Positions 1-59,618 of a DNA stretch of 59,618 bases are shown piece by piece. Position 1 is the first letter of the stretch. Every line of letters starts with the position of its first letter. Both the position numbers and the translations under genes were made by a program. The notes under the pieces are model-generated. The model was not told where the DNA came from. It saw nothing but the letters and a program-made list of their open reading frames with translations, and did not search any database. The stretch is from positions 1 through 59,618 of the forward strand of contig JADMIJ010000015.1 of assembly GCA_015478655.1 (NCBI GenBank), written 5' to 3'. Source of the stretch: Acidimicrobiales bacterium. Lineage in GTDB: Bacteria; Actinomycetota; Acidimicrobiia; Acidimicrobiales; RAAP-2.

Positions 1-54
1 CATGTCACTGGCAAAACCAGCGGTCAGCTGGTCCCATGTCGCTGGCAAACGACA
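1..54. mobile_element. Putative terminal end of an IS21-like insertion sequence (element runs off the left edge)
   Basis: Two near-identical blocks lie 34 bp apart: CATGTCACTGGCAAA at 1-15 and CATGTCGCTGGCAAA at 35-49 (one mismatch). Read on the minus strand, the outer block begins TGTCGTTTGCCAGCGACATG from base 54, so it starts with TGT. Multiple spaced repeats inward from a TGT terminus are characteristic of IS21-family ends, where they are transposase binding sites. No istA/istB is inside the window, so the assignment rests on end architecture alone. It could also be a solo remnant. Confidence 0.4.
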
Positions 55-85
55 CCGTCAGATTGACCAACCTTCCGGAGTGAGA

Positions 86-583
86 ATGTCACATACCTGT
101 CGACCGGTTGCAGCCCTATTGCTGGCACCTGTGCTGGGATTTTGCATGTTGCTTGAGGTAACTGCTGGAACCGGATCAGCGTGGGGCAGTCTGCAACCAG
201 GTCACACGAATCTCGCTTGGGCATTGACGGGGTTCCTCTTTGCCGGGTTCGTGCCAGGAGTGGTCATGGTCACCACCGTCCGTTCACGGCACCGAGCGCA
301 CGGCGGCGGCATTGTGAACCGAGCACTCCGTATCGAATGTTGGGGTTTGACATTCGGCCTACCGATTGCAGCGCTGTCCCTTCTGGTTGTGGCTGCAGGG
401 GTGTTGAGCCGTCATCTGAGTAACCCAGTTGCGTTCAGCGTGGGAGTTACCGCCTCACACCTGCCCCACATCGCCGGGACGGAGTGTCTTCCGCCCGAGT
501 TTCGTTGTTATTTCAAGTTGAGTGCGGCGCCTCCGGCGCCGCCCAAGAGCCTGCCTCCGGCCACCAGACTCGACGTCGGCTGA
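86..583 (+). CDS. Hypothetical small membrane protein, about three transmembrane segments
   Basis: 165 residues starting at ATG 86, preceded by GGAG at 77-80, which is better supported than the in-frame ATG at 2 inside the IS-like end. Hydrophobic stretches near residues 8-28, 42-66 and 87-107 suggest a three-pass or signal-anchored membrane protein. A C-terminal tail rich in Pro and Ala with two Cys follows. Base composition is less GC-rich than most genes further right, consistent with accessory DNA. I do not recognise the family and assign no function. Confidence 0.55.
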   Translation: MSHTCRPVAALLLAPVLGFCMLLEVTAGTGSAWGSLQPGHTNLAWALTGFLFAGFVPGVVMVTTVRSRHRAHGGGIVNRALRIECWGLTFGLPIAALSLLVVAAGVLSRHLSNPVAFSVGVTASHLPHIAGTECLPPEFRCYFKLSAAPPAPPKSLPPATRLDVG

Positions 584-586
584 TCT

Positions 587-1057
587 CTAGGCCTCGGATG
601 CTTCAATAGGCCCTGACCCCGGCAGTCCCCCCATCCCGGGCAACATGGGCATCTGAATCCGAGTCACACGGCATCGCAGTCGTGCAAGCTCCTCATGATC
701 GGCCATCACCCTGAACGAGAACATGCCTTCCCTCTCGAACCGAAGGCCGTTGAACGTCGACTGCCAGGGGATGAGAAAACTCATTCCGGGCGTGCTATCC
801 GGAGGGTGCCCGATCTGCATCAATCCTCGTCCGCCTACGAGGACTATGGATTCGTCCTCGTCATAGAGATCCACCCCCAACTGCACGGAGCGAAATGCCT
901 CATTCCATCCGATTTCCATCACCACAGCGACCGCGAGTGTCGGGTGAACCACCGGAAGGGTCGGGACCCACAAGGTGTCCCAGCCTCCACCGTGGATGTA
1001 GAGCTTCCCAGATTCCACTCTCGCTGCGTCTGCCAACATCGCTGCTCTAGCTTCCAT
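587..1057 (-). CDS. DUF6941-like conserved protein
   Basis: 156 residues. The N-terminus (a leucine/alanine helix followed by G-K-L-Y-I-H-G-G-G-W) is the typical opening of DUF6941 proteins, small soluble proteins of unknown role found in actinobacteria and other bacteria. The remainder is beta-rich (V-Q-L-G-V-D-L-Y-D-E-D) and ends in a Gly/Pro tail. It is divergent from the toxin-like gene at 1075, with only 17 bp between the two starts, so their promoters must overlap each other's 5' ends. No membrane segment or catalytic motif was seen. Family call is from recall of the motif. Confidence 0.6.
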   Translation of the reverse strand: MEARAAMLADAARVESGKLYIHGGGWDTLWVPTLPVVHPTLAVAVVMEIGWNEAFRSVQLGVDLYDEDESIVLVGGRGLMQIGHPPDSTPGMSFLIPWQSTFNGLRFEREGMFSFRVMADHEELARLRCRVTRIQMPMLPGMGGLPGSGPIEASEA

Positions 1058-1061
1058 GTGG

Positions 1062-1074
1062 TACAGTGTAACAC
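1062..1074 (+). promoter_or_regulatory. Putative -10 element of a leaderless start, overlapping a small palindrome
   Basis: TACAGT at 1062-1067 fits the actinobacterial TANNNT -10 pattern and lies 7 nt before GTG 1075, the spacing expected for a leaderless transcript. GTGTAACAC at 1066-1074 is a short inverted repeat that could be an autoregulatory operator for the toxin-antitoxin-like pair. No convincing -35 hexamer is visible. Confidence 0.3.
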
Positions 1075-1425
1075 GTGCCGAGGCAAAGATTCGACATCAA
1101 CCTCGTAAATTGGGATGACCCCTTCGAGATTGACCCGGAGAACCGGCCCCATTTGTACGCCCACCAGCCCTACGGCGAAGACGACCTGTACGACCTTCTC
1201 GTCAACCTTCCTCGGTTGATAGAGGCCGACACTGAAAAGGGCCCAGCCGACTGGTTCCTCATGGGCACGCCTCCCGGATGTGACCCGCTCCAGGCTCCCC
1301 TGGCCCCTCCCCACTCCGGAGATGCGCGTAGAGTGCGGCCTATCGGCATTTACGAGGCCTCAGGTGAGGCGCTTGTCAAGTACAACCAACTCCTTGCCGA
1401 AGGAGGGAACAGCTATGACAACTGA
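1075..1425 (+). CDS. Toxin-like protein of a putative toxin-antitoxin pair (distant BrnT resemblance)
   Basis: 116 residues with a GTG start. An N-terminal segment D-P-E-N-R-P-H-L-Y-A-H followed by an acidic E-D-D-L resembles the W/F-D-x-x-K-x-x-x-N-x-x-K-H-G-V-x-F-E-D pattern of BrnT-type RelE-fold toxins, and a later R-R-V-R-P-I-G-I segment could match the central strand of that fold. The gene overlaps the downstream ribbon-helix-helix gene by 11 nt, as expected for translational coupling in a type II module. The resemblance is weak, so a different small-toxin family or an unrelated protein is possible. Confidence 0.4.
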   Translation: MPRQRFDINLVNWDDPFEIDPENRPHLYAHQPYGEDDLYDLLVNLPRLIEADTEKGPADWFLMGTPPGCDPLQAPLAPPHSGDARRVRPIGIYEASGEALVKYNQLLAEGGNSYDN

Positions 1426-1783
1426 CAAGGAAGCCTTCGAGATCTACGAGAATCCTGACAACCGTGTCCCAGCCGGGGACGGACGCAAAGTCCCCCAGCA
1501 GCCACTGTCCACCCACGTGCCGATTCGCTTCGCCCCCGAAACCGTGGCGATGGTGAAATACCTCGCGGCAGCCGATGGCCTCACAGTCAGCTCATGGATC
1601 CGCCGAGAGATCGAGCGGGCCATCATTCGTCGGCTTCCTCGGCCCCGAACTGGCTTCCAATTGCCGGTCGATAGCACCGGCTCGAACACCCTCTCGAATC
1701 CGTCGGGAGTTGCGAGTTCGAACTCACTGCCACGACTGGCGACCAATGCGGATCTGAACAGCGAAGTCAGCTGTTCCGCATAG
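1415..1783 (+). CDS. Ribbon-helix-helix antitoxin-like DNA-binding protein
   Basis: 122 residues from ATG 1415, chosen because AGGAGGGA at 1401-1408 is a strong ribosome binding site. Residues about 33-70 (a V-P-I-R-F strand, then a helix with V-K-Y-L-A, then S-S-W-I-R-R-E-I) look like an RHH domain. The rest is a Ser/Asn-rich tail, which may carry the toxin-binding segment. It overlaps the upstream toxin-like gene. In such modules the RHH protein neutralises the toxin and represses the operon, possibly through the palindrome at 1066-1074; that role is inference here. Confidence 0.5.
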   Translation: MTTDKEAFEIYENPDNRVPAGDGRKVPQQPLSTHVPIRFAPETVAMVKYLAAADGLTVSSWIRREIERAIIRRLPRPRTGFQLPVDSTGSNTLSNPSGVASSNSLPRLATNADLNSEVSCSA

Positions 1784-1808
1784 CCTCAGCCAGGCCTCTC
1801 TCTCCTAA

Positions 1809-2124
1809 ACGTGCCCCGTGCCGGGCGCCAACCCTCAGTGTCCCCGTGTCGATGATGGGGTCCGATTAACGGATTGCGGGCAACCTGGCCCGCCTCTGTG
1901 GCCACCACCACTACCTGCGCACCCACCAGGGCTTCGAGCTCCTGGGCGGACCGGGCCGCTGGCGCTGGCTGCCGCCTCCCAAACCCCGGCCCCCCTCCGG
2001 GCGCCGGGGCCGCCGGCGGGGGAGCACCAAGGGCCGGACGCCGCCCCCAGCCACGGCGTCACCACCACCGCCCGCCGGGGCTACCGACGGCCCCGACCCA
2101 CCACTGTTCACCGTCGAGGAATGA
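1809..2124 (+). pseudogene. Decayed 3' fragment of a DUF222/13E12-type HNH endonuclease gene
   Basis: One frame from 1809 reads C-P-V-P-G-A-N-P-Q-C, then D-G-V-R-L-T-D-C-G, and a second frame from about 1882 continues N-L-A-R-L-C-G-H-H-H, then a helix and G-P-G-R-W-R-W-L-P-P, ending at TGA 2122. Joined by one frameshift near 1876-1882 these give the C-terminal HNH half typical of DUF222 endonucleases, with the long Pro-rich tail common in actinobacteria. The N-terminal DUF222 region is absent, a TAA precedes the fragment, and no start codon fits. Such genes are multicopy and often decay. Confidence 0.65.
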
Positions 2125-2295
2125 CCTGCGGGCGCGAGGAATGACACAGGCGCGGGTGAAAGGTCAGCGCAGCGCCGAGGCAGGACTGACTGGGCACCGC
2201 TGAACCAACCGGTGAATGCCGGTGTCACAACCTTCTTCCATGATGCCCTCGCAATGGAAGAGATCACCGGATCACCAACTCCAGGAGGTTGCTCG

Positions 2296-2568
2296 ATGCC
2301 GATCGCCGCCATTCCTTCACGCGTCCCCGTTCCTACGCCGAGGACCAAGACAAGCGATCCGGTGGTTTCCCCGGAGGCGTTCACTATCGACTGTGCTGAC
2401 TGCATCCATCGCCAGACCCCGGTGTGCGACGACTGTGTGGTCTCGTTCATCGTCGGCCGACAGCCCGAGGACGCCATCGTCGTCGACGCCGACGAGGCCC
2501 GGGCCGTGCGTCTCCTCGAGCAGGCCGGCCTGGTCCCAGGAGTCCGCCACTCGCGGCAGGTGGGCTGA
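2296..2568 (+). CDS. Small conserved four-cysteine protein upstream of queG
   Basis: 90 residues from ATG 2296, with AGGAGG at 2283-2288 as ribosome binding site, preferred over an earlier in-frame ATG at 2212. The centre carries two C-x-x-C pairs separated by seven residues (D-C-A-D-C and C-D-D-C), suggesting a small zinc or iron site, followed by an acidic V-V-D-A-D-E-A-R-A helix and a L-V-P-G tail. Similar short proteins are known from actinobacteria, but I know no function. It lies 54 bp before queG and may be co-transcribed with it. Confidence 0.6.
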   Translation: MPIAAIPSRVPVPTPRTKTSDPVVSPEAFTIDCADCIHRQTPVCDDCVVSFIVGRQPEDAIVVDADEARAVRLLEQAGLVPGVRHSRQVG

Positions 2569-2622
2569 CTTGCGGAGTAGTCCTCCGCGGCCGATGCCGG
2601 CCACCACCCGCTCGCCACTCGA

Positions 2623-3876
2623 TTGCGGAGGCTGCCCAGCGCCGTGCAACCATGGAGTGTGCTCCAATCGTCCTATCCTCGTGCCGACCAATCGGCGCCA
2701 GCGCGCGAGATCGAACGCCTTGGCGCCGACGTGGTCGACCTTGGGCTCCGCTCAGGGCTGACCGCCATAGGGATTGCTGATGCTGGCGTGTTCGAGGAGA
2801 CCCTCGCCGTCCTGCACGCTCGAAAGCGCCGCGGACTACATGCCGACATGCAGTTCACCTATCGCAATCCCGAACGGTCGACCGACCCGCGCCGGATCCT
2901 TCCCGATGCGAGGTCGCTGGTGGTCGGGGCCTGGAGCTACCGCCACCAGGACCCCCAACCTGTGCCCCTTCCCTCTGTGCGCACCGACCTTTCCGTCGTC
3001 TCCGCTCCGAACGGACTTGTCGACCCCGCTGACCCCTCTGACCCTGAACCCACCCTCATCCCGCACGCCTCGCGTCCGGTCGGTCGCGTCGCTCGATACG
3101 CGAGCAAGGATCACTATGCCTTGCTTCGGCTGGCACTCAACACCATCGCCGACCATCTGAGCGGGCTCGGGTGGCAGGCAAAAGTGGTCTGCGACGACAA
3201 TGCCTTGGTGGATCGAGCCGCGGCCCACCGGGCCGGTCTGGGCTGGTTCGGAAAGAACTCCCTGCTGCTGTTGCCCGAATTGGGGTCGTGGTTCGTTCTG
3301 GGAACCGTGGTGACCGACGCACCGCTGCAGCCGACCGCGCCCGTCGAGCCATATGCGCACGGCCAGCAGTGCGGAAGCTGCTCCCGATGTCTTTCCGCCT
3401 GCCCTACCGGTGCACTGGTGGAACCCGGGGTGGTCGATGCCCGTCGTTGCCTGGCTTGGTTGGTGCAGGCACCCGGTTCATTTCCTGAGCAGTACCGCCG
3501 CGCTCTGGGCAACCGCATCTACGGGTGCGACGACTGCCAGCAGGTCTGTCCGATCAATCGCATCGCTGATCGGAGGGACCCGCCCCCACCGGAAAGCGCC
3601 GACGACAGGCCGTGGATCGATCTGCTCGATCTCCTCGAATCCACCGACGATGAGCTGTTGGCTGCCCACGGCCGCTGGTACATCGCCGGGCGCGACCCCC
3701 GCTACCTGCGCCGCAATGCGCTGGTGGCGCTGGGAAACGTCGGCGACGGTCGCGACCTCGCCACCGAGTGGGCACTGCGGCACTGGTTGGGCGTGAACGA
3801 TCCGATGCTGGTCGAACACGCGCAATGGGCGGCCCACCAGCTGCAGAGGGACGACCTCGTCGAGCAGACGACGTGA
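2623..3876 (+). CDS. queG: Epoxyqueuosine reductase QueG
   Basis: Up to 417 residues (TTG start at 2623; GTG at 2644 or 2659 are plausible shorter starts). QueG reduces epoxyqueuosine to queuosine in the wobble base of GUN tRNAs using cobalamin and two [4Fe-4S] clusters. Cluster ligands are visible: C-G-S-C-S-R-C-L-S-A-C-P from residue 250, a further Cys in A-R-R-C, and G-C-D-D-C-Q-Q-V-C-P from about 302. The C-terminus has a HEAT-like helix pair (R-Y-L-R-R-N-A-L-V-A-L-G-N-V-G). Its stop overlaps the GTG of the next gene. The family needs B12, as does nrdJ in this window. Confidence 0.92.
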   Translation: MRRLPSAVQPWSVLQSSYPRADQSAPAREIERLGADVVDLGLRSGLTAIGIADAGVFEETLAVLHARKRRGLHADMQFTYRNPERSTDPRRILPDARSLVVGAWSYRHQDPQPVPLPSVRTDLSVVSAPNGLVDPADPSDPEPTLIPHASRPVGRVARYASKDHYALLRLALNTIADHLSGLGWQAKVVCDDNALVDRAAAHRAGLGWFGKNSLLLLPELGSWFVLGTVVTDAPLQPTAPVEPYAHGQQCGSCSRCLSACPTGALVEPGVVDARRCLAWLVQAPGSFPEQYRRALGNRIYGCDDCQQVCPINRIADRRDPPPPESADDRPWIDLLDLLESTDDELLAAHGRWYIAGRDPRYLRRNALVALGNVGDGRDLATEWALRHWLGVNDPMLVEHAQWAAHQLQRDDLVEQTT

Positions 3877-5015
3877 CCCACCTGCTCGTCAGCAACGACT
3901 TCCCACCCAAGGTCGGGGGAATCCAGGCCTACCTCTGGGAGCTCTGGCGTCGTTTCGACCCGGATTCGTTTGCCGTGCTCACGGCACGATCCCACCCTGA
4001 GGCGCGGGTATTCGATCGGGAACAGGCGGCCAAGGGCATCCGCATCGAGCGGGTGCGGAGCAGGGTGCTCGCCCCTACTCCTCATCTGGTCCGCCGGATC
4101 CGGGAGACGGCCCAGCGGGTGGGCGCTGATCTTGTCGTCCTCGATCCCGTGTTCCCGCTGGGCCTCATCGGCCCCCGACTCGGTCTTCCCTACGCCGTCC
4201 TTCTCCACGGTGCGGAAGTGGCCATCCCGAGCCGGCTCCCAGCCAGCCGCCAACTGGTCGCCAACGTCCTTCGCCACAGCGTCCTGGCCGTGTCGGCCGG
4301 CGGCTATCCAGCGTCCGAGGCCGCCCGGGCTCTTCGTCGAGGGACGATGCCGCCGGTGGTCGAGATCCCGCCAGGAGTCGATCCCGACCGATTCCGGCCG
4401 CTCTCCTCGCCCGAACAGTCAAAGGCCCGCGCCGACCTCGGTCTGCCTCCCACCGGCCCCCTCGTGGTCAGTGTCAGCCGATTGGTGCCGCGCAAGGGGA
4501 TGGACGTGCTCATCGACGCCGCGGTCCGGCTTCGCCCCACCTTTCCCGATCTGACGGTGGCCATCGCCGGACAGGGACGGGACTCGGAGCGGTTGGCCGG
4601 CAGGATCGCTGAGTACTCGGCGCCGGTCCGGCTGCTGGGCGGGGTCTCCGAGGCCGACCTCCCTCGGCTGATCGGCGCGGCCGATGTGTTCGCCATGCTG
4701 TGCCGCAACCGGTGGCTCGGGCTCGAACAGGAAGGTTTCGGCATCGTCTTCCTCGAAGCAGCGGCAGCCGGCGTTCCCCAAGTGGCAGGGGCCTCAGGCG
4801 GCGCTACCGAAGCAGTGGAGGATGGTGAGACCGGTCTCGTGATCCGACGACCCACCAACGTGGGGGAAGCCGCCGGTGCCATCGCCCGACTGCTCGCTGA
4901 TCAGGCGTTGCGGTCGCGGATGGGAGCGGCGTCCAGGCTCCGGGTCGAGGCATCCTTTGACTATGACAGACTCGCCCCTAGGCTGGCCCGGTCGCTCGCC
5001 GACGTGGAAGGCTGA
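3873..5015 (+). CDS. GT4 glycosyltransferase, PimB'-like (phosphatidylinositol mannoside pathway)
   Basis: 380 residues from GTG 3873, which overlaps the queG stop as GTGA. The N-terminus L-L-V-S-N-D-F-P-P-K-V-G-G-I-Q and the C-terminal A-D-V-F-A-M-L-C-R-N-R then E-G-F-G-I-V-F-L-E-A-A-A-A-G-V-P closely follow mycobacterial PimB', which adds the second mannose from GDP-mannose to phosphatidylinositol monomannoside at the cytoplasmic membrane. S-R-L-V-P-R-K-G-M-D is the donor-site loop. The SRPBCC gene 43 bp downstream repeats the mycobacterial pimB'/TB16.3 neighbourhood, which supports the call. Acceptor specificity cannot be read from sequence. Confidence 0.8.
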   Translation: MTHLLVSNDFPPKVGGIQAYLWELWRRFDPDSFAVLTARSHPEARVFDREQAAKGIRIERVRSRVLAPTPHLVRRIRETAQRVGADLVVLDPVFPLGLIGPRLGLPYAVLLHGAEVAIPSRLPASRQLVANVLRHSVLAVSAGGYPASEAARALRRGTMPPVVEIPPGVDPDRFRPLSSPEQSKARADLGLPPTGPLVVSVSRLVPRKGMDVLIDAAVRLRPTFPDLTVAIAGQGRDSERLAGRIAEYSAPVRLLGGVSEADLPRLIGAADVFAMLCRNRWLGLEQEGFGIVFLEAAAAGVPQVAGASGGATEAVEDGETGLVIRRPTNVGEAAGAIARLLADQALRSRMGAASRLRVEASFDYDRLAPRLARSLADVEG

Positions 5016-5058
5016 GGGCTGCCCGGTCAGATGAATCGATTCGAGGAGGAGGCCGATC

Positions 5059-5502
5059 GTGGCGGAACAAGCCACTGAACGAATGGTTGTGTCGGCCACG
5101 CCCGCGCGCTGCTTCGAGGTCAGCTCTGACATCGGCTCCTACCCCCAGTGGGCCGCGGACATCAAAGAGGTCACCATCGACGAGCGGGATGAACAAGGCC
5201 GTCCCAAGGTCGTCACCTTCCGTGCGGCTGCATTCGGCCGCAGCACCAACTACACACTGGCGTACGACTACTCGGAGGCCCCCGAGGTCCTGGCCTGGGT
5301 CCAGACCCAGGGTGACATCACCTCCAAATTGGACGGGCGCTACGTCTTCGCTCCCAACGGCAGCGGAGGGACAGAGGTCACCTACCACCTCGAGGTGGAG
5401 ATGAAGGTGCCCCTGCCGGGCTTCATCAAGATGCGGGCCCAGAGCCGGATCATGTCGATTGCCCTGCGCGAGCTGAAGGCCAGGGTCGAATCGGCCGCAT
5501 AG
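5059..5502 (+). CDS. SRPBCC (START-like) family protein
   Basis: 147 residues, GTG start with a GAGGAGGAGG ribosome binding site at 5044-5053. The sequence has the polyketide-cyclase/START-like pattern: an N-terminal strand, S-D-I-G-S-Y-P-Q-W helix, successive beta strands and a long C-terminal helix (L-R-E-L-K-A-R-V-E). Such proteins bind hydrophobic ligands. It follows a pimB'-like gene as Rv2185c does in mycobacteria, suggesting a conserved envelope-linked role, but ligand and function are unknown. Confidence 0.8.
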   Translation: MAEQATERMVVSATPARCFEVSSDIGSYPQWAADIKEVTIDERDEQGRPKVVTFRAAAFGRSTNYTLAYDYSEAPEVLAWVQTQGDITSKLDGRYVFAPNGSGGTEVTYHLEVEMKVPLPGFIKMRAQSRIMSIALRELKARVESAA

Positions 5503-5536
5503 GGCGCGCACCCGCGCTCCAGGAGCAGCGGCAGGC

Positions 5537-6235
5537 GTGAAGATCGGTGTCACCCTGCCCCAATTCCGAAGTCAGGCGGACAGTGCGCTCGAGGGGGCGC
5601 TCCGGGCCGAGTCGCTGGGCCTCGACGGCGTCTTCTGCTTCGACCACCTGTGGCCCATGGGCCAACCCGATCGCCCCGCCCTGTCCTCGGCCCCCCTCCT
5701 GGGGGCCTTGGCCGCCTCCACCTCCACCATCTCGGTGGGGACGCTGGTGGCCCGGGTGGGGTTGCTGCCCGACCATGTCCTCGTGGCCGTGTTGTCCAGC
5801 CTCTCGGTCATCAGCAACGGAAGATTCATCGCCGGACTCGGTACCGGCGATCATCTCAGCCGGCCGGAGAACGAAGCCTTCGGGCTGCCGTTCGAGTCCG
5901 CGGACGAGCGTCGCTCCCGATTGCTCGCCGTGGCCTCCGCCGTCCAGCGCCAGGGAATCCCGGTGTGGGTGGGTGGAGGGCTTCCGAAGACCATCGAGCT
6001 GGCCAAGCCCCTCGGTGCCGCGGTGAACCTGTGGGAAGGAGATCCGATGAAGGTCGCCGAGTTGACCGCGACAGGGATCGAGGTGACCTGGGGGGGACCG
6101 ATCGGCGCCAGCGCGGCTGAAGCGACCGCACGACTGACCGAGTTGGCCATGGCCGGAGCCGACTGGGCGGTGTGCGCGTGGCCGGCATCGCTCGAGAAGC
6201 TCGCCGAGGCGGCCGAGGCGGTCAGAACCGTTTGA
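5537..6235 (+). CDS. Luciferase-like (LLM class) flavin-dependent oxidoreductase, short form
   Basis: 232 residues from GTG 5537. M-K-I-G-V-T-L-P-Q-F, then A-E-S-L-G-L-D-G-V-F-C-F-D-H-L-W and G-R-F-I-A-G-L-G-T-G-D are standard landmarks of bacterial-luciferase-fold F420- or FMN-dependent oxidoreductases. It is shorter than the usual 280-340 residues; a segment after G-T-G-D-H is reduced. In an actinobacterium a F420-dependent member is likely but substrate is unknown. It sits 34 bp after the SRPBCC gene and probably ends the queG operon. Confidence 0.75.
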   Translation: MKIGVTLPQFRSQADSALEGALRAESLGLDGVFCFDHLWPMGQPDRPALSSAPLLGALAASTSTISVGTLVARVGLLPDHVLVAVLSSLSVISNGRFIAGLGTGDHLSRPENEAFGLPFESADERRSRLLAVASAVQRQGIPVWVGGGLPKTIELAKPLGAAVNLWEGDPMKVAELTATGIEVTWGGPIGASAAEATARLTELAMAGADWAVCAWPASLEKLAEAAEAVRTV

Positions 6236-6334
6236 CGAGCGGGTGCGTCAGGACCAGCCCCGGATCCTGACGTCGAGCGGTCCTGATGGCGGCCGAGCGC
6301 TCCAGACGGCGCCGAGCGAGGGAGTCCGATGGGA

Positions 6335-6388
6335 CAAGAGAGGAGCCCGATCGTTCAAGAGAGGAGCCCGATGGTGTCAAGAGAGGAG
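6335..6388 (+). repeat. Short tandem repeat, 21-22 bp period, before the aminotransferase gene
   Basis: CAAGAGAGGAGCCCGAT at 6335-6351 and 6356-6372, with a third partial copy CAAGAGAGGAG at 6378-6388. It lies in the 177-bp intergenic region, upstream of the putative -10 of the next gene. Each unit contains a ribosome-binding-site-like AGAGGAG but no start codon follows at a useful distance. Confidence 0.8.
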
Positions 6389-6400
6389 GTCGTGCGGCAG

Positions 6401-6412
6401 TAGCCTTGCGCC
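6401..6412 (+). promoter_or_regulatory. Putative -10 element for leaderless aminotransferase mRNA
   Basis: TAGCCT at 6401-6406 (TANNNT) is followed by six bases and then ATG 6413. No ribosome binding site lies at normal distance, so a leaderless transcript is the simplest reading. No clear -35 hexamer. Confidence 0.35.
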
Positions 6413-7615
6413 ATGGAGTTTCGCCGAATCAATGGGCTGCCACCCTACGTATTCGCCACCATCAACGATCTGAAGGCAGCTGCTCGCCGGGATGGCCGAG
6501 ACGTCATCGACCTGGGCTTCGGCAATCCTGACCTTCCGTCTCCCGATGTGGCCGTGGAGAAGCTGGCGGAGGCCGTGCACAACCCGCGCAACCACCGCTA
6601 TTCGGCCAGCCGCGGCATCCCCAAGATCCGACAGGCCATCACCGACCTCTACCTTCGCAAGTTCGAGGTCGAACTGGACCCCGACACCGAAGTGGTGACC
6701 ACCATCGGCGCCAAGGAGGGGCTCTCGCATCTCATGTGGGTACTGGTGGGCCCGGGGGACACCGCGCTGGTGCCGTCTCCCTCGTATCCCATCCACATCT
6801 ACGCGCCCCTCTTCGCCGGCGCCGACGTCCGCCATGTGCGCCTCGATGGTCCGGGGACCGCCACCAGCGGGAGCCCGGGCGAGGCCTTCTTCGACAACTT
6901 GATGGAGGTGTGGGAGTCGGCATGGCCCAAGCCCCGGGTCATCGTGATCTCCTTTCCACACAACCCGACCACCGAGTGCGTTGACCTCGCCTGGATGGCC
7001 CGGCTCGTCGAGTTCGCCCGTGAGCACGACATCGTGCTGGTCCACGACTTCGCCTACGCAGACATCGCCTTTGACGGCTACACCCCTCCATCGATTCTGC
7101 AGGTACCGGGAGCCAAGGATGTGGCCGTCGAGTTGTACACCATGACCAAGTCGTTCTCGATGGCGGGTTGGCGGGTGGGCTTCCTCGTGGGCAATGCCGC
7201 CATCGTGCAGGCGCTGACCAAACTCAAGAGCTACCTGGACTATGGGACGTTCCAGCCCATACAGATCGCCGCCATCGTGGCCATGAACGAGGCCCCCGAC
7301 TATCCCAAAGTGATCAACGAGACCTATCAGGCCCGCCGCGACGCTCTGTGTGACGGTCTGAATCGAATCGGCTGGGACATCACCCCTCCTCGGGGCACGA
7401 TGTTCGTGTGGGCTCCGATCCCCGAGCCCTATCTCGAGATGGGATCGCTCGAGTTTGCCAAATACCTGGTCAGCGAGGCGGATGTGGCCACCTCACCTGG
7501 TGTGGGTTTTGGTCCCGGCGGCGACGCCCACATCCGATTCGCCCTCATCGAGAACGAGCAGCGCATCGGACAGGGTGTGCGCAGCCTCCGGAGGGCCCTG
7601 ACCCGCCTGCGCTGA
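6413..7615 (+). CDS. Class I/II PLP-dependent aminotransferase (AlaC-like)
   Basis: 400 residues, the usual length for the family. [12 protein letters not shown] opens the protein as in AlaC/YfdZ-type alanine transaminases. The PLP lysine lies in [15 protein letters not shown], the Asn of H-N-P-T-T-E and the D-F-A-Y motif contact the cofactor, and the C-terminal Arg is in H-I-R-F-A-L-I-E-N. The likely reaction is glutamate-pyruvate transamination, though other amino acids are possible. It is a single gene, convergent with the SMP-30 gene. Confidence 0.85.
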
Positions 7616-7697
7616 CCCCGCTCGCCCCTTTTGACCCGCCCGCACCCTCTTGACCCGCCCGCACCGCCAACCCGGTCCTTGATCCACTGGTGCCGAT

Positions 7698-8594
7698 TCA
7701 GGGCAGGCCGGCGCCGCCGACCTCGACCCGGGCCTGCTCGATGCGTGCCGAACGGCTGGCCATGGCCACCGACTCGGTGCTGGTCGGCGCCGTCATCATG
7801 TACAGGGTGCGTCGATCGGAGCCGCCCAACATGCAGGCGAAACAGGTCTGGGACGTCGCCACCCGGCTCACGATGCCGCCACCCTCTTCCACGAGGAGAC
7901 ACTCAGGAGAGATGGCGTTGGACACCCACACCCGGCCCTCGGCATCGAGACAGATGCCGTCGGGCGCACACCAGGTCAGCGACGCCCAAGTCCTTCGCCC
8001 TGTAAGTGTCCCGTCGTCACCCACGTCGAAGGCGGTGAGCCGCCCGGCCAGCGTCTCGGCGATGATCATGGTCCGGCCATCGGGGGAGATGACCGTCCCG
8101 TTTGGAAAGGCCATGTCCTCCGCGGCCACGTGGGCCGTTCCGTCCGGATCGATGCGGATCAGCGGGGTGGTCGGAGGTCCGGGTGGCTCAACCAGCGCCA
8201 CCCCTCCCTTCTCCTCGATGAATCGGTCGAGGTCGAATCCGAAGTTCCCGACGTAGGCCCGACCGGCGGCGTCCACCACCATGTCGTTGCCGTGGAAGGC
8301 GGCCATGGGATTGAGGTCCCCGTGCTCGACGAGGCGACCGTCGGCCTCGAGGCGGAGCACCGTGCGCGGCCTGCGGGCCACAACCAGCAGTCGTCCATCG
8401 GGCAACCACCCGATGCCGGCCGGATCGCCGGGGACCTCGACCTCCACCCTGGAGTCACCATCGGCTCCCGCCGACGAGACGGTACCGGAGTGGAAATCCG
8501 CGTACCACAGCCGGTCTTCGTGCCATCGCGGGCACTCGCCGAAGTGCAGTCCCTCGATGAACGGGCCGGCCTCTTGTGCTACCAGTTCGGTCAC
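7698..8594 (-). CDS. SMP-30/gluconolactonase/LRE family protein
   Basis: 298 residues from GTG 8594, supported by AGGAGG five bases upstream and by a GTGA overlap with the upstream regulator's stop. A six-bladed propeller is indicated by repeats such as G-I-G-W-L-P-D-G-R-L-L-V, F-H-G-N-D-M-V-V-D-A-A-G-R-A-Y-V-G-N-F-G-F and A-P-D-G-I-C-L-D-A-E-G-R-V-W-V. The E-C-P near the N-terminus and the N-D and D-G motifs are the expected metal ligands. Members hydrolyse lactones such as gluconolactone; the substrate is unknown. Probably controlled by the coupled TetR protein. Confidence 0.85.
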   Translation of the reverse strand: MTELVAQEAGPFIEGLHFGECPRWHEDRLWYADFHSGTVSSAGADGDSRVEVEVPGDPAGIGWLPDGRLLVVARRPRTVLRLEADGRLVEHGDLNPMAAFHGNDMVVDAAGRAYVGNFGFDLDRFIEEKGGVALVEPPGPPTTPLIRIDPDGTAHVAAEDMAFPNGTVISPDGRTMIIAETLAGRLTAFDVGDDGTLTGRRTWASLTWCAPDGICLDAEGRVWVSNAISPECLLVEEGGGIVSRVATSQTCFACMLGGSDRRTLYMMTAPTSTESVAMASRSARIEQARVEVGGAGLP

Positions 8595-9208
8595 GCGATC
8601 CTCCTGGTCGATTCGGCATTGTCCGACATCACGTACCCCGATCGACAAAAAGCGATGGCTGCCACCGCCACCTCATCGGGGTCTTCGCCACCCTCGAGCA
8701 CCAGCACCCGGGCCAAGTTGGCGGTAACCCCCAAGATGGCCACGGTCAGCACGACCGGGTCCTCGCCCCGCAGCAGCCCAGCGGTGATGCCGGCGCTGAC
8801 ATGGGGCAGCGCGTCGGCCACGGTCTGCTGGTCGCCCTGGCGGATGATGGGGGCGAACCGAAGCTCGGTCCGGGCGAACTCCATCAGGATGAAGAGGTGG
8901 CGGTGCTCGGACTGCCAGCGAAGAGACGCCCGGATCCCCTGCTCGATGCGGCGGGCGGGATCGTGCTCGCCGGCGATGGCGTCCCGTTGGGCCAGGCGCA
9001 GGGAACGAAGCGAATCGGCCAGGATTTCGGCGAACAGTTCATCCTTCGATTTGAAGTACCAGTAGAACACCCCTTTGCCGACGCCCAGGCCGTCGACGAT
9101 GTCGGACACCGAGGTGGCGTGGTAGCCGTCCGCGGCGAAGGCGTGCCCGGCGAACTCCATCAGCTCTCGCCGACGCCGGGCACCCTTGGGTGTGAGTCGA
9201 CGGGACAT
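8591..9208 (-). CDS. TetR-family transcriptional regulator
   Basis: 205 residues. The N-terminal helix-turn-helix reads A-F-A-A-D-G-Y-H-A-T-S-V-S-D-I-V-D-G-L-G-V-G-K-G-V-F-Y-W-Y-F-K-S-K-D-E-L, a classic TetR signature, followed by a helical ligand-binding half. It is the first gene of a two-gene unit with the SMP-30 lactonase and is likely an autoregulatory repressor responding to a substrate of that enzyme. The 3' end overlaps the lactonase start by 4 nt. Confidence 0.88.
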   Translation of the reverse strand: MSRRLTPKGARRRRELMEFAGHAFAADGYHATSVSDIVDGLGVGKGVFYWYFKSKDELFAEILADSLRSLRLAQRDAIAGEHDPARRIEQGIRASLRWQSEHRHLFILMEFARTELRFAPIIRQGDQQTVADALPHVSAGITAGLLRGEDPVVLTVAILGVTANLARVLVLEGGEDPDEVAVAAIAFCRSGYVMSDNAESTRRIA

Positions 9209-9278
9209 GGTGACTAGAAGCTACGGGCGCACCCGGCCAGGGTCAATCGCCTCTGGGGACGGAGCTCCCGGCGACCAT

Positions 9279-9336
9279 CCGGACGTCGCGCCGGAACGTC
9301 GGTCCGGATGTCGCTCCGGATGTCGCTCCGGACTTC
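9279..9336. repeat. 12-bp minisatellite, about four and a half units
   Basis: Degenerate tandem units of CGGATGTCGCTC: CGGACGTCGCGC, CGGAACGTCGGTC, CGGATGTCGCTC, CGGATGTCGCTC, then CGGACTTCC. It lies between the TetR start and the end of the acetoacetate-decarboxylase-like gene, both on the minus strand. Confidence 0.8.
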
Positions 9337-9375
9337 CCAAGCCGCATCGGTCGGTTCGCCGCGAGTCCCAAGCCG

Positions 9376-10200
9376 TCATCGCCGTGGCGTGACCACCTCG
9401 GCGCCGTCGAACGAGGCCCTCATGTGCGCGGCCGAAGACGAGAACAGCGCTCGTCTGGGCAGTCCCAGCGAGCGCAGCTCGTCGGCCATGGGGTGGTCTC
9501 CAAGCGTCAGGGTCGCCCCTCCGAAGCGCCCGGTGGCCTCCTGCGAGGACGTCGTCCATGTGGTCCGTCTCAGGACGCCGTCAGCGAAGGAGTAGCTCGG
9601 CGGTGCCCGGGAGGGGAGTGGGATGCGGCCGCCGGCCGCGATGCTCAGGGTGAGGACGTGCACCCCGTCGTCGACCAGGCGCACCGACGTGGCGGAGCCG
9701 GCTCGGGGGCGGACGGTCGATGGCTCGTCGATGTCGATCGAGGTCACCCATTTCGGAAAGCCCCAGATATCCCGGCCCGCCACGCAGGTGAACTCCTGGT
9801 CTACCGGGAGGCGATGGATGTAAGCGCCGATGGCACCGGTGGCGAACTCCAGGGTCCTCTGGGCTGCCGACGCCGGCGCCGGGGCGTCGTGGGGCCGGAC
9901 CACGAAGCTGACCGCCACCTCGTGGTAGGGGTCGAGGTCGGTGTCGTCGTACCGGCACACCGCCAGCGCCACGAGGGCCCTACCCGGTATCGGCCCCGTG
10001 GCCTCGAGGCCGGTGGGTGAGACGATGCGCTGGGCCGCGTCCAGCGGCACCAGGTACTGCACACCCCACTGCGCCGCCCGGCGAACCTCCACAGGGAGGC
10101 TGATCGTGCGTCCCAGCACCGACCACGAACGCACCGCCAGACTCTCGCCAAGGGGGGAGCCGGGGTTGGGCCGGGAGGGCTCCAGGGGTCGAACGGACAT
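9376..10200 (-). CDS. Acetoacetate decarboxylase family protein
   Basis: 274 residues. The motif G-R-D-I-W-G-F-P-K-W supplies the conserved Schiff-base lysine of the acetoacetate decarboxylase (ADC) superfamily, and Y-H-E-V-A-V-S-F-V-V and A-Y-I-H-R-L-P-V-D-Q are typical flanking strands. Superfamily members are decarboxylases, aldolase-dehydratases or related enzymes, so the reaction is not certain. The start (ATG 10200) faces the plsC-like gene with 17 bp between the two starts. Confidence 0.8.
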   Translation of the reverse strand: MSVRPLEPSRPNPGSPLGESLAVRSWSVLGRTISLPVEVRRAAQWGVQYLVPLDAAQRIVSPTGLEATGPIPGRALVALAVCRYDDTDLDPYHEVAVSFVVRPHDAPAPASAAQRTLEFATGAIGAYIHRLPVDQEFTCVAGRDIWGFPKWVTSIDIDEPSTVRPRAGSATSVRLVDDGVHVLTLSIAAGGRIPLPSRAPPSYSFADGVLRRTTWTTSSQEATGRFGGATLTLGDHPMADELRSLGLPRRALFSSSAAHMRASFDGAEVVTPRR

Positions 10201-10217
10201 CCGGTGCAGTTCATCAC

Positions 10218-11000
10218 ATGCGGAGATACCGTTGCTCCATGGCCTACTGGATCCTCAAGGTGGTGCTGAGCCCGGTCTTCCATCTGTTCTGGCGGGTCAA
10301 GGTCGAAGGTCGCGAGAACGTTCCCACCCACGGCCCTGCAGTGCTCGCCGCCAACCACCAGTCGTTCTGCGATTCCTTCTTCCTGCCCCTGGCGCTCCGG
10401 AGGCGGTTGACCTACGTGGCCAAAGCCGAGTACTTCGACAATTGGCGGACGGCGTGGTTCTTCCGGGCCGCCGGTCAGATTCCGATGAACCGGGGTGGCG
10501 GGGACGCCTCGCAGCGGGCCCTCGACACGGCGACCGAGGTGCTCCAGGCCGGAGCGCTGCTGGGTATCTATCCGGAGGGGACCCGGGCCCCGGACGTGCG
10601 TCTCCATCGGGGGCACACCGGAGTGGCCCGGTTGGCGCTGCGGTGCGATGTGCCCATCATCCCGGTGGGTCTCGTCGGCACCAGGGCGGTACAGCCCCCC
10701 GGCAACATGCTCATGCGGCCGTTCCACTCGGTCACCGTCCGATTCGGCCCTCCGTTGGCCTCTCAGTGCGCAGGCGGGGCGTCGGCCATCGATCCCTCCG
10801 GCGAAGCCCCGGATGGCGGCTCGACCAACGGCTCGGCCAGCGGCTCGGGGGACGGCTCGACCAACGGCTCGGCGGACACGGCCCAAGAGCGTGAGCAGGT
10901 AAAGCTGCGAGAAATGACTGACGCATTGATGTCGGAAATCGCCCGACTGTCGGGCCAGGAGTACGTCGATCGCTATGCCAGTCGCGTCAAGGCCGGCTGA
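10218..11000 (+). CDS. plsC: 1-acylglycerol-3-phosphate acyltransferase (PlsC-like) with low-complexity insert
   Basis: 260 residues (ATG 10239 is an alternative start). Acyltransferase motifs appear in order: N-H-Q-S-F-C-D (NHx4D), F-R-A-A-G-Q-I-P-M-N-R, Y-P-E-G-T-R-A and P-I-I-P-V-G-L-V-G-T. The enzyme transfers acyl chains to lysophosphatidate at the inner membrane in phospholipid synthesis; an N-terminal hydrophobic helix fits. An unusual Gly/Ser/Asn-rich insert of about 25 residues (bases about 10812-10880), built from repeats of the DNA motif GGCTCG, separates the catalytic fold from the C-terminal helix. Confidence 0.85.
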   Translation: MRRYRCSMAYWILKVVLSPVFHLFWRVKVEGRENVPTHGPAVLAANHQSFCDSFFLPLALRRRLTYVAKAEYFDNWRTAWFFRAAGQIPMNRGGGDASQRALDTATEVLQAGALLGIYPEGTRAPDVRLHRGHTGVARLALRCDVPIIPVGLVGTRAVQPPGNMLMRPFHSVTVRFGPPLASQCAGGASAIDPSGEAPDGGSTNGSASGSGDGSTNGSADTAQEREQVKLREMTDALMSEIARLSGQEYVDRYASRVKAG

Positions 11001-11070
11001 ATGCCCTGCCTTGCCGGTGGCGACCCCGCCTGTGTGCGCCTGCGATCGGGTGCCTCTCGAGCAGGCGCCT

Positions 11071-11106
11071 CCACAGCGGGCACCTCGACAGCGGGCACCT
11101 CGACAG
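11071..11106. repeat. 15-bp tandem repeat upstream of the ACT-domain gene
   Basis: CCACAGCGGGCACCT at 11071-11085, CGACAGCGGGCACCT at 11086-11100 and a partial CGACAG at 11101-11106. Intergenic; no function apparent. Confidence 0.75.
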
Positions 11107-11156
11107 GAGGCCATCGGTCGTAATCCGCAGGAAACAGTCCCGACACAGTGAGGGCC

Positions 11157-11168
11157 TAGCGTGATGTC
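11157..11168 (+). promoter_or_regulatory. Putative -10 element for leaderless ACT-protein mRNA
   Basis: TAGCGT at 11157-11162 fits TANNNT and is followed by six bases and then GTG 11169. No Shine-Dalgarno sequence at normal spacing. The -35 region is not recognisable. Confidence 0.35.
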
Positions 11169-11810
11169 GTGTTCAACTACCTGATCAGGGTGCACCTCCC
11201 CGATCGGCCGGGGGCACTCGGAGCCGTGGCGAGCCGGATCGGATCGGTCGGCGGGGACGTCATCTCCATCGACATCCTCGAGCGCCACGGCGGGACCGCG
11301 GTCGACGAATTCGGCGTCGGCCTGGCCGGACATCACCTCATCGATCTCCTCCGGGACGAGATCCACGAGGTCGACGGGGTGTCGATCGAATCGGTTCGCC
11401 CGGTCGACGGTCCGTTGCCGGACCACCGCACCGAGCTGCTCGAAGTGGCCTCCGAGCTGTTCAGGGAGCACTCCTCCACGGACCTCCTGGCGCTGCTGAT
11501 CGTTCGGGTGCGCCGGAGCCTGGCCGCAACCTTCGTCGCCGTGCTTGACAGTGACACCTCGCAGGTCGTGACGTGCGATGGCCTGCTGCCTGACCATGAG
11601 CGCCTCAAAGCCCTCGCCCTGCGGGCGATGAGCCCACCGCCCTACGCCATGGAGTCGGACACCGGTGTGGCCACCGCCCTCTTGGTCCACGCCGACCTGG
11701 TCCTCATCGTGGGGCGTAGCGATCCAGTTCTTCGTGACCGTGAGCGCCAGTGGATCTCGATCATGGCGGAGATCGCCGACCGAGGATGGCAGGAAATGGT
11801 CAAGCATTAG
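11169..11810 (+). CDS. ACT-domain protein with C-terminal GAF-like region
   Basis: 213 residues, GTG start. The first 70 residues (L-I-R-V-H-L-P-D-R-P-G-A-L-G-A-V-A then D-V-I-S-I-D-I-L-E) form a clear ACT ligand-binding domain, which usually senses amino acids. The remainder (D-L-L-A-L-L-I-V-R-V-R-R, then D-L-V-L-I-V-G-R-S-D-P and a final helix) resembles a degenerate GAF-like sensor. No catalytic or DNA-binding domain is attached, so it is probably a small regulatory protein with unknown partner. Convergent with glpK. Confidence 0.75.
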   Translation: MFNYLIRVHLPDRPGALGAVASRIGSVGGDVISIDILERHGGTAVDEFGVGLAGHHLIDLLRDEIHEVDGVSIESVRPVDGPLPDHRTELLEVASELFREHSSTDLLALLIVRVRRSLAATFVAVLDSDTSQVVTCDGLLPDHERLKALALRAMSPPPYAMESDTGVATALLVHADLVLIVGRSDPVLRDRERQWISIMAEIADRGWQEMVKH

Positions 11811-11847
11811 CTGTCAACCATCGCCACCCCGGCGACCAGCTCGAGGG

Positions 11848-13404
11848 CTAGCCCCAGTGGCGTGCCCGTTCGACGGCCCGGACCCAGGAAAGGTGGGCCG
11901 CTTCCACCTCCGCAGGGGACGCGTTCGGTGCGAAATCAGCGTCTTCGGTCCAAAGAGAACCGAGCTCATCGAGGGAGCCCCACACGCCCTCGGCCAGCCC
12001 GGCCAGGGTCGCCGCCCCGATGGCGGTCGTCTCCACCGAGCGGGGTCGGATCACGGGCAAGCGCGACTGGTCGGCCAGCAGTTGCAGGAGGAGCCCCATG
12101 GCGGAGGCCCCCCCGTCGACCCGGAGGACCGACGGCGCGGTTCCGGAGGAACCCATGGCATCGATCACGTCGCGGACCTGAAAGCTCATCGCCTCCACCA
12201 TGGCCCGGGCCAGATGGGCCCGACCCAGGCCTCGGCTCAACCCGAGGATGGTGCCCCTGGCAGCCGGGTCCCAGATGGGGCTCCCGAGCCCGGTGAAGGC
12301 CGGAACCACCACGACACCGTCGCTGGACTCCACCGAACGTGCCAGAGGCTCCATCTCCGTGGCGTCGCCGATGATCCCGATCCCGTCCCGCAACCATTGA
12401 ACGCCGGCTCCGGAGACGAAGACCGATCCCTCGAGGGCGTAGGCCAGTGACGATCGCCCCCTCGATGGTCCGCCGTCCGCACCCAGAGCCACGTCACCTT
12501 CGGTCCCGAGGTCCCACGCCAAGGTCGTGATAAGCCCGTCCACTGGCTCGGGGCAGACGGGACCCGCATTCATCAGCACGAAGCTGCCGGTCCCGAAGGT
12601 GACCTTCGTCATCCCCGGGTTGAAACATGCCTGCCCGAACAGAGCGGCGTGCTGATCACCCGCCATTCCGCTGATGGGCGTGTCACGAAGCGGGGAGTCC
12701 GTGCCCAGGGCGGAGTCGGACACCCGACCGAATCGGCCACACGAGGGCCGTACCTCGGGAAGGGTCTCTTCGGGTATGCCGAAGAGTGCACACAGTTCGT
12801 CCGACCATCTTCGCACCACGATGTCGAAGAGCAGTGTGCGGGAGGCGTTGGTGGCGTCGGTGGCGAACACACCGCCGTGGGTGCCTCCGGTCAGATTCCA
12901 CAGCACCCACGAGTCGACGGTGCCGAACCCGAGGCCACGTCCGGTCGCCAGTCCGCCCTCGCGGAGCAGCCACTGCATCTTGGTGGCGGAGAAGTAGGAG
13001 TCGAGGACCAGGCCCGTTCGCTCCCGGATAAGGGGGAGGTAGCCGGCGTCCTCCAGCGCCCGACAGGCAGCCGCGGTGCGTCGGTCCTGCCAGACGATGG
13101 CGCGGCCGAATGGCTCACCGGTTCCCCTGTCCCACGCCACCACCGTCTCTCGCTGATTGGTGATGCCGATGGCCCGTGCCACCCGGTTGCCGTCGGCCAG
13201 CCGCCCGGCCACTTCGGCCAGGGTCGATCGCACCGCTTCCCAGATCTCGACCGGATCATGCTCCACCCAACCCGGCCGAGGGAAGTACTGGTGGATTTCG
13301 CGATAGGCCACATCGACGACGCCAGCCCGCTCGTCCACCACCAGGGCCCGAACCCCGGTGGTCCCGGCGTCGATGGCAATGGAGACTGGCGATCGGGAGG
13401 CCAC
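11848..13404 (-). CDS. glpK: Glycerol kinase
   Basis: 518 residues from GTG 13404, close to the usual ~500. FGGY kinase landmarks: I-D-A-G-T-T-G-V-R-A near the N-terminus, I-T-N-Q-R-E-T and W-Q-D-R-R-T at the glycerol site, G-D-Q-H-A-A-L-F-G-Q, F-G-T-G-S-F, and the C-terminal V-D-G-G-A-S-A-M-G then A-D-Q. It phosphorylates glycerol to sn-glycerol-3-phosphate with ATP. An allosteric or fructose-bisphosphate site was not evaluated. No glpF or glpD is adjacent. An open upstream extension to 13854 lacks family similarity and is not part of the gene. Confidence 0.9.
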   Translation of the reverse strand: MASRSPVSIAIDAGTTGVRALVVDERAGVVDVAYREIHQYFPRPGWVEHDPVEIWEAVRSTLAEVAGRLADGNRVARAIGITNQRETVVAWDRGTGEPFGRAIVWQDRRTAAACRALEDAGYLPLIRERTGLVLDSYFSATKMQWLLREGGLATGRGLGFGTVDSWVLWNLTGGTHGGVFATDATNASRTLLFDIVVRRWSDELCALFGIPEETLPEVRPSCGRFGRVSDSALGTDSPLRDTPISGMAGDQHAALFGQACFNPGMTKVTFGTGSFVLMNAGPVCPEPVDGLITTLAWDLGTEGDVALGADGGPSRGRSSLAYALEGSVFVSGAGVQWLRDGIGIIGDATEMEPLARSVESSDGVVVVPAFTGLGSPIWDPAARGTILGLSRGLGRAHLARAMVEAMSFQVRDVIDAMGSSGTAPSVLRVDGGASAMGLLLQLLADQSRLPVIRPRSVETTAIGAATLAGLAEGVWGSLDELGSLWTEDADFAPNASPAEVEAAHLSWVRAVERARHWG

Positions 13405-13651
13405 GGATGGACTGTAGTGATGCGGCGAGATCACCTCCCGCTCTGCGGCCACCAGGGGTCCCCACCGCCCCGGCAGCCGGCCTCCTTCCGGCTCCGCTAC
13501 GGATCCACTACGGCTCCATTCGGCTACGTCCGACCACCTCGGCGACCGGTACCGCAATGGTTTGCGGCCAGCAATACTTTGCGAACCTTCGCGAGCAGCC
13601 TCCCAGCAGGCGATTCTCGCCGCTCCGCGGGTGAGATTTCCAAAGAATTCA

Positions 13652-13681
13652 TTGACAGGGGTGTAACTACGCTGCTGTAAT
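13652..13681 (+). promoter_or_regulatory. Sigma-70-type promoter of nrdJ
   Basis: A consensus -35 TTGACA at 13652-13657 and -10 TGTAAT at 13676-13681 are separated by 18 bp. Predicted start of transcription is near 13688, giving a leader of about 360 nt before the nrdJ ATG. The only other candidate gene downstream is nrdJ. This is among the clearest promoters in the window. Confidence 0.65.
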
Positions 13682-13685
13682 AGAC

Positions 13686-13731
13686 CCACTATCTCGTACC
13701 TCGGGGGAGGCTTAACCACAATATATTGTGC
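13686..13731 (+). promoter_or_regulatory. Tandem NrdR boxes in the nrdJ promoter
   Basis: Box 2 at 13716-13731 contains the perfect 14-bp palindrome CACAATATATTGTG and matches 14 of 16 positions of the NrdR consensus (ACACWATATATWGTGT). A degenerate box 1 at 13686-13701 (CCACTATCTCGTACCT, good left half) starts exactly 30 bp earlier, about three helical turns, the spacing known for paired NrdR boxes. They overlap the predicted transcription start, as expected for repression by the ATP/dATP-sensing repressor NrdR. nrdR itself is not in the window. Confidence 0.75.
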
Positions 13732-13886
13732 TTTGAGTAGATGTGGCGGTGATTTGACCGGGTAGCGTCGGTATTCCAGTTCGACGCCCTCAGATCCGGG
13801 GTGGCGGCCGAGCCATGTGGCGTCAGACCGCAGTGCCATGCTGACGCCGGGCAACCGAAGTCACGGTTCGGGCAGTCCCATCCAGA

Positions 13887-13936
13887 CAGACACAACGGCA
13901 TCCGAAGACAACAGACACAACGGCATCCGAAGACAA
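13887..13936 (+). repeat. Perfect 25-bp tandem duplication in the nrdJ leader
   Basis: Two exact 25-bp copies, 13887-13911 and 13912-13936, beginning CAGACACAACGGCATCCG and ending AGACAA. Flanking copies of TCCAGACAG occur at 13881 and 13941. It lies in the untranslated leader between the NrdR boxes and the start codon. The remainder of the 646-bp gap 13405-14050 upstream of the promoter shows nothing else recognisable. Confidence 0.85.
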
Positions 13937-14050
13937 CAGCATCCAGACAGCTACAGCAGCGCTCACCATCGACAGACGTGGAGCAAATCGCCGGTTGCGA
14001 CGCTCTCCGGTCCTCACCAGCGACACAGAACACAGAAAGAGGTCCACCAC

Positions 14051-16981
14051 ATGGCCATCGCACCCCAGCGCATCGGCATCGGTATCCGCCGTCACTTCAC
14101 CAGCGCTGACGTCCACCCCTATGACGAGGTCGTCTGGGAGCGCCGCGACGCCAGGATCACCAACTACCGGGACGGGGCGGTGGCCTTCGAGCAACTGAAC
14201 GTCGAGGTTCCGGAGGGCTGGAGCCTGAACGCCACCAACATCCTGGCCCAGAAGTACTTCCGTGGCACTCCCAACACCAGCGAGCGCGAGTGGTCGTTGC
14301 GCCAGGTCGCCGATCGGGTCGTGGACACCGTGGCCACGTGGGGCATCAAGGACGGCTATTTCGTCGACGATGAGGAGGCCGACGTCTTCCGGGCCGAGTT
14401 GAAGCACCTGATCATCCACCAGATGGCTGCGTTCAACTCTCCGGTGTGGTTCAACATCGGCGTAGCCGGCGTGCCTCAGCAGGGTTCGGCCTGTTTCATC
14501 CTCTCCGTCGACGACACCATGGACTCCATCCTGAACTGGTACACGGAGGAGGGAGTCATCTTCAAGGGCGGCTCGGGTGCCGGCGTCAACCTGTCACGCA
14601 TCCGCTCCTCGCACGAGCTGCTGAAGGGAGGGGGCACGGCCTCTGGTCCCGTGAGCTTCATGCGTGGCGCTGACTCCTCGGCCGGCACCATCAAGTCCGG
14701 CGGCAAGACCAGGCGGGCGGCCAAGATGGTCATCCTCGATGCGGACCATCCCGACATCGAGGACTTCATTTGGTGCAAGGCGATCGAGGAGCGCAAGGCG
14801 CGGGTGCTGCGCGATGCCGGATTCGACATGGACCTGGACGGAAAGGACGCCATCAGCCTTCAGTACCAGAACGCCAATAATTCGGTGCGGGTCACCGATG
14901 ACTTCATGGATGCGGTGATCGAAGGCCGGGACTGGGCACTGACGTCGCGGGGCGATGGCCAGCCCGTCAGATGGGTTCCCGCCCGCGATCTGTTCCGTCA
15001 GTTCGCCCAGGCCGCCTGGGAATGCGCCGACCCGGGCATCCAGTTCGATACCACCATCAACAAGTGGCATACCGCATCCAACACCGGTCGGATCAACGGG
15101 TCCAACCCGTGCTCGGAGTACATGCATCTCGACGATTCGGCGTGCAATCTCGCCAGCCTCAACCTCATGAAGTTCCTCCACGAGGACTCGTCGTTCGATG
15201 TCGAGGGGTTCCGCGCCGCCGTCGAAGTCCTCTTCACGGCGCAGGAGATCATCGTCGGCAACGCCGACTATCCGACCGAGAAGATCACCGAGAATTCGCG
15301 GCGCTTCCGTGAGCTGGGTATCGGGTACGCCAACCTCGGGGCCCTCCTGATGGCTCAGGGCCTGCCCTACGACTCCGACCAGGGTCGGGCCTGGGCGGGG
15401 GCGATCACCGCGCTGATGACCGGGCACGCCTACGCCACCTCCGCCCGCACCGCGGCACGCATGGGCCCGTTCGCCGGCTACCACGAGAATGTGGATCCCA
15501 TGCTCAACGTGTTGCGCATGCACCGCGATGCGGTGGCCGGCATCGATGAGGAGGAGGTGCCGACCGATCTGCTGTGCGCAGCCCAGGAGGCGTGGGACCT
15601 GGCCGTGGAGTTGGGTGAGCAGTACGGCGTGCGCAACTCGCAGGCCAGTGTGCTCGCACCGACCGGCACCATCGGGCTGCTGATGGACTGCGACACCACC
15701 GGGGTCGAGCCCGACCTCGGACTGATCAAGACCAAGAAGCTGGTGGGCGGCGGCACCATGTCGATCGTCAACCAGACGGTGCCGCGGGCCCTCACCCGGT
15801 TGGGGTATTCACCCGATCAGGTGGACGACATCATCGCCTACATCGACGTGCACAAGACCATCGTGGGCGCCCCCCATCTGTCGGCCGGGCACCTGGCCGT
15901 GTTCGCCTGCTCGATGGGGGACAACACCATCCACTACCTCGGGCATGTGCGCATGATGGGTGCTGTCCAACCGTTCATCTCGGGAGCCATCTCCAAGACG
16001 GTCAATCTTCCCGAGGACGTGACGGTGGAGGATGTCGAGCAGCTGCACATCGATGCGTGGCAGATGGGCACCAAGGCCGTCGCCGTCTATCGCGACAACT
16101 GCAAGGTGGCCCAGCCGCTGTCCACCACCAAGAAGGCCGGCTCCGAGGTCGGCGACGGTACTCCCGCTGGCGGGAGCGGCCCGGCCCGCTCCGAGGCCGA
16201 GGCCCATGCCCGCGACCTGAGCGAGAAGATCGCCGGGCTCGAGGCGGCCCTGGTCCACGAGCAGAAGCGCGCCGCCGAAACCGTGGTCGTCGGAGCGGTG
16301 CGGGAGCGCCTGCCCCGGCGCCGGAAGTCGTCGACGTTTGCCTTCCGGGTGGCCGACTGCGAGGGATATGTGACGGTCGGCGAGTACGAGGACGGGCGCC
16401 CGGGCGAGGTGTTCATGAAGGTGTCAAAGCAGGGATCGACCCTGGCGGGGATCATGGACGCTTTCTCCATCTCCGTGAGCCTCGGGCTCCAGCACGGCGT
16501 CCCGCTGGCCACCTACGTGCGGAAGTACACCAACATGCGCTTCGAGCCGGCGGGCATCACCGACGACCCCGAGCTGCGCATCGCCACCAGCCTGGCCGAC
16601 TACATCTTCCGGCGCTTGGCCGTCGACTACCTGCCGTTGGAGGAGCGCGCTGAGCTCGGCGTTCTTTCCACTGCCGAGCGGATGCAACCGACCCTGCCCG
16701 GTGTGGAGGAGACGGCGACGGAGTCGGTCGGCGTGGTCGAGTTGGACGGGATCGATGCCATCGACCCGGTGATCGCCACGGTGGTCGACGGTAGTGCGAT
16801 GCCCACCGTGGGAGCACCGGGCCCTGATCATCCTGTCGCCCCGGCGCCTGCGCCCGACTGGCCTCTCGCCCGCGCCGAGCCGCGGGATGCCCCATACTGC
16901 TACCAGTGTGGGAACGCCATGCAGCGGGCCGGCTCGTGCTATGTCTGCGGGAGCTGTGGCACGACCAGTGGGTGCTCGTAG
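14051..16981 (+). CDS. nrdJ: Vitamin B12-dependent (class II) ribonucleotide reductase
   Basis: 976 residues from ATG 14051 (AGAAAGAGG upstream), normal for the long class II form. It reduces ribonucleotides to deoxyribonucleotides using adenosylcobalamin. Visible landmarks: H-P-Y-D-E-V-V-W-E-R-R near the N-terminus, the first redox Cys in G-S-A-C-F, G-G-S-G-A-G-V-N-L-S, the catalytic N-P-C-S-E and C-N-L-A-S-L-N-L, P-T-G-T-I-G-L-L-M-D-C-D-T-T-G, and a C-terminal cysteine-rich tail (C-Y-Q-C-G and C-Y-V-C-G-S-C-G) that re-reduces the active site. A variable acidic linker precedes that tail. Regulation by NrdR is predicted from the boxes upstream. Confidence 0.95.
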   Translation: MAIAPQRIGIGIRRHFTSADVHPYDEVVWERRDARITNYRDGAVAFEQLNVEVPEGWSLNATNILAQKYFRGTPNTSEREWSLRQVADRVVDTVATWGIKDGYFVDDEEADVFRAELKHLIIHQMAAFNSPVWFNIGVAGVPQQGSACFILSVDDTMDSILNWYTEEGVIFKGGSGAGVNLSRIRSSHELLKGGGTASGPVSFMRGADSSAGTIKSGGKTRRAAKMVILDADHPDIEDFIWCKAIEERKARVLRDAGFDMDLDGKDAISLQYQNANNSVRVTDDFMDAVIEGRDWALTSRGDGQPVRWVPARDLFRQFAQAAWECADPGIQFDTTINKWHTASNTGRINGSNPCSEYMHLDDSACNLASLNLMKFLHEDSSFDVEGFRAAVEVLFTAQEIIVGNADYPTEKITENSRRFRELGIGYANLGALLMAQGLPYDSDQGRAWAGAITALMTGHAYATSARTAARMGPFAGYHENVDPMLNVLRMHRDAVAGIDEEEVPTDLLCAAQEAWDLAVELGEQYGVRNSQASVLAPTGTIGLLMDCDTTGVEPDLGLIKTKKLVGGGTMSIVNQTVPRALTRLGYSPDQVDDIIAYIDVHKTIVGAPHLSAGHLAVFACSMGDNTIHYLGHVRMMGAVQPFISGAISKTVNLPEDVTVEDVEQLHIDAWQMGTKAVAVYRDNCKVAQPLSTTKKAGSEVGDGTPAGGSGPARSEAEAHARDLSEKIAGLEAALVHEQKRAAETVVVGAVRERLPRRRKSSTFAFRVADCEGYVTVGEYEDGRPGEVFMKVSKQGSTLAGIMDAFSISVSLGLQHGVPLATYVRKYTNMRFEPAGITDDPELRIATSLADYIFRRLAVDYLPLEERAELGVLSTAERMQPTLPGVEETATESVGVVELDGIDAIDPVIATVVDGSAMPTVGAPGPDHPVAPAPAPDWPLARAEPRDAPYCYQCGNAMQRAGSCYVCGSCGTTSGCS

Positions 16982-17137
16982 CTCGATCGACGACGCTGGT
17001 GGATCGGAGGCTGGCGAACGGATCCCCCGGTTCGACCGTCGGGTGGGCATCGGCCCACGCCCCGCTGAGCTTCCACGCACCGCGGAGATTGATGAGGGCA
17101 GGCAGTTCCACCGCCGGACTCTCCCGATGCCCGGGGG

Positions 17138-17683
17138 ATGGCTGTGGTTGATGGGCCCCGTCCAGAGGGACAATCACAGCCGGCCGCGGGAACACCTGGG
17201 CACGATCGGTCGGTGCACTGGCTGGCCGACTACGTCTACGGCACGATCTCGACCCTGATCGCGATCGCCGGCCTCACCTTCGAGACAAACCCGGGGGAAC
17301 TGAGCACGACGGGCGTGGTCGTCGTCGGGGCCGTGGCTATCTGGCTCGCCCATTCGCTGTCCCGCCTGGTGGTCATGCCGACGTGGCGCCGGTTGCGACT
17401 GACGCCCATCGATTTGGCCCGGGAACTCAGAGGATCCTGGTCGATCCTGGTCGCCGCCCTCCCGGCCACCGTCATCTTCATGCTGGCCGCCATCCATCTG
17501 TTTTCGATACAGACGGCGTTCACCGTGGCCGAGGTGGTCGGCGTCCTGGCCCTGGCCGTGGTGGGGTTTGGCACGACCGCCAGCGGCGACCTGCCGATAG
17601 TCCGTCGGATCGTCTATGTCAGCTGCCTGGTAGCCGTGGGAGTGATCATCGTGCTCTTCGAGGCGCTGATTCACGTGCTGTAG
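17138..17683 (+). CDS. Hypothetical membrane protein, four to five transmembrane segments
   Basis: 181 residues from ATG 17138, with a G-rich GGGGG just upstream. Hydrophobic helices begin around residues 35, 59, 97, 125 and 158. The soluble N-terminal 25 residues are unstructured and the true start may be later. W-L-A-H-S-L-S-R-L-V between helices 2 and 3 resembles conserved loops of small actinobacterial membrane proteins of unknown role. No catalytic motif was recognised. Confidence 0.6.
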   Translation: MAVVDGPRPEGQSQPAAGTPGHDRSVHWLADYVYGTISTLIAIAGLTFETNPGELSTTGVVVVGAVAIWLAHSLSRLVVMPTWRRLRLTPIDLARELRGSWSILVAALPATVIFMLAAIHLFSIQTAFTVAEVVGVLALAVVGFGTTASGDLPIVRRIVYVSCLVAVGVIIVLFEALIHVL

Positions 17684-17845
17684 ACAGACCCGCTGCTGCG
17701 ATCCCGGCCATACAGGTCGATGCCAGCACGCCGCGCCGGCAGCATCGCTCCGCCCAGGTCCGGTATCCGGCAGCATCCGGGCAGGCCCGACACGGTCCGG
17801 GGGTAGTCTGACCCTGCAGTGGAATGCAGAGCCCGAGGAGGATCT

Positions 17846-18169
17846 GTGCTGGATCGCCAAGGCAGCGCATCAGGAGCGGATGAGGAACCTGACGACGACG
17901 GTGCGATGGGTATCGGAATCACCGAGGCGGAGCTCACCGAGTTGGCCATGGCCGCCGACGTCGATACCCCCTTGAGCGACGACGCCGTTCCTCTGGCCGT
18001 CTACCTCGAACAGGGGCCGGGGCTGCTTCCCCAGTGGTACATGCCCGTACCGATGGCTTGGCGCGGGAAGGGCTGGCGTGTCCCGGTGGTCTTGGTGCTC
18101 GTGGCGGCCTTTGTGATCATCGAGGCGTTCGGCCTGTGCAGCACCTTCGGGCAGGTCATTCCGGCCTGA
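17846..18169 (+). CDS. Hypothetical protein with a single C-terminal membrane segment
   Basis: 107 residues from GTG 17846, chosen because GAGGAGG at 17835-17841 precedes it at 4 nt. An acidic N-terminal half (E-E-P-D-D-D-G, I-T-E-A-E-L-T-E-L-A-M-A-A-D-V-D) is followed by W-R-V-P-V-V-L-V-L-V-A-A-F-V-I-I, a likely transmembrane helix, and a short tail containing one Cys. A TAGTCT at about 17804 could be a -10. No family recognised. Confidence 0.5.
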   Translation: MLDRQGSASGADEEPDDDGAMGIGITEAELTELAMAADVDTPLSDDAVPLAVYLEQGPGLLPQWYMPVPMAWRGKGWRVPVVLVLVAAFVIIEAFGLCSTFGQVIPA

Positions 18170-18528
18170 CCCTTCACCGCCTGAACGCCTGAACGCCTGA
18201 ATGCGGGGCTCCGTCCCGTGGCAAGGCTGATCCAGTCCCAATCTCGACCCCCGTCGACGTGATTTCTCCAGCTCTCCGGTCCGCTGGGGACCCACGTTGC
18301 GCTTCCGGCGGGCGACAATGGTGGCTGTTCAGGCCCCTATTATCACCCACCGCGCGGTGATAGACACTGATCGTGACAATCGAAGCGTTTCGAGTGTTTG
18401 GTGATTGCGCATGCGCGTTTTGACCCGTCAAGATGGTCGGGACGAGGGCGCAGGTCACAATCGTGGCTCGCACTGAAAACGGGGAATCGCCGGGGTGCAG
18501 CCCCAGCGGGAAGAAGGGGCAAACCATC
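18170..18528 (+). promoter_or_regulatory. 359-bp leader/regulatory region of the LPFTG gene
   Basis: No gene. It contains a palindrome at 18341-18362 (annotated separately), a GGGG-TGCAG-CCCC hairpin at about 18494-18506, and the ribosome binding site AGAAGGGG at 18512-18519. Long structured leaders, some of them cyclic-di-AMP riboswitches, precede envelope-protein genes in actinobacteria, but I could not match a known consensus here. Confidence 0.3.
18341..18362. repeat. Inverted repeat upstream of the LPFTG surface-protein gene
   Basis: TATCACC at 18341-18347 pairs with GGTGATA at 18356-18362. The inner CACCGCGCGGTG at 18348-18359 is itself a perfect 12-bp palindrome, so the two pairings are mutually exclusive. 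It may be a regulator's operator or an RNA hairpin. Confidence 0.6.
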
Positions 18529-18861
18529 ATGTGGGCAAGACGATTGATCATAAGTTCTGGCTTGGCAGTTGCATCGTTGACGGTGCTGTCGGGCGCGGCC
18601 GGAGCCGCGGGCTGTGCATCGGCTGGGTCGATGACCCAGCCTGGCTGTGTGGTCCCGCCGACCGCCGGTGGGGGTGCCCAGGGAGTCGCACCCGCCAGCG
18701 TCCCCCGCGATCCGACGCCGGCCAAGGTGACGCCTGTTTCGACGGGACCGACGAGTCTGCCCTTCACCGGTGCTGACATCGAAGAGTTGGCTGTCGTGGG
18801 CGCCGGTGCCGTGTTGGCTGGGGGGCTCCTGCTCCGCCGCCGCCGTCACACGTTCGCCTGA
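18529..18861 (+). CDS. Mini LPFTG-anchored surface protein, sortase substrate
   Basis: 110 residues from ATG 18529. A signal peptide (M-W-A-R-R, hydrophobic core, A-A-G-A-A) occupies about residues 1-28. The mature part before the sorting signal is only about 48 residues, with two Cys (29, 40) and Pro/Thr-rich sequence. The sorting signal is complete: L-P-F-T-G at 77-81, a hydrophobic helix and a R-R-R-R tail. A sortase would join it to the cell wall. The class E sortase gene 266 bp away on the opposite strand is the obvious partner. The small size suggests a surface peptide or tether rather than an enzyme. Confidence 0.75.
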   Translation: MWARRLIISSGLAVASLTVLSGAAGAAGCASAGSMTQPGCVVPPTAGGGAQGVAPASVPRDPTPAKVTPVSTGPTSLPFTGADIEELAVVGAGAVLAGGLLLRRRRHTFA

Positions 18862-19127
18862 GCAACTGACTGCAGCCCTTCCGATGGGCTGTCGGCCGGT
18901 CGGCTGAGAGGTTGTGGTCCGGCCGCACGCGGAACCAGGCCGGTTCAGATCAACGGGGCCCTGTTCGGAGCAACCGGGTGCGCAGAACTCAGCAGTGTCA
19001 CGGGCTGTAGGGCCGACCCGAGCCGAGTGTTGCCGAACGGTGCCGAGCCCAAACGCAGCCATCGGAATTCAGCTTCGTGATCACGTGCCAACGACAGGAG
19101 GCTGCCCACTTGACCAAGGACGTGCGA

Positions 19128-20045
19128 TCAGTAGCTGGCAGGCAGCAGGGGCGCCACGGCGTCGAAGAAGAAGAAGACCACCACCGACCAGCCGACCACC
19201 CCGATGGCCATCACCAGGGCGCGCCTCCCGCCCTGCGTCCTGCGAACAGCCAGCCAGAGGACCGTGGTCAGTGCCGCCACTGCCACTCCCCACAGGATCG
19301 CAGCTCCCCAATTCTTGGAGGAGGCTGACGGGGGAGTCCGGTGAGTGATCGGCGCAGGCGTCGCGGGGGTGGTTGGCGCCACGTTGGGGTGGGCGAGGGC
19401 GCTGGCCACCAGAGCCGCATGAACCACCAGCCGTTGGCTCGCGCTGAAACGCGGGTTGCACGTTGTCAAGGTCAACTGCGGGGTCGCCGTTGCCGCGACC
19501 ACGGCAACGTCGCTCGGGTCGACCACCTCGCTTCCCGTCACGGTGTACACGAAATTCCCCTGCAGGGTGGTCAGCCCGATCTGGTCACCGGGCACGAGCG
19601 CGTCAAGGTGGTAGAAGGGGGCCAGGTACGTGGTCCGGTGCCCGGCAATGGCGGCGTTGCCTGCCTGTCCGGGCAACGGGGTCCCGGGATAATGGCCGGG
19701 GCCGGCTTGAAGCCGTACCTCATCAGTGCCTTCGACCACCATCATCGAAAGTCCGATCCTCGGGATGGAGATGATCCCCACCGGACCCCCGATGGCCGGG
19801 GGGGCGATCGTCGGGGCCACCTCGGGAGCCCCGGTGGCGGCGCCCGGTTTCGGAGGCGTCGGGGGTTTGGTGGGTACCGACCCGGCCAGGTGCTGATCGA
19901 CGACGAACTGGCTGCGGAGATCGGCCTGACTGCGCGCCGTCATCAACCCGGTGCCCCACAGCAGGTAGGGAATGAACAGGAGTACCAGGATGCCGGTGAC
20001 CAGTACGACCCGCCCGATGGCCATTCGTATGGTCGTGAACGACAC
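19128..20045 (-). CDS. Class E sortase
   Basis: 305 residues with GTG start. An N-terminal transmembrane helix (residues 10-32) and a Pro-rich stalk lead to the sortase barrel. His136 in A-G-H-R-T-T-Y, Cys196 in T-L-T-T-C and Arg205 form the catalytic set, and the H-R-T-T-Y and T-T-C-N-P-R-F context is that of class E. Two extra hydrophobic helices close the C-terminus, an unusual addition for class E and more like class C. It would cleave between Thr and Gly of the sorting signal and anchor proteins such as the neighbouring LPFTG protein. Confidence 0.85.
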   Translation of the reverse strand: MSFTTIRMAIGRVVLVTGILVLLFIPYLLWGTGLMTARSQADLRSQFVVDQHLAGSVPTKPPTPPKPGAATGAPEVAPTIAPPAIGGPVGIISIPRIGLSMMVVEGTDEVRLQAGPGHYPGTPLPGQAGNAAIAGHRTTYLAPFYHLDALVPGDQIGLTTLQGNFVYTVTGSEVVDPSDVAVVAATATPQLTLTTCNPRFSASQRLVVHAALVASALAHPNVAPTTPATPAPITHRTPPSASSKNWGAAILWGVAVAALTTVLWLAVRRTQGGRRALVMAIGVVGWSVVVFFFFDAVAPLLPASY

Positions 20046-20256
20046 GCAGGGATGCTAGCGGCACCAGTTGTCGGTGGCGGGGCGCCCTCCCGTGAGCGGA
20101 CGCGTCGGTCTCGTCCGTCCCGACTGCCCTGCCCTATGACCCGTCAACGATGGATGGCTCCAGTACCATCACGTGGTCAGATCCTTGTCCGTCATGTCGG
20201 CAATCCGTGGAGCGTCCCAGGCACGCCGCGCCCGACGCCTGGAGTAGCGAGTTGCT

Positions 20257-22011
20257 GTGAGTGAGCAAGGCGGTCAGAGACGGCGCAGGCGGCGCAGGTG
20301 GCCCATCGTTGTCGGTATCGTCGTCGTCCTGGCCCTGTGGGCTGCCATCCTCGGTGTGCGGACCCTGTCGGCCTACCGCCACGACAAGAGCGGCCTGGCT
20401 GCCTTGCAGCAGGTCAAGTCCAATCTGTCGCCCGGCCAGCTGACCTCTGCGGAGTCCGTGCGTCTGCTCGACGAGGCCCATGCCGAGTTCGCCAGCGCCC
20501 AGTCGGATTTGTCTTCGCCGCTGTTCGGCCCGATCACCATCGTGCCGGTGATCGGGCGACAGTTCAGAGCCGTCCAGGCCCTGAGCACGGCGGCGGGAAC
20601 GGTCTCACATGTCGGCTCGACCTTTCTCACGCAGGTCCATGACCAGCTCGACCAGCCTCATGGCGCCGGCCCCGAACGGGTCACCTCGCTCCGGAGGTTG
20701 GCGGCGTACTCCGCCTCGGCCGGGTCGCAGCTCGCCCGCATCGACACAGGCCCGTCACAAGCACTGGTGGGACCTTTGGCCTCCAAGCACAACGAGTTCG
20801 TGTCCCAGCTCGACGACGCCCGCAGCCGGTTGATCAAGGCGGCGGGGGTGTCGGCGGCCGTGGCCACCATCTTGCAGGGCCCTCAGACCTATGTCGTTCT
20901 GGCGTCGAACAACGCCGAGATGCGGGCCGGCTCCGGTGCCTTCCTCGATGTCGGTGTGGCAACGACGTCCGACGGCACTGTGCATCTGGGAGACCTGGGC
21001 CCCTCCGGCGACCGGACCCTTCCGGTGGGTGTGGTCAATCCCACCGGCGACCTCCTGCGCAACTGGGGATGGCTACACCCGGGTTTGGACATGCGGAACC
21101 TCGGGCTGACGCCGCAGTTCGACGTCACCGCGCCGCTCGCCGCCCGCATGTGGACGGCGCTGACGGGACAGAAGGTGGACGGGGTCCTGTCACTCGACGT
21201 GGCTGGAGTCCGACAACTGCTCACGGCCACAGGACCGGTGGATGTAAACGGACAGACCATCAGCGCCGACAACGTGGAGCAGTACCTCCTCCATGATCAG
21301 TACAACGGGCTGACCGCCGACCAGGCAGGGGCAGCCCCCCGGCAAGATGGCCTCGGAGCGTTGACCAGCGCCGTCCTCCGTCAACTGCAGGGAGAGACGA
21401 CCGACCTGCGCTCGCTCGGTTCTGCGGTGTCCGCCGCGGTCGCCGGCCGTCATCTCATGCTGTGGTCGAGCGACCCAGTCGCCCAGGCGGCCTGGGTGGT
21501 GAGCGGTGCAAGCGGAAGTCTCACGCCGAGGTCTGTGGATGTGTCGCTGATCAACCTCGGGGGGAACAAGCTCGATCAGTACATGGCGGTGCACGTTGCC
21601 GTGACCACGGCCCCCGCTGGATCGAACACCGCCGTCACCCTGACCACGCGTCTCGACAACGGCACGCCACCGGGCCAGTCGCAGTTCGTCGCCGGGCCCT
21701 TCCCCGGGGTGGGCGTCAGCTACGGGGGCTACAGCGGCCTCGTGGCTGCCAATCTGCCGGCGGCGGCCACTTCCCTCACGCTGACCGGCGCGGGCCCGCT
21801 GGCCATCAAGAGCGCCGAGGGACCCACGTGGCTGTTGGCGGCGCCGATCGTCATTCCCGCCGGTTCCACCTCGACGGTCGTAGTCCACTTCGTGATGCCC
21901 GGCAGCCATGGCTCGATGCAACTGGTCCCGTCCGCTCGGATACCAACCCAACAGTGGACCTCCAACGGCAAGACCTTCGATGACAGCGTTCCCGCCACCA
22001 TCTCGTGGTAG
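20257..22011 (+). CDS. DUF4012 domain-containing membrane-anchored protein
   Basis: 584 residues, GTG start. A basic R-R-R-R-R-R-R segment and one transmembrane helix (W-P-I-V-V-G-I-V-V-V-L-A-L-W) anchor a large extracytoplasmic part. Residues about 210-350 (Q-T-Y-V-V-L-A-S-N-N-A-E-M-R-A-G-S-G) are the DUF4012 signature, and G-V-L-S-L-D-V-A-G-V-R-Q-L-L fits the later part. DUF4012 proteins recur in actinobacterial polysaccharide loci and resemble LytR-like envelope proteins in placement, but no activity is established. It starts the glycan locus with the acyltransferase 46 bp downstream. Confidence 0.85.
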   Translation: MSEQGGQRRRRRRRWPIVVGIVVVLALWAAILGVRTLSAYRHDKSGLAALQQVKSNLSPGQLTSAESVRLLDEAHAEFASAQSDLSSPLFGPITIVPVIGRQFRAVQALSTAAGTVSHVGSTFLTQVHDQLDQPHGAGPERVTSLRRLAAYSASAGSQLARIDTGPSQALVGPLASKHNEFVSQLDDARSRLIKAAGVSAAVATILQGPQTYVVLASNNAEMRAGSGAFLDVGVATTSDGTVHLGDLGPSGDRTLPVGVVNPTGDLLRNWGWLHPGLDMRNLGLTPQFDVTAPLAARMWTALTGQKVDGVLSLDVAGVRQLLTATGPVDVNGQTISADNVEQYLLHDQYNGLTADQAGAAPRQDGLGALTSAVLRQLQGETTDLRSLGSAVSAAVAGRHLMLWSSDPVAQAAWVVSGASGSLTPRSVDVSLINLGGNKLDQYMAVHVAVTTAPAGSNTAVTLTTRLDNGTPPGQSQFVAGPFPGVGVSYGGYSGLVAANLPAAATSLTLTGAGPLAIKSAEGPTWLLAAPIVIPAGSTSTVVVHFVMPGSHGSMQLVPSARIPTQQWTSNGKTFDDSVPATISW

Positions 22012-22045
22012 CCCGGCGACCGGCGAGGCCCTCGGCAGCGTGTCC

Positions 22046-22057
22046 TAGGGTTGGCGG
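22046..22057 (+). promoter_or_regulatory. Putative -10 element for leaderless acyltransferase mRNA
   Basis: TAGGGT at 22046-22051 fits TANNNT and is followed by six bases and GTG 22058. No ribosome binding site is visible. An analogous TAGCGA lies six bases before GTG 20257 of the DUF4012 gene. Confidence 0.35.
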
Positions 22058-22684
22058 GTGACCACGACGAGCTCAGCCGACGGTAGGGGCGAGGGGCGAG
22101 GGGCACCTAACGAATTCGGCGCCCTCCATCGGATCCGGGGCTCGCTGCGTCGTCGCGTCGGTCTGACCGTCGCTCGGCTGCGGCACCCGCGAGTGAAGTT
22201 CGGGCGTCGGTGCGACGTGCGTCCGGGCGCGCGTTTTCTGGTGGCCAGGGGAGGCAGCGTGCATTTCGGCGAGGACTGCGTGCTCGACTACGGCCTGGTG
22301 GTCGAGAGTCGGGGGCGATTGGAGGTGGGGGAACGCACCGTCTTCGGACATCACTGCACGGTCGCCTCCGATGAGAGCATCCGGATCGGGCAGGACTGCC
22401 TGATCGCCGAGATGGTGTCGATCCGCGATCACGATCACGCCTTCTCCTCCACCGACGTCTCCATCGTCGACCAGGGGCGGGAGACAGCTCCGATCCGAAT
22501 CGGGGACAACGTCTGGATCGGCGGCAAGGCCACCATCACCAAGGGCGTGTCCATCGGGTCGAACTCGGTGATCGGCGCCCACGCCGTGGTGGTGAGGGAC
22601 CTGCCCGCCGACTGCGTGGCCGTGGGGATCCCGGCCCGTGTGATCCGCCATAGGGGATCGAAGGTCTCGTCCGCCGAGGAGTAG
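22058..22684 (+). CDS. Left-handed beta-helix (hexapeptide-repeat) acyltransferase
   Basis: 208 residues, GTG start. After a basic N-terminus, hexapeptide repeats of the I-x-I-G-x-x type run to near the end (V-H-F-G-E-D-C, L-E-V-G-E-R-T, I-R-I-G-Q-D-C, I-R-I-G-D-N-V-W-I-G-G-K, V-S-I-G-S-N-S-V-I-G-A). The catalytic His lies in R-D-H-D-H-A-F. The closing P-A-D-C-V-A-V-G-I-P-A-R-V-I is typical of WcaF/Maa-like O-acetyltransferases. In this locus it likely acetylates a sugar of the exported polysaccharide. Confidence 0.85.
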   Translation: MTTTSSADGRGEGRGAPNEFGALHRIRGSLRRRVGLTVARLRHPRVKFGRRCDVRPGARFLVARGGSVHFGEDCVLDYGLVVESRGRLEVGERTVFGHHCTVASDESIRIGQDCLIAEMVSIRDHDHAFSSTDVSIVDQGRETAPIRIGDNVWIGGKATITKGVSIGSNSVIGAHAVVVRDLPADCVAVGIPARVIRHRGSKVSSAEE

Positions 22685-22791
22685 TAGCGACTCCTCCGAG
22701 CTGGAGGGCCCTACGAGAAGGCGGACCTACGAGAAGACACCACCACGACGGCCCAACCAGGCTGACGGCGCCTGCGACCTGGACCGCCCTA

Positions 22792-25700
22792 CTACGAGAT
22801 GGATACCGCCGGTTTGCTGAGCCCGAGCCCACCTGCGGACCCGAAGAACGTGGCGTCCCCGAACGAGAAGATGCCCCCGTCGGTGGCCACCAGCCAGTAG
22901 CCCTGTCCGTCCGGCGTTGAGGCCATTCCGGTAATCGGCTTGTTGAGGCTGAGGGCACCGGTGGATCCGTGGAACTGGGCGTCACCGAAGGTGAAGATGC
23001 CCCCGTCGGTGGCGACCAGCCAGTAGCCCCTGCCGTCAGGACTGGCGGCCATGCTGACAATGGGCTTGTTGAGGCTGAGGGCACCGGTGGACCCGTAGAA
23101 GGCGGCATCTCCGAAGGAGAAGATGCCTCCGTCACTGGCGACCAGCCAGTAGCCCCGGCCGTCGGGCGTGGCCACCATGTGGACGATCGGCTTCTTGAGG
23201 CTGAGGGCACCCGTGGACCCGTAGAAGGCGGCGTCTCCGAAGGCGAAGATGCCGCCGTCGCTGGCCACCAACCAGTAGCCGTTGCCGTCGGGCGCCGATG
23301 CCATCCCCACGATCGGCTTGTTGAGTGGAAGGCCCCCCGCCGACCCCAAGTAGCCCGCGTCGCCGAAGGTGAAGATGCCTCCGTCACTGGCCACCAGCCG
23401 ATAGCCCCGGCCATCCCGTGTGGTCGCCATCCCCACCATCGGCATGTCGAGGTGGAGGCCTCCCGCCGACCCGTAGAAACCGGCGTGGCCGAAGGAGTAG
23501 ACACCGCCGTCGCTGGTGGTCAACCAGTACCCGTTCATGGAAGACACGTGGGAGGGGGCATCGCTGGCGCCCCCCGGAGGTGACGTGGGCTGTGGAGGAG
23601 GGCCAGTGGTCGGTGTGGTCGTGGCCGGCGCTGGGGCCGTAGTTCCCGTGGGCGGTGGAGTGGTCGTGGTGGGCGGCGGAGAGCCCGGCCCGCCGGAAAT
23701 CAAGGGGGTCAGCGCCGATCCGCTGACCTGACTGGTGGTCCCGGTTCCCCCGTAGACCTGAAGTGCGTGCAAGAAGGCGCCCGCAGGCTGGGTGGGAGAC
23801 CACCAGGGTGGGACGCCCCCTCCATAGTAGCCACCGAAGTTGACCTCGGAGACGCTGATCCGGACGGCGGTGGCGGTCACCGCGTTGAAGGCCAGCTGCA
23901 GGCTGTGGGTTCGATATTGGCCGATCACCGTGGCCACGGGCACCCAACCCACTCCGGGCTGGTCCACCGACAGCACGTAGTTGCGGACACTCGGAGCGGT
24001 GCTCCCGACCGACTGGGTGTCGACGACCACCCGGTTGATGGTCTGCGGCGAGGCCAGCGTGACGGTCAGGCTCGGCGCAGTGTCTCCGCTGGTGGAGGAC
24101 CAGCCGGCGCCGGTGGTGGTTCCGGCGATGGCGGCCGAGGCGTCCCCCGATGACGCAGTGGCGTTGGCCCCCCCGGAGGCGGCGGCCAGGTCGGTGCCAT
24201 AGGACTCGGTCGGCCCCACCGTGAGGGAGTCGCCCACCGGGTAGGAGACATAGGTGATCTGGTCGGAGATGGGGAGGCTGTACGAGGAGCCGGAGGCGAC
24301 CGTGGCCGCCGTGGCCTGGCCGTACTGGGAGGTGACCGTGACTGGGATCGAGCCTCCACCGGGGGCGGTCACCGTTACCGAACCGGTCGAGGTCAGGCCG
24401 TCCGACCACAACGCGGCCAACCGGCTGGTCTGGCCGCTGCCCGGACCGAACGTGGCTTCGTAGGTCTGGGGGATACCGGTCGCGGGCATGGTCAGGTAGG
24501 GGCGGCCGGCCACCTGGTTGGCGGTGGTCATGGTGGCCAGGGCGGCAGGCTTCACGTAGTCGTCGACGCTTCCGGCCTGGATCAGGGAGAACGACACACC
24601 GTCATTGCCCCAATTGCCTTCGTTGTAGAAATAGCTCCACACCGGGATGTTGAGCACCTTCTGCCAGATCATGGCCCGGGACACCATGTTGGCCTGGTTG
24701 AGGAAGTTGTAGTCGCCGTCGGACCACCAACCGATCTCGGTGAACCAGAGGGGCTTGCCGGCCAGCATCGTCTGCAGCTCTCGGATCTGGGGGATGTTCC
24801 CCCACTCCTCGAACGAGTCGTTGTTCCCCGGATAGGGATGGATGGAGGCGGCGTCGACGAAGTTGAGCCCGCCTGCACCGATCAGCTGCTGCCACCACCC
24901 GATGGAGACGTCAAGTGACGATCCGCCGATGACCGTGGAGCCGGTGCCGGGCTCGACCGACTTCACGGCGGAATAGAACGGTTGGAGGACCTCGGACACG
25001 TACTCGTTGGCGTTGTTCCAACCGGTGTTGTTCGATTCGTTCCACGGCTCCCACATGGTCACGGGGGCGCACTGGCCGCAACCGGGCGGCGGGCTCGAGT
25101 AGTAACGGACCAGTCTGGCGACGTCGTCGTGCCACCAGCCGCCCTGGACCAGAGCCGTCGGGACCGACCCGAAGCTGCCGCCGCTGACTTGGACCCAGAA
25201 GGTGACGTGGTCGGCCTGTGCCAGAGCGGCCGCCTTGAAGTAGTCGGCCGAGGCGTTGGTGAAGTCCATGGCGGAAGGCCCGCAGGTGGCCGCCGACGGA
25301 CTGGACGCCGAGCAGTTGGGGAGGAAGGTGGACCAGTCCACGGTGGCTCCCCGCTTCCCGTCCAGCCCCAGTTGGGAGTTGAGCACAACGCCCCGGGGAT
25401 CAGTTGGCCCGCCCCCGCCGATGCCGGCCGCGAGTCCGGCCAGATTGAGGCCGTCCCCGGGGGCGCCCACGGTGTAGGGCATGCACGTCGTTCCCAACCG
25501 GGTGGGTGGTGACGTCGCGGTGTCTGACAAGGAGGCCTGGACGAGATAGGGCCCGGGCTGTTGGTCGATGGACGGGATGGTCAACGGAATGTTGGCAAGT
25601 CCGCTGGCGCTGGTGGGAAGGGCGATGGTCGTGGCCGCGGGCACGGTCTCCGCGGTCAGCGATGAGGTGTCCTCGACCGAGTACGACAGCTGGAGGTGGG

Positions 25701-26889
25701 ACGCCTGGGCAGACCACCACGGGTCGAAGCTGGCGGTGACCCCTGGGGTCGTCCCGGGGGCGAAGTAGTTGGCCGCAGCCGACGAGGACAGGCCGGCGCC
25801 CCACCCGAGTGAGTGGGACGGCAGGTGGACTGCCCGGAGGTAGGTGTTGAGGGTGGGGAGCGAGACCGAAGAGATGTTGTCGGCGGCGCCGTTGAATGGC
25901 GGACCTCCCTGGTAGTAGATGGTCGAACCCACGAGGTAGAGGTTGTAACCGCCCAGGTCGAGGGTGTCGTTGAGCGTGGTGGTGCCCTGGAGGAACCCCT
26001 GGGGGCCGGTGCTCTCGATGGTGTGGAGTGGATCGGACGAGTAGATGGTCCCGTCGGGCCCCTGCACCACCTGGGCCGCATAATAGAACTGAGATCCCGA
26101 TCCAGTGTGGACCCCGTTGGGCCCGGTCCGGGAGGACCCGAATCTGGACAGCACCCGTCCGGTCGAGTCGAGCGACTCGACGTAGCCGTCTCCCGAATAG
26201 AGCAGATTGCCGTTGGATCCTCGGGAGACGTGGCCGAACCTGTCGGACAGGGGGAAGGCGCCCATCACCGCGCCTGTGGACAGATCCAGCAGATCGCTTC
26301 CCGTCGTCTTCTGGAACAGGCTCACCGCCAGCTGGAATCCCGAGCCCGAACCCATGGAGAAGATCCCGACCGGATTGCCCAACTCGGGGTCCACTGACCA
26401 GAGGAGCTGGCCGGTGGGGGAGAATTTGTCGACCACTTGGTCGTAGTAGCTGGCCACATAGATGTTCCCCGACGGATCGACCTCCGGCTGAGTGACCTCG
26501 AGGCCATGGCGGGCACCGACGGCCGGGGGGAGGGCGAACGAACCGATGGGAGAGCCGGTCAGCGAGTAGGTCACCACCGTGCTCCCGGTGTTCACGTAAA
26601 TACCGGTCGAGGTGGCGGTGAAGCTGCTCACTCCACCGGGAGGGGTGAGCACCGTGCTGGTCGGGTTGGACGGGAGGCTGGCCGCAGGGCCAAGGGAGCC
26701 CGACGCGTCGGGAGCGACGCAGACCGGGCTGATCTCCGATGGGGAGGGAGCGGGCACGCTCCCGGCGATCTGCGGGGAGGAGGCAACCGCGTTGCCGGTG
26801 GCGAGGGACGTTGCGCACAGGGTTGCGACTGCGGCCACGGCGGCCAGGGCCGATGCGGCGTTCCGTCGGGAGGCAGCCGCCAACTTCAC
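22792..26889 (-). CDS. Giant secreted GH-A-type glycosidase with discoidin-like domain and six-repeat C-terminal propeller
   Basis: 1365 residues from GTG 26889. Order: signal peptide ending near A-S-S at residue 35; a propeller-like region (G-N-I-Y-V-A-S-Y-Y-D, D-G-T-I-Y-S-S-D); a TIM-barrel glycosidase with probable acid/base Glu618 in W-E-P-W-N-E-S-N and nucleophile Glu718 in W-F-T-E-I-G-W-W, about 100 residues apart as in clan GH-A; a F5/8-type discoidin-like carbohydrate-binding region around 940-1090; a Thr/Pro linker; and six 42-residue G-Y-W-L-V-x-S-D-G-G-I-F repeats. Likely an extracellular enzyme acting on the organism's own or another glycan. The exact GH family was not resolved. 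Confidence 0.75.
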   Translation of the reverse strand: MKLAAASRRNAASALAAVAAVATLCATSLATGNAVASSPQIAGSVPAPSPSEISPVCVAPDASGSLGPAASLPSNPTSTVLTPPGGVSSFTATSTGIYVNTGSTVVTYSLTGSPIGSFALPPAVGARHGLEVTQPEVDPSGNIYVASYYDQVVDKFSPTGQLLWSVDPELGNPVGIFSMGSGSGFQLAVSLFQKTTGSDLLDLSTGAVMGAFPLSDRFGHVSRGSNGNLLYSGDGYVESLDSTGRVLSRFGSSRTGPNGVHTGSGSQFYYAAQVVQGPDGTIYSSDPLHTIESTGPQGFLQGTTTLNDTLDLGGYNLYLVGSTIYYQGGPPFNGAADNISSVSLPTLNTYLRAVHLPSHSLGWGAGLSSSAAANYFAPGTTPGVTASFDPWWSAQASHLQLSYSVEDTSSLTAETVPAATTIALPTSASGLANIPLTIPSIDQQPGPYLVQASLSDTATSPPTRLGTTCMPYTVGAPGDGLNLAGLAAGIGGGGPTDPRGVVLNSQLGLDGKRGATVDWSTFLPNCSASSPSAATCGPSAMDFTNASADYFKAAALAQADHVTFWVQVSGGSFGSVPTALVQGGWWHDDVARLVRYYSSPPPGCGQCAPVTMWEPWNESNNTGWNNANEYVSEVLQPFYSAVKSVEPGTGSTVIGGSSLDVSIGWWQQLIGAGGLNFVDAASIHPYPGNNDSFEEWGNIPQIRELQTMLAGKPLWFTEIGWWSDGDYNFLNQANMVSRAMIWQKVLNIPVWSYFYNEGNWGNDGVSFSLIQAGSVDDYVKPAALATMTTANQVAGRPYLTMPATGIPQTYEATFGPGSGQTSRLAALWSDGLTSTGSVTVTAPGGGSIPVTVTSQYGQATAATVASGSSYSLPISDQITYVSYPVGDSLTVGPTESYGTDLAAASGGANATASSGDASAAIAGTTTGAGWSSTSGDTAPSLTVTLASPQTINRVVVDTQSVGSTAPSVRNYVLSVDQPGVGWVPVATVIGQYRTHSLQLAFNAVTATAVRISVSEVNFGGYYGGGVPPWWSPTQPAGAFLHALQVYGGTGTTSQVSGSALTPLISGGPGSPPPTTTTPPPTGTTAPAPATTTPTTGPPPQPTSPPGGASDAPSHVSSMNGYWLTTSDGGVYSFGHAGFYGSAGGLHLDMPMVGMATTRDGRGYRLVASDGGIFTFGDAGYLGSAGGLPLNKPIVGMASAPDGNGYWLVASDGGIFAFGDAAFYGSTGALSLKKPIVHMVATPDGRGYWLVASDGGIFSFGDAAFYGSTGALSLNKPIVSMAASPDGRGYWLVATDGGIFTFGDAQFHGSTGALSLNKPITGMASTPDGQGYWLVATDGGIFSFGDATFFGSAGGLGLSKPAVSIS
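22795..23532 (-). repeat. Six tandem 126-bp repeats encoding 42-residue propeller units
   Basis: On the minus strand units run 23532-23407, 23406-23281, 23280-23155, 23154-23029, 23028-22903 and a final 36-residue unit 22902-22795 closing the protein. Units 3-5 are most alike at DNA level (for example shared TTGAGGCTGAGGGCACC), indicating recent duplication or gene conversion. Each unit encodes G-Y-W-L-V-A-S/T-D-G-G-I-F-x-F-G-D-A and F-Y-G-S-T-G-A-L-S-L. Confidence 0.9.
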
Positions 26890-27084
26890 GATCCCTGCCT
26901 CTCCACCATTGACCCATCGGCTGGGAGCCTGAATGACCTTAGGGAATGTTGTCTCGGGCCTGTGGCCCTGTGCACTCCAGGAAGCCCCTCCCCGCATCGG
27001 GTGCCGGTCACCGGCGTCGGACTCGGTGGATCAGCCGCTCCGGACGCTGAGGGCACACGAGTCCCTCCGAGTACGATTCGGCAG

Positions 27085-28251
27085 GTGTCACGGCATGCGA
27101 CGGACTCTCCCGAGCCCCGGCGACAGGGAGATCTCCGGGTGCTCCGGATCTCGCACAGCGGCGTGGTCACTGCCTGGCGGGAGCGCGAGCGACAGCTCAG
27201 GAAGAACGGGGCTGATCTGACGCTGGTGGCGGCGACGAGCTGGGAGGAGGGCGGGTCGATGGTGGACTTCGTCCCCGCCGGCGACGAGTTCGCCGTGCCG
27301 GTCCGGACCGTGGGTCGGCACCCGAATGCGTTCCTCTACGACCCGCGGCCTCTGTGGCGTCTGCTCGGATCGGACCGATGGGATGTGATCGATTTGCACG
27401 AAGAGCCGTTCGGGCTGGCAGTGGCCGAGGTGCTGTTCCTCCGCCGGCTCCGCGCTCCGAGTGTCCCATTCGTCGTCTCGTCGGCACAGAACATCGAGAA
27501 GCGCTACCCGCCACCATTCCGTTGGTTCGAAAGCTGGGCGCTCCGGCGCGCCTCGGGTGCCTACACCTGTAGCGCCGAGGCCGGCGCCATCCTGCGGCGG
27601 AAGGGTTTCGGTGGAGAGCTGGTGCAGCTCCCGCTCGGAGTCGACGTCGAACGGTTCCGGCCCGCCGACCATGCGACTCCGTCCGGCACGCTTCGTGTCG
27701 GCTTTGTGGGCCGCCTCATACCTCACAAGGGGGTGGACGTCCTCCTCAACGCCGTCTCCCTCGACGATCGGTTCGAAGCGGAGGTCTTCGGTGCCGGGCC
27801 GGAAGAGGACCGATTGGTAGCCCTGGCCAACGGGCTCGGGATCCGTGATCGCGTGACCTTCCACGGCTACGTGGACGAGGAGAAGATCCCGGACACCTAC
27901 CGGCAGTTCGATGTGCTCGCCGTGCCGTCGGTGCCGACGTCCGGCTGGATCGAGCAGTTCGGCCGGGTCGTGGTGGAGGCCCAGGCCGCGGGCATCCCGG
28001 TGGTGGCCAGTTCCAGCGGGGCGCTCCCTGACGTGGTGGGCGATGTCGGGCTCCTCGTTCCTCCCACTGACCCTCAGGCCCTCCGTTCGGCGCTGAGTCG
28101 GTTCCTCGATGAGCCCGGTCTCTGGGAACGCCTCCGGACTGCAGGACTCGCGGGTGCCGACCGGTACTCCTGGAGGAGTGTCGCCGAGGCCCAGATGGCC
28201 CTCTACCGGGCCAGTTCGAACGGGCCCCGACCGTTGGCGCCCGGGCGATAG
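27085..28251 (+). CDS. GT4-family glycosyltransferase
   Basis: 388 residues from GTG 27085; GTG 27139, eight bases after AGGGAG, is an equally plausible start and begins nearer the conserved strand L-R-V-L-R-I-S-H-S. N-terminal Rossmann half contains W-D-V-I-D-L-H-E-E-P. The C-terminal GT-B half has V-G-F-V-G-R-L-I-P-H-K-G-V-D and the E-x7-E region E-Q-F-G-R-V-V-V-E-A-Q-A-A-G-I-P-V-V. It transfers a sugar from a nucleotide donor in polysaccharide assembly; donor and acceptor unknown. Divergent from the secreted glycosidase. Confidence 0.85.
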   Translation: MSRHATDSPEPRRQGDLRVLRISHSGVVTAWRERERQLRKNGADLTLVAATSWEEGGSMVDFVPAGDEFAVPVRTVGRHPNAFLYDPRPLWRLLGSDRWDVIDLHEEPFGLAVAEVLFLRRLRAPSVPFVVSSAQNIEKRYPPPFRWFESWALRRASGAYTCSAEAGAILRRKGFGGELVQLPLGVDVERFRPADHATPSGTLRVGFVGRLIPHKGVDVLLNAVSLDDRFEAEVFGAGPEEDRLVALANGLGIRDRVTFHGYVDEEKIPDTYRQFDVLAVPSVPTSGWIEQFGRVVVEAQAAGIPVVASSSGALPDVVGDVGLLVPPTDPQALRSALSRFLDEPGLWERLRTAGLAGADRYSWRSVAEAQMALYRASSNGPRPLAPGR

Positions 28252-28358
28252 CAGCTGACGCAGGGCCCTGCGATGACTGCCTCACGCCCCGGAGGACGCA
28301 AGGGCAGCTGCGGCCGCCTCCCTCGAGTCCCTTCACCCACCTGCTTTCTCGACCGGGA

Positions 28359-29423
28359 TCACCCCGAGGCGTCGAGTGCCGGCCCGGTGCCACGCCGATC
28401 GTCGACCACCTGGCGGTAGAGCTCCTCGAGGCGGTCGACGTGCCGTGGCAAGGAGAACATGTCCTGTTGCCGCTGGCGCAACCGGGCGCCGACACGGCGA
28501 CGAAGGGCGGCGTCCCGGCCGAGCCTCACCAGGGCCGCGGCCGCCTCAGTGGGATCGCCGGGGGCGAACAGATCGCCGTCCTCTCCAACGGTCTCGACAT
28601 GGGCACCTCCGCGGGCGGCGATGACCGGTATCCCGTGAGCCATCGCCTCGACCACTGACAGCCCGAAGGGCTCCGCCGGGGCGGGAGCCAACAGGAGCGA
28701 CGATCCGGTCAGGAGCCGGTCGGTGTCGGCGACATGGCCGACGAGGTCCACGCTGCCGGCGACGTCGAGGTCGTCCACCAACCGGGCCAACGCCGGTCGC
28801 AGTTCGCCCTTGCCCGCGATGACCAGACGCCAGCCCTCGTCACCGAGCCCGCTGATCGCCCACGCCCGGATACCCACCTCCGGAGCCTTCTCGGTGTCGA
28901 GCCGCTGCAGCATCACCACCTGGGTCGACTCCAAGTCGGCCTGCGGGTGGTCGGAGACTCCGTTGGGGATGAGCACGGAGGGCCCGGTGATGCTGTCCGC
29001 CACGAACTGGCTGATGGCGATGTCGCTGGTGACGGCACGGCTGGTGATCCGTGCCAGCCACCGGGCCGTCGTGCTCGAGCCGCGATCGCGGGCAAAGTGA
29101 CGGGTGGCCACGATGGGGGCCCGCTGTCGGGGTCGGGCGAGCCAGGCCGCCCCCTCTGCCGCCGTCATGTGGACATGGATCAGGTCCGCGCCGCGTTGAC
29201 CCGCAACGGCCCGAGCCGCCCGCAGCAGCGTGGGCGCAGGCAAATTGTGGACGTTGCCGTCCAGTTCGGTCCGCATGCGCTGGGGATCCCCCCCGATGGT
29301 GGCCACGTCATGACCGCGGGCGGCCAGCTGGTTGGCGACCTGGCAGATGTAGCGCTCCACCCCCGCGAATTCGTCGGTGACCACCACGTGGACGACGGAC
29401 AGGTGCGGCTCGGGGCCAGGCAT
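28359..29423 (-). CDS. GT4-family glycosyltransferase
   Basis: 354 residues from ATG 29423, which shares one base with the stop of the upstream GT2 gene (TGATG). Landmarks: T-D-E-F-A-G-V-E-R-Y near the N-terminus, D-L-I-H-V-H-M-T, L-I-P-N-G-V, V-M-L-Q-R-L-D-T-E-K-A-P-E and the donor-binding E-P-F-G-L-S-V-V-E-A-M-A-H-G-I-P-V-I. Likely cytoplasmic, acting on a lipid-linked glycan. Part of a minus-strand run with GT2 and the Wzc-like kinase. Confidence 0.85.
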   Translation of the reverse strand: MPGPEPHLSVVHVVVTDEFAGVERYICQVANQLAARGHDVATIGGDPQRMRTELDGNVHNLPAPTLLRAARAVAGQRGADLIHVHMTAAEGAAWLARPRQRAPIVATRHFARDRGSSTTARWLARITSRAVTSDIAISQFVADSITGPSVLIPNGVSDHPQADLESTQVVMLQRLDTEKAPEVGIRAWAISGLGDEGWRLVIAGKGELRPALARLVDDLDVAGSVDLVGHVADTDRLLTGSSLLLAPAPAEPFGLSVVEAMAHGIPVIAARGGAHVETVGEDGDLFAPGDPTEAAAALVRLGRDAALRRRVGARLRQRQQDMFSLPRHVDRLEELYRQVVDDRRGTGPALDASG

Positions 29424-30265
29424 CACAGTGCAGATTCGACCCGGCACGGTCCCTGCCGGTAGAGGCGGAATCGGGCCGCGGCTCGGGCTCGGCGACCCCG
29501 GGGGAGGACGAGGGAGCGCATCAGCGCACCGACCATCATCCCGGAGCGGTAGACCAGCCAGCCGGTCGTCCCATGGTGCTTTCGTATGTATCGCTCCTGT
29601 GAAGCGTGGAAGTGGACGTCGCGCTCGGACTCGTCGCCACCGGTCCCGGCACCCACATGGAGGGCCGTCACCTCGGGGCACAGGGCGGCACCCCATCCGA
29701 GGTCATGGGCTCGCCGTTGCCAATCGGTCTCTTCGGCGTAGAGAAAGAAGCGCTCGTCGAACGGGCCGACCTCGGTGAGGGCTGCCGACCGCACCAGCAG
29801 CACCGAACCGATCATGAAGGCTTGGCGCCGGCGCAGGCTCCCAAGCCCCACTGCCTCCACCCATGCCCCCCACGGGGTGGGGAACGGCCACCCGACCCTG
29901 GCGGACTGACCGGATTGATCCACCTGGGCCGGCGCCACGCACGCCAGATCCGCGACGGCGTGGAGACAGCGGCGCAACCGGTCAACGCCCGACGACGTGA
30001 TCTGCGCATCAGGATTCAACAGGAGGACGTCGGCCAGGGGGTGTTGGAGATGGGCGACACCGACGTTGACGCCGGCGCCAAATCCGAGGTTCCTTCCCGG
30101 ATCGACGTACGTGGCGCCGTGAAGATCGGCCACGGCCCGCACCGCGGCGTTGGACGAGTTGTCCACGATGACCACGGGAAGCACCCCGCCGAGCTGGGAC
30201 AGACATTCCTCGAGGAGCTCGGGCGCACCGAACGCCACGATCACGACGTCGATATCCCCCGGCAT
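29423..30265 (-). CDS. GT2-family glycosyltransferase (rhamnosyltransferase-like)
   Basis: 280 residues from ATG 30265. GT-A features: D-V-V-I-V-A-F-G-A, V-V-I-V-D-N-S-S-N, G-R-N-L-G-F-G-A-G-V-N, the D-x-D-like L-L-L-N-P-D-A, and F-D-E-R-F-F-L-Y-A-E-E-T-D-W-Q-R-R with the catalytic-base region. N-P-D-A instead of DxD is normal for dTDP-rhamnose-type enzymes such as WbbL and GlfT relatives. The C-terminal part, H-A-S-Q-E-R-Y-I-R-K-H-H-G, is also typical of WbbL-like enzymes. Confidence 0.85.
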   Translation of the reverse strand: MPGDIDVVIVAFGAPELLEECLSQLGGVLPVVIVDNSSNAAVRAVADLHGATYVDPGRNLGFGAGVNVGVAHLQHPLADVLLLNPDAQITSSGVDRLRRCLHAVADLACVAPAQVDQSGQSARVGWPFPTPWGAWVEAVGLGSLRRRQAFMIGSVLLVRSAALTEVGPFDERFFLYAEETDWQRRAHDLGWGAALCPEVTALHVGAGTGGDESERDVHFHASQERYIRKHHGTTGWLVYRSGMMVGALMRSLVLPRGRRARAAARFRLYRQGPCRVESAL

Positions 30266-30389
30266 CAACGAACGCCCGCCCCCTCCGTCGCACCCGTGGG
30301 GACCCGCTTGCAACGCCATCGCTCCGGACGCCCCAACCGGGATTTCGTGTGGGCAATCGGCCGGCGAGCCCGAACCGTCGCCCTCTGTG

Positions 30390-32090
30390 TCATTGCTTGT
30401 AGGCGTAGGACTGATACGAGTCGGTGGTGGAGTGCCGCACCCGGTTGACGACGACGCCGAGGACCTGGCAGTGGGTGGTCTCGAGGCGGTGAATGGTTCG
30501 TTCCAGATCGACGCGCTCGGTCCGTCCTTCGGACGCCACCACCACGGCGCCATGGGCTGAGCTCCCGAGGATGGCGGTGTCCGGCACGGCCAGCACCGGG
30601 GGCGTGTCCAAGAGAACGACGTCAGCCAGCAGGGGGAGTTGGTCGAGGACCGGCTGCAACCCCGGGCTGCCGAACAGCTCGCTGGGGTTCTGGAGTTGGG
30701 TGCCGGCAGGAAGAATCTTGAGCCCGAAGATCCCCGTGTCGATCAGGAGGGAGCTCACCGAGGCGCGGTCCGTATCCCGAGCGCCGAGCCCGGCTGGCGG
30801 GTTGGCACCCGGGGAGGACCGACGCTCACCCGGCATGCCTGGCGATTGCTGGGTTTCGCGGGGCGCAAGCCGCCGCTCGCTGTGTTCCGTGCTCTTCCAG
30901 TTGGACTTGATCAGGTCGGCCAAGCCGGGCAGCCCGGAGGTCTGCAACCCGAAGATGTCTTCGAGCCGCGGCCTCCGGAAGTCGGCGGAGATGACGATCA
31001 CCTTGCTGCCGCTCATCGCCCAGGCGGCGGCCAGATTGGCGGCGACGAATGTCTTCCCGTCGCCCGGCTCCGGGCTGGTCACGATGATCAGGGGGCATGG
31101 CGTGTCGTCGAGGATCACCCGCACGCTGGTCCGGAGCTCTCGGATCGACTCTGCCATCGGGGACTGCGGAGCCTGGACCATGGCGATCGAGACCTTGCCC
31201 GTCCGCACATCGTGGTCCTGGGGGAGTTCCGCCAGGATCGGGGAGTCGGTGATGGCTTCGATGTCCGGGCTCGTTCGGAGACGAGTGTCGAACTGGTCGC
31301 GGCCCAGGGCGATGCCACACCCGACCAGGAGCCCGGCGATCACGCCGATCCCAACGAGCTTGGATTTGCCCAGTCCCGACGGGGCGGTCGGCAGCTGGGC
31401 GGCGACCTGAATGGAAGCGTACGGCTCGCCGACCTGGATGTTGCTCAGCTCGGCCTGGAGCGTGCTGTAGGTGTTGGTCAGCCCCTGGATCTGCGCCGCG
31501 ATGAGCGTGTTCGCGCTCGCACCGGGCTGCTTCTGGAGATCGGCGATCTTGGTGCTCAGTGTGTTGGCGGCGCTCGTGATCTTGTCGGTCTGCCCCTGGA
31601 CGACCGCTTGGGTCTGGTCCACGAAGGCCTGCGAATAGGCCCTGGCGACTGACTGGGCCCGTGCAGGATCGGAATCAGTGGCGACGATGGTCAAGGCGCC
31701 AGTGGTGGCATCGACCGTTCCGGTGACCGACGAGGCGACGGAGGCCACGTTGGGATCGCCCAGTATCCTGGCCGCCCGCAGTTGGACCGCGGTGCTGCCC
31801 AATTGCTGGACCGGGTCCGGGAGCGTCACCGGTGTTGTGTTCGTCCCCGAGGATGTGGAGGCCGGCGCTTGTTGGACCAGGGCCGTCGACTTGTACTTCG
31901 GGGTCTGCACCTTCGAGTAGGCGAGCGCGACAGCGACCGCGACGACGACGCTGACCAGAATGGTCAGCTTTCGGCGCCAAAGCGTGGAGAGAAACTCTTG
32001 GAAGGTCAGTGGACGCTCGCTTCGGGAAGGAAAAGGCGTGGACACCGAGAATAGGACGTTCTGGGCGAAATGGGCTGCATCCTCCGGCAT
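30390..32090 (-). CDS. Wzc-like polysaccharide co-polymerase with fused BY-kinase
   Basis: 566 residues. Wzz-type domain between transmembrane helices at about 41-59 and 245-263 with a Gln-rich periplasmic coiled coil, then a cytoplasmic tyrosine-kinase domain: Walker A S-P-E-P-G-D-G-K-T (339-347), Walker A' V-I-V-I-S-A-D-F-R-R-P (364-374) and Walker B V-L-L-D-T-P-P (492-498). Three Tyr close the C-terminus (559, 562, 564), the usual autophosphorylation cluster though short. Odd points: Ser replaces the usual first Asp in A', and residues about 400-445 are a Ser/Pro/Arg-rich insert. Likely controls chain length and is dephosphorylated by the phosphatase at 49.8 kb. Confidence 0.88.
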   Translation of the reverse strand: MPEDAAHFAQNVLFSVSTPFPSRSERPLTFQEFLSTLWRRKLTILVSVVVAVAVALAYSKVQTPKYKSTALVQQAPASTSSGTNTTPVTLPDPVQQLGSTAVQLRAARILGDPNVASVASSVTGTVDATTGALTIVATDSDPARAQSVARAYSQAFVDQTQAVVQGQTDKITSAANTLSTKIADLQKQPGASANTLIAAQIQGLTNTYSTLQAELSNIQVGEPYASIQVAAQLPTAPSGLGKSKLVGIGVIAGLLVGCGIALGRDQFDTRLRTSPDIEAITDSPILAELPQDHDVRTGKVSIAMVQAPQSPMAESIRELRTSVRVILDDTPCPLIIVTSPEPGDGKTFVAANLAAAWAMSGSKVIVISADFRRPRLEDIFGLQTSGLPGLADLIKSNWKSTEHSERRLAPRETQQSPGMPGERRSSPGANPPAGLGARDTDRASVSSLLIDTGIFGLKILPAGTQLQNPSELFGSPGLQPVLDQLPLLADVVLLDTPPVLAVPDTAILGSSAHGAVVVASEGRTERVDLERTIHRLETTHCQVLGVVVNRVRHSTTDSYQSYAYKQ

Positions 32091-32148
32091 GGTCGGGTCG
32101 CCGGGGTGGCCATGCGCGGGCCCGCGTGGAGCAGGAGGTGAGCGGCTG

Positions 32149-33342
32149 TCACCGTGTCGCCCCTTCGCTCCGCACCCGGAACATCAGGGACGCCATGGTC
32201 TCCGCTCGCTGTCGCCACGAAAGGATCGGAGCGCCATCGAACTCCCTCGGCAGCCCGGGCGGCCCGGCGGCTTCCAAAGCCTGTCCCACCGCGGCAGTGA
32301 ACTGGTCACGGTCGGCGACGACGATCGGGGGTCCGAGATCGCGGAAGCCGGCCACCGGCGTGGCAATCGTCGGACGGCCGGCGGCCAGGCACTCGTAGGC
32401 CTTGATCGGATCAAGGCTCTCAGTGAACGGATTCACCAGGTGGGGGACGATCATGACATCCGCGTGTTGCATGAATGCCGGGATCTGGTCGTAGGGGAAT
32501 GCTCCGAGCAGACGGATGTTGGTCACCCGGTCCAGATCTGAGGTCACTTCGCCGGGAAGGTGGTTGGGCCCGAGCAGGACGATCTGGAGGTCCGGTCTTG
32601 AGCCGGCCAATTCGCGGATCAGCGGGATGTCGAGGCGCTCGTCGTGGAGGGTGCCGACGTAGAGGGCAACCGGCGCCCCGGGCAAGGACGGCGGCCGGGG
32701 TCGGGGAGTGCGGAACAACTCCACGTCGACCCCGTTCGGAATCAGCTCGACGTGGCGGATGCCCCCGCGGGAGCGCTCCAGATCGCTCGAGCAGACCACA
32801 ACGGCCTCGCAGTGATCGAGCAGGAGACGCTCGTTGGCCATCAGTCGACTCCGCTGTCTGGGGGCGAGCGGGGCGAGTAGCCAGTCGTCAGTGATGTCGT
32901 AGAGGCTCGGCCATCCGGCCCGCAAGGTGAATTGCGCGTAGGCGGCGTCATTGATCCAGAGGAAGCACTGATGGAGCCCCAGCTCGTCGACGGCGTTGTG
33001 AATCTGACGCTCGAGCCAACGATCGGCGAACGGCCCCACCGACCGCGGCAGCCACTTGCGGGGCCGCAGTACGTGGATCCGGGGATGGACCTTCTCCATC
33101 CGCGGCCCGATAAGGCCTTGGACCTTTCCCCGTCGCAGCTGGTGCGGAATGTCGACCGCCGGGGCCACGTAGAGCACGTGGACCGACGGGTAGAGGTCCA
33201 CGATCTCGTCGACGAGGATCCTCATCCTTCTCCGAACCTCACACCAGGGCTCGAGCGAGCACACGACCAGAGACATGGGTTCCGTACCGGGATCGGGAGG
33301 CGTCGCCATCCTGTCTCCGGAGCTCTGAGTTGCCATGTCCAT
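32149..33342 (-). CDS. GT4-like glycosyltransferase (TuaH-type)
   Basis: 397 residues from 33342; in-frame ATGs at 33309 and 33276 are possible, the last placing M-S-L-V-V-C-S-L-E-P-W at the N-terminus. D-I-T-D-D-W, V-V-C-S-S-D-L, L-I-P-N-G-V-D-V-E-L-F and Y-V-G-T-L-H-D-E-R-L-D follow the pattern of TuaH/WsaF-like transferases, and D-P-I-K-A-Y-E-C-L-A-A-G-R-P-T-I is the donor-site region. Transcribed in the same direction as the Wzc gene 58 bp away. Confidence 0.8.
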   Translation of the reverse strand: MDMATQSSGDRMATPPDPGTEPMSLVVCSLEPWCEVRRRMRILVDEIVDLYPSVHVLYVAPAVDIPHQLRRGKVQGLIGPRMEKVHPRIHVLRPRKWLPRSVGPFADRWLERQIHNAVDELGLHQCFLWINDAAYAQFTLRAGWPSLYDITDDWLLAPLAPRQRSRLMANERLLLDHCEAVVVCSSDLERSRGGIRHVELIPNGVDVELFRTPRPRPPSLPGAPVALYVGTLHDERLDIPLIRELAGSRPDLQIVLLGPNHLPGEVTSDLDRVTNIRLLGAFPYDQIPAFMQHADVMIVPHLVNPFTESLDPIKAYECLAAGRPTIATPVAGFRDLGPPIVVADRDQFTAAVGQALEAAGPPGLPREFDGAPILSWRQRAETMASLMFRVRSEGATR

Positions 33343-33614
33343 TCCTTGCTACCTGCTGTGAGCTCGTGGGGCCGCGTCCCTGCTTGCCGGTCGACCGTCG
33401 CACCGGGAATCCCTGATACCGTCGACACCGCGCCGGTAGACCTTGAGATGCAATTGACCACCTGGGACAACCGCATCCTCACGCTCGACTGCCGTCCCGG
33501 GATGCTGGCTGAAGCCCCTGAATTCCAAGCCCGGACGCTACGCTACCTAGCCTGAAGCCACTGAGGCATCCGAGGTCCCATGAGCCGTCCGATGAGCCAT
33601 AGCGCGCCCACACC

Positions 33615-35081
33615 ATGAGCCGGATCACCAAGCCTGACTCAGCTCGGTTGCCCAACCGTTGGGACTCGAGGCAGCGCTGGAACCGGATCGTCTGGGCCTC
33701 AGCGCCGTGGCTGACCGTCGTGGTGGTCGCCGGAGCCGTGGCCGCGGTCACGGTGGGAAATCACAAGATCGGGTTGGCGTTGGCGGCGCTGGTCCTCGTG
33801 GTGGGGCTGTTGATCGCCGATCCGCTCCTGCTGGTGGTCCTCGCCCTGCCGGGTGCGCTGCTCATCCAGCGGGTGGGAGGCAGCGCTACCAATCTGAGCG
33901 CAGCCGATCTCCTGGTCTTCGTGGCGGCGATCGTGTCCCTCTCCCATGTGCATTGGAAGGAGGCGCCCCACCTTCGCCAGTTCTTGCGCGGCATCGTCTG
34001 GTTCCAGGCCGTGTTGCTCCTGGTCCTGGTGGCCCACCCCTTCCGGGCCAACATCGTGGAATGGTTGCACCGCTGGTCCTACCTCGCAGGGAGCGTGCTG
34101 GTCGGATGGGTCATCGCTACCCACGGGCGGACCCGACAGGCCTTTCGATTGTTCCTCGCCGGTTCATCGGTGCTGGCCGTCATCGCCATGGAGCACGCGG
34201 TGACGGGTCATTTCAAACCGGCCCAATGGGGTGTGTACCAGAAGAACGCCATCGGAGCGGTCTTGCTGATCGCCATCCTGATCGCGCAGATCAATCCACC
34301 GTGGGCGGGCCTCGGCCGCACCGAGGTCAGGGTCAGCAAATGGATCTGCCTCGGCGGACTGCTGGCATCGCAGTCGCGACAGTCGGCGATCTTGCTGATC
34401 CTGGCGGTCGTGTCTTCGTACATGTTGAATCCCGAGCTCCGGGGCCGCTCGAAACTCCTGCTCCTCGGGGCCATCCCACTTGTTGTGGTCCTGTACTACA
34501 GCTTCTCCATCAACGCCCGGAACAATCCCAAATTCAATTCGGTCTCGATCAGGGTCGACCAGATCAGCGCCGCCATCCACGCATGGCATCTCAGCCCGAT
34601 CCTGGGTCAGGGGATGCGGTTCTACAACCTGCCCCAGTTCATCGCCGTCACCGCTCCCCCCAATGTGTTCGTCGACAACCTCGCCTCCACGGGCGTGGTC
34701 GGGTCGCTGGCCTTCGTCTTCATGGTCTTCGTCACGATGCGAACGATGGTCCGGCTCCCGTACGCCGTCGGAACGCTGGGCCTGGTCATCCTTGCGACCC
34801 ACTACCTCGACGGCCTGTTCGACATCTTCTGGATCGGCGCCTCATCGATCGCCCCGTTGATCATCGCCGGCATCTCTCTGGGAATGGCCGACCTGGGTCG
34901 GAACAGTCACGGCCTGTCCGGGGCTGGCGGCGGTTTGGCGTCGGGGTCGGCTCCGCCGGACCTCATCGCCCGCGGCCGGGCCATGTCCGCGCCTCCTGTC
35001 ACAGGTGTTCCGCGGCGGTCCGACAGAGTGTCGTCGGCCGGGCTGACGAGGCTGTGGTCACGAATGGCTCCGGCACGTTGA
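33615..35081 (+). CDS. O-antigen ligase/polymerase-like membrane protein
   Basis: 488 residues with about ten to eleven hydrophobic helices spread from residue 30 to 440 and a soluble C-terminal tail. The S-Q-S-R-Q-S-A-I segment followed by a long loop containing G-Q-G-M-R-F-Y is the arrangement of Wzy/WaaL-type proteins, where the periplasmic loop with conserved Arg and His transfers undecaprenyl-linked chains. This is the only polymerase/ligase candidate in the locus. Start ATG 33615; no membrane flippase accompanies it. Confidence 0.75.
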   Translation: MSRITKPDSARLPNRWDSRQRWNRIVWASAPWLTVVVVAGAVAAVTVGNHKIGLALAALVLVVGLLIADPLLLVVLALPGALLIQRVGGSATNLSAADLLVFVAAIVSLSHVHWKEAPHLRQFLRGIVWFQAVLLLVLVAHPFRANIVEWLHRWSYLAGSVLVGWVIATHGRTRQAFRLFLAGSSVLAVIAMEHAVTGHFKPAQWGVYQKNAIGAVLLIAILIAQINPPWAGLGRTEVRVSKWICLGGLLASQSRQSAILLILAVVSSYMLNPELRGRSKLLLLGAIPLVVVLYYSFSINARNNPKFNSVSIRVDQISAAIHAWHLSPILGQGMRFYNLPQFIAVTAPPNVFVDNLASTGVVGSLAFVFMVFVTMRTMVRLPYAVGTLGLVILATHYLDGLFDIFWIGASSIAPLIIAGISLGMADLGRNSHGLSGAGGGLASGSAPPDLIARGRAMSAPPVTGVPRRSDRVSSAGLTRLWSRMAPAR

Positions 35082-35088
35082 CCGCCAG

Positions 35089-36141
35089 GTGACCGACCAG
35101 CGACCGCGGATCGTCTACAACGCCCTTCCTCTCGAGCCCCGTGGCGGCGGCGTCAGCACTTACATCCGCGAGCTCCTGGCCTGTATGGGGTCGGCCGTTG
35201 ATGCCCGGCTCGTCGCTGCAGTTCAGCCGGCCGGCGTCGCCGAATTGGCCCCCGGGATCACGCCTATGGTCAAGGGTGAGGCGCGCGGCGTCAAACGGGC
35301 GCTCACCAGTGCGATGGGGTTCGGGCCCGCCGATCTCACCCACGGGCTCGATGTCGACCTTCCTCTTCGGCGGCCGGGATTGATGGTCTCGACGGTCCAC
35401 GACATGGCCATCTTCGACACGCCGTGGGCCTTTCCGAGGCATCGGATCATCGGTGAGCGGGTCCTCCTGCGGTATGCACTGCGTCGTGCCGACGCCATCG
35501 TGGCCGTCTCGGCATTCACCGCTGAACGGATCCGGGCCATCACCGGCCGGGTTGCCGAGGTCGTGCACTCCGCTCCCGGTCCGGACATGGCACCGCCCTC
35601 GAGTGACGAGGTGGCGAGAGTGCGCTCCCGCTACGCCCTGCCTCAACGCTTCGTGCTGCACGTGGGCAATATCGAGCCCCGCAAGGACATCGCCACCCTG
35701 GCCGAAGCCTGCCGGCGGTCACCGATCCCGTTGGTGTTGACGGGCCACAGCCTCTGGGGTCATCAACCCCCGAGTGGGGCGCTGGAGATCGGCCACGTGC
35801 CCACGTCGGACCTTCCCGGCCTGTATGGCGCGGCAACCCTGGTCGGCTACGCCTCACGGTACGAGGGATTCGGGCTGCCGCCGGTGGAGGCCATGGCCTG
35901 CGGTGCGCCGGTGGTGAGCACACCGGTCCCCGCCATCGTCGAGGTGGTGGGTGACGGAGCCGAGACATTTCAGCCCGGAGATGTCGAAGGGCTGACCGAG
36001 ACCTTGCGACATCTGCTGGGGGACGAGGCCCGTCGGACCCAGCTGGCACAACGGGGGACCGAGCGGGTGATGCAACTCAGCTGGACTCGGACCGCCCAGG
36101 GCACGGCGGGGGTCTATCGCTCGCTCGGCCTCGCAGTGTGA
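35089..36141 (+). CDS. GT4-family glycosyltransferase
   Basis: 350 residues, GTG start 7 bp after the ligase-like gene. Landmarks: Y-N-A-L-P-L-E-P-R-G-G-G-V-S-T-Y, T-V-H-D-M-A, V-S-A-F-T-A-E-R-I, H-V-G-N-I-E-P-R-K-D and Y-E-G-F-G-L-P-P-V-E-A-M-A-C-G-A-P-V-V. This resembles mannosyl- or rhamnosyltransferases of the WbdA/WbpY type. Likely adds a sugar to the repeat unit handled by the upstream ligase/polymerase. Confidence 0.85.
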   Translation: MTDQRPRIVYNALPLEPRGGGVSTYIRELLACMGSAVDARLVAAVQPAGVAELAPGITPMVKGEARGVKRALTSAMGFGPADLTHGLDVDLPLRRPGLMVSTVHDMAIFDTPWAFPRHRIIGERVLLRYALRRADAIVAVSAFTAERIRAITGRVAEVVHSAPGPDMAPPSSDEVARVRSRYALPQRFVLHVGNIEPRKDIATLAEACRRSPIPLVLTGHSLWGHQPPSGALEIGHVPTSDLPGLYGAATLVGYASRYEGFGLPPVEAMACGAPVVSTPVPAIVEVVGDGAETFQPGDVEGLTETLRHLLGDEARRTQLAQRGTERVMQLSWTRTAQGTAGVYRSLGLAV

Positions 36142-36313
36142 GCACATCGGCGTGGGGCCGAGCGGAAGCCCCCGCGCCACCGGCAGGCACCCTTGTCGCC
36201 TGGTTTGCACGGTGGGTGCTTCAGGTAGCGGTCGACGGTGCCGACAAAAGTGCGTGTTGTCGGTACGGAGGGCAGGGCGCCGCGGGCTCGAACGAAGGAC
36301 CGCGGCTCCACCG

Positions 36314-37063
36314 ATGTCGGCGAGCGCCCTTCTCGGCGTCCGCGTGGGCGGTGCCGTCGGAGAGAGCGTCGGCGGTGGCATCGATGAGAGCGTGGGCGGC
36401 AGAGTCAACGCACCACCCCGCAGTGAACCACCCCGCAGTGAAGAGGTCTCCGTGCCGCCCGAGCTCATCGCCGATCTCTATGAACCGCATCTGATCATCA
36501 CCGCCGACTACGTCGGACCGGATCCCCGGTATGTCGAGTGGGATCGACCGCGGCGTGAGGCCGCCGCCGGCGCACCATTTCGGCACGCCTTCTCGTCCCG
36601 CATGGTCGAGATCCTGGTCGTGGTGCTGGTCACCGTGGCCGTGGTCGTACCCATCACGCTGATCGCCTCGCAAGCGGTCCGCGGGGCGCCGTCACCCCGA
36701 CCGACCATTCGGGTCATCTCGGCACCCGCGTCCTCGGCACCCCACGCCAGCCCGGCCGGCCGCTCTGCGAACCCCATATCGCCGAATTCGTCCGGAGCCA
36801 CCGCGGTGGCGTCTCGAGTGACCACCGGGCGAAATGCCCGGGGAACAAACGATCGACGTGCGCAGCGTGCTCAGATTGCTGCCGATCGGCGTGCCGAACG
36901 CATCACCCGACATGCGGCACGGGCCCGGTGGCATGGCTCGCCTGCGGTGGCACCGTCACCGGCCACTGACCGGCACCCACTAGCAGCCCGAGGCGGGCGA
37001 ACTGACCCCCAGGTCCGCAAGCTGACCCCAGGGCGGCAATCTGACCCCAGGGCGGCAATCTGA
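36314..37063 (+). CDS. Single-pass membrane protein, paralogue of the next gene, ending inside a repeat array
   Basis: 249 residues from ATG 36314. A Gly/Val/Ser-rich N-terminus is followed by P-P-E-L-I-A-D-L-Y-E-P-H-L-I-I-T-A-D-Y-V-G, a basic segment, and a transmembrane helix (V-E-I-L-V-V-V-L-V-T-V-A-V-V). The same order (P-P-G-I-L-A-D-L, L-V-L-S-P-G-Y-I-G, helix) occurs in the gene at 37253, so the two are diverged tandem paralogues. The C-terminal part is low-complexity, basic, and its last residues are encoded by the 19-bp array starting at 37002, suggesting that the original extracellular domain was lost. Function unknown. Confidence 0.55.
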   Translation: MSASALLGVRVGGAVGESVGGGIDESVGGRVNAPPRSEPPRSEEVSVPPELIADLYEPHLIITADYVGPDPRYVEWDRPRREAAAGAPFRHAFSSRMVEILVVVLVTVAVVVPITLIASQAVRGAPSPRPTIRVISAPASSAPHASPAGRSANPISPNSSGATAVASRVTTGRNARGTNDRRAQRAQIAADRRAERITRHAARARWHGSPAVAPSPATDRHPLAARGGRTDPQVRKLTPGRQSDPRAAI

Positions 37064-37137
37064 CCCCACGCCAGCAATCTGACCCCACGCCAGCAATCTG
37101 ACCCCACGCCAGCAATCTGACCCCCAGGAGCGGCAAT
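37002..37137. repeat. Seven-unit 19-21-bp tandem array, CTGACCCCANNNNNGCAAT
   Basis: Units start at 37002 (20 bp), 37022, 37041, 37060, 37079, 37098 (19 bp each) and 37117 (21 bp). Units 2-3 are identical to each other, and units 4-6 (CTGACCCCACGCCAGCAAT) are identical to each other. The units share no spacer, so this is not a CRISPR. The conserved TGACCCCA and GGCAAT blocks recall repeats at IS21-family ends, and the IS-like end at 1-54 has GGTCCCA followed by TGGCAAA. Degenerate GGCCCC and GGACCCCC copies continue to about 37170. Confidence 0.9.
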
Positions 37138-37252
37138 CCGGCCCCGAGAGGACACCGATCGGACCCCCGACCACGGAACCTCAGATCCCACGAACCACCA
37201 ATGCGGGAGGTCAGGGGCTTTAGCTCCGTTTGAAATCTGCCGATCTAGCGGT

Positions 37253-38359
37253 ATGGAGTCGACACTGACGGACCCCTCCGCTGCCCTGCCGGCCGCTGTC
37301 GCCCCCGTGTCGTCGCGCCATTCTCCGGTCGAGCTGGGAAGTCCCAGTGATGGACCCGTCACTGAGGACGCCCTGGCCTCCGCCACCGAGGAGGCCCTGC
37401 CGTCCTTCACCGAGGAGGCCCTGCCTCCCGGGATCCTGGCCGACCTCGATGACGCCAGTCTCGTCCTGTCGCCCGGGTACATCGGCTCGGACCGACGGGG
37501 CAAGGGTCTCAGGGCTCGGGTATTGCGAGCCACGTTCGCCCAGCGTCGTTCCCTGCTCCGGCTGGAGCTTCTCGTCCTCGCCGTCGTGGCCGTGCTGGCC
37601 GTGGTGTCGGTACTGCTGGTCGGTCCCGCCACCCGCGGCTCCTCTGCCCTGGCCTCGGGAACCGGCACCAAGCGGAGTCTGGTCCACCACCGCATTCCGG
37701 TTGCCGCCGCGGCTGCTCCTGCAGCGGCTCCGACTGCCTCGCCGGCTCCCACCACCCCGGTGCAGGCAACGACCAGCCCGGCGACCGTCGGCGCGGCCCC
37801 AGTCTCCCCACCTCCGGCTGCGTCCGCGGCGTCGACCCCGGCCCCCCCACCGCCGGCTGCACCCGCCTCGCTGACCCCGGCCGAACTGGGAGTTCAAGCC
37901 TTGACCCTGGTGACCTATCCGTGGCAGAAGATCCCCGGCTACAGCATTCAGTTCCTCCCCATCTCCGAGGCGCCTACTCCGGGGTTCTACGGCAATACGA
38001 CCTTCACCATGGGCCAGACGGGTGGACAGTCCGTGCTCTACGTCTATCCCGGTGAGACGGTTCAGCGCCTGGCCGCCATCACCGCGTTCGAGATCGGCCA
38101 CGAAGTCGATGCTGCCGGCGTCTACCCCGCCGACGGCAACACGGGCCACGCACAGATCGAGAAGCTCCTGAACTACTTCCCGGCCAGCTGGATGCCCAAC
38201 TGCGACTGCGCGGAACAGAGCTTCCTCTCGGGGTGGTACGCCGCCGCGTTCTCCAACCAGTGGTCGCCGGGAGTGGGCAACTGGAGCCAGATCCTGCCCG
38301 AGCCGTCGGGAGCGACGCTGGCTGCCATGCAGCCCTGGCTGAACCCGACCATCCCATGA
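37253..38359 (+). CDS. Membrane-anchored exported protein with degenerate metallopeptidase-like C-terminal domain
   Basis: 368 residues from ATG 37253; no ribosome binding site is visible. The cytoplasmic N-terminus has two copies of T-E-E-A-L-P, then P-P-G-I-L-A-D-L and a transmembrane helix (L-E-L-L-V-L-A-V-V-A-V-L-A-V-V-S-V-L-L), an Ala/Pro linker of about 60 residues, and a 150-residue extracellular domain. That domain has A-I-T-A-F-E-I-G-H-E-V-D-A-A-G-V, which looks like the H-E-x-x-H helix of secreted metallopeptidases with the first His replaced by Phe. N-C-D-C-A-E-Q follows. Paralogue of the preceding gene. Peptidase relationship is inference. Confidence 0.65.
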   Translation: MESTLTDPSAALPAAVAPVSSRHSPVELGSPSDGPVTEDALASATEEALPSFTEEALPPGILADLDDASLVLSPGYIGSDRRGKGLRARVLRATFAQRRSLLRLELLVLAVVAVLAVVSVLLVGPATRGSSALASGTGTKRSLVHHRIPVAAAAAPAAAPTASPAPTTPVQATTSPATVGAAPVSPPPAASAASTPAPPPPAAPASLTPAELGVQALTLVTYPWQKIPGYSIQFLPISEAPTPGFYGNTTFTMGQTGGQSVLYVYPGETVQRLAAITAFEIGHEVDAAGVYPADGNTGHAQIEKLLNYFPASWMPNCDCAEQSFLSGWYAAAFSNQWSPGVGNWSQILPEPSGATLAAMQPWLNPTIP

Positions 38360-38489
38360 GCACGTCCTGAGCCACTGACCGAGACCCTGATCCCATTGCC
38401 ATGCCCACTCCACTTCGTTCCTCGCTGTTACCGCCACGCACGGCGGCAACCCGTTCGAGTGAGCTCGGGCCTGACCCGGACCGACGACC

Positions 38490-39728
38490 ATGACCCGCAT
38501 AGCCCTTCTACCCAGTTCCTTCCCGCCTTCGCTCGGCGGGGTTGAGGAGCTCTCGCGGCATCTTGCCCTTTGTCTCTGCGATGCCGGGGACCAGGTCGAA
38601 GTCTGGACCGGGCAGCCTGACGATGCTGCACACGAATCCGTGGAGGTCCGCGACGGACTGGTGGTGCGCCGCCTACCCATGCCGTTGCCCGCCACCAACT
38701 GGTCCGCCATTCGCCGCTCGACCACCACGGGCATGCAGACGCTGCTCTCCCTCCGCAGCGCCGTGGCTGCCTTCCACCCCGACGTGCTCCACGTGCAGTG
38801 CTTCGGCCCCAACGGCACCTACGCCGCTGCCCTGTCCCGGCTGACCGGTATCCCACTCGTGGTCACCCTTCAAGGGGAGACGGTGATGGATGACGCTGAC
38901 ATCTTCGAGACATCGCGGGTGTTGCGGGCCTCGTTGAGGTTCGGACTCCGGACGGCCGCCGCCGTGACCGCCTGCTCGGCCTTCACCCTCGCCGATGCCG
39001 AGGATCGATTCGGACTTGGGCCGGGCCGGGGACAGGTCATCCCGAACGGGGTCGATCTGGCTGGCACCGAACACAGGGGCACCGCCCCGACGCCGGACGC
39101 AACGGCGCCTACGGTGTCGGACCGTCCCTACATCTTCGCGCTCGGACGAGTGGTGGAGAAGAAGGGATTCGATCTGCTGTTGGCTGCGTATGCCGCCATG
39201 GACGCCGTGCACCGAACGACCGATCTGGTGATTGCCGGCACCGGCGCCTCGTTGGAGGACCTCCGACAGGACGCCATTTCCCTCGGAGTGGCGCCGCACG
39301 TGCACTTCGTGGGAAAGCTCAACCGTGAGGCGGTGGCTGCGGCCATGGCCGGCGCCGAGCTCTTCGTCATGCCCAGTCGCCTCGAACCGTTCGGGATCGT
39401 CATTCTCGAGGCCTGGCGGGCCGGGGTGGCGGTGGTGGCCACCACCCACGGCGGGCCGCCCGAGTTCGTCCATGACGGACTCGATGGAGTCCTGGTCGAC
39501 CCGTTCGACACCGGAAGCTTCGCCGTCGTCCTCCAGAAGCTTCTGTCGGACGCCGACCACCGACACGCCCTCGCGGAGGCCGGCCGTCTCTCGGCGCAGG
39601 CGTTCGCCTGGCCGTCGATCGCCCGTCGCTACCAGCAGGTCTACTCGTCGGTGATTGGGACGGGGACCGGTGAGGGCGGCGTGGATGCTCCCCGTTCCCG
39701 CTCCCATCAAGGAGAATCGGTCCGATGA
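38490..39728 (+). CDS. GT4-family glycosyltransferase coupled to the carrier-protein operon
   Basis: 412 residues, ATG 38490. P-S-S-F-P-P-S-L-G-G-V-E-E-L at the N-terminus, L-Q-G-E-T, I-P-N-G-V-D-L, A-L-G-R-V-V-E-K-K-G-F-D and E-P-F-G-I-V-I-L-E-A-W-R-A-G-V-A are GT4 landmarks. Its stop overlaps the start of the phosphopantetheinyl transferase gene as ATGA, making it the first gene of a seven-gene coupled run. This placement implies that the aminoacyl-carrier-protein chemistry downstream serves glycan assembly. Sugar specificity unknown. Confidence 0.85.
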   Translation: MTRIALLPSSFPPSLGGVEELSRHLALCLCDAGDQVEVWTGQPDDAAHESVEVRDGLVVRRLPMPLPATNWSAIRRSTTTGMQTLLSLRSAVAAFHPDVLHVQCFGPNGTYAAALSRLTGIPLVVTLQGETVMDDADIFETSRVLRASLRFGLRTAAAVTACSAFTLADAEDRFGLGPGRGQVIPNGVDLAGTEHRGTAPTPDATAPTVSDRPYIFALGRVVEKKGFDLLLAAYAAMDAVHRTTDLVIAGTGASLEDLRQDAISLGVAPHVHFVGKLNREAVAAAMAGAELFVMPSRLEPFGIVILEAWRAGVAVVATTHGGPPEFVHDGLDGVLVDPFDTGSFAVVLQKLLSDADHRHALAEAGRLSAQAFAWPSIARRYQQVYSSVIGTGTGEGGVDAPRSRSHQGESVR

Positions 39729-40336
39729 TCTACGTGTCGCCAACACACGAGCTCGACGCCGGGTGGGCCATGGACGGGACGTCATCGCGGCTGTGTTCGG
39801 AGCGCGACCACGCAAGCCACGACCACCTCGGTCTCGAGCGCCGCGAGCACGAAAGTGGCGAGCTTCACCGCCGAAGCCAATCATCGTCGTTTCGCGTCGG
39901 CGTTGACCTGGTGGTGGTGGCCGACGTGGCCCGATCGGTTCGGCGGTTCGGCAACCGCTACATCGATCGAATCTTCACGCCGCATGAGATCATGTGCTGT
40001 CGGACGCCGGATCGGGCTCAGGGGCCGTCGACCGGCTATTCCGTCGAGTCATTGGCCGCCCGCTTCGCGGCCAAGGAGGCGACGGTGAAGGTATTGCGAC
40101 CCGAAGGCCCCCGACCGGATTGGCGCAGCATCGAAGTCCACCGTGACCGCGGCGGCTGGTGTGAGATCCGTCTACGGGGCCGGGCCGCCCGGTTGGCCGT
40201 CGATGCCGGCATCGCTGAGCTGGCGGTGAGCCTGACCCACGAATCGACGATGGCGGCTGCCGTCGTCGTCGGAATGTGCAGCAGTGGCGACCGGTCTGTT
40301 GGCCGACCCGCCCCGTCTGCCTGGAGAGAGGAGTGA
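39725..40336 (+). CDS. Holo-ACP synthase-type phosphopantetheinyl transferase
   Basis: 203 residues. F-R-V-G-V-D-L-V-V-V-A-D-V with Asp61 and L-A-A-R-F-A-A-K-E-A-T-V-K-V-L with Glu118 are the two magnesium-binding motifs of AcpS-type enzymes. It transfers 4'-phosphopantetheine from CoA to a carrier-protein serine, surely the carrier encoded immediately downstream. The first ~55 residues are a His/Arg/Glu-rich extension with no counterpart in AcpS (usual length ~125); no in-frame internal ATG or GTG sits near the domain, so the ATG overlapping the upstream stop is kept. A dedicated rather than housekeeping transferase is likely. Confidence 0.85.
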   Translation: MIYVSPTHELDAGWAMDGTSSRLCSERDHASHDHLGLERREHESGELHRRSQSSSFRVGVDLVVVADVARSVRRFGNRYIDRIFTPHEIMCCRTPDRAQGPSTGYSVESLAARFAAKEATVKVLRPEGPRPDWRSIEVHRDRGGWCEIRLRGRAARLAVDAGIAELAVSLTHESTMAAAVVVGMCSSGDRSVGRPAPSAWREE

Positions 40337-40338
40337 CC

Positions 40339-40578
40339 ATGGACGAGACCATCCGGGATGTCCTGACCGAGCACGGCCGATTGGCGGTGGATGCGGGCTC
40401 GATCGACGAGAGCACCGATCTGTTCGCATCGGGAATGACCTCCCACGCCAGCGTCAATGTGATGCTGGCGCTGGAGGACGCGTTCGACATCGAGTTCTCG
40501 GAGAAGATGCTGAGGAAGTCCACGTTCGAATCGATCGCCGCCATCCGGGCCGGCGTCCTCGAGATGAAGGACGCGTGA
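40339..40578 (+). CDS. Aminoacyl carrier protein (ACP-like)
   Basis: 79 residues from ATG 40339, with GGAGAGAGGAG upstream and 2 bp after the transferase stop. The acidic four-helix ACP pattern is clear; the phosphopantetheine site is Ser35 in S-G-M-T-S-H-A-S rather than the G-x-D-S-L of fatty acid ACPs. G-M-T-S-x-A-S is characteristic of carrier proteins that pair with Bll0957-type amino acid:[carrier protein] ligases, as is the following L-E-D-A-F-D-I-E-F. It would carry an amino acid as a thioester to the downstream flavoprotein or another acceptor. Confidence 0.9.
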   Translation: MDETIRDVLTEHGRLAVDAGSIDESTDLFASGMTSHASVNVMLALEDAFDIEFSEKMLRKSTFESIAAIRAGVLEMKDA

Positions 40579-40585
40579 GGACGCC

Positions 40586-41767
40586 ATGATATCGATCACC
40601 GAAGAAGCTCCAGTGGTGTCCGGTTCGAGCGACGTGGCGCGGCGGATGGCCCGCATCGCCGATGAGATCTCGGGACCGGCCGCCGACGAGGTGGACCAGC
40701 AGGGTCGATTCCCGTCGGAAACCATCAGCGCCCTGAGGGCGGAAGGCCTCCTGTCGGCCCTCGTCCCACGGTCATTGGGTGGAATGGGCGCGTCCTACTC
40801 GGACCTGTCCCAGGGGTTGGTGTCCATGGGTCGCCAGTGCGCGTCGAGCGCCATGGTGGTGGCCATGCACCACATCCAGGTGGCAAGCCTGGTGCGTCAC
40901 GGCAGGAACGACCTGCTCCGCAACTACATGGTGGAGTTGGTCGATCGCCAGTACCTGCTGGCCTCGGCCACCACCGAGGTGGGAACCGGAGGGGACGTCG
41001 GGAGCAGCGTCTGCGCCGTGGATGTGGCCGATGGCACCTTCCGCCTCGAGAAGCAGGCCCCGGTCATCTCCTACGGGCGCTTTGCCGATGGCATCCTGGC
41101 CACGGCACGCCGTTCGGCGGACAGCCCCGAGAACGACCAGGTCCTGGCGTTGTGCCGGCCTCTCGAGCTGGAGTTGGAGCAGGTGGGGGAATGGAACGCC
41201 CTCGGCTTCCGGGGCACCTGCAGCCCGGGCTTCATCCTTCGGGCCAGTGGCGACGCCGCAGCCATCCTCGACGACCCCTACGGCGACGTGTCCACCCAGA
41301 CCATGTTGCCGGTGGCCCACATCCTGTGGAGCTCCCTGTGGCTCGGAATCGCCTCGGCCGCCATCGACCGGGCCCGCCGGTTCGTACAGGCCGAAGCCCG
41401 CAAGCGACCGGGCATGACCCCGGCGGCCGCACTCCGGCTGGCCGATGCCACCGCCCTCTACCAACAGTTCGCCGACCTGTTGCGGTGCTCGGTTGCACGT
41501 TTCGAGGACATCCAGGACGACCCTGACCGTCTGTCAGCCCTGGGCTTCGCTATCGCCATGAACTCCCTCAAGGTGTCCTCCTCCACCCTGGTGGTCGACG
41601 TGGTGCGCCAGTCCATGGTCATCTGCGGCCTGGCTTCCTACCGGATGGACACCCCCTACAGCCTGGGTCGCCACCTGCGGGATTCCATCGGCGCCTCCCT
41701 CATGGTCAACAACGACCGGATCATGGGGAACAACGCGCAGATGCTCCTGGTGCACCGGGGCGAGTGA
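40586..41767 (+). CDS. Acyl-CoA-dehydrogenase-like flavoprotein of the aminoacyl carrier operon
   Basis: 393 residues, 7 bp after the carrier gene. Family landmarks include F-P-S-E-T-I-S-A-L-R-A-E-G-L-L, A-T-T-E-V-G-T-G-G-D-V-G, G-F-R-G-T-C-S-P-G-F, and a C-terminal four-helix half ending Y-S-L-G-R-H-L-R-D-S-I-G-A-S. The C-terminal position often occupied by the catalytic Glu of acyl-CoA dehydrogenases is not obvious. Its neighbours suggest the substrate is an aminoacyl-S-carrier protein rather than acyl-CoA, as for the prolyl-carrier-protein oxidases of pyrrole pathways, or that it handles a derived intermediate. That substrate assignment is inference. Confidence 0.8.
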   Translation: MISITEEAPVVSGSSDVARRMARIADEISGPAADEVDQQGRFPSETISALRAEGLLSALVPRSLGGMGASYSDLSQGLVSMGRQCASSAMVVAMHHIQVASLVRHGRNDLLRNYMVELVDRQYLLASATTEVGTGGDVGSSVCAVDVADGTFRLEKQAPVISYGRFADGILATARRSADSPENDQVLALCRPLELELEQVGEWNALGFRGTCSPGFILRASGDAAAILDDPYGDVSTQTMLPVAHILWSSLWLGIASAAIDRARRFVQAEARKRPGMTPAAALRLADATALYQQFADLLRCSVARFEDIQDDPDRLSALGFAIAMNSLKVSSSTLVVDVVRQSMVICGLASYRMDTPYSLGRHLRDSIGASLMVNNDRIMGNNAQMLLVHRGE

Positions 41768-41778
41768 GGGAGGACCAG

Positions 41779-42732
41779 ATGACGGACAGAAGCACGGCCA
41801 CGGTGGATCAGGGTTCGAACGGCGTACCCGAGGACCCGTGGACCCCGTTCCGGGACCAACTGCTGGCTGAGGGACTCCTCGTCCCGACCGGCGTCGACGG
41901 ACTCTACGGCCGGTCCGGCACCTACGAGTCGGTGGCGGACGCCATGGACCGGCTGGTGCTGCGAGTCGGTGCCGACCAGGCCGCATCCTCGGTGCGCTTC
42001 CCCCCGGTCATGCCCTGGGCGACCTTCGAGCGCAACGGGTACCTCGAGTCGTTCCCGGACCAGATGGGATCGGTGCACACCTTCCGGGGAGACGAGCGCG
42101 ACCACGCCGAGCTCCTCCGCCGAACCGAGGCCGGCGAAGATCGCGGCACCCTGCTCGAGACCACCGACATGGTGCTGTGCCCCGCGGTCTGCCATCCGCT
42201 CTATCCGACCATGGGCGGCGTCCTCCCCGACGGCGGCCGACGGGTGGAGGTCTACGGATACTGCTTCCGCCACGAGCCGAGTACCGATCCGTTCCGGATG
42301 CAGGCCTTCCGCCAGCACGACTATGTCTATCTGGGCACGCCGGATGGGGCCCGGCACCACCGCGACCTGTGGCTCGAACGCGGACTCGAGGTGCTGAGCG
42401 GGCTGGGGCTGGAGGTGGCATCGGTCGTCGCCAACGACCCCTTCTTCGGCCGGCCCGGCCGGATGCTCGCCGCCAATCAGCGCAACGAGGAGTTGAAGTA
42501 CGAGATCGTCACGCCTGTCTACGCCACGCAGCGCCAGACGGCGATCTCCTCGTCGAATTGCCACCTCGACCATTTCGGGTCCCCGTTCGGGATCGAGACC
42601 CCTGACGGCGAGGTGGCCCACACCTCGTGCTTCGGCTTCGGCGTGGACCGGATCACCCTGGCCCTGCTCCACCGTCACGGTCCAGACCCCGACGGCTGGC
42701 CGGCCGGCGTCCGAACCCAGCTGTGGCCGTGA
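41779..42732 (+). CDS. Amino acid:[carrier protein] ligase (truncated class II seryl-tRNA-synthetase homologue)
   Basis: 317 residues from ATG 41779, with AGGGAGGA upstream, preferred over a GTG at 41764. Class II synthetase motif 2 is F-R-H-E-P-S and motif 3 is G-F-G-V-D-R at 286-291. Cys134 (L-C-P-A-V-C), Glu166 (R-H-E-P) and Cys261 (S-N-C-H-L-D-H-F-G) match the C/E/C zinc set of atypical SerRS and of Bll0957-type ligases. The tRNA-binding N-terminal domain is missing, as in that family. Known members activate Gly or Ala with ATP and load it on a carrier phosphopantetheine instead of tRNA. The carrier gene lies two genes upstream. Confidence 0.92.
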   Translation: MTDRSTATVDQGSNGVPEDPWTPFRDQLLAEGLLVPTGVDGLYGRSGTYESVADAMDRLVLRVGADQAASSVRFPPVMPWATFERNGYLESFPDQMGSVHTFRGDERDHAELLRRTEAGEDRGTLLETTDMVLCPAVCHPLYPTMGGVLPDGGRRVEVYGYCFRHEPSTDPFRMQAFRQHDYVYLGTPDGARHHRDLWLERGLEVLSGLGLEVASVVANDPFFGRPGRMLAANQRNEELKYEIVTPVYATQRQTAISSSNCHLDHFGSPFGIETPDGEVAHTSCFGFGVDRITLALLHRHGPDPDGWPAGVRTQLWP

Positions 42733-42751
42733 GCGGCCTGCCAGGTGTCCT

Positions 42752-43726
42752 GTGACCGCCGCTCTCCTTTCTCTCTCTGCCGACGAGTTCCGTCCCCATA
42801 GCCTCCACGCGGTCGAGCGGACCTGGACGGAGACCAACTGCTACGTCGATGTGTGGATCGAAGTGCTCCACGCCCTGGGGCTCGACCCGGTGGCCGCGGG
42901 CGCGTTCACCCTCAGCACCGATTTCGAGGGCGACCAGTGGACCTTCTTCAAGTTCCCCCCGGAGGATCTCCGCACCCTGTTCGGGCTCGAGATCTCCGAG
43001 CTGAACGTCTGGAAGCCGGTCATCGACCACGTCACCGAGCAACTCCTCCTCGGCCGACTGTGCACGGTCGAGGTCGACTCGTGGTTCCTGCCCGACACCC
43101 GCGGCGTGTCCTATGGCATCGCCCACGTCAAGAGCACCATCGTCCCCCAGATGGTCGACCGGGAAGGCCGGCGCCTCGGGTACTTCCACAACGCGGGCTA
43201 CTTCGAGCTCGACGGGGACGATTTCGACGGCGTCTTCCGACTCGGCGGCCATGCCGACCCCTCCGGCCTCCCGCCGTATGTGGAGCTGATCCGTCTCGAC
43301 CGAGTCCGCCGCCACGACCCCGATCTGGCGTCCCGCGTCGTGTCTCTCACCCGGGAGCACCTGGGTCGTCGCCCGACCGACAACCCCATCACGAGGCTGG
43401 GACGTCGGCTGGCGCTGGACATGGCGTGGCTGGTCCAACAGGATCTCGAGACGTTCCACCTCTACTCGTTCGGAACCTGCCGGCAGTGCGGGGCCACCGC
43501 AGAGCTGGCCTCTTCGTTCGTCGAGTGGCTCAACCGGAACGACCGGCCCGGCACCGAGTCAGCCGCCGCTGCCTTCAGGGATCTGGCGGCCGGCGCCAAG
43601 GCACTCCAGTTCGCCCTGGCCCGGGTGGTGCGGGGGCGCGAGGTGGATCTGGCCGCCATCCTCGCCCCCATGGAGCAGAACTGGGACGACGCCACCGCCA
43701 CGATGGTGCAGCACTATGGCGGCTGA
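42752..43726 (+). CDS. DUF1839 family protein
   Basis: 324 residues, GTG start 19 bp after the ligase gene. W-T-E-T-N-C-Y-V-D-V-W-I-E-V-L-H, F-E-G-D-Q-W-T-F-F-K-F-P and D-S-W-F-L-P-D-T are family landmarks. The N-C-Y and central D-S-W-F segments suggest a papain/BtrH-like catalytic architecture (Cys and His/Asp), possibly an acyl or aminoacyl transferase, but this is inference. DUF1839 genes recur beside aminoacyl-carrier ligases in Bradyrhizobium-type clusters, so it is the best candidate for the enzyme that removes the amino acid from the carrier. Confidence 0.8.
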   Translation: MTAALLSLSADEFRPHSLHAVERTWTETNCYVDVWIEVLHALGLDPVAAGAFTLSTDFEGDQWTFFKFPPEDLRTLFGLEISELNVWKPVIDHVTEQLLLGRLCTVEVDSWFLPDTRGVSYGIAHVKSTIVPQMVDREGRRLGYFHNAGYFELDGDDFDGVFRLGGHADPSGLPPYVELIRLDRVRRHDPDLASRVVSLTREHLGRRPTDNPITRLGRRLALDMAWLVQQDLETFHLYSFGTCRQCGATAELASSFVEWLNRNDRPGTESAAAAFRDLAAGAKALQFALARVVRGREVDLAAILAPMEQNWDDATATMVQHYGG

Positions 43727-46286
43727 CGCCGACCTGCTCGAGTCCGCCGAGTGGGAATGCGCCGCCACGGCGCCGGGTGAGGCAGACGGCCCGTGCGCCC
43801 TCGAGTCGCTGCCGCTCCGCTGGATCCGCGCCACCGTGCCGGGCACCGCGGCGGGTGCCCTCCGTGATGCGGGGATGGCCGAACGGTCGTCGGCCGAGCT
43901 GGACGGGGAGGACTGGTGGTTCCGGTGCCGGTTCCCCGCTCCCGTGGTCGCGGGAGTGACCGTCGGGAGCACCGACCGCACCAATCCGCCCGGAGCCTGG
44001 CTGCTCGAACTGGCCGGACTGGCCACCATCGCCGACGTGTGGCTCAACGGGGTCCATCTCGTGCACTCCGAGGAGATGTTCACGACGCAACGGGAGCGGA
44101 TCACCGGGCTCCGCCCCGTCAATGAGCTGGCTATCCGATTCTCGGCCCTCGAGCCCATGCTGTCCGCCCGGCGGCCACGCCCTCGATGGAAGACCGCCGG
44201 CGCCTCCAACCAGAACCTCCGCTGGTTCCGGACCACCCTCCTCGGTCGCCAACCCGGATGGGCGGTGACCCCGGCTCCGGTCGGTCCCTGGCGGCCGGTG
44301 CATCTGTTCCCGTGGTCGTCGTGCCGTGTGGTGGAGCGCCGGCTCGTTCCCCGGTGCCGATCCGGAGAGCAGGGTGGCACCTCGGGCACGTTGTCTGTCG
44401 ACCTCCTGTGCACGGCGCCCGGGCCCGATCTGGAGGGAGCCGGCGCGGAGGACCGGGGCGGCGGTCTGGAGGTGGACGAGGCGCGCCTGGAGGTCGGCGG
44501 CACCAGCGCAGTGCTGGCCGTGGAGCGAATCGGAGACCACCTCCGACTCCGCGGCTCGGCCGTCCTGGCCGCCGTCGATCGCTGGTGGCCGCACACCCAT
44601 GGGCGACAGCCCCTGTATCCGGTGACGGCAGTGGTCGGCGGCACCCGCCTCGAGTTGGGCAGCGTCGGCTTTCGCGAGGTGGAGGTCGATGAGGCCGATG
44701 GCCGCTTTGAGGTGGCGGTCAACGGCGCCCGGGTCTTCTGCCGGGGGGCGTGCTGGTATCCCATCGACCCGGTGGCATTCACCGAATCGGAGGACGAGCT
44801 GCGGGTGACCCTGACCCTGGTGCGGGACGCCGGCATGAACATGGTCAGGGTGCCCGGTGGCACCGTCTACCCCGACGGCCGGTTCTTCTCGATGTGCGAC
44901 CAGCTCGGCATCATGGTCTGGCAGGACGCCATGCTGGCGTTCCTCGACCCGCCCGACGACGACCACTTCACCCAGCTGATCACCGAGGAGCTGACCGAGG
45001 TCCTCTCGGAGGCGGCCGCCCATCCCTCCCTCAGCGTCGTCTGCGGCGGACAGGAGCTTGAGGAGCAACCCGCCATGTTCGGGCTGTCGCGGTCGAAGTG
45101 GCAGTCGCCGTTGACGGCCACGGTCATCCCGGCCCTGGCGGACCGACTGGCACCCGGGGTGCCCTACCTGACCTCGTCTCCGTCGGGCGGTGCCCTTCCC
45201 TTCCAGGTCGACCACGGGGTGAGCCACTACACCGGCGTGGGCGTGTTCATGCGCCCCCTCACCGACCTGCGCCAGGCAGCTCCGCGGTTCGTCAGTGAGG
45301 GCTTGGCCTTCTCCGTCCCCCCGGACTCCGACACCGTGGTCGACCGGTGTGGTGGGGCCCGCCAGGCTGGGCACGACCCGTCGTGGAAGCGGGCCATCCA
45401 CCACGACACCGGCGGGTCGTGGGACCTCGAGGATGTGCGCGACCACTACGTCGGCGTCCTCTTCGGGGAGGACCCGGCGCTCCTCCGACGACATGAGCCT
45501 GAGCGGGCCCTCGACCTCGGTCGGGCCGCGGTCGCCCACGTGATGGCGGAGGCCATGGCCGAGTGGCGTCGACCGGGGTCGCCGTGCGCCGGTCTGCTGC
45601 TCGTGGGTCTCCGCGACCTCCGTCTGGGTGCCGGTTGGGGGGTGGTCGACGCCCTCGGACGACCCAAGGCGCCGTGGTTCACGTTGGCCCGGGCTTCGCG
45701 GCCGATAACGGTGCTGGTCACCGACGAGGGGTTGAACGGGCTCGGAATCCACCTGGTCAATGACACCGGCACCGCGGTTGCCGGCGCCCTGGACGTCGAG
45801 CTGTATTCCGCCGACCACCGGGTCGAGGAGGCGACCGCGACGGTCGAGATCCCCGCCCGGGGCGGCGTCGAATTGGCTGCGTACTCCCTGTTCGACGGGT
45901 TCCGGGACCTGACCTACGCCTATCGCTTCGGACCCCGCAGCTACGAGTTGGTGATGGTCCGGCTCAGGGCAGGGGACGGGACCGTCCTGGCCGGGACGAG
46001 CTTTCTCCCTGGTGGCCCGGCCCGCACCCGAGTTCCCGAGATTGGCCTTCAGACCAGCCTCCGACCGGTCGATGATCAGGCATGGTCCCTGTCCATCTCG
46101 ACCCGGAGTTTCGCCCAGTTCGTGTGCGTGGACGTGCCCGGATTCCGGTCCGAAGACTCCTGGTTCCACCTGGAGCCCGGCGGGTCGGTGGTGACCATCC
46201 TCCACTCGGAGTGCTCCGGCGGCCCCGCGCCGAGAGGTCAGGTCCGGGCACTGAACGCCGCCCAGGCCGCCAGCGTCTCTCCCTAG
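43716..46286 (+). CDS. GH2-type (beta-mannosidase-like) protein, cytoplasmic
   Basis: 856 residues, overlapping DUF1839 by 11 nt. A GH2 architecture is visible: jelly-roll sugar-binding region with D-V-W-L-N-G-V-H-L, then beta-sandwich, then barrel beginning F-C-R-G-A-C-W-Y-P-I-D. Probable acid/base Glu447 in C-G-G-Q-E-L-E-E-Q (usual G-N-E, here Gln-Glu) and nucleophile Glu528 in R-F-V-S-E-G-L-A-F. No signal peptide, so it would act inside the cell. Coupling to the aminoacyl-carrier genes suggests it processes or binds a cytoplasmic glycan intermediate; a transferase or inactive role is possible. Confidence 0.8.
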   Translation: MAADADLLESAEWECAATAPGEADGPCALESLPLRWIRATVPGTAAGALRDAGMAERSSAELDGEDWWFRCRFPAPVVAGVTVGSTDRTNPPGAWLLELAGLATIADVWLNGVHLVHSEEMFTTQRERITGLRPVNELAIRFSALEPMLSARRPRPRWKTAGASNQNLRWFRTTLLGRQPGWAVTPAPVGPWRPVHLFPWSSCRVVERRLVPRCRSGEQGGTSGTLSVDLLCTAPGPDLEGAGAEDRGGGLEVDEARLEVGGTSAVLAVERIGDHLRLRGSAVLAAVDRWWPHTHGRQPLYPVTAVVGGTRLELGSVGFREVEVDEADGRFEVAVNGARVFCRGACWYPIDPVAFTESEDELRVTLTLVRDAGMNMVRVPGGTVYPDGRFFSMCDQLGIMVWQDAMLAFLDPPDDDHFTQLITEELTEVLSEAAAHPSLSVVCGGQELEEQPAMFGLSRSKWQSPLTATVIPALADRLAPGVPYLTSSPSGGALPFQVDHGVSHYTGVGVFMRPLTDLRQAAPRFVSEGLAFSVPPDSDTVVDRCGGARQAGHDPSWKRAIHHDTGGSWDLEDVRDHYVGVLFGEDPALLRRHEPERALDLGRAAVAHVMAEAMAEWRRPGSPCAGLLLVGLRDLRLGAGWGVVDALGRPKAPWFTLARASRPITVLVTDEGLNGLGIHLVNDTGTAVAGALDVELYSADHRVEEATATVEIPARGGVELAAYSLFDGFRDLTYAYRFGPRSYELVMVRLRAGDGTVLAGTSFLPGGPARTRVPEIGLQTSLRPVDDQAWSLSISTRSFAQFVCVDVPGFRSEDSWFHLEPGGSVVTILHSECSGGPAPRGQVRALNAAQAASVSP

Positions 46287-46446
46287 CGTCGGGTTCGCCC
46301 GCCGGGAGCGGTCGCCGTTGTGCCGGACAATGCTGCGGGCTTAGCATGAGAAGCGCCGGTGGAAGTGATTCTGGTGGTTGACCCTTCGAGAGGCACACAG
46401 GAGGGCCGGCCGGCAGGCAGCACAAAGAAGGGGCAGGCCGGCAGGC

Positions 46447-47949
46447 ATGGCGATTCTTGACTCAGAGGTTCAAGAGGTCCGGCGTGAGTCGGCACCGTCG
46501 GTGCCGCGGCGCGACCGGCGTGTGGCGCTGGATGAGCATGCCGGAGCGGTAGCCCGGGTTCGCCGGCACACACTCCGCCGGCTGCTTTTCGCCGATTTCG
46601 CAGGATTCGCCCTGGCCGCCCTCATCGGTCCGTTGACCATCGCGGTCTTCTCCAACAACCCGGACAGCGTCGCCGGGCGAAATGGGACCGTCTATCTCTT
46701 CGATGTGGCCATGATCCCGTTGTTCATGGCCGTGTTCGCGTTCTACGGCCTCTACCGGGGGACGACCAGGCGCATCTCGATGAGTGTCTTCTCCGACCTG
46801 CGGAACATTGTGCACGCCCTGATGATCAGCGGGTTCCTGTACGCCATCGTGGCCTACGCCGCCAGTAAGAACTACAACGTCGAAACGCTCAGCGTGGCCA
46901 AGATCGTCTCCATGTGCGTCGTGGCGGCCATCACTGTTCCCCTGGCCCGGGTGGTGTCCTTCGGGCTGTTGGGCCAGCAGTCGGTGGGCTCGGTTCCGGT
47001 CATCGTGGTCGGGACCGGAAAGCTCGCCCAGACCGTGGCCAGCCATCTCCGGGCCCACTCCCGCGTCAGCTTCGTGGGATTCGTCGACGACAACCCACTC
47101 GGCCGCAGTGACGTGCTCGGCGAGCTCGAGGACCTCCCCATGTTGTGTCGGAAGTTCCACGTGGCGAGGGTGGTGGTCTGCTTCTCCCGCACCCATCCGG
47201 AACGGACCACCGAGATGCTCAAGGGGCTGGCGGGCCAGGTGGGCGTGTCCATCGTCCCCCGCTACTACGAGCTCATCACCGGCCGTTCCCATGTGGAGGA
47301 CCTGTCCGGGCTGCCCATGCTGGATATCGCTCCGGCGTCGCTGAGCGCCGGTGCCCGGTTCCTCAAGCGATCGTTCGACATCGTGGTGTCATCGGTGGTC
47401 CTCCTGCTGGCCTCACCCGCGTTCGTGGTGGTGGCGGTACTGATCAAAGCCACCAGCGCCGGTCCGACGTTCTTCCGCCAGGAGCGGACCGGACGCGACG
47501 AGCAGACCTTCTCCATGATGAAGTTCCGCACCATGGTCCACGACGCCGAATCCCGGCGCCACGAGCTCGATCATCTCAACGAGGTCGACGGGCCACTGTT
47601 CAAGGTGGTGAACGACCCCCGGGTCACCCGGGTGGGTCGCGTCCTGCGGAAGACCAGTCTCGATGAGTTCCCCCAGCTCATCAACGTATGGAAGGGCGAC
47701 ATGTCGCTGGTCGGTCCGCGGCCGTTCGTCGTCTCCGAGGCCATGAAGATCGAGGGATGGGCCCGCAAACGTTTCGAGGCCCGACCCGGAATGACCGGCC
47801 TGTGGCAGGTCTCAGGCCGCAACGAGCTCTCGCACCTCGAGCTGTGCCGGCTGGACTACCTCTACGTGGCCTCGTGGTCGTTCTGGTGGGACATGCAGAT
47901 CCTCTGGCAGACCCCGGCCACCATCTTCCGGGGACGCGGGGCTTCGTGA
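46447..47949 (+). CDS. Polyprenyl-phosphate sugar-1-phosphate transferase (exopolysaccharide initiating enzyme)
   Basis: 500 residues from ATG 46447. About four N-terminal transmembrane helices, a CoA-binding-like Rossmann segment ([13 protein letters not shown], then F-V-G-F-V-D-D), one more helix, and a WbaP/PssY-type catalytic domain: [39 protein letters not shown] and [13 protein letters not shown]. It starts repeat-unit synthesis by moving a sugar-1-phosphate to undecaprenyl phosphate. A TAGCAT at about 46341 may be its -10; the leader contains a duplicated GGCCGGCAGGC. Confidence 0.92.
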
Positions 47950-48019
47950 CCGCCGGTGCGGGCTGGACCTGAACGGCACCGACACCACCTTCGGGCTCTT
48001 CCTCAGATCTGGTTGCCCC

Positions 48020-49120
48020 TCAGGGCATCCGCTGCTCCTCGGCCACGATCCGGCGCATCCGCTCGACGAACCTCTCGCCGGAGAACTGCCGGGCATGGTC
48101 CTCGAGGAGGACCGCACTCCACTCGGTCCTGGACAGTCGGTCGACGGCTTCGGCGATGAGCCGGGGCTCGGGCTGGTCGAAGAACACACCGGTCCTCCCT
48201 TCCACCGTGGTGTCCAAAAATCCACCCCACCGGAGGGCGGCGGTGGGCTTGCCGAAGGTGGCTGCCTCCACCGGGGTCAGTCCGAAGTCCTCATACGACG
48301 CCGCCACCAGCCCGAGGGAGGACTCGTACAACCATCGAAGGCCGGCGTCCGTGACCTGGCCGACCACCGTGACGTTCGATCCCGCAGAGGCGATGATCCG
48401 GTCCGAGAGCGGACCGGTACCCACGATCACCAGTCGCTGGCCGGGTAGGTGACGGAAGGCGGCCGTCACCGGTTCCACGTTCTTGTAGGGGAGCAGCCTC
48501 GACACGCACAGGAAGAACCCGGGTTCGATGCCCCGAACGGGATCGACCGGGCCGGACCTGTCCAGATCCACCGGGGGATGGACAACGTCGGCGTCGATTC
48601 CGTAGAGATCAGCCACCCGTTGGCGAACGGCGTGGGAGATCACCAGGTACCGATCCGCAGTGGCGGCCGCCCTTCGGTCCCAGCGACGCAACGGAGGAGT
48701 CAGCAGCGAGAGGGCGGACGCCGAAACCCGGGACGAGCCGTCGAGATAGCGCTCGGGCTGGTAGAGCCAACGCGCCGGCGTGTAGCAGTAGACGATCTTG
48801 CGACCGGTGACGGCGGTCCCGTGGGACCACCCGCTGGAGGAGCAGATGACCACGTCGGCGTCGACCCGGAGGCGCGAGAACGCGGGAGCGAGCACCGGCA
48901 GAGCCAGGCGGTGGTGGGCCCGGAGGACGGCCAATCGGTTGATGGGCAGCGTGTGTATGTCCAGACCGGAGAAGTCGGGGAAGGTGCCGGCCGGATCGTA
49001 GAGCGACGTATAGATGGGAGCAGCGGGAAACGCCGCTGCCAACGACAGGACCACCCGCTCCGCCCCCCCGCGCTGGGTGAGGTAGTCGTGCACCAGGGCC
49101 ACACTGTCGCGGGCGGTCAC
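48020..49120 (-). CDS. GT4 glycosyltransferase (WbaZ-like mannosyltransferase type)
   Basis: 366 residues, GTG start overlapping the upstream frameshifted gene as GTGA. V-A-L-V-H-D-Y-L-T-Q-R-G-G-A-E-R, S-L-Y-D-P, C-Y-T-P-A-R-W-L-Y and Y-E-D-F-G-L-T-P-V-E-A-A-T-F-G-K-P are characteristic of WbaZ/RfaG-like enzymes. V-S-R-L-L-P-Y-K-N-V is the donor-site loop. Mannose transfer is typical of the subgroup but not proven. Convergent with the initiating transferase gene. Confidence 0.85.
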   Translation of the reverse strand: MTARDSVALVHDYLTQRGGAERVVLSLAAAFPAAPIYTSLYDPAGTFPDFSGLDIHTLPINRLAVLRAHHRLALPVLAPAFSRLRVDADVVICSSSGWSHGTAVTGRKIVYCYTPARWLYQPERYLDGSSRVSASALSLLTPPLRRWDRRAAATADRYLVISHAVRQRVADLYGIDADVVHPPVDLDRSGPVDPVRGIEPGFFLCVSRLLPYKNVEPVTAAFRHLPGQRLVIVGTGPLSDRIIASAGSNVTVVGQVTDAGLRWLYESSLGLVAASYEDFGLTPVEAATFGKPTAALRWGGFLDTTVEGRTGVFFDQPEPRLIAEAVDRLSRTEWSAVLLEDHARQFSGERFVERMRRIVAEEQRMP

Positions 49121-49508
49121 GCGAAGGCGGCGCCGACGGCAGCGGTATCCAAGAGGGTGTCCACCGACTGCACTTTGCCGTCGGCGAGTTGCCAGATCTG
49201 CACCTCTTCCATGTCGACGGAACGGCCCTTCGGGCTGGTGAATGCCACATGGAGCCAGGTCATCACCAGATCACCGTCGCTCACCATGGCCTTGAGGGTG
49301 AAATCAGTGAACGTGAGCTGCGAGAGCTCGGCAAAGAAGTCCGGTAGGCTGCGCTTGCCCTGGTACACCTGGAACCACAGTGCTGCCTCTCGATCGGCGG
49401 CATGACCGCCCATCGGACGTCCTTGGCCACCAGGCCCATCACGGCCAGCAGGTCACCCCTACCCAGGGCGTCGGTGATGTTCCTGACGATGTCGGCGTTT
49501 GACGGCAC
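49117..49508 (-). pseudogene. SnoaL/NTF2-like protein gene with an apparent frameshift
   Basis: The 5' part (GTG 49508, AGGAGA upstream) encodes I-V-R-N-I-T-D-A-L-G-R-G-D-L, then A-K-D-V-R-W-A-V-M-P, the start of a SnoaL-like fold. The rest of that fold (E-A-A-L-W-F-Q-V-Y-Q, F-F-A-E-L, V-D-M-E-E-V-Q-I-W-Q-L-A-D-G-K-V) continues in a different frame from about 49400 to the stop at 49117. The joined protein would be about 130 residues, normal for the family. Both halves keep good coding sense, so a recent mutation or an assembly error is likely; no slippery heptamer was seen. Confidence 0.65.
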
Positions 49509-49778
49509 GGACTCTCCTCTCGGTTCGTGGACCTCATCGGTCGGAGGCTCATTGGTCGGGGACCTTGTGAATCGTGGGCCTGGTGAGGTGGACGATTGTC
49601 AGTTCGCCGGGTTCTGAGCGTACGCGGTCGGGCCGGGTCGGGCGGCGATTGTCCGACCACCGACCTCCGCGGGTCCGGCTCCACCGCCGGCTCGCAGGCT
49701 GCACCGGCCGTCCGGGGTCCACGTCGACCGGGTCGTGGCCGATGGTGGGCCGGGCCGACGGCGGAGCCTGGCACGGAC

Positions 49779-50417
49779 TTGCGAGCCAGGGGCGCTGGCC
49801 GGTGTATCGCGGCCCGGGGATACACTCCGCACGTTCACGTCCTCTTCGTCTGCACCGCAAACATCTGCCGGTCCCCGATGGCATCCGCCCTCTTCGCCGC
49901 GCAGATGCACCACCACACCGAACCGGTGTCGGTGTCCTCGGCCGGCATCCGCGCCGGCCGCGGTTTGACTCCCGACGCCGTCCCCGAAGAGGTTCTCGAC
50001 GTGATGGACGACTATGGCATCGACCTCCGGGACCATCGCAGCCGGGCGCTGACGGTGACGATGTTGCAAGAAGCGGATCTCGTCATCGGGTTGGGTCGGC
50101 GCCACGTGCAAGAGGCGGTGCTCCTCGACTCCGGATCGTGGCCGCACGCGTTCATGCTCAAAGAGCTGGTGCGACGAGGCGAGCTCATCGGTCCCCGACC
50201 GCCGGCTGAGCAGCTGGAGTCGTGGATCGCAGCAGTCCACGGGGACCGCACCCGTGATTCACTCGCCCATCGCTCGGGAGCGGACGAAGTGGCTGATCCC
50301 TATGGCAAAGCGCTGGCCGACTACCGATCGACGGCGGCCGAGTTAGATCGGCTCACCACCGAGCTGGCCGCGCTGCTGTGGCCCACCCTGTCCGGGCGGC
50401 CCGCAGGCCCGTCCTGA
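49779..50417 (+). CDS. Low-molecular-weight protein-tyrosine phosphatase (Wzb-like)
   Basis: The family domain begins with H-V-L-F-V-C-T-A-N-I-C-R-S-P at about 49836; the C-x5-R-S loop is the phosphate-binding active site and D-P-Y in E-V-A-D-P-Y-G-K holds the general acid. The domain lacks an ATG, GTG or TTG at its usual position (the codon is GTT); the nearest in-frame start is TTG 49779, adding 19 residues and giving 212 in total. The middle of the domain is longer than usual. In this locus it most likely dephosphorylates the Wzc-like kinase. Confidence 0.75.
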   Translation: MRARGAGRCIAARGYTPHVHVLFVCTANICRSPMASALFAAQMHHHTEPVSVSSAGIRAGRGLTPDAVPEEVLDVMDDYGIDLRDHRSRALTVTMLQEADLVIGLGRRHVQEAVLLDSGSWPHAFMLKELVRRGELIGPRPPAEQLESWIAAVHGDRTRDSLAHRSGADEVADPYGKALADYRSTAAELDRLTTELAALLWPTLSGRPAGPS

Positions 50418-50483
50418 GCGCTCCGGTCCGGTGCTGTCGATCTGCAATGTGCGGTGCTTCCAGCGAAATGCGAACATGGTCCG

Positions 50484-50855
50484 ATGGTTGACGGGTGCCA
50501 GATCCGGGAATTGCCCGATGGTGGGAGGGAGTTCGTCCTCGACGAACCCTCGCTCTCGTTCATACGCGTCGACCATCAGTCGAGACTCCAGTTCGGCCGG
50601 ACCGAAGTGGCGATCGGAAGTCCGTTCGTCGTTGCGTACGGCGGTACGGACTACCGTCTCGACCCCCGCCGACGGGAAGCCCTCGGGCCGCTGTTGGCCC
50701 TCTTCCCCGGAGCCCTGCGGTGGCTGTGGACATCGGCGGAGGGCGAGTTGACGGCGGTCTTCCAGAGCGGGGCCAAAGTGATGGTGCCGCCCGACCCGGT
50801 CAGCAAGGCGTGGTCGGTCGGAACCGTCTACGGCGTTCCGGACGGACCGGCCTGA
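50484..50855 (+). CDS. DUF6188-like small protein
   Basis: 123 residues from ATG 50484 (ATG 50454 is an alternative). V-D-H-Q-S-R-L-Q-F-G-R-T-E-V-A-I-G-S-P-F-V and the later L-D-P-R-R-R and S-G-A-K-V-M-V-P-P-D follow the DUF6188 pattern, a small beta-rich family found widely in actinobacteria. Function unknown; related proteins occur near toxin systems but no toxin is adjacent here. Convergent with the epimerase gene, whose stop is 11 bp away. Confidence 0.6.
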   Translation: MVDGCQIRELPDGGREFVLDEPSLSFIRVDHQSRLQFGRTEVAIGSPFVVAYGGTDYRLDPRRREALGPLLALFPGALRWLWTSAEGELTAVFQSGAKVMVPPDPVSKAWSVGTVYGVPDGPA

Positions 50856-50866
50856 TCGAGCCGGCC

Positions 50867-51790
50867 TCAGTCGGCCAGCAGCTCGGGATGGCGGGACGCC
50901 ACCATCCGGCGCATGCCGTCCCGCCAGTCGACGCCGGTGGTGCCGACCAACTCGTGCATTCTGCTCAGATCGATCCGCACGCTGTCGATGGTGTCTCTGG
51001 TGGGGGCGAAACGGGCGGGGACGCCCGTCAGCTCGGAGAGGTAGCCGCACCACTCTTCGATGCTGACCGCTTGGTCGCCCCCCCAATTGACCGTGGTGGC
51101 CGGCGTTCCGGCGGCACCGATCAGACCCGGGATCATGGCGATGATGTCGTCCTCGTGCAGCGGGTGGTAGACGCTCGGTGCGTCGAGGTGTACCGGGATG
51201 TCGGTGGCGTTGATCATCATCTCCAGATGGATGGCGGGCCACCCGCCCCGGTCGCCGTAGGGCACGGACAGCCGCGCTACCGTCGTCGGGAGACTGAATC
51301 GGTCCGCCGCCCATCGGGCCGTGGCCTCAGCGGCGATCTTGCAGATGCTGTAGGTGCGCAAGAACGGCCACACACCGTGGTTGTCCCCTAGCTCGTCCCC
51401 TTCGGCAAACACATGGTGGCCGAGCGGCCTGTAGACACCTGTCGTCGAACAATGGACGAAGGCGGTGGCGCCCTGATGGTGCTCCATCAACCAAGCCAGG
51501 CCCCCGCTGTTCGCCCGCAGGTCGAACTCCCAGTAATTGGACTTGGAGACGGCGAAATTGATCACGTAGTCGGCATCGACCGGAAGGCCTCCCACGTCGC
51601 CGGTGGCCAGGTCGATCGGGACGCATCGGACCCCGGCCCCCTCCAGCCGCATGCGAGCGGACTCATCCTTGAACCGCGCCGCTCCGACCACGTCATTGGC
51701 TCGGGCCAGGGCCCTGGCCACCGGTTCCGCCACCTGGCCCGTCACTCCGGTCACCACGATGGACTTGCCTTCGAGCGGTTCTGACGGCAT
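50867..51790 (-). CDS. NAD-dependent epimerase/dehydratase family protein
   Basis: 307 residues from ATG 51790 with GAAGGAG upstream. Extended short-chain-dehydrogenase features: V-T-G-V-T-G-Q-V-A at the nucleotide-binding turn, H-C-S-T-T-G-V-Y, and Y-S-I-C-K supplying the catalytic Tyr/Lys pair. R-L-S-V-P-Y-G-D-R-G-G-W-P and P-L-H-E-D-D-I are usual later motifs. Substrate is unknown; a nucleotide-sugar role is possible given the neighbouring glycan locus, but the gene stands alone. Confidence 0.85.
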   Translation of the reverse strand: MPSEPLEGKSIVVTGVTGQVAEPVARALARANDVVGAARFKDESARMRLEGAGVRCVPIDLATGDVGGLPVDADYVINFAVSKSNYWEFDLRANSGGLAWLMEHHQGATAFVHCSTTGVYRPLGHHVFAEGDELGDNHGVWPFLRTYSICKIAAEATARWAADRFSLPTTVARLSVPYGDRGGWPAIHLEMMINATDIPVHLDAPSVYHPLHEDDIIAMIPGLIGAAGTPATTVNWGGDQAVSIEEWCGYLSELTGVPARFAPTRDTIDSVRIDLSRMHELVGTTGVDWRDGMRRMVASRHPELLAD

Positions 51791-52141
51791 GCGTGGGCTC
51801 CTTCACAATGGGTCTTCAAAATGGGCGGCAGGCAGGCTTCGGACCCGGCCTCGGGGTCTCGATGTCGGCCGATCCTAGACAGGTCGGGGGATGCCGCCGG
51901 CCGGCCTCTGGGGGCCTTGGCCCGGTGGAATCGGCTGCCCAGGGGGTTCGGGCCCCCGGCGTCGTGGGGATGGAGCCCGGTACCACAGAAAGTGGCGGTC
52001 GGATGTGGACATCGCGGCCTCTGCTGAGCCATACTGTTTGCTCCGCCTGTTTTCGCCCGCAGACCGCCGTATTCGCAGGTCACCGAGGCCGACACGTGCG
52101 GTGAGACCAGTTCCCAACAGTAATTAGGAAGTGACGTTCCC
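51791..52141. promoter_or_regulatory. 351-bp intergenic region upstream of whiB
   Basis: No gene recognised. It holds a GGGGG-TTCGGG-CCCCC hairpin around 51943-51958 and, just before the WhiB start, AGGAAG followed by GTGACGTTCC that makes a small GGAA/TTCC inverted repeat over the ribosome binding site. It must contain the promoters of the divergent epimerase and whiB genes, but no consensus hexamers stand out. Confidence 0.35.
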
Positions 52142-52372
52142 ATGAGTGCCACCTGGCGCAAGCACGCAGCCTGCCGGGGCATCGATCCAGATGTGTTCTA
52201 CCCGGTCTCCGATGAGGAGGCGGGTGAGGCCAAGGACATCTGTGACCAGTGCGCGGTGCGCGAAGCCTGCCTCGAGCATGCCCTGGCCAACCGGGAGCGC
52301 GAGGGCATCTGGGGGGGGACGACCGAGCGCGAGCGGCGTCGCATCCACCGGCAGCGTCGCAAGTCTGCCTGA
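52142..52372 (+). CDS. WhiB-family iron-sulfur transcriptional regulator
   Basis: 76 residues. The four cluster cysteines are Cys11, Cys34, Cys37 and Cys43 (C-x22-C-x2-C-x5-C), followed by the G-I-W-G-G turn (55-59) and a basic E-R-R-R-I-H-R-Q-R-R tail for DNA binding. WhiB proteins bind [4Fe-4S], usually partner the primary sigma factor and respond to redox or NO. The short length and lone placement do not identify a specific paralogue. This family is restricted to Actinomycetota and their phages, supporting the taxonomic call. Confidence 0.93.
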   Translation: MSATWRKHAACRGIDPDVFYPVSDEEAGEAKDICDQCAVREACLEHALANREREGIWGGTTERERRRIHRQRRKSA

Positions 52373-52478
52373 GCCGGCCTTCGATCCCATCGGGCCCGAC
52401 CGCCACCCCCGCAGCCCGACGGCAACCTCCAGCGATGCCGCCCGGCCAGTTGCCGCAGGTGACGGCCCGTCTCCGGAG

Positions 52479-53048
52479 ATGTCGGCGGCGGTCGACCGGC
52501 TTCGGGACGATCTTGGCTCCCATCGTGCCGGGGACGGTCGGGAGTCGCTCTCGATGGCCATCATGGCGGCCGAGCTCGACCGACTGGCTCGCCCCTTCGA
52601 CGAGGAAGACGACCTGACCCACGTCACCTCGTCGGCCATCGTCGTCGGTCCACGCGGGGTGGTCCTGCACCGGCACCGTCGGCTGCACCGGTGGATCCAG
52701 CCCGGCGGCCACATCGAGCCCGGGGAGACGCCGGAGGAGACGGTCATCCGCGAATGCATCGAGGAGACCGGATTGGAGGTCGCCCACCCGGAGGACGGCC
52801 CCAGGCTGATCCACGTGGATGTCCACTCGGCGGCCGGCGAGCACGTCCATCTCGACCTCCGCTACCTGGTACGGGCGCCCGATGCCGAACCATCACCCGC
52901 AGCCGAAGAGAGCCAGGACGTGGCGTGGTTCACCTGGGAGGCTGCCCGTTGCATGGCCGATGAGGCGCTGGCCGGTGCACTGGCCGCGGCCCGTAATCTG
53001 GTCGAGGCCTCTGGGGTCCGGATGACCGGCCGAGAGGGGGAGGAGTAG
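52479..53048 (+). CDS. Nudix hydrolase
   Basis: 189 residues from ATG 52479 (GGAG abuts it, so the exact start is uncertain). The complete Nudix box G-H-I-E-P-G-E-T-P-E-E-T-V-I, then R-E-C-I-E-E-T-G-L is present, with H-R-W-I-Q-P-G-G before it. The N-terminal helical part (M-A-A-E-L-D-R-L-A-R-P-F-D) is typical of a common actinobacterial subgroup. It hydrolyses a nucleoside diphosphate linked to another moiety; the substrate is unknown. 2 bp before the zinc-ribbon gene, so probably co-transcribed. Confidence 0.88.
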   Translation: MSAAVDRLRDDLGSHRAGDGRESLSMAIMAAELDRLARPFDEEDDLTHVTSSAIVVGPRGVVLHRHRRLHRWIQPGGHIEPGETPEETVIRECIEETGLEVAHPEDGPRLIHVDVHSAAGEHVHLDLRYLVRAPDAEPSPAAEESQDVAWFTWEAARCMADEALAGALAAARNLVEASGVRMTGREGEE

Positions 53049-53050
53049 CA

Positions 53051-53767
53051 ATGGCCGACCCGTTCGACACTCTCATGGAGGTGCAGGAGCACGACACCGC
53101 GCTCGATCAGCTGCGGCACCGGATCGACAGCCTTCCCGAGCGTCTGGAATTGCGAGAGGTGGAGAAGCGGCAACGCTCACTCGAGTCGGCGACGGTGGAG
53201 GTAAGGAGTCAGGTCGATGATCTGGCTGGCCGCCAGCGCCTCCTGGAGGACCGCATCGCGGCCGCGGCCAAGCGGCGGCACGAGATCGAACAGAGAATGG
53301 AGTCGGGAGAAGTCTCGGCCTCCCGGGATCTCCAGGCGATGGACCACGAGGTCCACCACTTGAGTGCCCGCCAGGCACAGTTCGAGGAGGAGGAGATCGC
53401 CCTCCTCGAGGAGGAGGAGCCGCTCGACTCGCTGCTGATGGAACGCGAGGCGGCCGCTTCCTCCCTCGCTGCCGACGTCGGCCGCCTCAGCGCGGCCATC
53501 GACGAGGCGGAGGGGGAGATCCGCCTCTCGATCGCCGAGGAGGAGCGGCTCCGGGCAGAGAGCGCCTCCCGCCTGCCCGTCGACCTGGCGGCGCGCTACG
53601 AGAAGCTGCGTGCCCGCCTGGGTGGGGTGGGGGCCGCCCGGCTAGTGGGAGACCGGTGCGATGGTTGCCATTTGACGCTCCCCTCCGTCGAATTCGAGCG
53701 CATTCGCCACCTGGCACCCGGGGAGTTCGCCACCTGTCCCCAGTGCGATCGCATCCTGGTCCACTGA
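53051..53767 (+). CDS. Coiled-coil protein with C-terminal zinc ribbon (DUF164/C4-type family)
   Basis: 238 residues. A long coiled coil (residues about 10-165, rich in Glu, Arg and Leu) leads to a C-terminal ribbon with two cysteine pairs, C-D-G-C and C-P-Q-C. This matches Rv2229c-type proteins of mycobacteria, whose structural relatives bind nucleic acid, and there too a histidine-phosphatase gene is adjacent. Exact role unknown; a replication or RNA-related function is often proposed. Confidence 0.88.
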   Translation: MADPFDTLMEVQEHDTALDQLRHRIDSLPERLELREVEKRQRSLESATVEVRSQVDDLAGRQRLLEDRIAAAAKRRHEIEQRMESGEVSASRDLQAMDHEVHHLSARQAQFEEEEIALLEEEEPLDSLLMEREAAASSLAADVGRLSAAIDEAEGEIRLSIAEEERLRAESASRLPVDLAARYEKLRARLGGVGAARLVGDRCDGCHLTLPSVEFERIRHLAPGEFATCPQCDRILVH

Positions 53768-53794
53768 GCCGGTGGCCATCCGGGACCTCCTCTG

Positions 53795-54391
53795 ATGCTG
53801 ATCCTCGTGCGCCATGGCGAGTCGACCGGCAATGCCGACGGCCTCCTGCTGGGGCGGATCGACGCGCCGCTGACGCAGCGGGGTCTGACCCAGGCCAAAG
53901 CCGTCGGCCCGTCCGTGGCCGGTGCCACCAGACTGATCTCGAGCCCGCTGGCCCGGGCGCGTGACACGGCCGAGGCGCTCGGCACCGGCCTGCCCGTCGA
54001 GATCGACGATCGATGGATCGAGGTCGACTACGGGGAGTTCGACGGGCGTCCGCTGGGGTTGGTGCCCGACGAGGTGTGGACCAGGTGGAGGTCGGACCCC
54101 GACTACCGACCGCCGGGTGGCGAGAGCCTGTGCGAGGCAGGATCGCGGGTGCGGTCAGCCTGCGAGGACCTGTTTGCCACCGACGGGGAGGGGGCCCGCG
54201 GCCCGGGAGCGGTCGTCGTGGTCAGCCATGTGTCGCCCATCAAGGCGGCCACCTGTTGGGCTCTCGGCCTCGGAGACCAGGGAGCATGGCGGCTCTACCT
54301 CGCCACGGGGTCGGTGACCCGGATCAGCTGGGGTGCAGAGGGTCCGGTGCTCAGCCGCTTCAATGAGACTCCGTGGTCGGAACCGGGCTGA
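53795..54391 (+). CDS. Histidine phosphatase (phosphoglycerate mutase-like) family protein
   Basis: 198 residues from ATG 53795. L-V-R-H-G-E-S-T-G-N is the catalytic R-H-G, S-S-P-L-A-R-A-R-D-T the second substrate loop, Y-G-E-F-D-G-R-P the Glu-containing segment and V-V-S-H-V-S-P the second His. It likely acts on a phosphorylated metabolite, for example alpha-ribazole phosphate as in CobC-type proteins, or on a sugar phosphate. The link to the zinc-ribbon gene mirrors the Rv2228c/Rv2229c pair in mycobacteria. Confidence 0.88.
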   Translation: MLILVRHGESTGNADGLLLGRIDAPLTQRGLTQAKAVGPSVAGATRLISSPLARARDTAEALGTGLPVEIDDRWIEVDYGEFDGRPLGLVPDEVWTRWRSDPDYRPPGGESLCEAGSRVRSACEDLFATDGEGARGPGAVVVVSHVSPIKAATCWALGLGDQGAWRLYLATGSVTRISWGAEGPVLSRFNETPWSEPG

Positions 54392-54469
54392 TCGAAGGAT
54401 CGTCGCCCTGCTCTCGATTGACCAACCGCGGCTCAGCATGACGGCTGGCCGTTCCCGATCGACCGTCGG

Positions 54470-55102
54470 TCAGCGCATGAGTCGGGTCACCGTGGAGACC
54501 ATGAACTCCTCGGCTGAGGACGCCGTGTGGCCAGCTTCGAATCGAAGGGCACTCCAGCTCTGCCACCCGGTGGTCAGCTCCAGGGTGTCGAGCAGCGTGG
54601 CCTGCTTCCCGCGGGCGCTGATCTCCGGACCCAGCGTGAATGCCAGCTGCTGTCGGAGACGCGATCGGTGCTGGACGAGTATGTCTCGCAGGCCGGGCGA
54701 TCCCTGTGATCGTGCGTAGGCCACCGACAGGACGGGACCGATGACCTCGAAAAGTTGGCGGCGTTGATGACAGAGGGCCCCTATGCGCGCCTCGACGGGG
54801 CCCTGCGGCGAGAGGGGCGACATGAGCGAACGGTGGCGCCACAGGTGTAGTCCGGCCGCGCTGCGGAACAAGATCTCGAGATCGCCGAAGTGGTGGAATA
54901 CGGTTCGAATGCCTACCCCGGCCCGGGCCGCGACCTGTCTGGACGTGGGATGGGGGTTGCCCATGTCGATCAAGTCGATCAGGGCATTCACGATCAAGGT
55001 CTTCGTCCGAATTCCCCGGGCCACCCGGCGGTCCGAAGCGTTGGCCGCTTTGTCGAACTCGTCGCCGGTACTCGCGCCCGGCGCGACCACTCCACCTGCC
55101 AT
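54470..55102 (-). CDS. TetR-like transcriptional regulator
   Basis: 210 residues from ATG 55102; an earlier in-frame start at 55162 would add 20 residues. The helix-turn-helix S-R-Q-V-A-A-R-A-G-V-G-I-R-T-V-F-H-H-F-G-D-L-E is clear, followed by a helical ligand half. The target is unknown; the amidohydrolase gene lies just upstream in the same orientation. A Gly/Ala-rich segment precedes the DNA-binding domain. Convergent with the histidine phosphatase gene. Confidence 0.82.
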   Translation of the reverse strand: MAGGVVAPGASTGDEFDKAANASDRRVARGIRTKTLIVNALIDLIDMGNPHPTSRQVAARAGVGIRTVFHHFGDLEILFRSAAGLHLWRHRSLMSPLSPQGPVEARIGALCHQRRQLFEVIGPVLSVAYARSQGSPGLRDILVQHRSRLRQQLAFTLGPEISARGKQATLLDTLELTTGWQSWSALRFEAGHTASSAEEFMVSTVTRLMR

Positions 55103-55203
55103 TGCCCCTGCCCCTTTGCCCCCGTGCCCCAACACGGCAACGCTACGCCGGAACGGCGCCAATTAATCGTCGCGGCTCGCGTCCGGTGTGAGGAGCATGA
55201 TGG

Positions 55204-56460
55204 TCAGAGGGTCGGGGAGTGGTGGTCAGGGAGGCAGTCCTTGACCAGGTGGCCACCCTTGAGGATGCCCAGAAGGTTGGCGCGATCCTGCAGCACGGCA
55301 ATGTCCGCCAGCGGGTTGCCGTCGACGACCAGCAGATCGGCGAGCTTGCCTGCCGTGACCGTGCCGAGCTCGTCCCCGCGACCCATGAGCTCCGCACCGT
55401 GCTTGGTGGCCCACCGGATCACGTCCATCGTCGGGATGCCGACTTCCTCGGAGTAGTAGGCCAGCTCCTCGGCGTAGGGACCATGGGGGAAGAACATGGC
55501 CCCGTAGTCGTCGCCGAGGACCAGGCGCATCCCGGCGGCATTGGCCTTCGGCAACACGTCGGCCATGGCGTCGATGTCAGCCTTCATGGAGTCGGTGAAG
55601 CCCAGAGCGGAGTCTCCCATCGCCTGCGAGAAGCGCGCCGGGAACATCATCGACGGCACGACCGGTGTTCCGGTCTCCACGATCCGCTCGATGCATTCGT
55701 CGTCCATGCCGTCGGCGTGGTCGATGATGTCCATGCGGAGGTCGAGGGCCATCAGGATCGCCTCCCGGTTGGCAATGTGGCCCCTGACCTTGGCCCCCCG
55801 GAGGTGGGCGGCCTCGATTCCGGCTGCCATCTCCTCCCGGCTCATCTCCAGCTGCTCTTTTGGGCCGATGGTCCCGTGCCCTCCGGTGACGAACATCTTG
55901 ATGATCTCTGCGCCCTCTTTGATCTCGGCGCGCACCGACCGGCGAAACTCGTCGGGTCCGTCGCTCGGTCGGATGGCCCCGAGCGCACCCACCTGCCAAT
56001 GGGGCGGGTAGCTCCGGTCCCCTGCATGCCCCGTCGTGCTGACATCACGGCTGCAGGGGACGAGGCGCGGCCCGACGATGAGCCCCCGCTCGATGGCCAC
56101 CTTTATCGAGGCATCGATGGCAAACGGCGCCCCGGCGGAGACCGCGCTGGTGAAGCCGCTGTTCACGAGCAGCTCGAGGCTGTTGACCGCTCGCACGGCC
56201 TGCAGAGCCGCAGGCTCTTCGAGTCCGAATGGGGCAGGGGCGGCACCGAGGTTGTGGTACGTGGCGTGGAAGTGGCAGTTGACCATGCCGGGCATGACGG
56301 TCCGGCCATGCAGGTCGATGATCCGGTCATCCGGACGGGTGGACACTGGCCCGGTTCCTACCGCGGCGATCCGGTCTGCGTCCACGACGACGTGGGCTTC
56401 GGTGAGGGTGGATCCATCGCCGTCGATGACGGTGGCGTGGGTGAAGACGAGGCGGGTCAC
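55204..56460 (-). CDS. Amidohydrolase family protein (imidazolonepropionase-like)
   Basis: 418 residues from GTG 56460; in-frame sequence extends to 56580. Metal-site motifs of the subtype I amidohydrolase fold are present: C-H-F-H-A (first two His), I-K-M-F-V-T-G-G-H-G (bridging Lys), R-G-H-I-A-N (third His), D-H-A-D-G (fourth His), and L-G-D-D-Y-G (catalytic Asp). The N-terminal strand D-G-D-G-S-T-L-T and closing G-K-L-A-D-L-L-V-V-D-G-N-P-L are typical. Cyclic amide, peptidase or lactonase substrates are all possible. Its GTG is 167 bp from the monooxygenase stop on the same strand. Confidence 0.88.
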   Translation of the reverse strand: MTRLVFTHATVIDGDGSTLTEAHVVVDADRIAAVGTGPVSTRPDDRIIDLHGRTVMPGMVNCHFHATYHNLGAAPAPFGLEEPAALQAVRAVNSLELLVNSGFTSAVSAGAPFAIDASIKVAIERGLIVGPRLVPCSRDVSTTGHAGDRSYPPHWQVGALGAIRPSDGPDEFRRSVRAEIKEGAEIIKMFVTGGHGTIGPKEQLEMSREEMAAGIEAAHLRGAKVRGHIANREAILMALDLRMDIIDHADGMDDECIERIVETGTPVVPSMMFPARFSQAMGDSALGFTDSMKADIDAMADVLPKANAAGMRLVLGDDYGAMFFPHGPYAEELAYYSEEVGIPTMDVIRWATKHGAELMGRGDELGTVTAGKLADLLVVDGNPLADIAVLQDRANLLGILKGGHLVKDCLPDHHSPTL

Positions 56461-56627
56461 CGAGCCGGTCCCGCTTCCATCCGCCGAGTCACTGGGAGGT
56501 ACTGTCGCATCCGCGCGCACCGCCGCCCGACTCGAAGCCAGGGGACGTCGCGCCAGCGGCGGGGCCTGCCGCGGTGTCAACCACCATGGCCACCGGGCCT
56601 CCCTGCGTGGATTGTTCGGCGCATCGG

Positions 56628-56933
56628 CTAGCCCCCCACTGCGGAGCGGCGATCGACGATGGAGAACACATGGGCATCGGCCCCTACGATTCGCGACACG
56701 TGGTCGGTCATGAACACGTGCTCGTAGGGTTGGGCCTGATGGGCGTCGAAGTCATCCTTGGTCTCCCAGCACTCGAAGAACCGGAAGCGGCACGGCTGCT
56801 CGAGATCCTCGGACCACCAGTAGTCGACACACCCAGCGTCCTTCCGGCTCCGCGCGGTGACCGCCTCGATCGCTGCCACGGTCTCGTCCCGCTCCTCGGG
56901 ACGGAAGTCGAGGTAGCCGGTGATTGCGTGCAT
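56628..56933 (-). CDS. Antibiotic-biosynthesis-monooxygenase (ABM) domain protein, quinol-monooxygenase-like
   Basis: 101 residues, ATG 56933. A single ferredoxin-like ABM domain: I-T-G-Y-L-D-F-R-P-E-E-R, a helix T-V-A-A-I-E-A-V, G-C-V-D-Y-W-W-S-E, F-F-E-C-W-E-T-K-D-D-F-D-A-H and H-V-S-R-I-V. Proteins of this type dimerise and oxidise quinols or aromatic substrates, or simply bind them. Substrate unknown. First of a possible three-gene minus-strand run with the amidohydrolase and TetR genes. Confidence 0.8.
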   Translation of the reverse strand: MHAITGYLDFRPEERDETVAAIEAVTARSRKDAGCVDYWWSEDLEQPCRFRFFECWETKDDFDAHQAQPYEHVFMTDHVSRIVGADAHVFSIVDRRSAVGG

Positions 56934-57434
56934 CGTGTCCCCGATCGGTCGTGCGCTCTGGGTGGGCCCCGCGCCGTCCGGCGCCCCACTTCAACTCTGT
57001 CGGCGCGAACCTAACATCGGCTCTGTACCGGCGTCCGAGGTCCAGGGGTTGAGTCGTTCGCCGGTCAGGGCACGTCGCACCGACCCCACCGTTGGACCAG
57101 GTCATCGGCCACTCGGAACGGCTGGCCACGGTGCCGTTGAAAGGTCCCCTGGGCGTCGTCCGGCCGCCCGGCAGAGTCCGCGCTGCCACCTGAACCAGGG
57201 AGTGCCATGGAGCGAACGTCGGGGAGCAACCGCCTGGCGGAAAGCGGTTGCTCAACCCGACCCCATCATTGTAAGGAGTGGATGGCGGTTCCGGTTCGCG
57301 GATCGGCACTCCTCAGCGGACCGAGTGGGTGGGTGGAGGCGACATCGATGCTCCTCGGGCATCCAAATGGGCCGCGAGGCTTCGAATGAGAGAATGCACG
57401 GGCGCGGATGCGCACCCGGCAGATGGGAGGGCTC
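56934..57434. other. 501-bp gene-free region upstream of ohr
   Basis: No convincing gene on either strand. It holds the 10-bp hairpin at 57224-57253 (annotated separately) and the ribosome binding site GGGAGG at 57425-57430 of ohr. Open frames in this stretch have no recognisable protein similarity. Confidence 0.4.
57224..57253 (+). promoter_or_regulatory. Strong 10-bp stem hairpin upstream of ohr
   Basis: GAGCAACCGC at 57224-57233 and GCGGTTGCTC at 57244-57253 are perfect inverted repeats with a 10-nt loop (CTGGCGGAAA). No U-run follows, so it is not a canonical intrinsic terminator. It lies about 180 bp before the Ohr start and could be an operator, a terminator of another type, or a leader-RNA structure. 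Confidence 0.5.
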
Positions 57435-57863
57435 ATGGTCACAGAATTGATGAAGGCGCTGTACACGGCGGAGGCAACCGCAGTGGGCGGCCGCGAAGGC
57501 CATGTACGCAGTGGGGACGGAGTGCTGGACCTGGATCTCGAGATCCCCGTGGCAATGGGCGGCCCCGGGGGCGGGACCAATCCCGAGGAGCTGTTCGCCG
57601 CGGGGTATTCGGCCTGCTTCCAGAGTGCGCTGGGCGTCGTGGCCCGGCGCAGCAAGGTGAGCGTGGACGGATCAACGGTGAACGCCAAGGTGACGATCGG
57701 CACCATCGAGGGTGGGGCGTTCGGACTGTCCGTCGCCCTCGAGGTGCACACTCCTGACGTTGACGAGGCCACGACCCGAACGCTCGTCGAAGCCGCCCAC
57801 CAGGTGTGCCCCTACAGCAATGCCACGCGAGGAAACATCGAGGTCACCCTCTCGGCAGTGTGA
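57435..57863 (+). CDS. ohr: Ohr-type organic hydroperoxide resistance protein
   Basis: 142 residues from ATG 57435, GGGAGG upstream; normal Ohr length. Peroxidatic Cys61 in G-Y-S-A-C-F-Q-S-A-L and resolving Cys125 in Q-V-C-P-Y-S-N-A-T-R-G-N are both present, as is Arg20 in V-G-G-R-E-G-H. Ohr reduces organic hydroperoxides with a dihydrolipoamide-linked thiol. No ohrR/MarR regulator is adjacent. Confidence 0.92.
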   Translation: MVTELMKALYTAEATAVGGREGHVRSGDGVLDLDLEIPVAMGGPGGGTNPEELFAAGYSACFQSALGVVARRSKVSVDGSTVNAKVTIGTIEGGAFGLSVALEVHTPDVDEATTRTLVEAAHQVCPYSNATRGNIEVTLSAV

Positions 57864-58057
57864 GGGCGGTTCCCATCGCCGCCAGCGCTGTAGCTGGGAA
57901 GCCCGGTGCGCTCCGTCTCCGCATCAGTCACTCCGCGCCTTTCAGCGCCGCCGCCGCTGGGTGCGCGACCCGGTTATCGAAGGCGCTGTCCTCGTGTGCC
58001 AGGAGCGCGACAATTCCCTATGGACTTCTGATGCATTGTCAGTACACTTAACCCACC

Positions 58058-58426
58058 ATGTCGGTGGAAAAGGCGGAGTCGGCCGCTGTCCGGGTCATTT
58101 GGAGAGGTCCCGTGTTCCACTACGACCTGCGTTGGTATGGGTCTGATGACTTCATCGTCCCGGTGTGGTGGATCGGCCTCACCCATCGCGAGACAGAAGA
58201 AATGGCCCACACCGATGTGTTCCACCCCTCCGCAGTCGCGGGAGATGTATTCCACTGGCTGCTGAACCTCGTAGGCCCGGACGTGGCTGGGCGCCTCCAC
58301 TCGTTGATTGAGGCGGAGCTCTCGTTGCAGGCAGCGGCGGCTCAGGGACTGCAGAACGGTCGACGTGATGGTCGGCGGCGCAGACGGCGGACATCGGGCC
58401 GCACGGGGGCCCGATCGGGGCGGTAG
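58058..58426 (+). CDS. Hypothetical protein with basic C-terminal tail
   Basis: 122 residues, ATG 58058. The first half is aromatic-rich (V-F-H-Y-D-L-R-W-Y, W-W-I-G-L-T-H-R-E-T), the second ends in a long Arg-rich stretch (R-R-D-G-R-R-R-R-R-R-T) that could bind nucleic acid. TGGACT and TACACT with a 16-bp spacer upstream could be a promoter giving a short or absent leader. No family recognised. Lower GC than average; perhaps accessory. Confidence 0.45.
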   Translation: MSVEKAESAAVRVIWRGPVFHYDLRWYGSDDFIVPVWWIGLTHRETEEMAHTDVFHPSAVAGDVFHWLLNLVGPDVAGRLHSLIEAELSLQAAAAQGLQNGRRDGRRRRRRTSGRTGARSGR

Positions 58427-58706
58427 CCGCCCCGACGCAAGGCGGAGCACGAGCGCGCGCCAACCAGGGTGGAACTCGAACAACAACCTGGGCTCAAGGG
58501 ATTCAGATGTCGTGCACCGCGGCCCATGCTACTCGGTCGTCCATTTGGCGAACCTCGCGGCGATCGGTACGCCGCTACCTCAGCCCACGGGGTGGTGGGC
58601 CTGGTTGAAGGCTGGAGTTACCCCGAACAGACGTCATGGTCAGGCCGTGCACACGAGCCCGGTCCACGGCTCGGGTCGCCCCTGCCCACTACCCTACGGT
58701 TCTGGG

Positions 58707-59366
58707 ATGGCCGGCGAGGATCTCTCGATTACAGGTGAGAAGCGGTGGCCCATGGCCATCACACTGATCGTCGCCATGTCCTTGCCGCTGCTGCTCCCGT
58801 CTCGGTTCAGCTTGGGCCCCGATTGGATCGTCTCGGTCATCGTGGGAATCTTGCTGGTGGCCCTCATCTTCGCTGACCCTGGTCGTATCGATCGTCGGTC
58901 AGCCTTCGTGCGAGGACTGTCAATCGCCCTGGTGATCGTGCTCGTTGCCGGAGCTGCCGGGGTGACCGCCCGGCTCGTGGTCGACCTCATCGTCGGCGGC
59001 CCGGACACCAACTCGCCTGGGCAGCTTCTCCGGATTGGGTCCTTGGTCTGGCTCTACTTGATTATCAGCTTCTCGTTTCTCTATTGGGAGCTTGACGGTG
59101 AAGGCCCTGAGGCACGGGCCAGACGGACGCCTGAGTTCCCGGATCTGGCGTTTCCCGAGCACCTCAATCCCAAAATCGCACGAGCAGGATGGCGACCGGA
59201 GTTCTTCGACTACCTCTACCTTGGATTCACGAACGCCACGGCGTTCAGCCCGACCGATGTGATGCCGGTCGCCCGTTGGGCCAAGCTCGCCATGGCAATC
59301 CAGGCGTCGAGTTCGCTTGTCGTCCTGGGCCTGGTGATCGCACGAGCAGTGAACATCCTGAAGTAG
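58707..59366 (+). CDS. Conserved membrane protein, five transmembrane segments
   Basis: 219 residues from ATG 58707. Helices near residues 16-32, 40-57, 70-93, 108-125 and 196-215. Between the last two lies a conserved cytosolic segment with E-F-F-D-Y-L-Y-L-G-F-T-N-A-T-A-F-S-P-T-D-V-M-P, which recurs in uncharacterised bacterial membrane proteins that end in A-R-A-V-N-I-L as here. The spacing of two helices around the S-P-T-D loop is channel-like, but no selectivity motif was seen. Function unknown. Confidence 0.65.
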   Translation: MAGEDLSITGEKRWPMAITLIVAMSLPLLLPSRFSLGPDWIVSVIVGILLVALIFADPGRIDRRSAFVRGLSIALVIVLVAGAAGVTARLVVDLIVGGPDTNSPGQLLRIGSLVWLYLIISFSFLYWELDGEGPEARARRTPEFPDLAFPEHLNPKIARAGWRPEFFDYLYLGFTNATAFSPTDVMPVARWAKLAMAIQASSSLVVLGLVIARAVNILK

Positions 59367-59588
59367 GTCCCGCAGATCCGCGTTTGCCCGTGGACCTCCA
59401 GGCGCCCGAGGGGATTGGTGACGGTGCGACGGCCTGCAGGCGGGATTCCTCTCTGGCGCCTCCCGACTCGGCTCGGGCGCGGCGGTCCCGGCGCGCCCGA
59501 GGTAGCAGCCAGGTCGAGTCGGTCGGTCTCCAGGGAGCAGCCGCCGTGCCGCAACCGTAAGGGCCACCATAGGTTAATCCGCGCGATG

Positions 59589-59618
59589 TAGACTCTGCGT
59601 GTGGAAGCATCGGCAGAA
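59589..59618 (+). promoter_or_regulatory. Putative -10 and start of a gene running off the right edge
   Basis: TAGACT at 59589-59594 fits TANNNT, followed by six bases and GTG 59601, which opens a frame V-E-A-S-A-E to the end of the window. The same geometry occurs before GTG 11169 and GTG 22058. Only six codons are visible, so the gene is not counted as a CDS. 59367-59588 shows no other gene. Confidence 0.3.

What the first reader, a model, noticed from the sequence alone, without database searches (positions are those of the whole stretch)
38490..46286. Aminoacyl-carrier-protein module embedded in an exopolysaccharide locus
Seven coupled genes (gaps of 19 bp or less, or overlaps): GT4, AcpS-type transferase, carrier with G-M-T-S-H-A-S site, acyl-CoA-dehydrogenase-like flavoprotein, amino acid:[carrier protein] ligase with the C134/E166/C261 zinc set, DUF1839, and a GH2-like protein without signal peptide. 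The ligase family is established (class II SerRS homologues that load Gly or Ala on a carrier), but its end product is not. The attached glycosyltransferase (ATGA overlap) and surrounding glycan genes suggest an amino-acid-derived decoration of a sugar, possibly oxidised by the flavoprotein and transferred by DUF1839. This functional chain is inference.
Basis: partly seen in the sequence, partly recalled or inferred. Interest (0 to 1): 0.85.

Follow-up and report, generated by a model that had tools for sequence, protein, structure and literature searches.

The report
Amino acid-to-sugar transfer gene module
A set of neighbouring genes, found from soil actinobacteria to rhizobia, that probably loads a small amino acid onto a carrier protein and joins it to an amino sugar; the joining enzyme looks in shape like one from antibiotic making, which makes a fifteen-year-old guess about these genes testable.

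Summary
The seven genes are real and coupled. One detail fails: the ligase's metal site is C143/D186/C289, with Asp where most relatives have Glu. The ligase is a confirmed amino acid:[carrier protein] ligase (relative of Bll0957).

Across 93 non-redundant ligase loci in seven phyla the recurrent block is carrier–ACAD-like flavoprotein–ligase–DUF1839–GH2, in this order in 50 of 74 loci with full flanks; a tandem alpha/beta-hydrolase is near in 49. Polysaccharide genes lie within 6 kb in 35 of 74 (controls 2 of 20), in 10 of 12 in Acidimicrobiia: the glycan link is real but not general. In sampled genomes DUF1839 occurred only with the ligase (5 of 5 unselected).

A 2010 note (PMC2922099) already predicted amide ligation to a surface sugar. 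The fold match, the DUF1839–ligase dependence and the Cys-nucleophile hydrolase partner are the additions. Acceptor and product remain unknown.

The parts
38490..39728 (+). GT4 glycosyltransferase; first gene of the block in this genus, not a constant part elsewhere
   Evidence: PF00534 E 1.3e-37; 63-69% identical homologue next to AcpS in L026, L027, L029, L030, L031, L032, L037; GT4 near the ligase in 22 of 74 loci
39725..40336 (+). AcpS-type 4'-phosphopantetheinyl transferase (domain from residue 57; start uncertain)
   Evidence: PF01648 E 1.6e-12; AcpS near the ligase in 26 of 74 loci
40339..40578 (+). carrier protein, phosphopantetheine serine S56 of the 100-aa frame (G-M-T-S-H-A-S)
   Evidence: PF00550, NF005480 from the ATG at 40339; serine 89 of 89
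40586..41767 (+). acyl-CoA-dehydrogenase-fold flavoprotein without the usual catalytic glutamate
   Evidence: PF02771 3e-12, PF00441 4e-6; V374 stands at the glutamate of the YEG motif and A244/H245 at the isovaleryl-CoA dehydrogenase position (positions partly recalled); near the ligase in 66 of 74 loci
41764..42732 (+). amino acid:[carrier protein] ligase (SerRS-like class II core), metal site C143/D186/C289
   Evidence: 3e-75 to 4h2w/3mey; NF005479 415 bits; residues
42752..43726 (+). DUF1839: papain-fold, CcbD-like; proposed carrier-dependent aminoacyl amide synthase
43716..46286 (+). GH2 beta-mannosidase-like protein, no signal peptide seen, both catalytic glutamates present
   Evidence: PF22666; 5n6u 9e-87 over profile positions 28-797 of 814; E528 67 of 67, E447 63 of 67
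46378..47949 (+). polyprenyl-phosphate sugar transferase (Bac_transf) following the block; context, not core
   Evidence: PF02397 E 7e-65; a homologue follows in L026-L032 and L037, and none was found within 9 kb in the other Acidimicrobiia loci

Best explanation
The block is a carrier-protein pathway that loads Gly or Ala and joins it by an amide bond to an amine, most likely the free amino group of an amino sugar. Steps: (1) AcpS or a housekeeping enzyme puts phosphopantetheine on the carrier serine (inferred from family). (2) The SerRS-like ligase adenylates the amino acid and loads the carrier (shown for relatives in the literature, not for this protein). (3) The ACAD-fold flavoprotein modifies the aminoacyl thioester or the amino sugar; lacking the usual glutamate it is unlikely to be an ordinary alpha,beta-dehydrogenase (inferred). 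(4) DUF1839 takes the aminoacyl group onto Cys30 and hands it to the amine, as CcbD does with prolyl-carrier and the thiooctose amino sugar (inferred from fold, invariant Cys and co-occurrence with the ligase). (5) The GH2-like enzyme acts on the product or its precursor in the cytoplasm, as hydrolase or transglycosidase (inferred). In Acidimicrobiia the product probably feeds exopolysaccharide assembly (inferred from neighbours).
Against: No detectable sequence similarity of DUF1839 to CcbD, AziU3 or CtaG; fold shows no function by itself. PMC10318531 describes a C(T/S)H arrangement in DUF1839, not the Cys-His-Glu of CcbD. 39 of 74 loci have no polysaccharide gene detected nearby. No amino-sugar aminotransferase (PF01041) or PIG-L deacetylase was found in the window; both occur elsewhere in the genome. 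Eight of the 13 unselected ligase genomes lack DUF1839 (two of the eight, G128 and G204, are weak ligase matches), so loading has other uses. GH2 is missing in two same-genus loci (L027, L031).
Confidence: 0.6

Rival explanations
1. The product is a small soluble glycoside or antibiotic-like aminoacyl amino sugar (in the manner of lincosamides or mycothiol), not a decorated polysaccharide; the exopolysaccharide neighbourhood in Acidimicrobiia is secondary.
For: No polysaccharide gene was detected near the ligase in 39 of 74 loci. In the flanks of ten diverse loci (98 of 119 ORFs scanned) no GT1/GT2/GT4 model is among the 25 families listed of 154. No signal peptide is seen on the GH2. CcbD itself makes a small molecule.
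Against: Polysaccharide genes still exceed controls outside Acidimicrobiia (25 of 62 against 2 of 20, p 0.009). The same flank census does list Polysacc_synt_2 (2), Polysacc_synt_3 (1) and Bac_transf (1), and one flank gene (L113) is a GT2. Wzx flippase genes stand directly beside the short blocks L056, L064, L072.
Confidence: 0.35
2. DUF1839 moves the aminoacyl group to a hydroxyl (ester), as in D-alanylation, rather than to an amine.
For: Papain-fold enzymes can make esters (recalled); the second possible transferase, the tandem hydrolase with a G-x-C-x-G elbow (Cys 56 of 57), resembles the lipase box of PHA synthases that make esters (recalled).
Against: The three closest structures are amide-forming or belong to amide-forming pathways (CcbD; CtaG and AziU3 recalled).
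Confidence: 0.15
3. The flavoprotein acts on the amino sugar, as nitrososugar synthases of the same fold do, and not on the aminoacyl carrier.
For: Profile matches to DnmZ (1.3e-22), to 3m9v/4kcf (about 4e-21; that these are KijD3-type is recalled) and to nitrososynthase 3mxl (1.5e-17); no catalytic glutamate.
Against: Acyl-CoA dehydrogenases score slightly better (2e-25); no flavin reductase is in the window block; in L063 another ACAD accompanies an amino acid adenylation domain, which favours a carrier-bound substrate; carrier-bound substrates are named for the distant matches RedW, PigA and MbtN.
Confidence: 0.25
4. DUF1839 is a protease or a cell-wall glycan-processing enzyme, and the block is only a loose neighbourhood.
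For: PMC10318531 (passages) classes it with papain-like proteinases and suggests glycan processing at the cell wall from genomic context.
Confidence: 0.05

Closest known systems
aa:CP ligase gene cluster of Agrobacterium/Bradyrhizobium (Bll0957, Atu2573; Mocibob 2010/2013, not held here; neighbourhood note in PMC2922099)
   Same: Same ligase family, carrier, redox gene, conserved uncharacterised ORF and glycosidase; same proposal of amide ligation to a surface sugar. The Agrobacterium locus L112 has the order CP-ACAD-LIG-DUF1839-GH2, so Atu2574 is very probably DUF1839 (inferred).
   Different: Here in Acidimicrobiia with its own AcpS, GT4 and polyprenyl-phosphate sugar transferase; Asp replaces the zinc-site Glu.
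Lincosamide synthetase (CcbC/LmbC adenylation, CcbZ/LmbN carrier, CcbD/LmbD)
   Same: Carrier-bound amino acid, separate loading enzyme, separate condensing enzyme with the same overall fold as DUF1839.
   Different: The loader is a SerRS-like ligase instead of an NRPS adenylation domain; no sequence similarity found; reported active-site arrangement differs; flavoprotein and GH2 added; acceptor unknown.
CtaG (closthioamide) and AziU3/U2 (azinomycin)
   Different: Natural product clusters; other acyl groups and acceptors (recalled); 11-16% identity.
Exosortase-A-associated exopolysaccharide hydrolases 1 and 2 (TIGR03100/TIGR03101) with ligase_PEP_1 (TIGR03098)
   Same: The tandem hydrolase partner (49 of 74 loci) is a fused relative; in L063 an adenylation-domain ligase, an ACAD and two such hydrolases sit beside the block.
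   Different: Scores are below the curated cut-offs; the fused form has no nucleophile in the first domain and Cys in the second; no exosortase was looked for.
Butirosin acyltransferase BtrH (PF14399)
   Same: Papain-like fold; acyl carrier to aminoglycoside transfer (PMC10318531 passages).
   Different: Not compared directly here; different Pfam family.

Membership tests
amino acid:[carrier protein] ligase (NF005479) | score over the curated cut-off and full-length similarity to Bll0957 | tested here: met
   415 bits against 357; 3e-75 to 4h2w
amino acid:[carrier protein] ligase (NF005479) | conserved motif arginines and Cys/Glu/Cys metal site, no tRNA-binding domain | tested here: met
   R169, R178, R296 92 of 92; C143 and C289 92 of 92; middle ligand Asp here, Glu in 85 of 92; 322 aa, only the catalytic core matched
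amino acid:[carrier protein] ligase (NF005479) | loads Gly or Ala on the carrier | not testable with these tools
   needs biochemistry
DUF1839 (PF08893) | score over the gathering cut-off | tested here: met
   389.9 bits against 22.5
CcbD/LmbD-type carrier-dependent amide synthase | same fold over the whole chain | tested here: met
CcbD/LmbD-type carrier-dependent amide synthase | sequence homology | tested here: inconclusive
   profile A6 finds no CcbD, AziU3 or CtaG chain at E up to 10; 11-16% identity in structural alignment
CcbD/LmbD-type carrier-dependent amide synthase | Cys-His-Glu triad | tested here: inconclusive
   Cys30 and His146 75 of 75, Thr/Ser129 75 of 75, His125 69 of 75; no model coordinates could be inspected; PMC10318531 gives C(T/S)H
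CcbD/LmbD-type carrier-dependent amide synthase | carrier-dependent amide formation with an amino sugar | not testable with these tools
   needs biochemistry
acyl-CoA dehydrogenase | Pfam domains | tested here: met
   PF02771, PF00441 over cut-off
acyl-CoA dehydrogenase | catalytic glutamate at one of the two usual positions | tested here: not met
   position 374 is V/I/A in 82 of 82 filled rows, position 244 is S/A/T/P/F in 83 of 83 (two of the 83 rows are paralogues from L063 and L110); the two usual positions are partly recalled
GH2 beta-mannosidase-like glycosidase | both catalytic glutamates | tested here: met
   E528 67 of 67, E447 63 of 67; Gln in 3 same-genus loci and Asp in 1
GH2 beta-mannosidase-like glycosidase | Asn before the acid/base | tested here: not met
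   Ser 54, Gln 9, Thr 2, Asn 2 of 67; meaning of this position recalled

The most novel reading that the evidence does not exclude
A cross-phylum bacterial pathway, hitherto without a product, makes N-aminoacylated (possibly N-oxidised) amino sugars: a SerRS-like enzyme loads the carrier, DUF1839 is a lincosamide-synthetase-type condensing enzyme that lost sequence similarity, the GH2-like protein with a changed acid/base neighbour handles the resulting 2-acylamino glycoside, and a tandem hydrolase with a dead first half and a Cys nucleophile in the second is an alternative or second acyltransferase.
Probability: 0.4. Interest if true: 0.8.

Novelty: new variant of a known kind. Interest (0 to 1): 0.62.

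Why it matters
The aa:CP ligases have had solved structures and a known reaction since 2010 to 2013 (dates from citations and recall) but no known product; [quoted passage not shown] If DUF1839 is a CcbD-type amide synthase, the missing step has a name and a simple assay, and the pathway joins translation-derived synthetases to amino-sugar chemistry in rhizobia, methylobacteria, azospirilla, rhodococci and Acidimicrobiia. It would also give a large new supply of carrier-dependent amide synthases.

Tried and rejected
Universal link to glycosyltransferases: rejected. GT4 near the ligase in 22 of 74, any polysaccharide gene in 35 of 74. Detection used home-made profiles seeded from the window or from other loci; the GT2, Wzz and Wzy profiles are weak, so 35 is probably a lower bound. 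Controls are 20 stretches of 20 kb at places I picked in only four Actinomycetota genomes; the 2 of 20 is for their central 13 kb, and the alternative count is 5 of 40 half-overlapping 13-kb windows. The tandem hydrolase occurs in 1 of these 20 (L140).

Of 101 loci examined 8 were duplicates, leaving 93; 19 of these were set aside from the rates because an end of the stretch lay within 5 kb. L042, L043 and L044 show a ligase match without a block; they stay in the 74. Gene order is judged only among the families searched for; other ORFs between them are not excluded (L076 has one between DUF1839 and GH2), and no carrier was found in L113. The two co-occurrence samples used different ligase thresholds (1e-20 and 1e-40).

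A local acceptor pathway: no DegT aminotransferase or PIG-L deacetylase found in the window. Ordinary acyl-CoA dehydrogenation: set aside for lack of the glutamate. Sequence search for CcbD-like chains with the DUF1839 profile: none. Viral structure library: no match at E 0.001 or less. BtrH was my first guess for the transferase; it does not appear among the 50 entries shown and was not compared directly. Ligase tree: absence of a nearby DUF1839 needs 9 changes, so it was lost, gained or moved repeatedly; several branches are long and some joins doubtful.

Not obtained: a structure model of the flavoprotein (alignment A7) and a Foldseek table of the PDB; the machine was busy throughout. Mocibob 2010 is not held and is known here through other papers and recall.
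Full report
WHAT IS THERE. The window is one contig of a draft genome (4.47 Mb in 347 contigs) whose nearest named relatives are Acidimicrobiales/Acidimicrobiaceae. At 38490-46286 seven genes run in one direction with gaps of -11 to +19 bp: GT4, AcpS-type transferase, carrier, ACAD-fold flavoprotein, aa:CP ligase, DUF1839 and a GH2 protein. A polyprenyl-phosphate sugar transferase follows after 91 bp. Around them lie further glycosyltransferases, a Wzz/kinase gene and a Wzy/ligase gene, so the exopolysaccharide setting is right for this genome: 7 of its 37 PF13692 matches lie in this window, which is 1.3% of the assembly.

LIGASE DETAIL. The ligase is a clear family member. Asp can bind zinc, so this does not argue against activity.

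NEIGHBOURHOODS. I collected 93 non-redundant ligase loci (including the window) from Actinomycetota, Pseudomonadota, Planctomycetota, Acidobacteriota, Chloroflexota, Myxococcota and Abditibacteriota. In the 74 with at least 5 kb on both sides, within 6 kb of the ligase: carrier 70, ACAD 66, GH2 60, DUF1839 58, tandem alpha/beta-hydrolase 49, AcpS 26, GT4 22, polyprenyl-phosphate sugar transferase 7. The order CP-ACAD-LIG-DUF1839-GH2, judged among the searched families, occurs in 50 of 74, and in 29 of these the tandem hydrolase follows. Any polysaccharide gene: 35 of 74 against 2 of 20 controls (p 0.0017); without Acidimicrobiia 25 of 62 (p 0.009). So the core recurs and the GT4 is local: it is 63-69% identical in six same-genus loci and L037, other GT4s stand in L025 and L033, and none was found in L035 or L036. 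Within the genus the block is patchy (DUF1839 in 7 of 13 other genomes).

CO-OCCURRENCE. In 396 Actinomycetota genomes the ligase occurs in 8 (E up to 1e-20) and DUF1839 in 3, all among the 8. In 289 genomes of the class of an Agrobacterium (L112) the ligase occurs in 7 (E up to 1e-40) and DUF1839 in 4, all among the 7 and adjacent to it. Leaving out the window genome and the chosen centre: 683 genomes, ligase 13, DUF1839 5, both 5, p 1e-9. Four of four Rhodococcus genomes checked that lack DUF1839 near the ligase carry it elsewhere; two Actinomycetota (L038, L040) have the ligase and no DUF1839 at all. DUF1839 therefore appears to need the ligase; the ligase does not need DUF1839.

OTHER PARTS. 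The GH2 profile aligns over nearly its full length with beta-mannosidases. The nucleophile Glu528 is invariant and the acid/base Glu447 nearly so, but the preceding residue, Asn in those enzymes, is mostly Ser or Gln. From memory, that Asn contacts the 2-position of the sugar and exo-beta-glucosaminidases also depart there; this is only a lead towards a 2-amino sugar. The flavoprotein lacks acidic residues at both usual catalytic positions and matches nitrososynthases almost as well as dehydrogenases. The tandem hydrolase was not found near the block in the window's genus but is present once elsewhere in this genome, between two glycosyltransferase genes. It has Arg or Gly in place of the first nucleophile (57 of 57) and Cys in the second elbow (56 of 57), and is related to exosortase-A-system hydrolases 1 and 2. 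In a shorter type (L056, L064, L072) it stands with only AcpS, carrier and ligase next to a Wzx flippase gene. In L063 an amino acid adenylation-domain gene, an ACAD and two such hydrolases lie beside the block, a parallel system with another loader.

WHAT IS KNOWN. [quoted passage not shown] In L112 the gene after the Agrobacterium ligase is DUF1839, so that ORF is very probably the same. New here, as far as can tell, is the CcbD-type fold of DUF1839; I also saw no mention of its dependence on the ligase, of the flavoprotein's missing glutamate or of the Cys-nucleophile tandem hydrolase in the passages read, but did not search the literature for those. The Bradyrhizobium genes bll0957 and bll0958 are listed with 3.0-fold changes in a phaR mutant (PMC10888616, table passage), so they are expressed there.

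VERDICT. A conserved aminoacyl-carrier pathway with a probable amide synthase acting on an amino sugar. Shown here: genes, order, co-occurrence, predicted fold, residues. Inferred: substrate, acceptor, order of steps, product and its fate.

Noticed in passing
L063:1419-6358: Adenylation-domain ligase (DltA/TIGR03098-like), ACAD and two exosortase-type hydrolases lie next to the ligase block: a parallel loading system.
   Followed up: partly
L146:12244-14043 (G000:C232:20375-22027): The only tandem alpha/beta-hydrolase relative found in this genome (E up to 1e-5) lies between a GT2 and a GT4 gene on another contig.
   Followed up: partly
L064:389-2902, L072:6695-9334, L056:6335-9307: Wzx-type flippase fused to, or next to, a GGDEF domain directly upstream of a short AcpS-carrier-ligase-hydrolase block.
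   Followed up: partly
L026, L028, L029 GH2 genes: Acid/base Glu of the GH2 replaced by Gln in three same-genus loci while the nucleophile stays.
   Followed up: no
L111:6166-7977: A lysine 2,3-aminomutase-like radical SAM gene sits directly before the AcpS of a Myxococcales block.
   Followed up: no
L077, L110: Metagenome bins titled Klebsiella pneumoniae with 72% and 65% GC; the names look wrong.
   Followed up: no
window 19128-20045 and 20257-22011: A sortase gene and a DUF4012 gene near the left part of the polysaccharide locus.
   Followed up: no
L041: One genome stretch holds two ligase copies, a full block and a short AcpS-carrier-ligase set.
   Followed up: no
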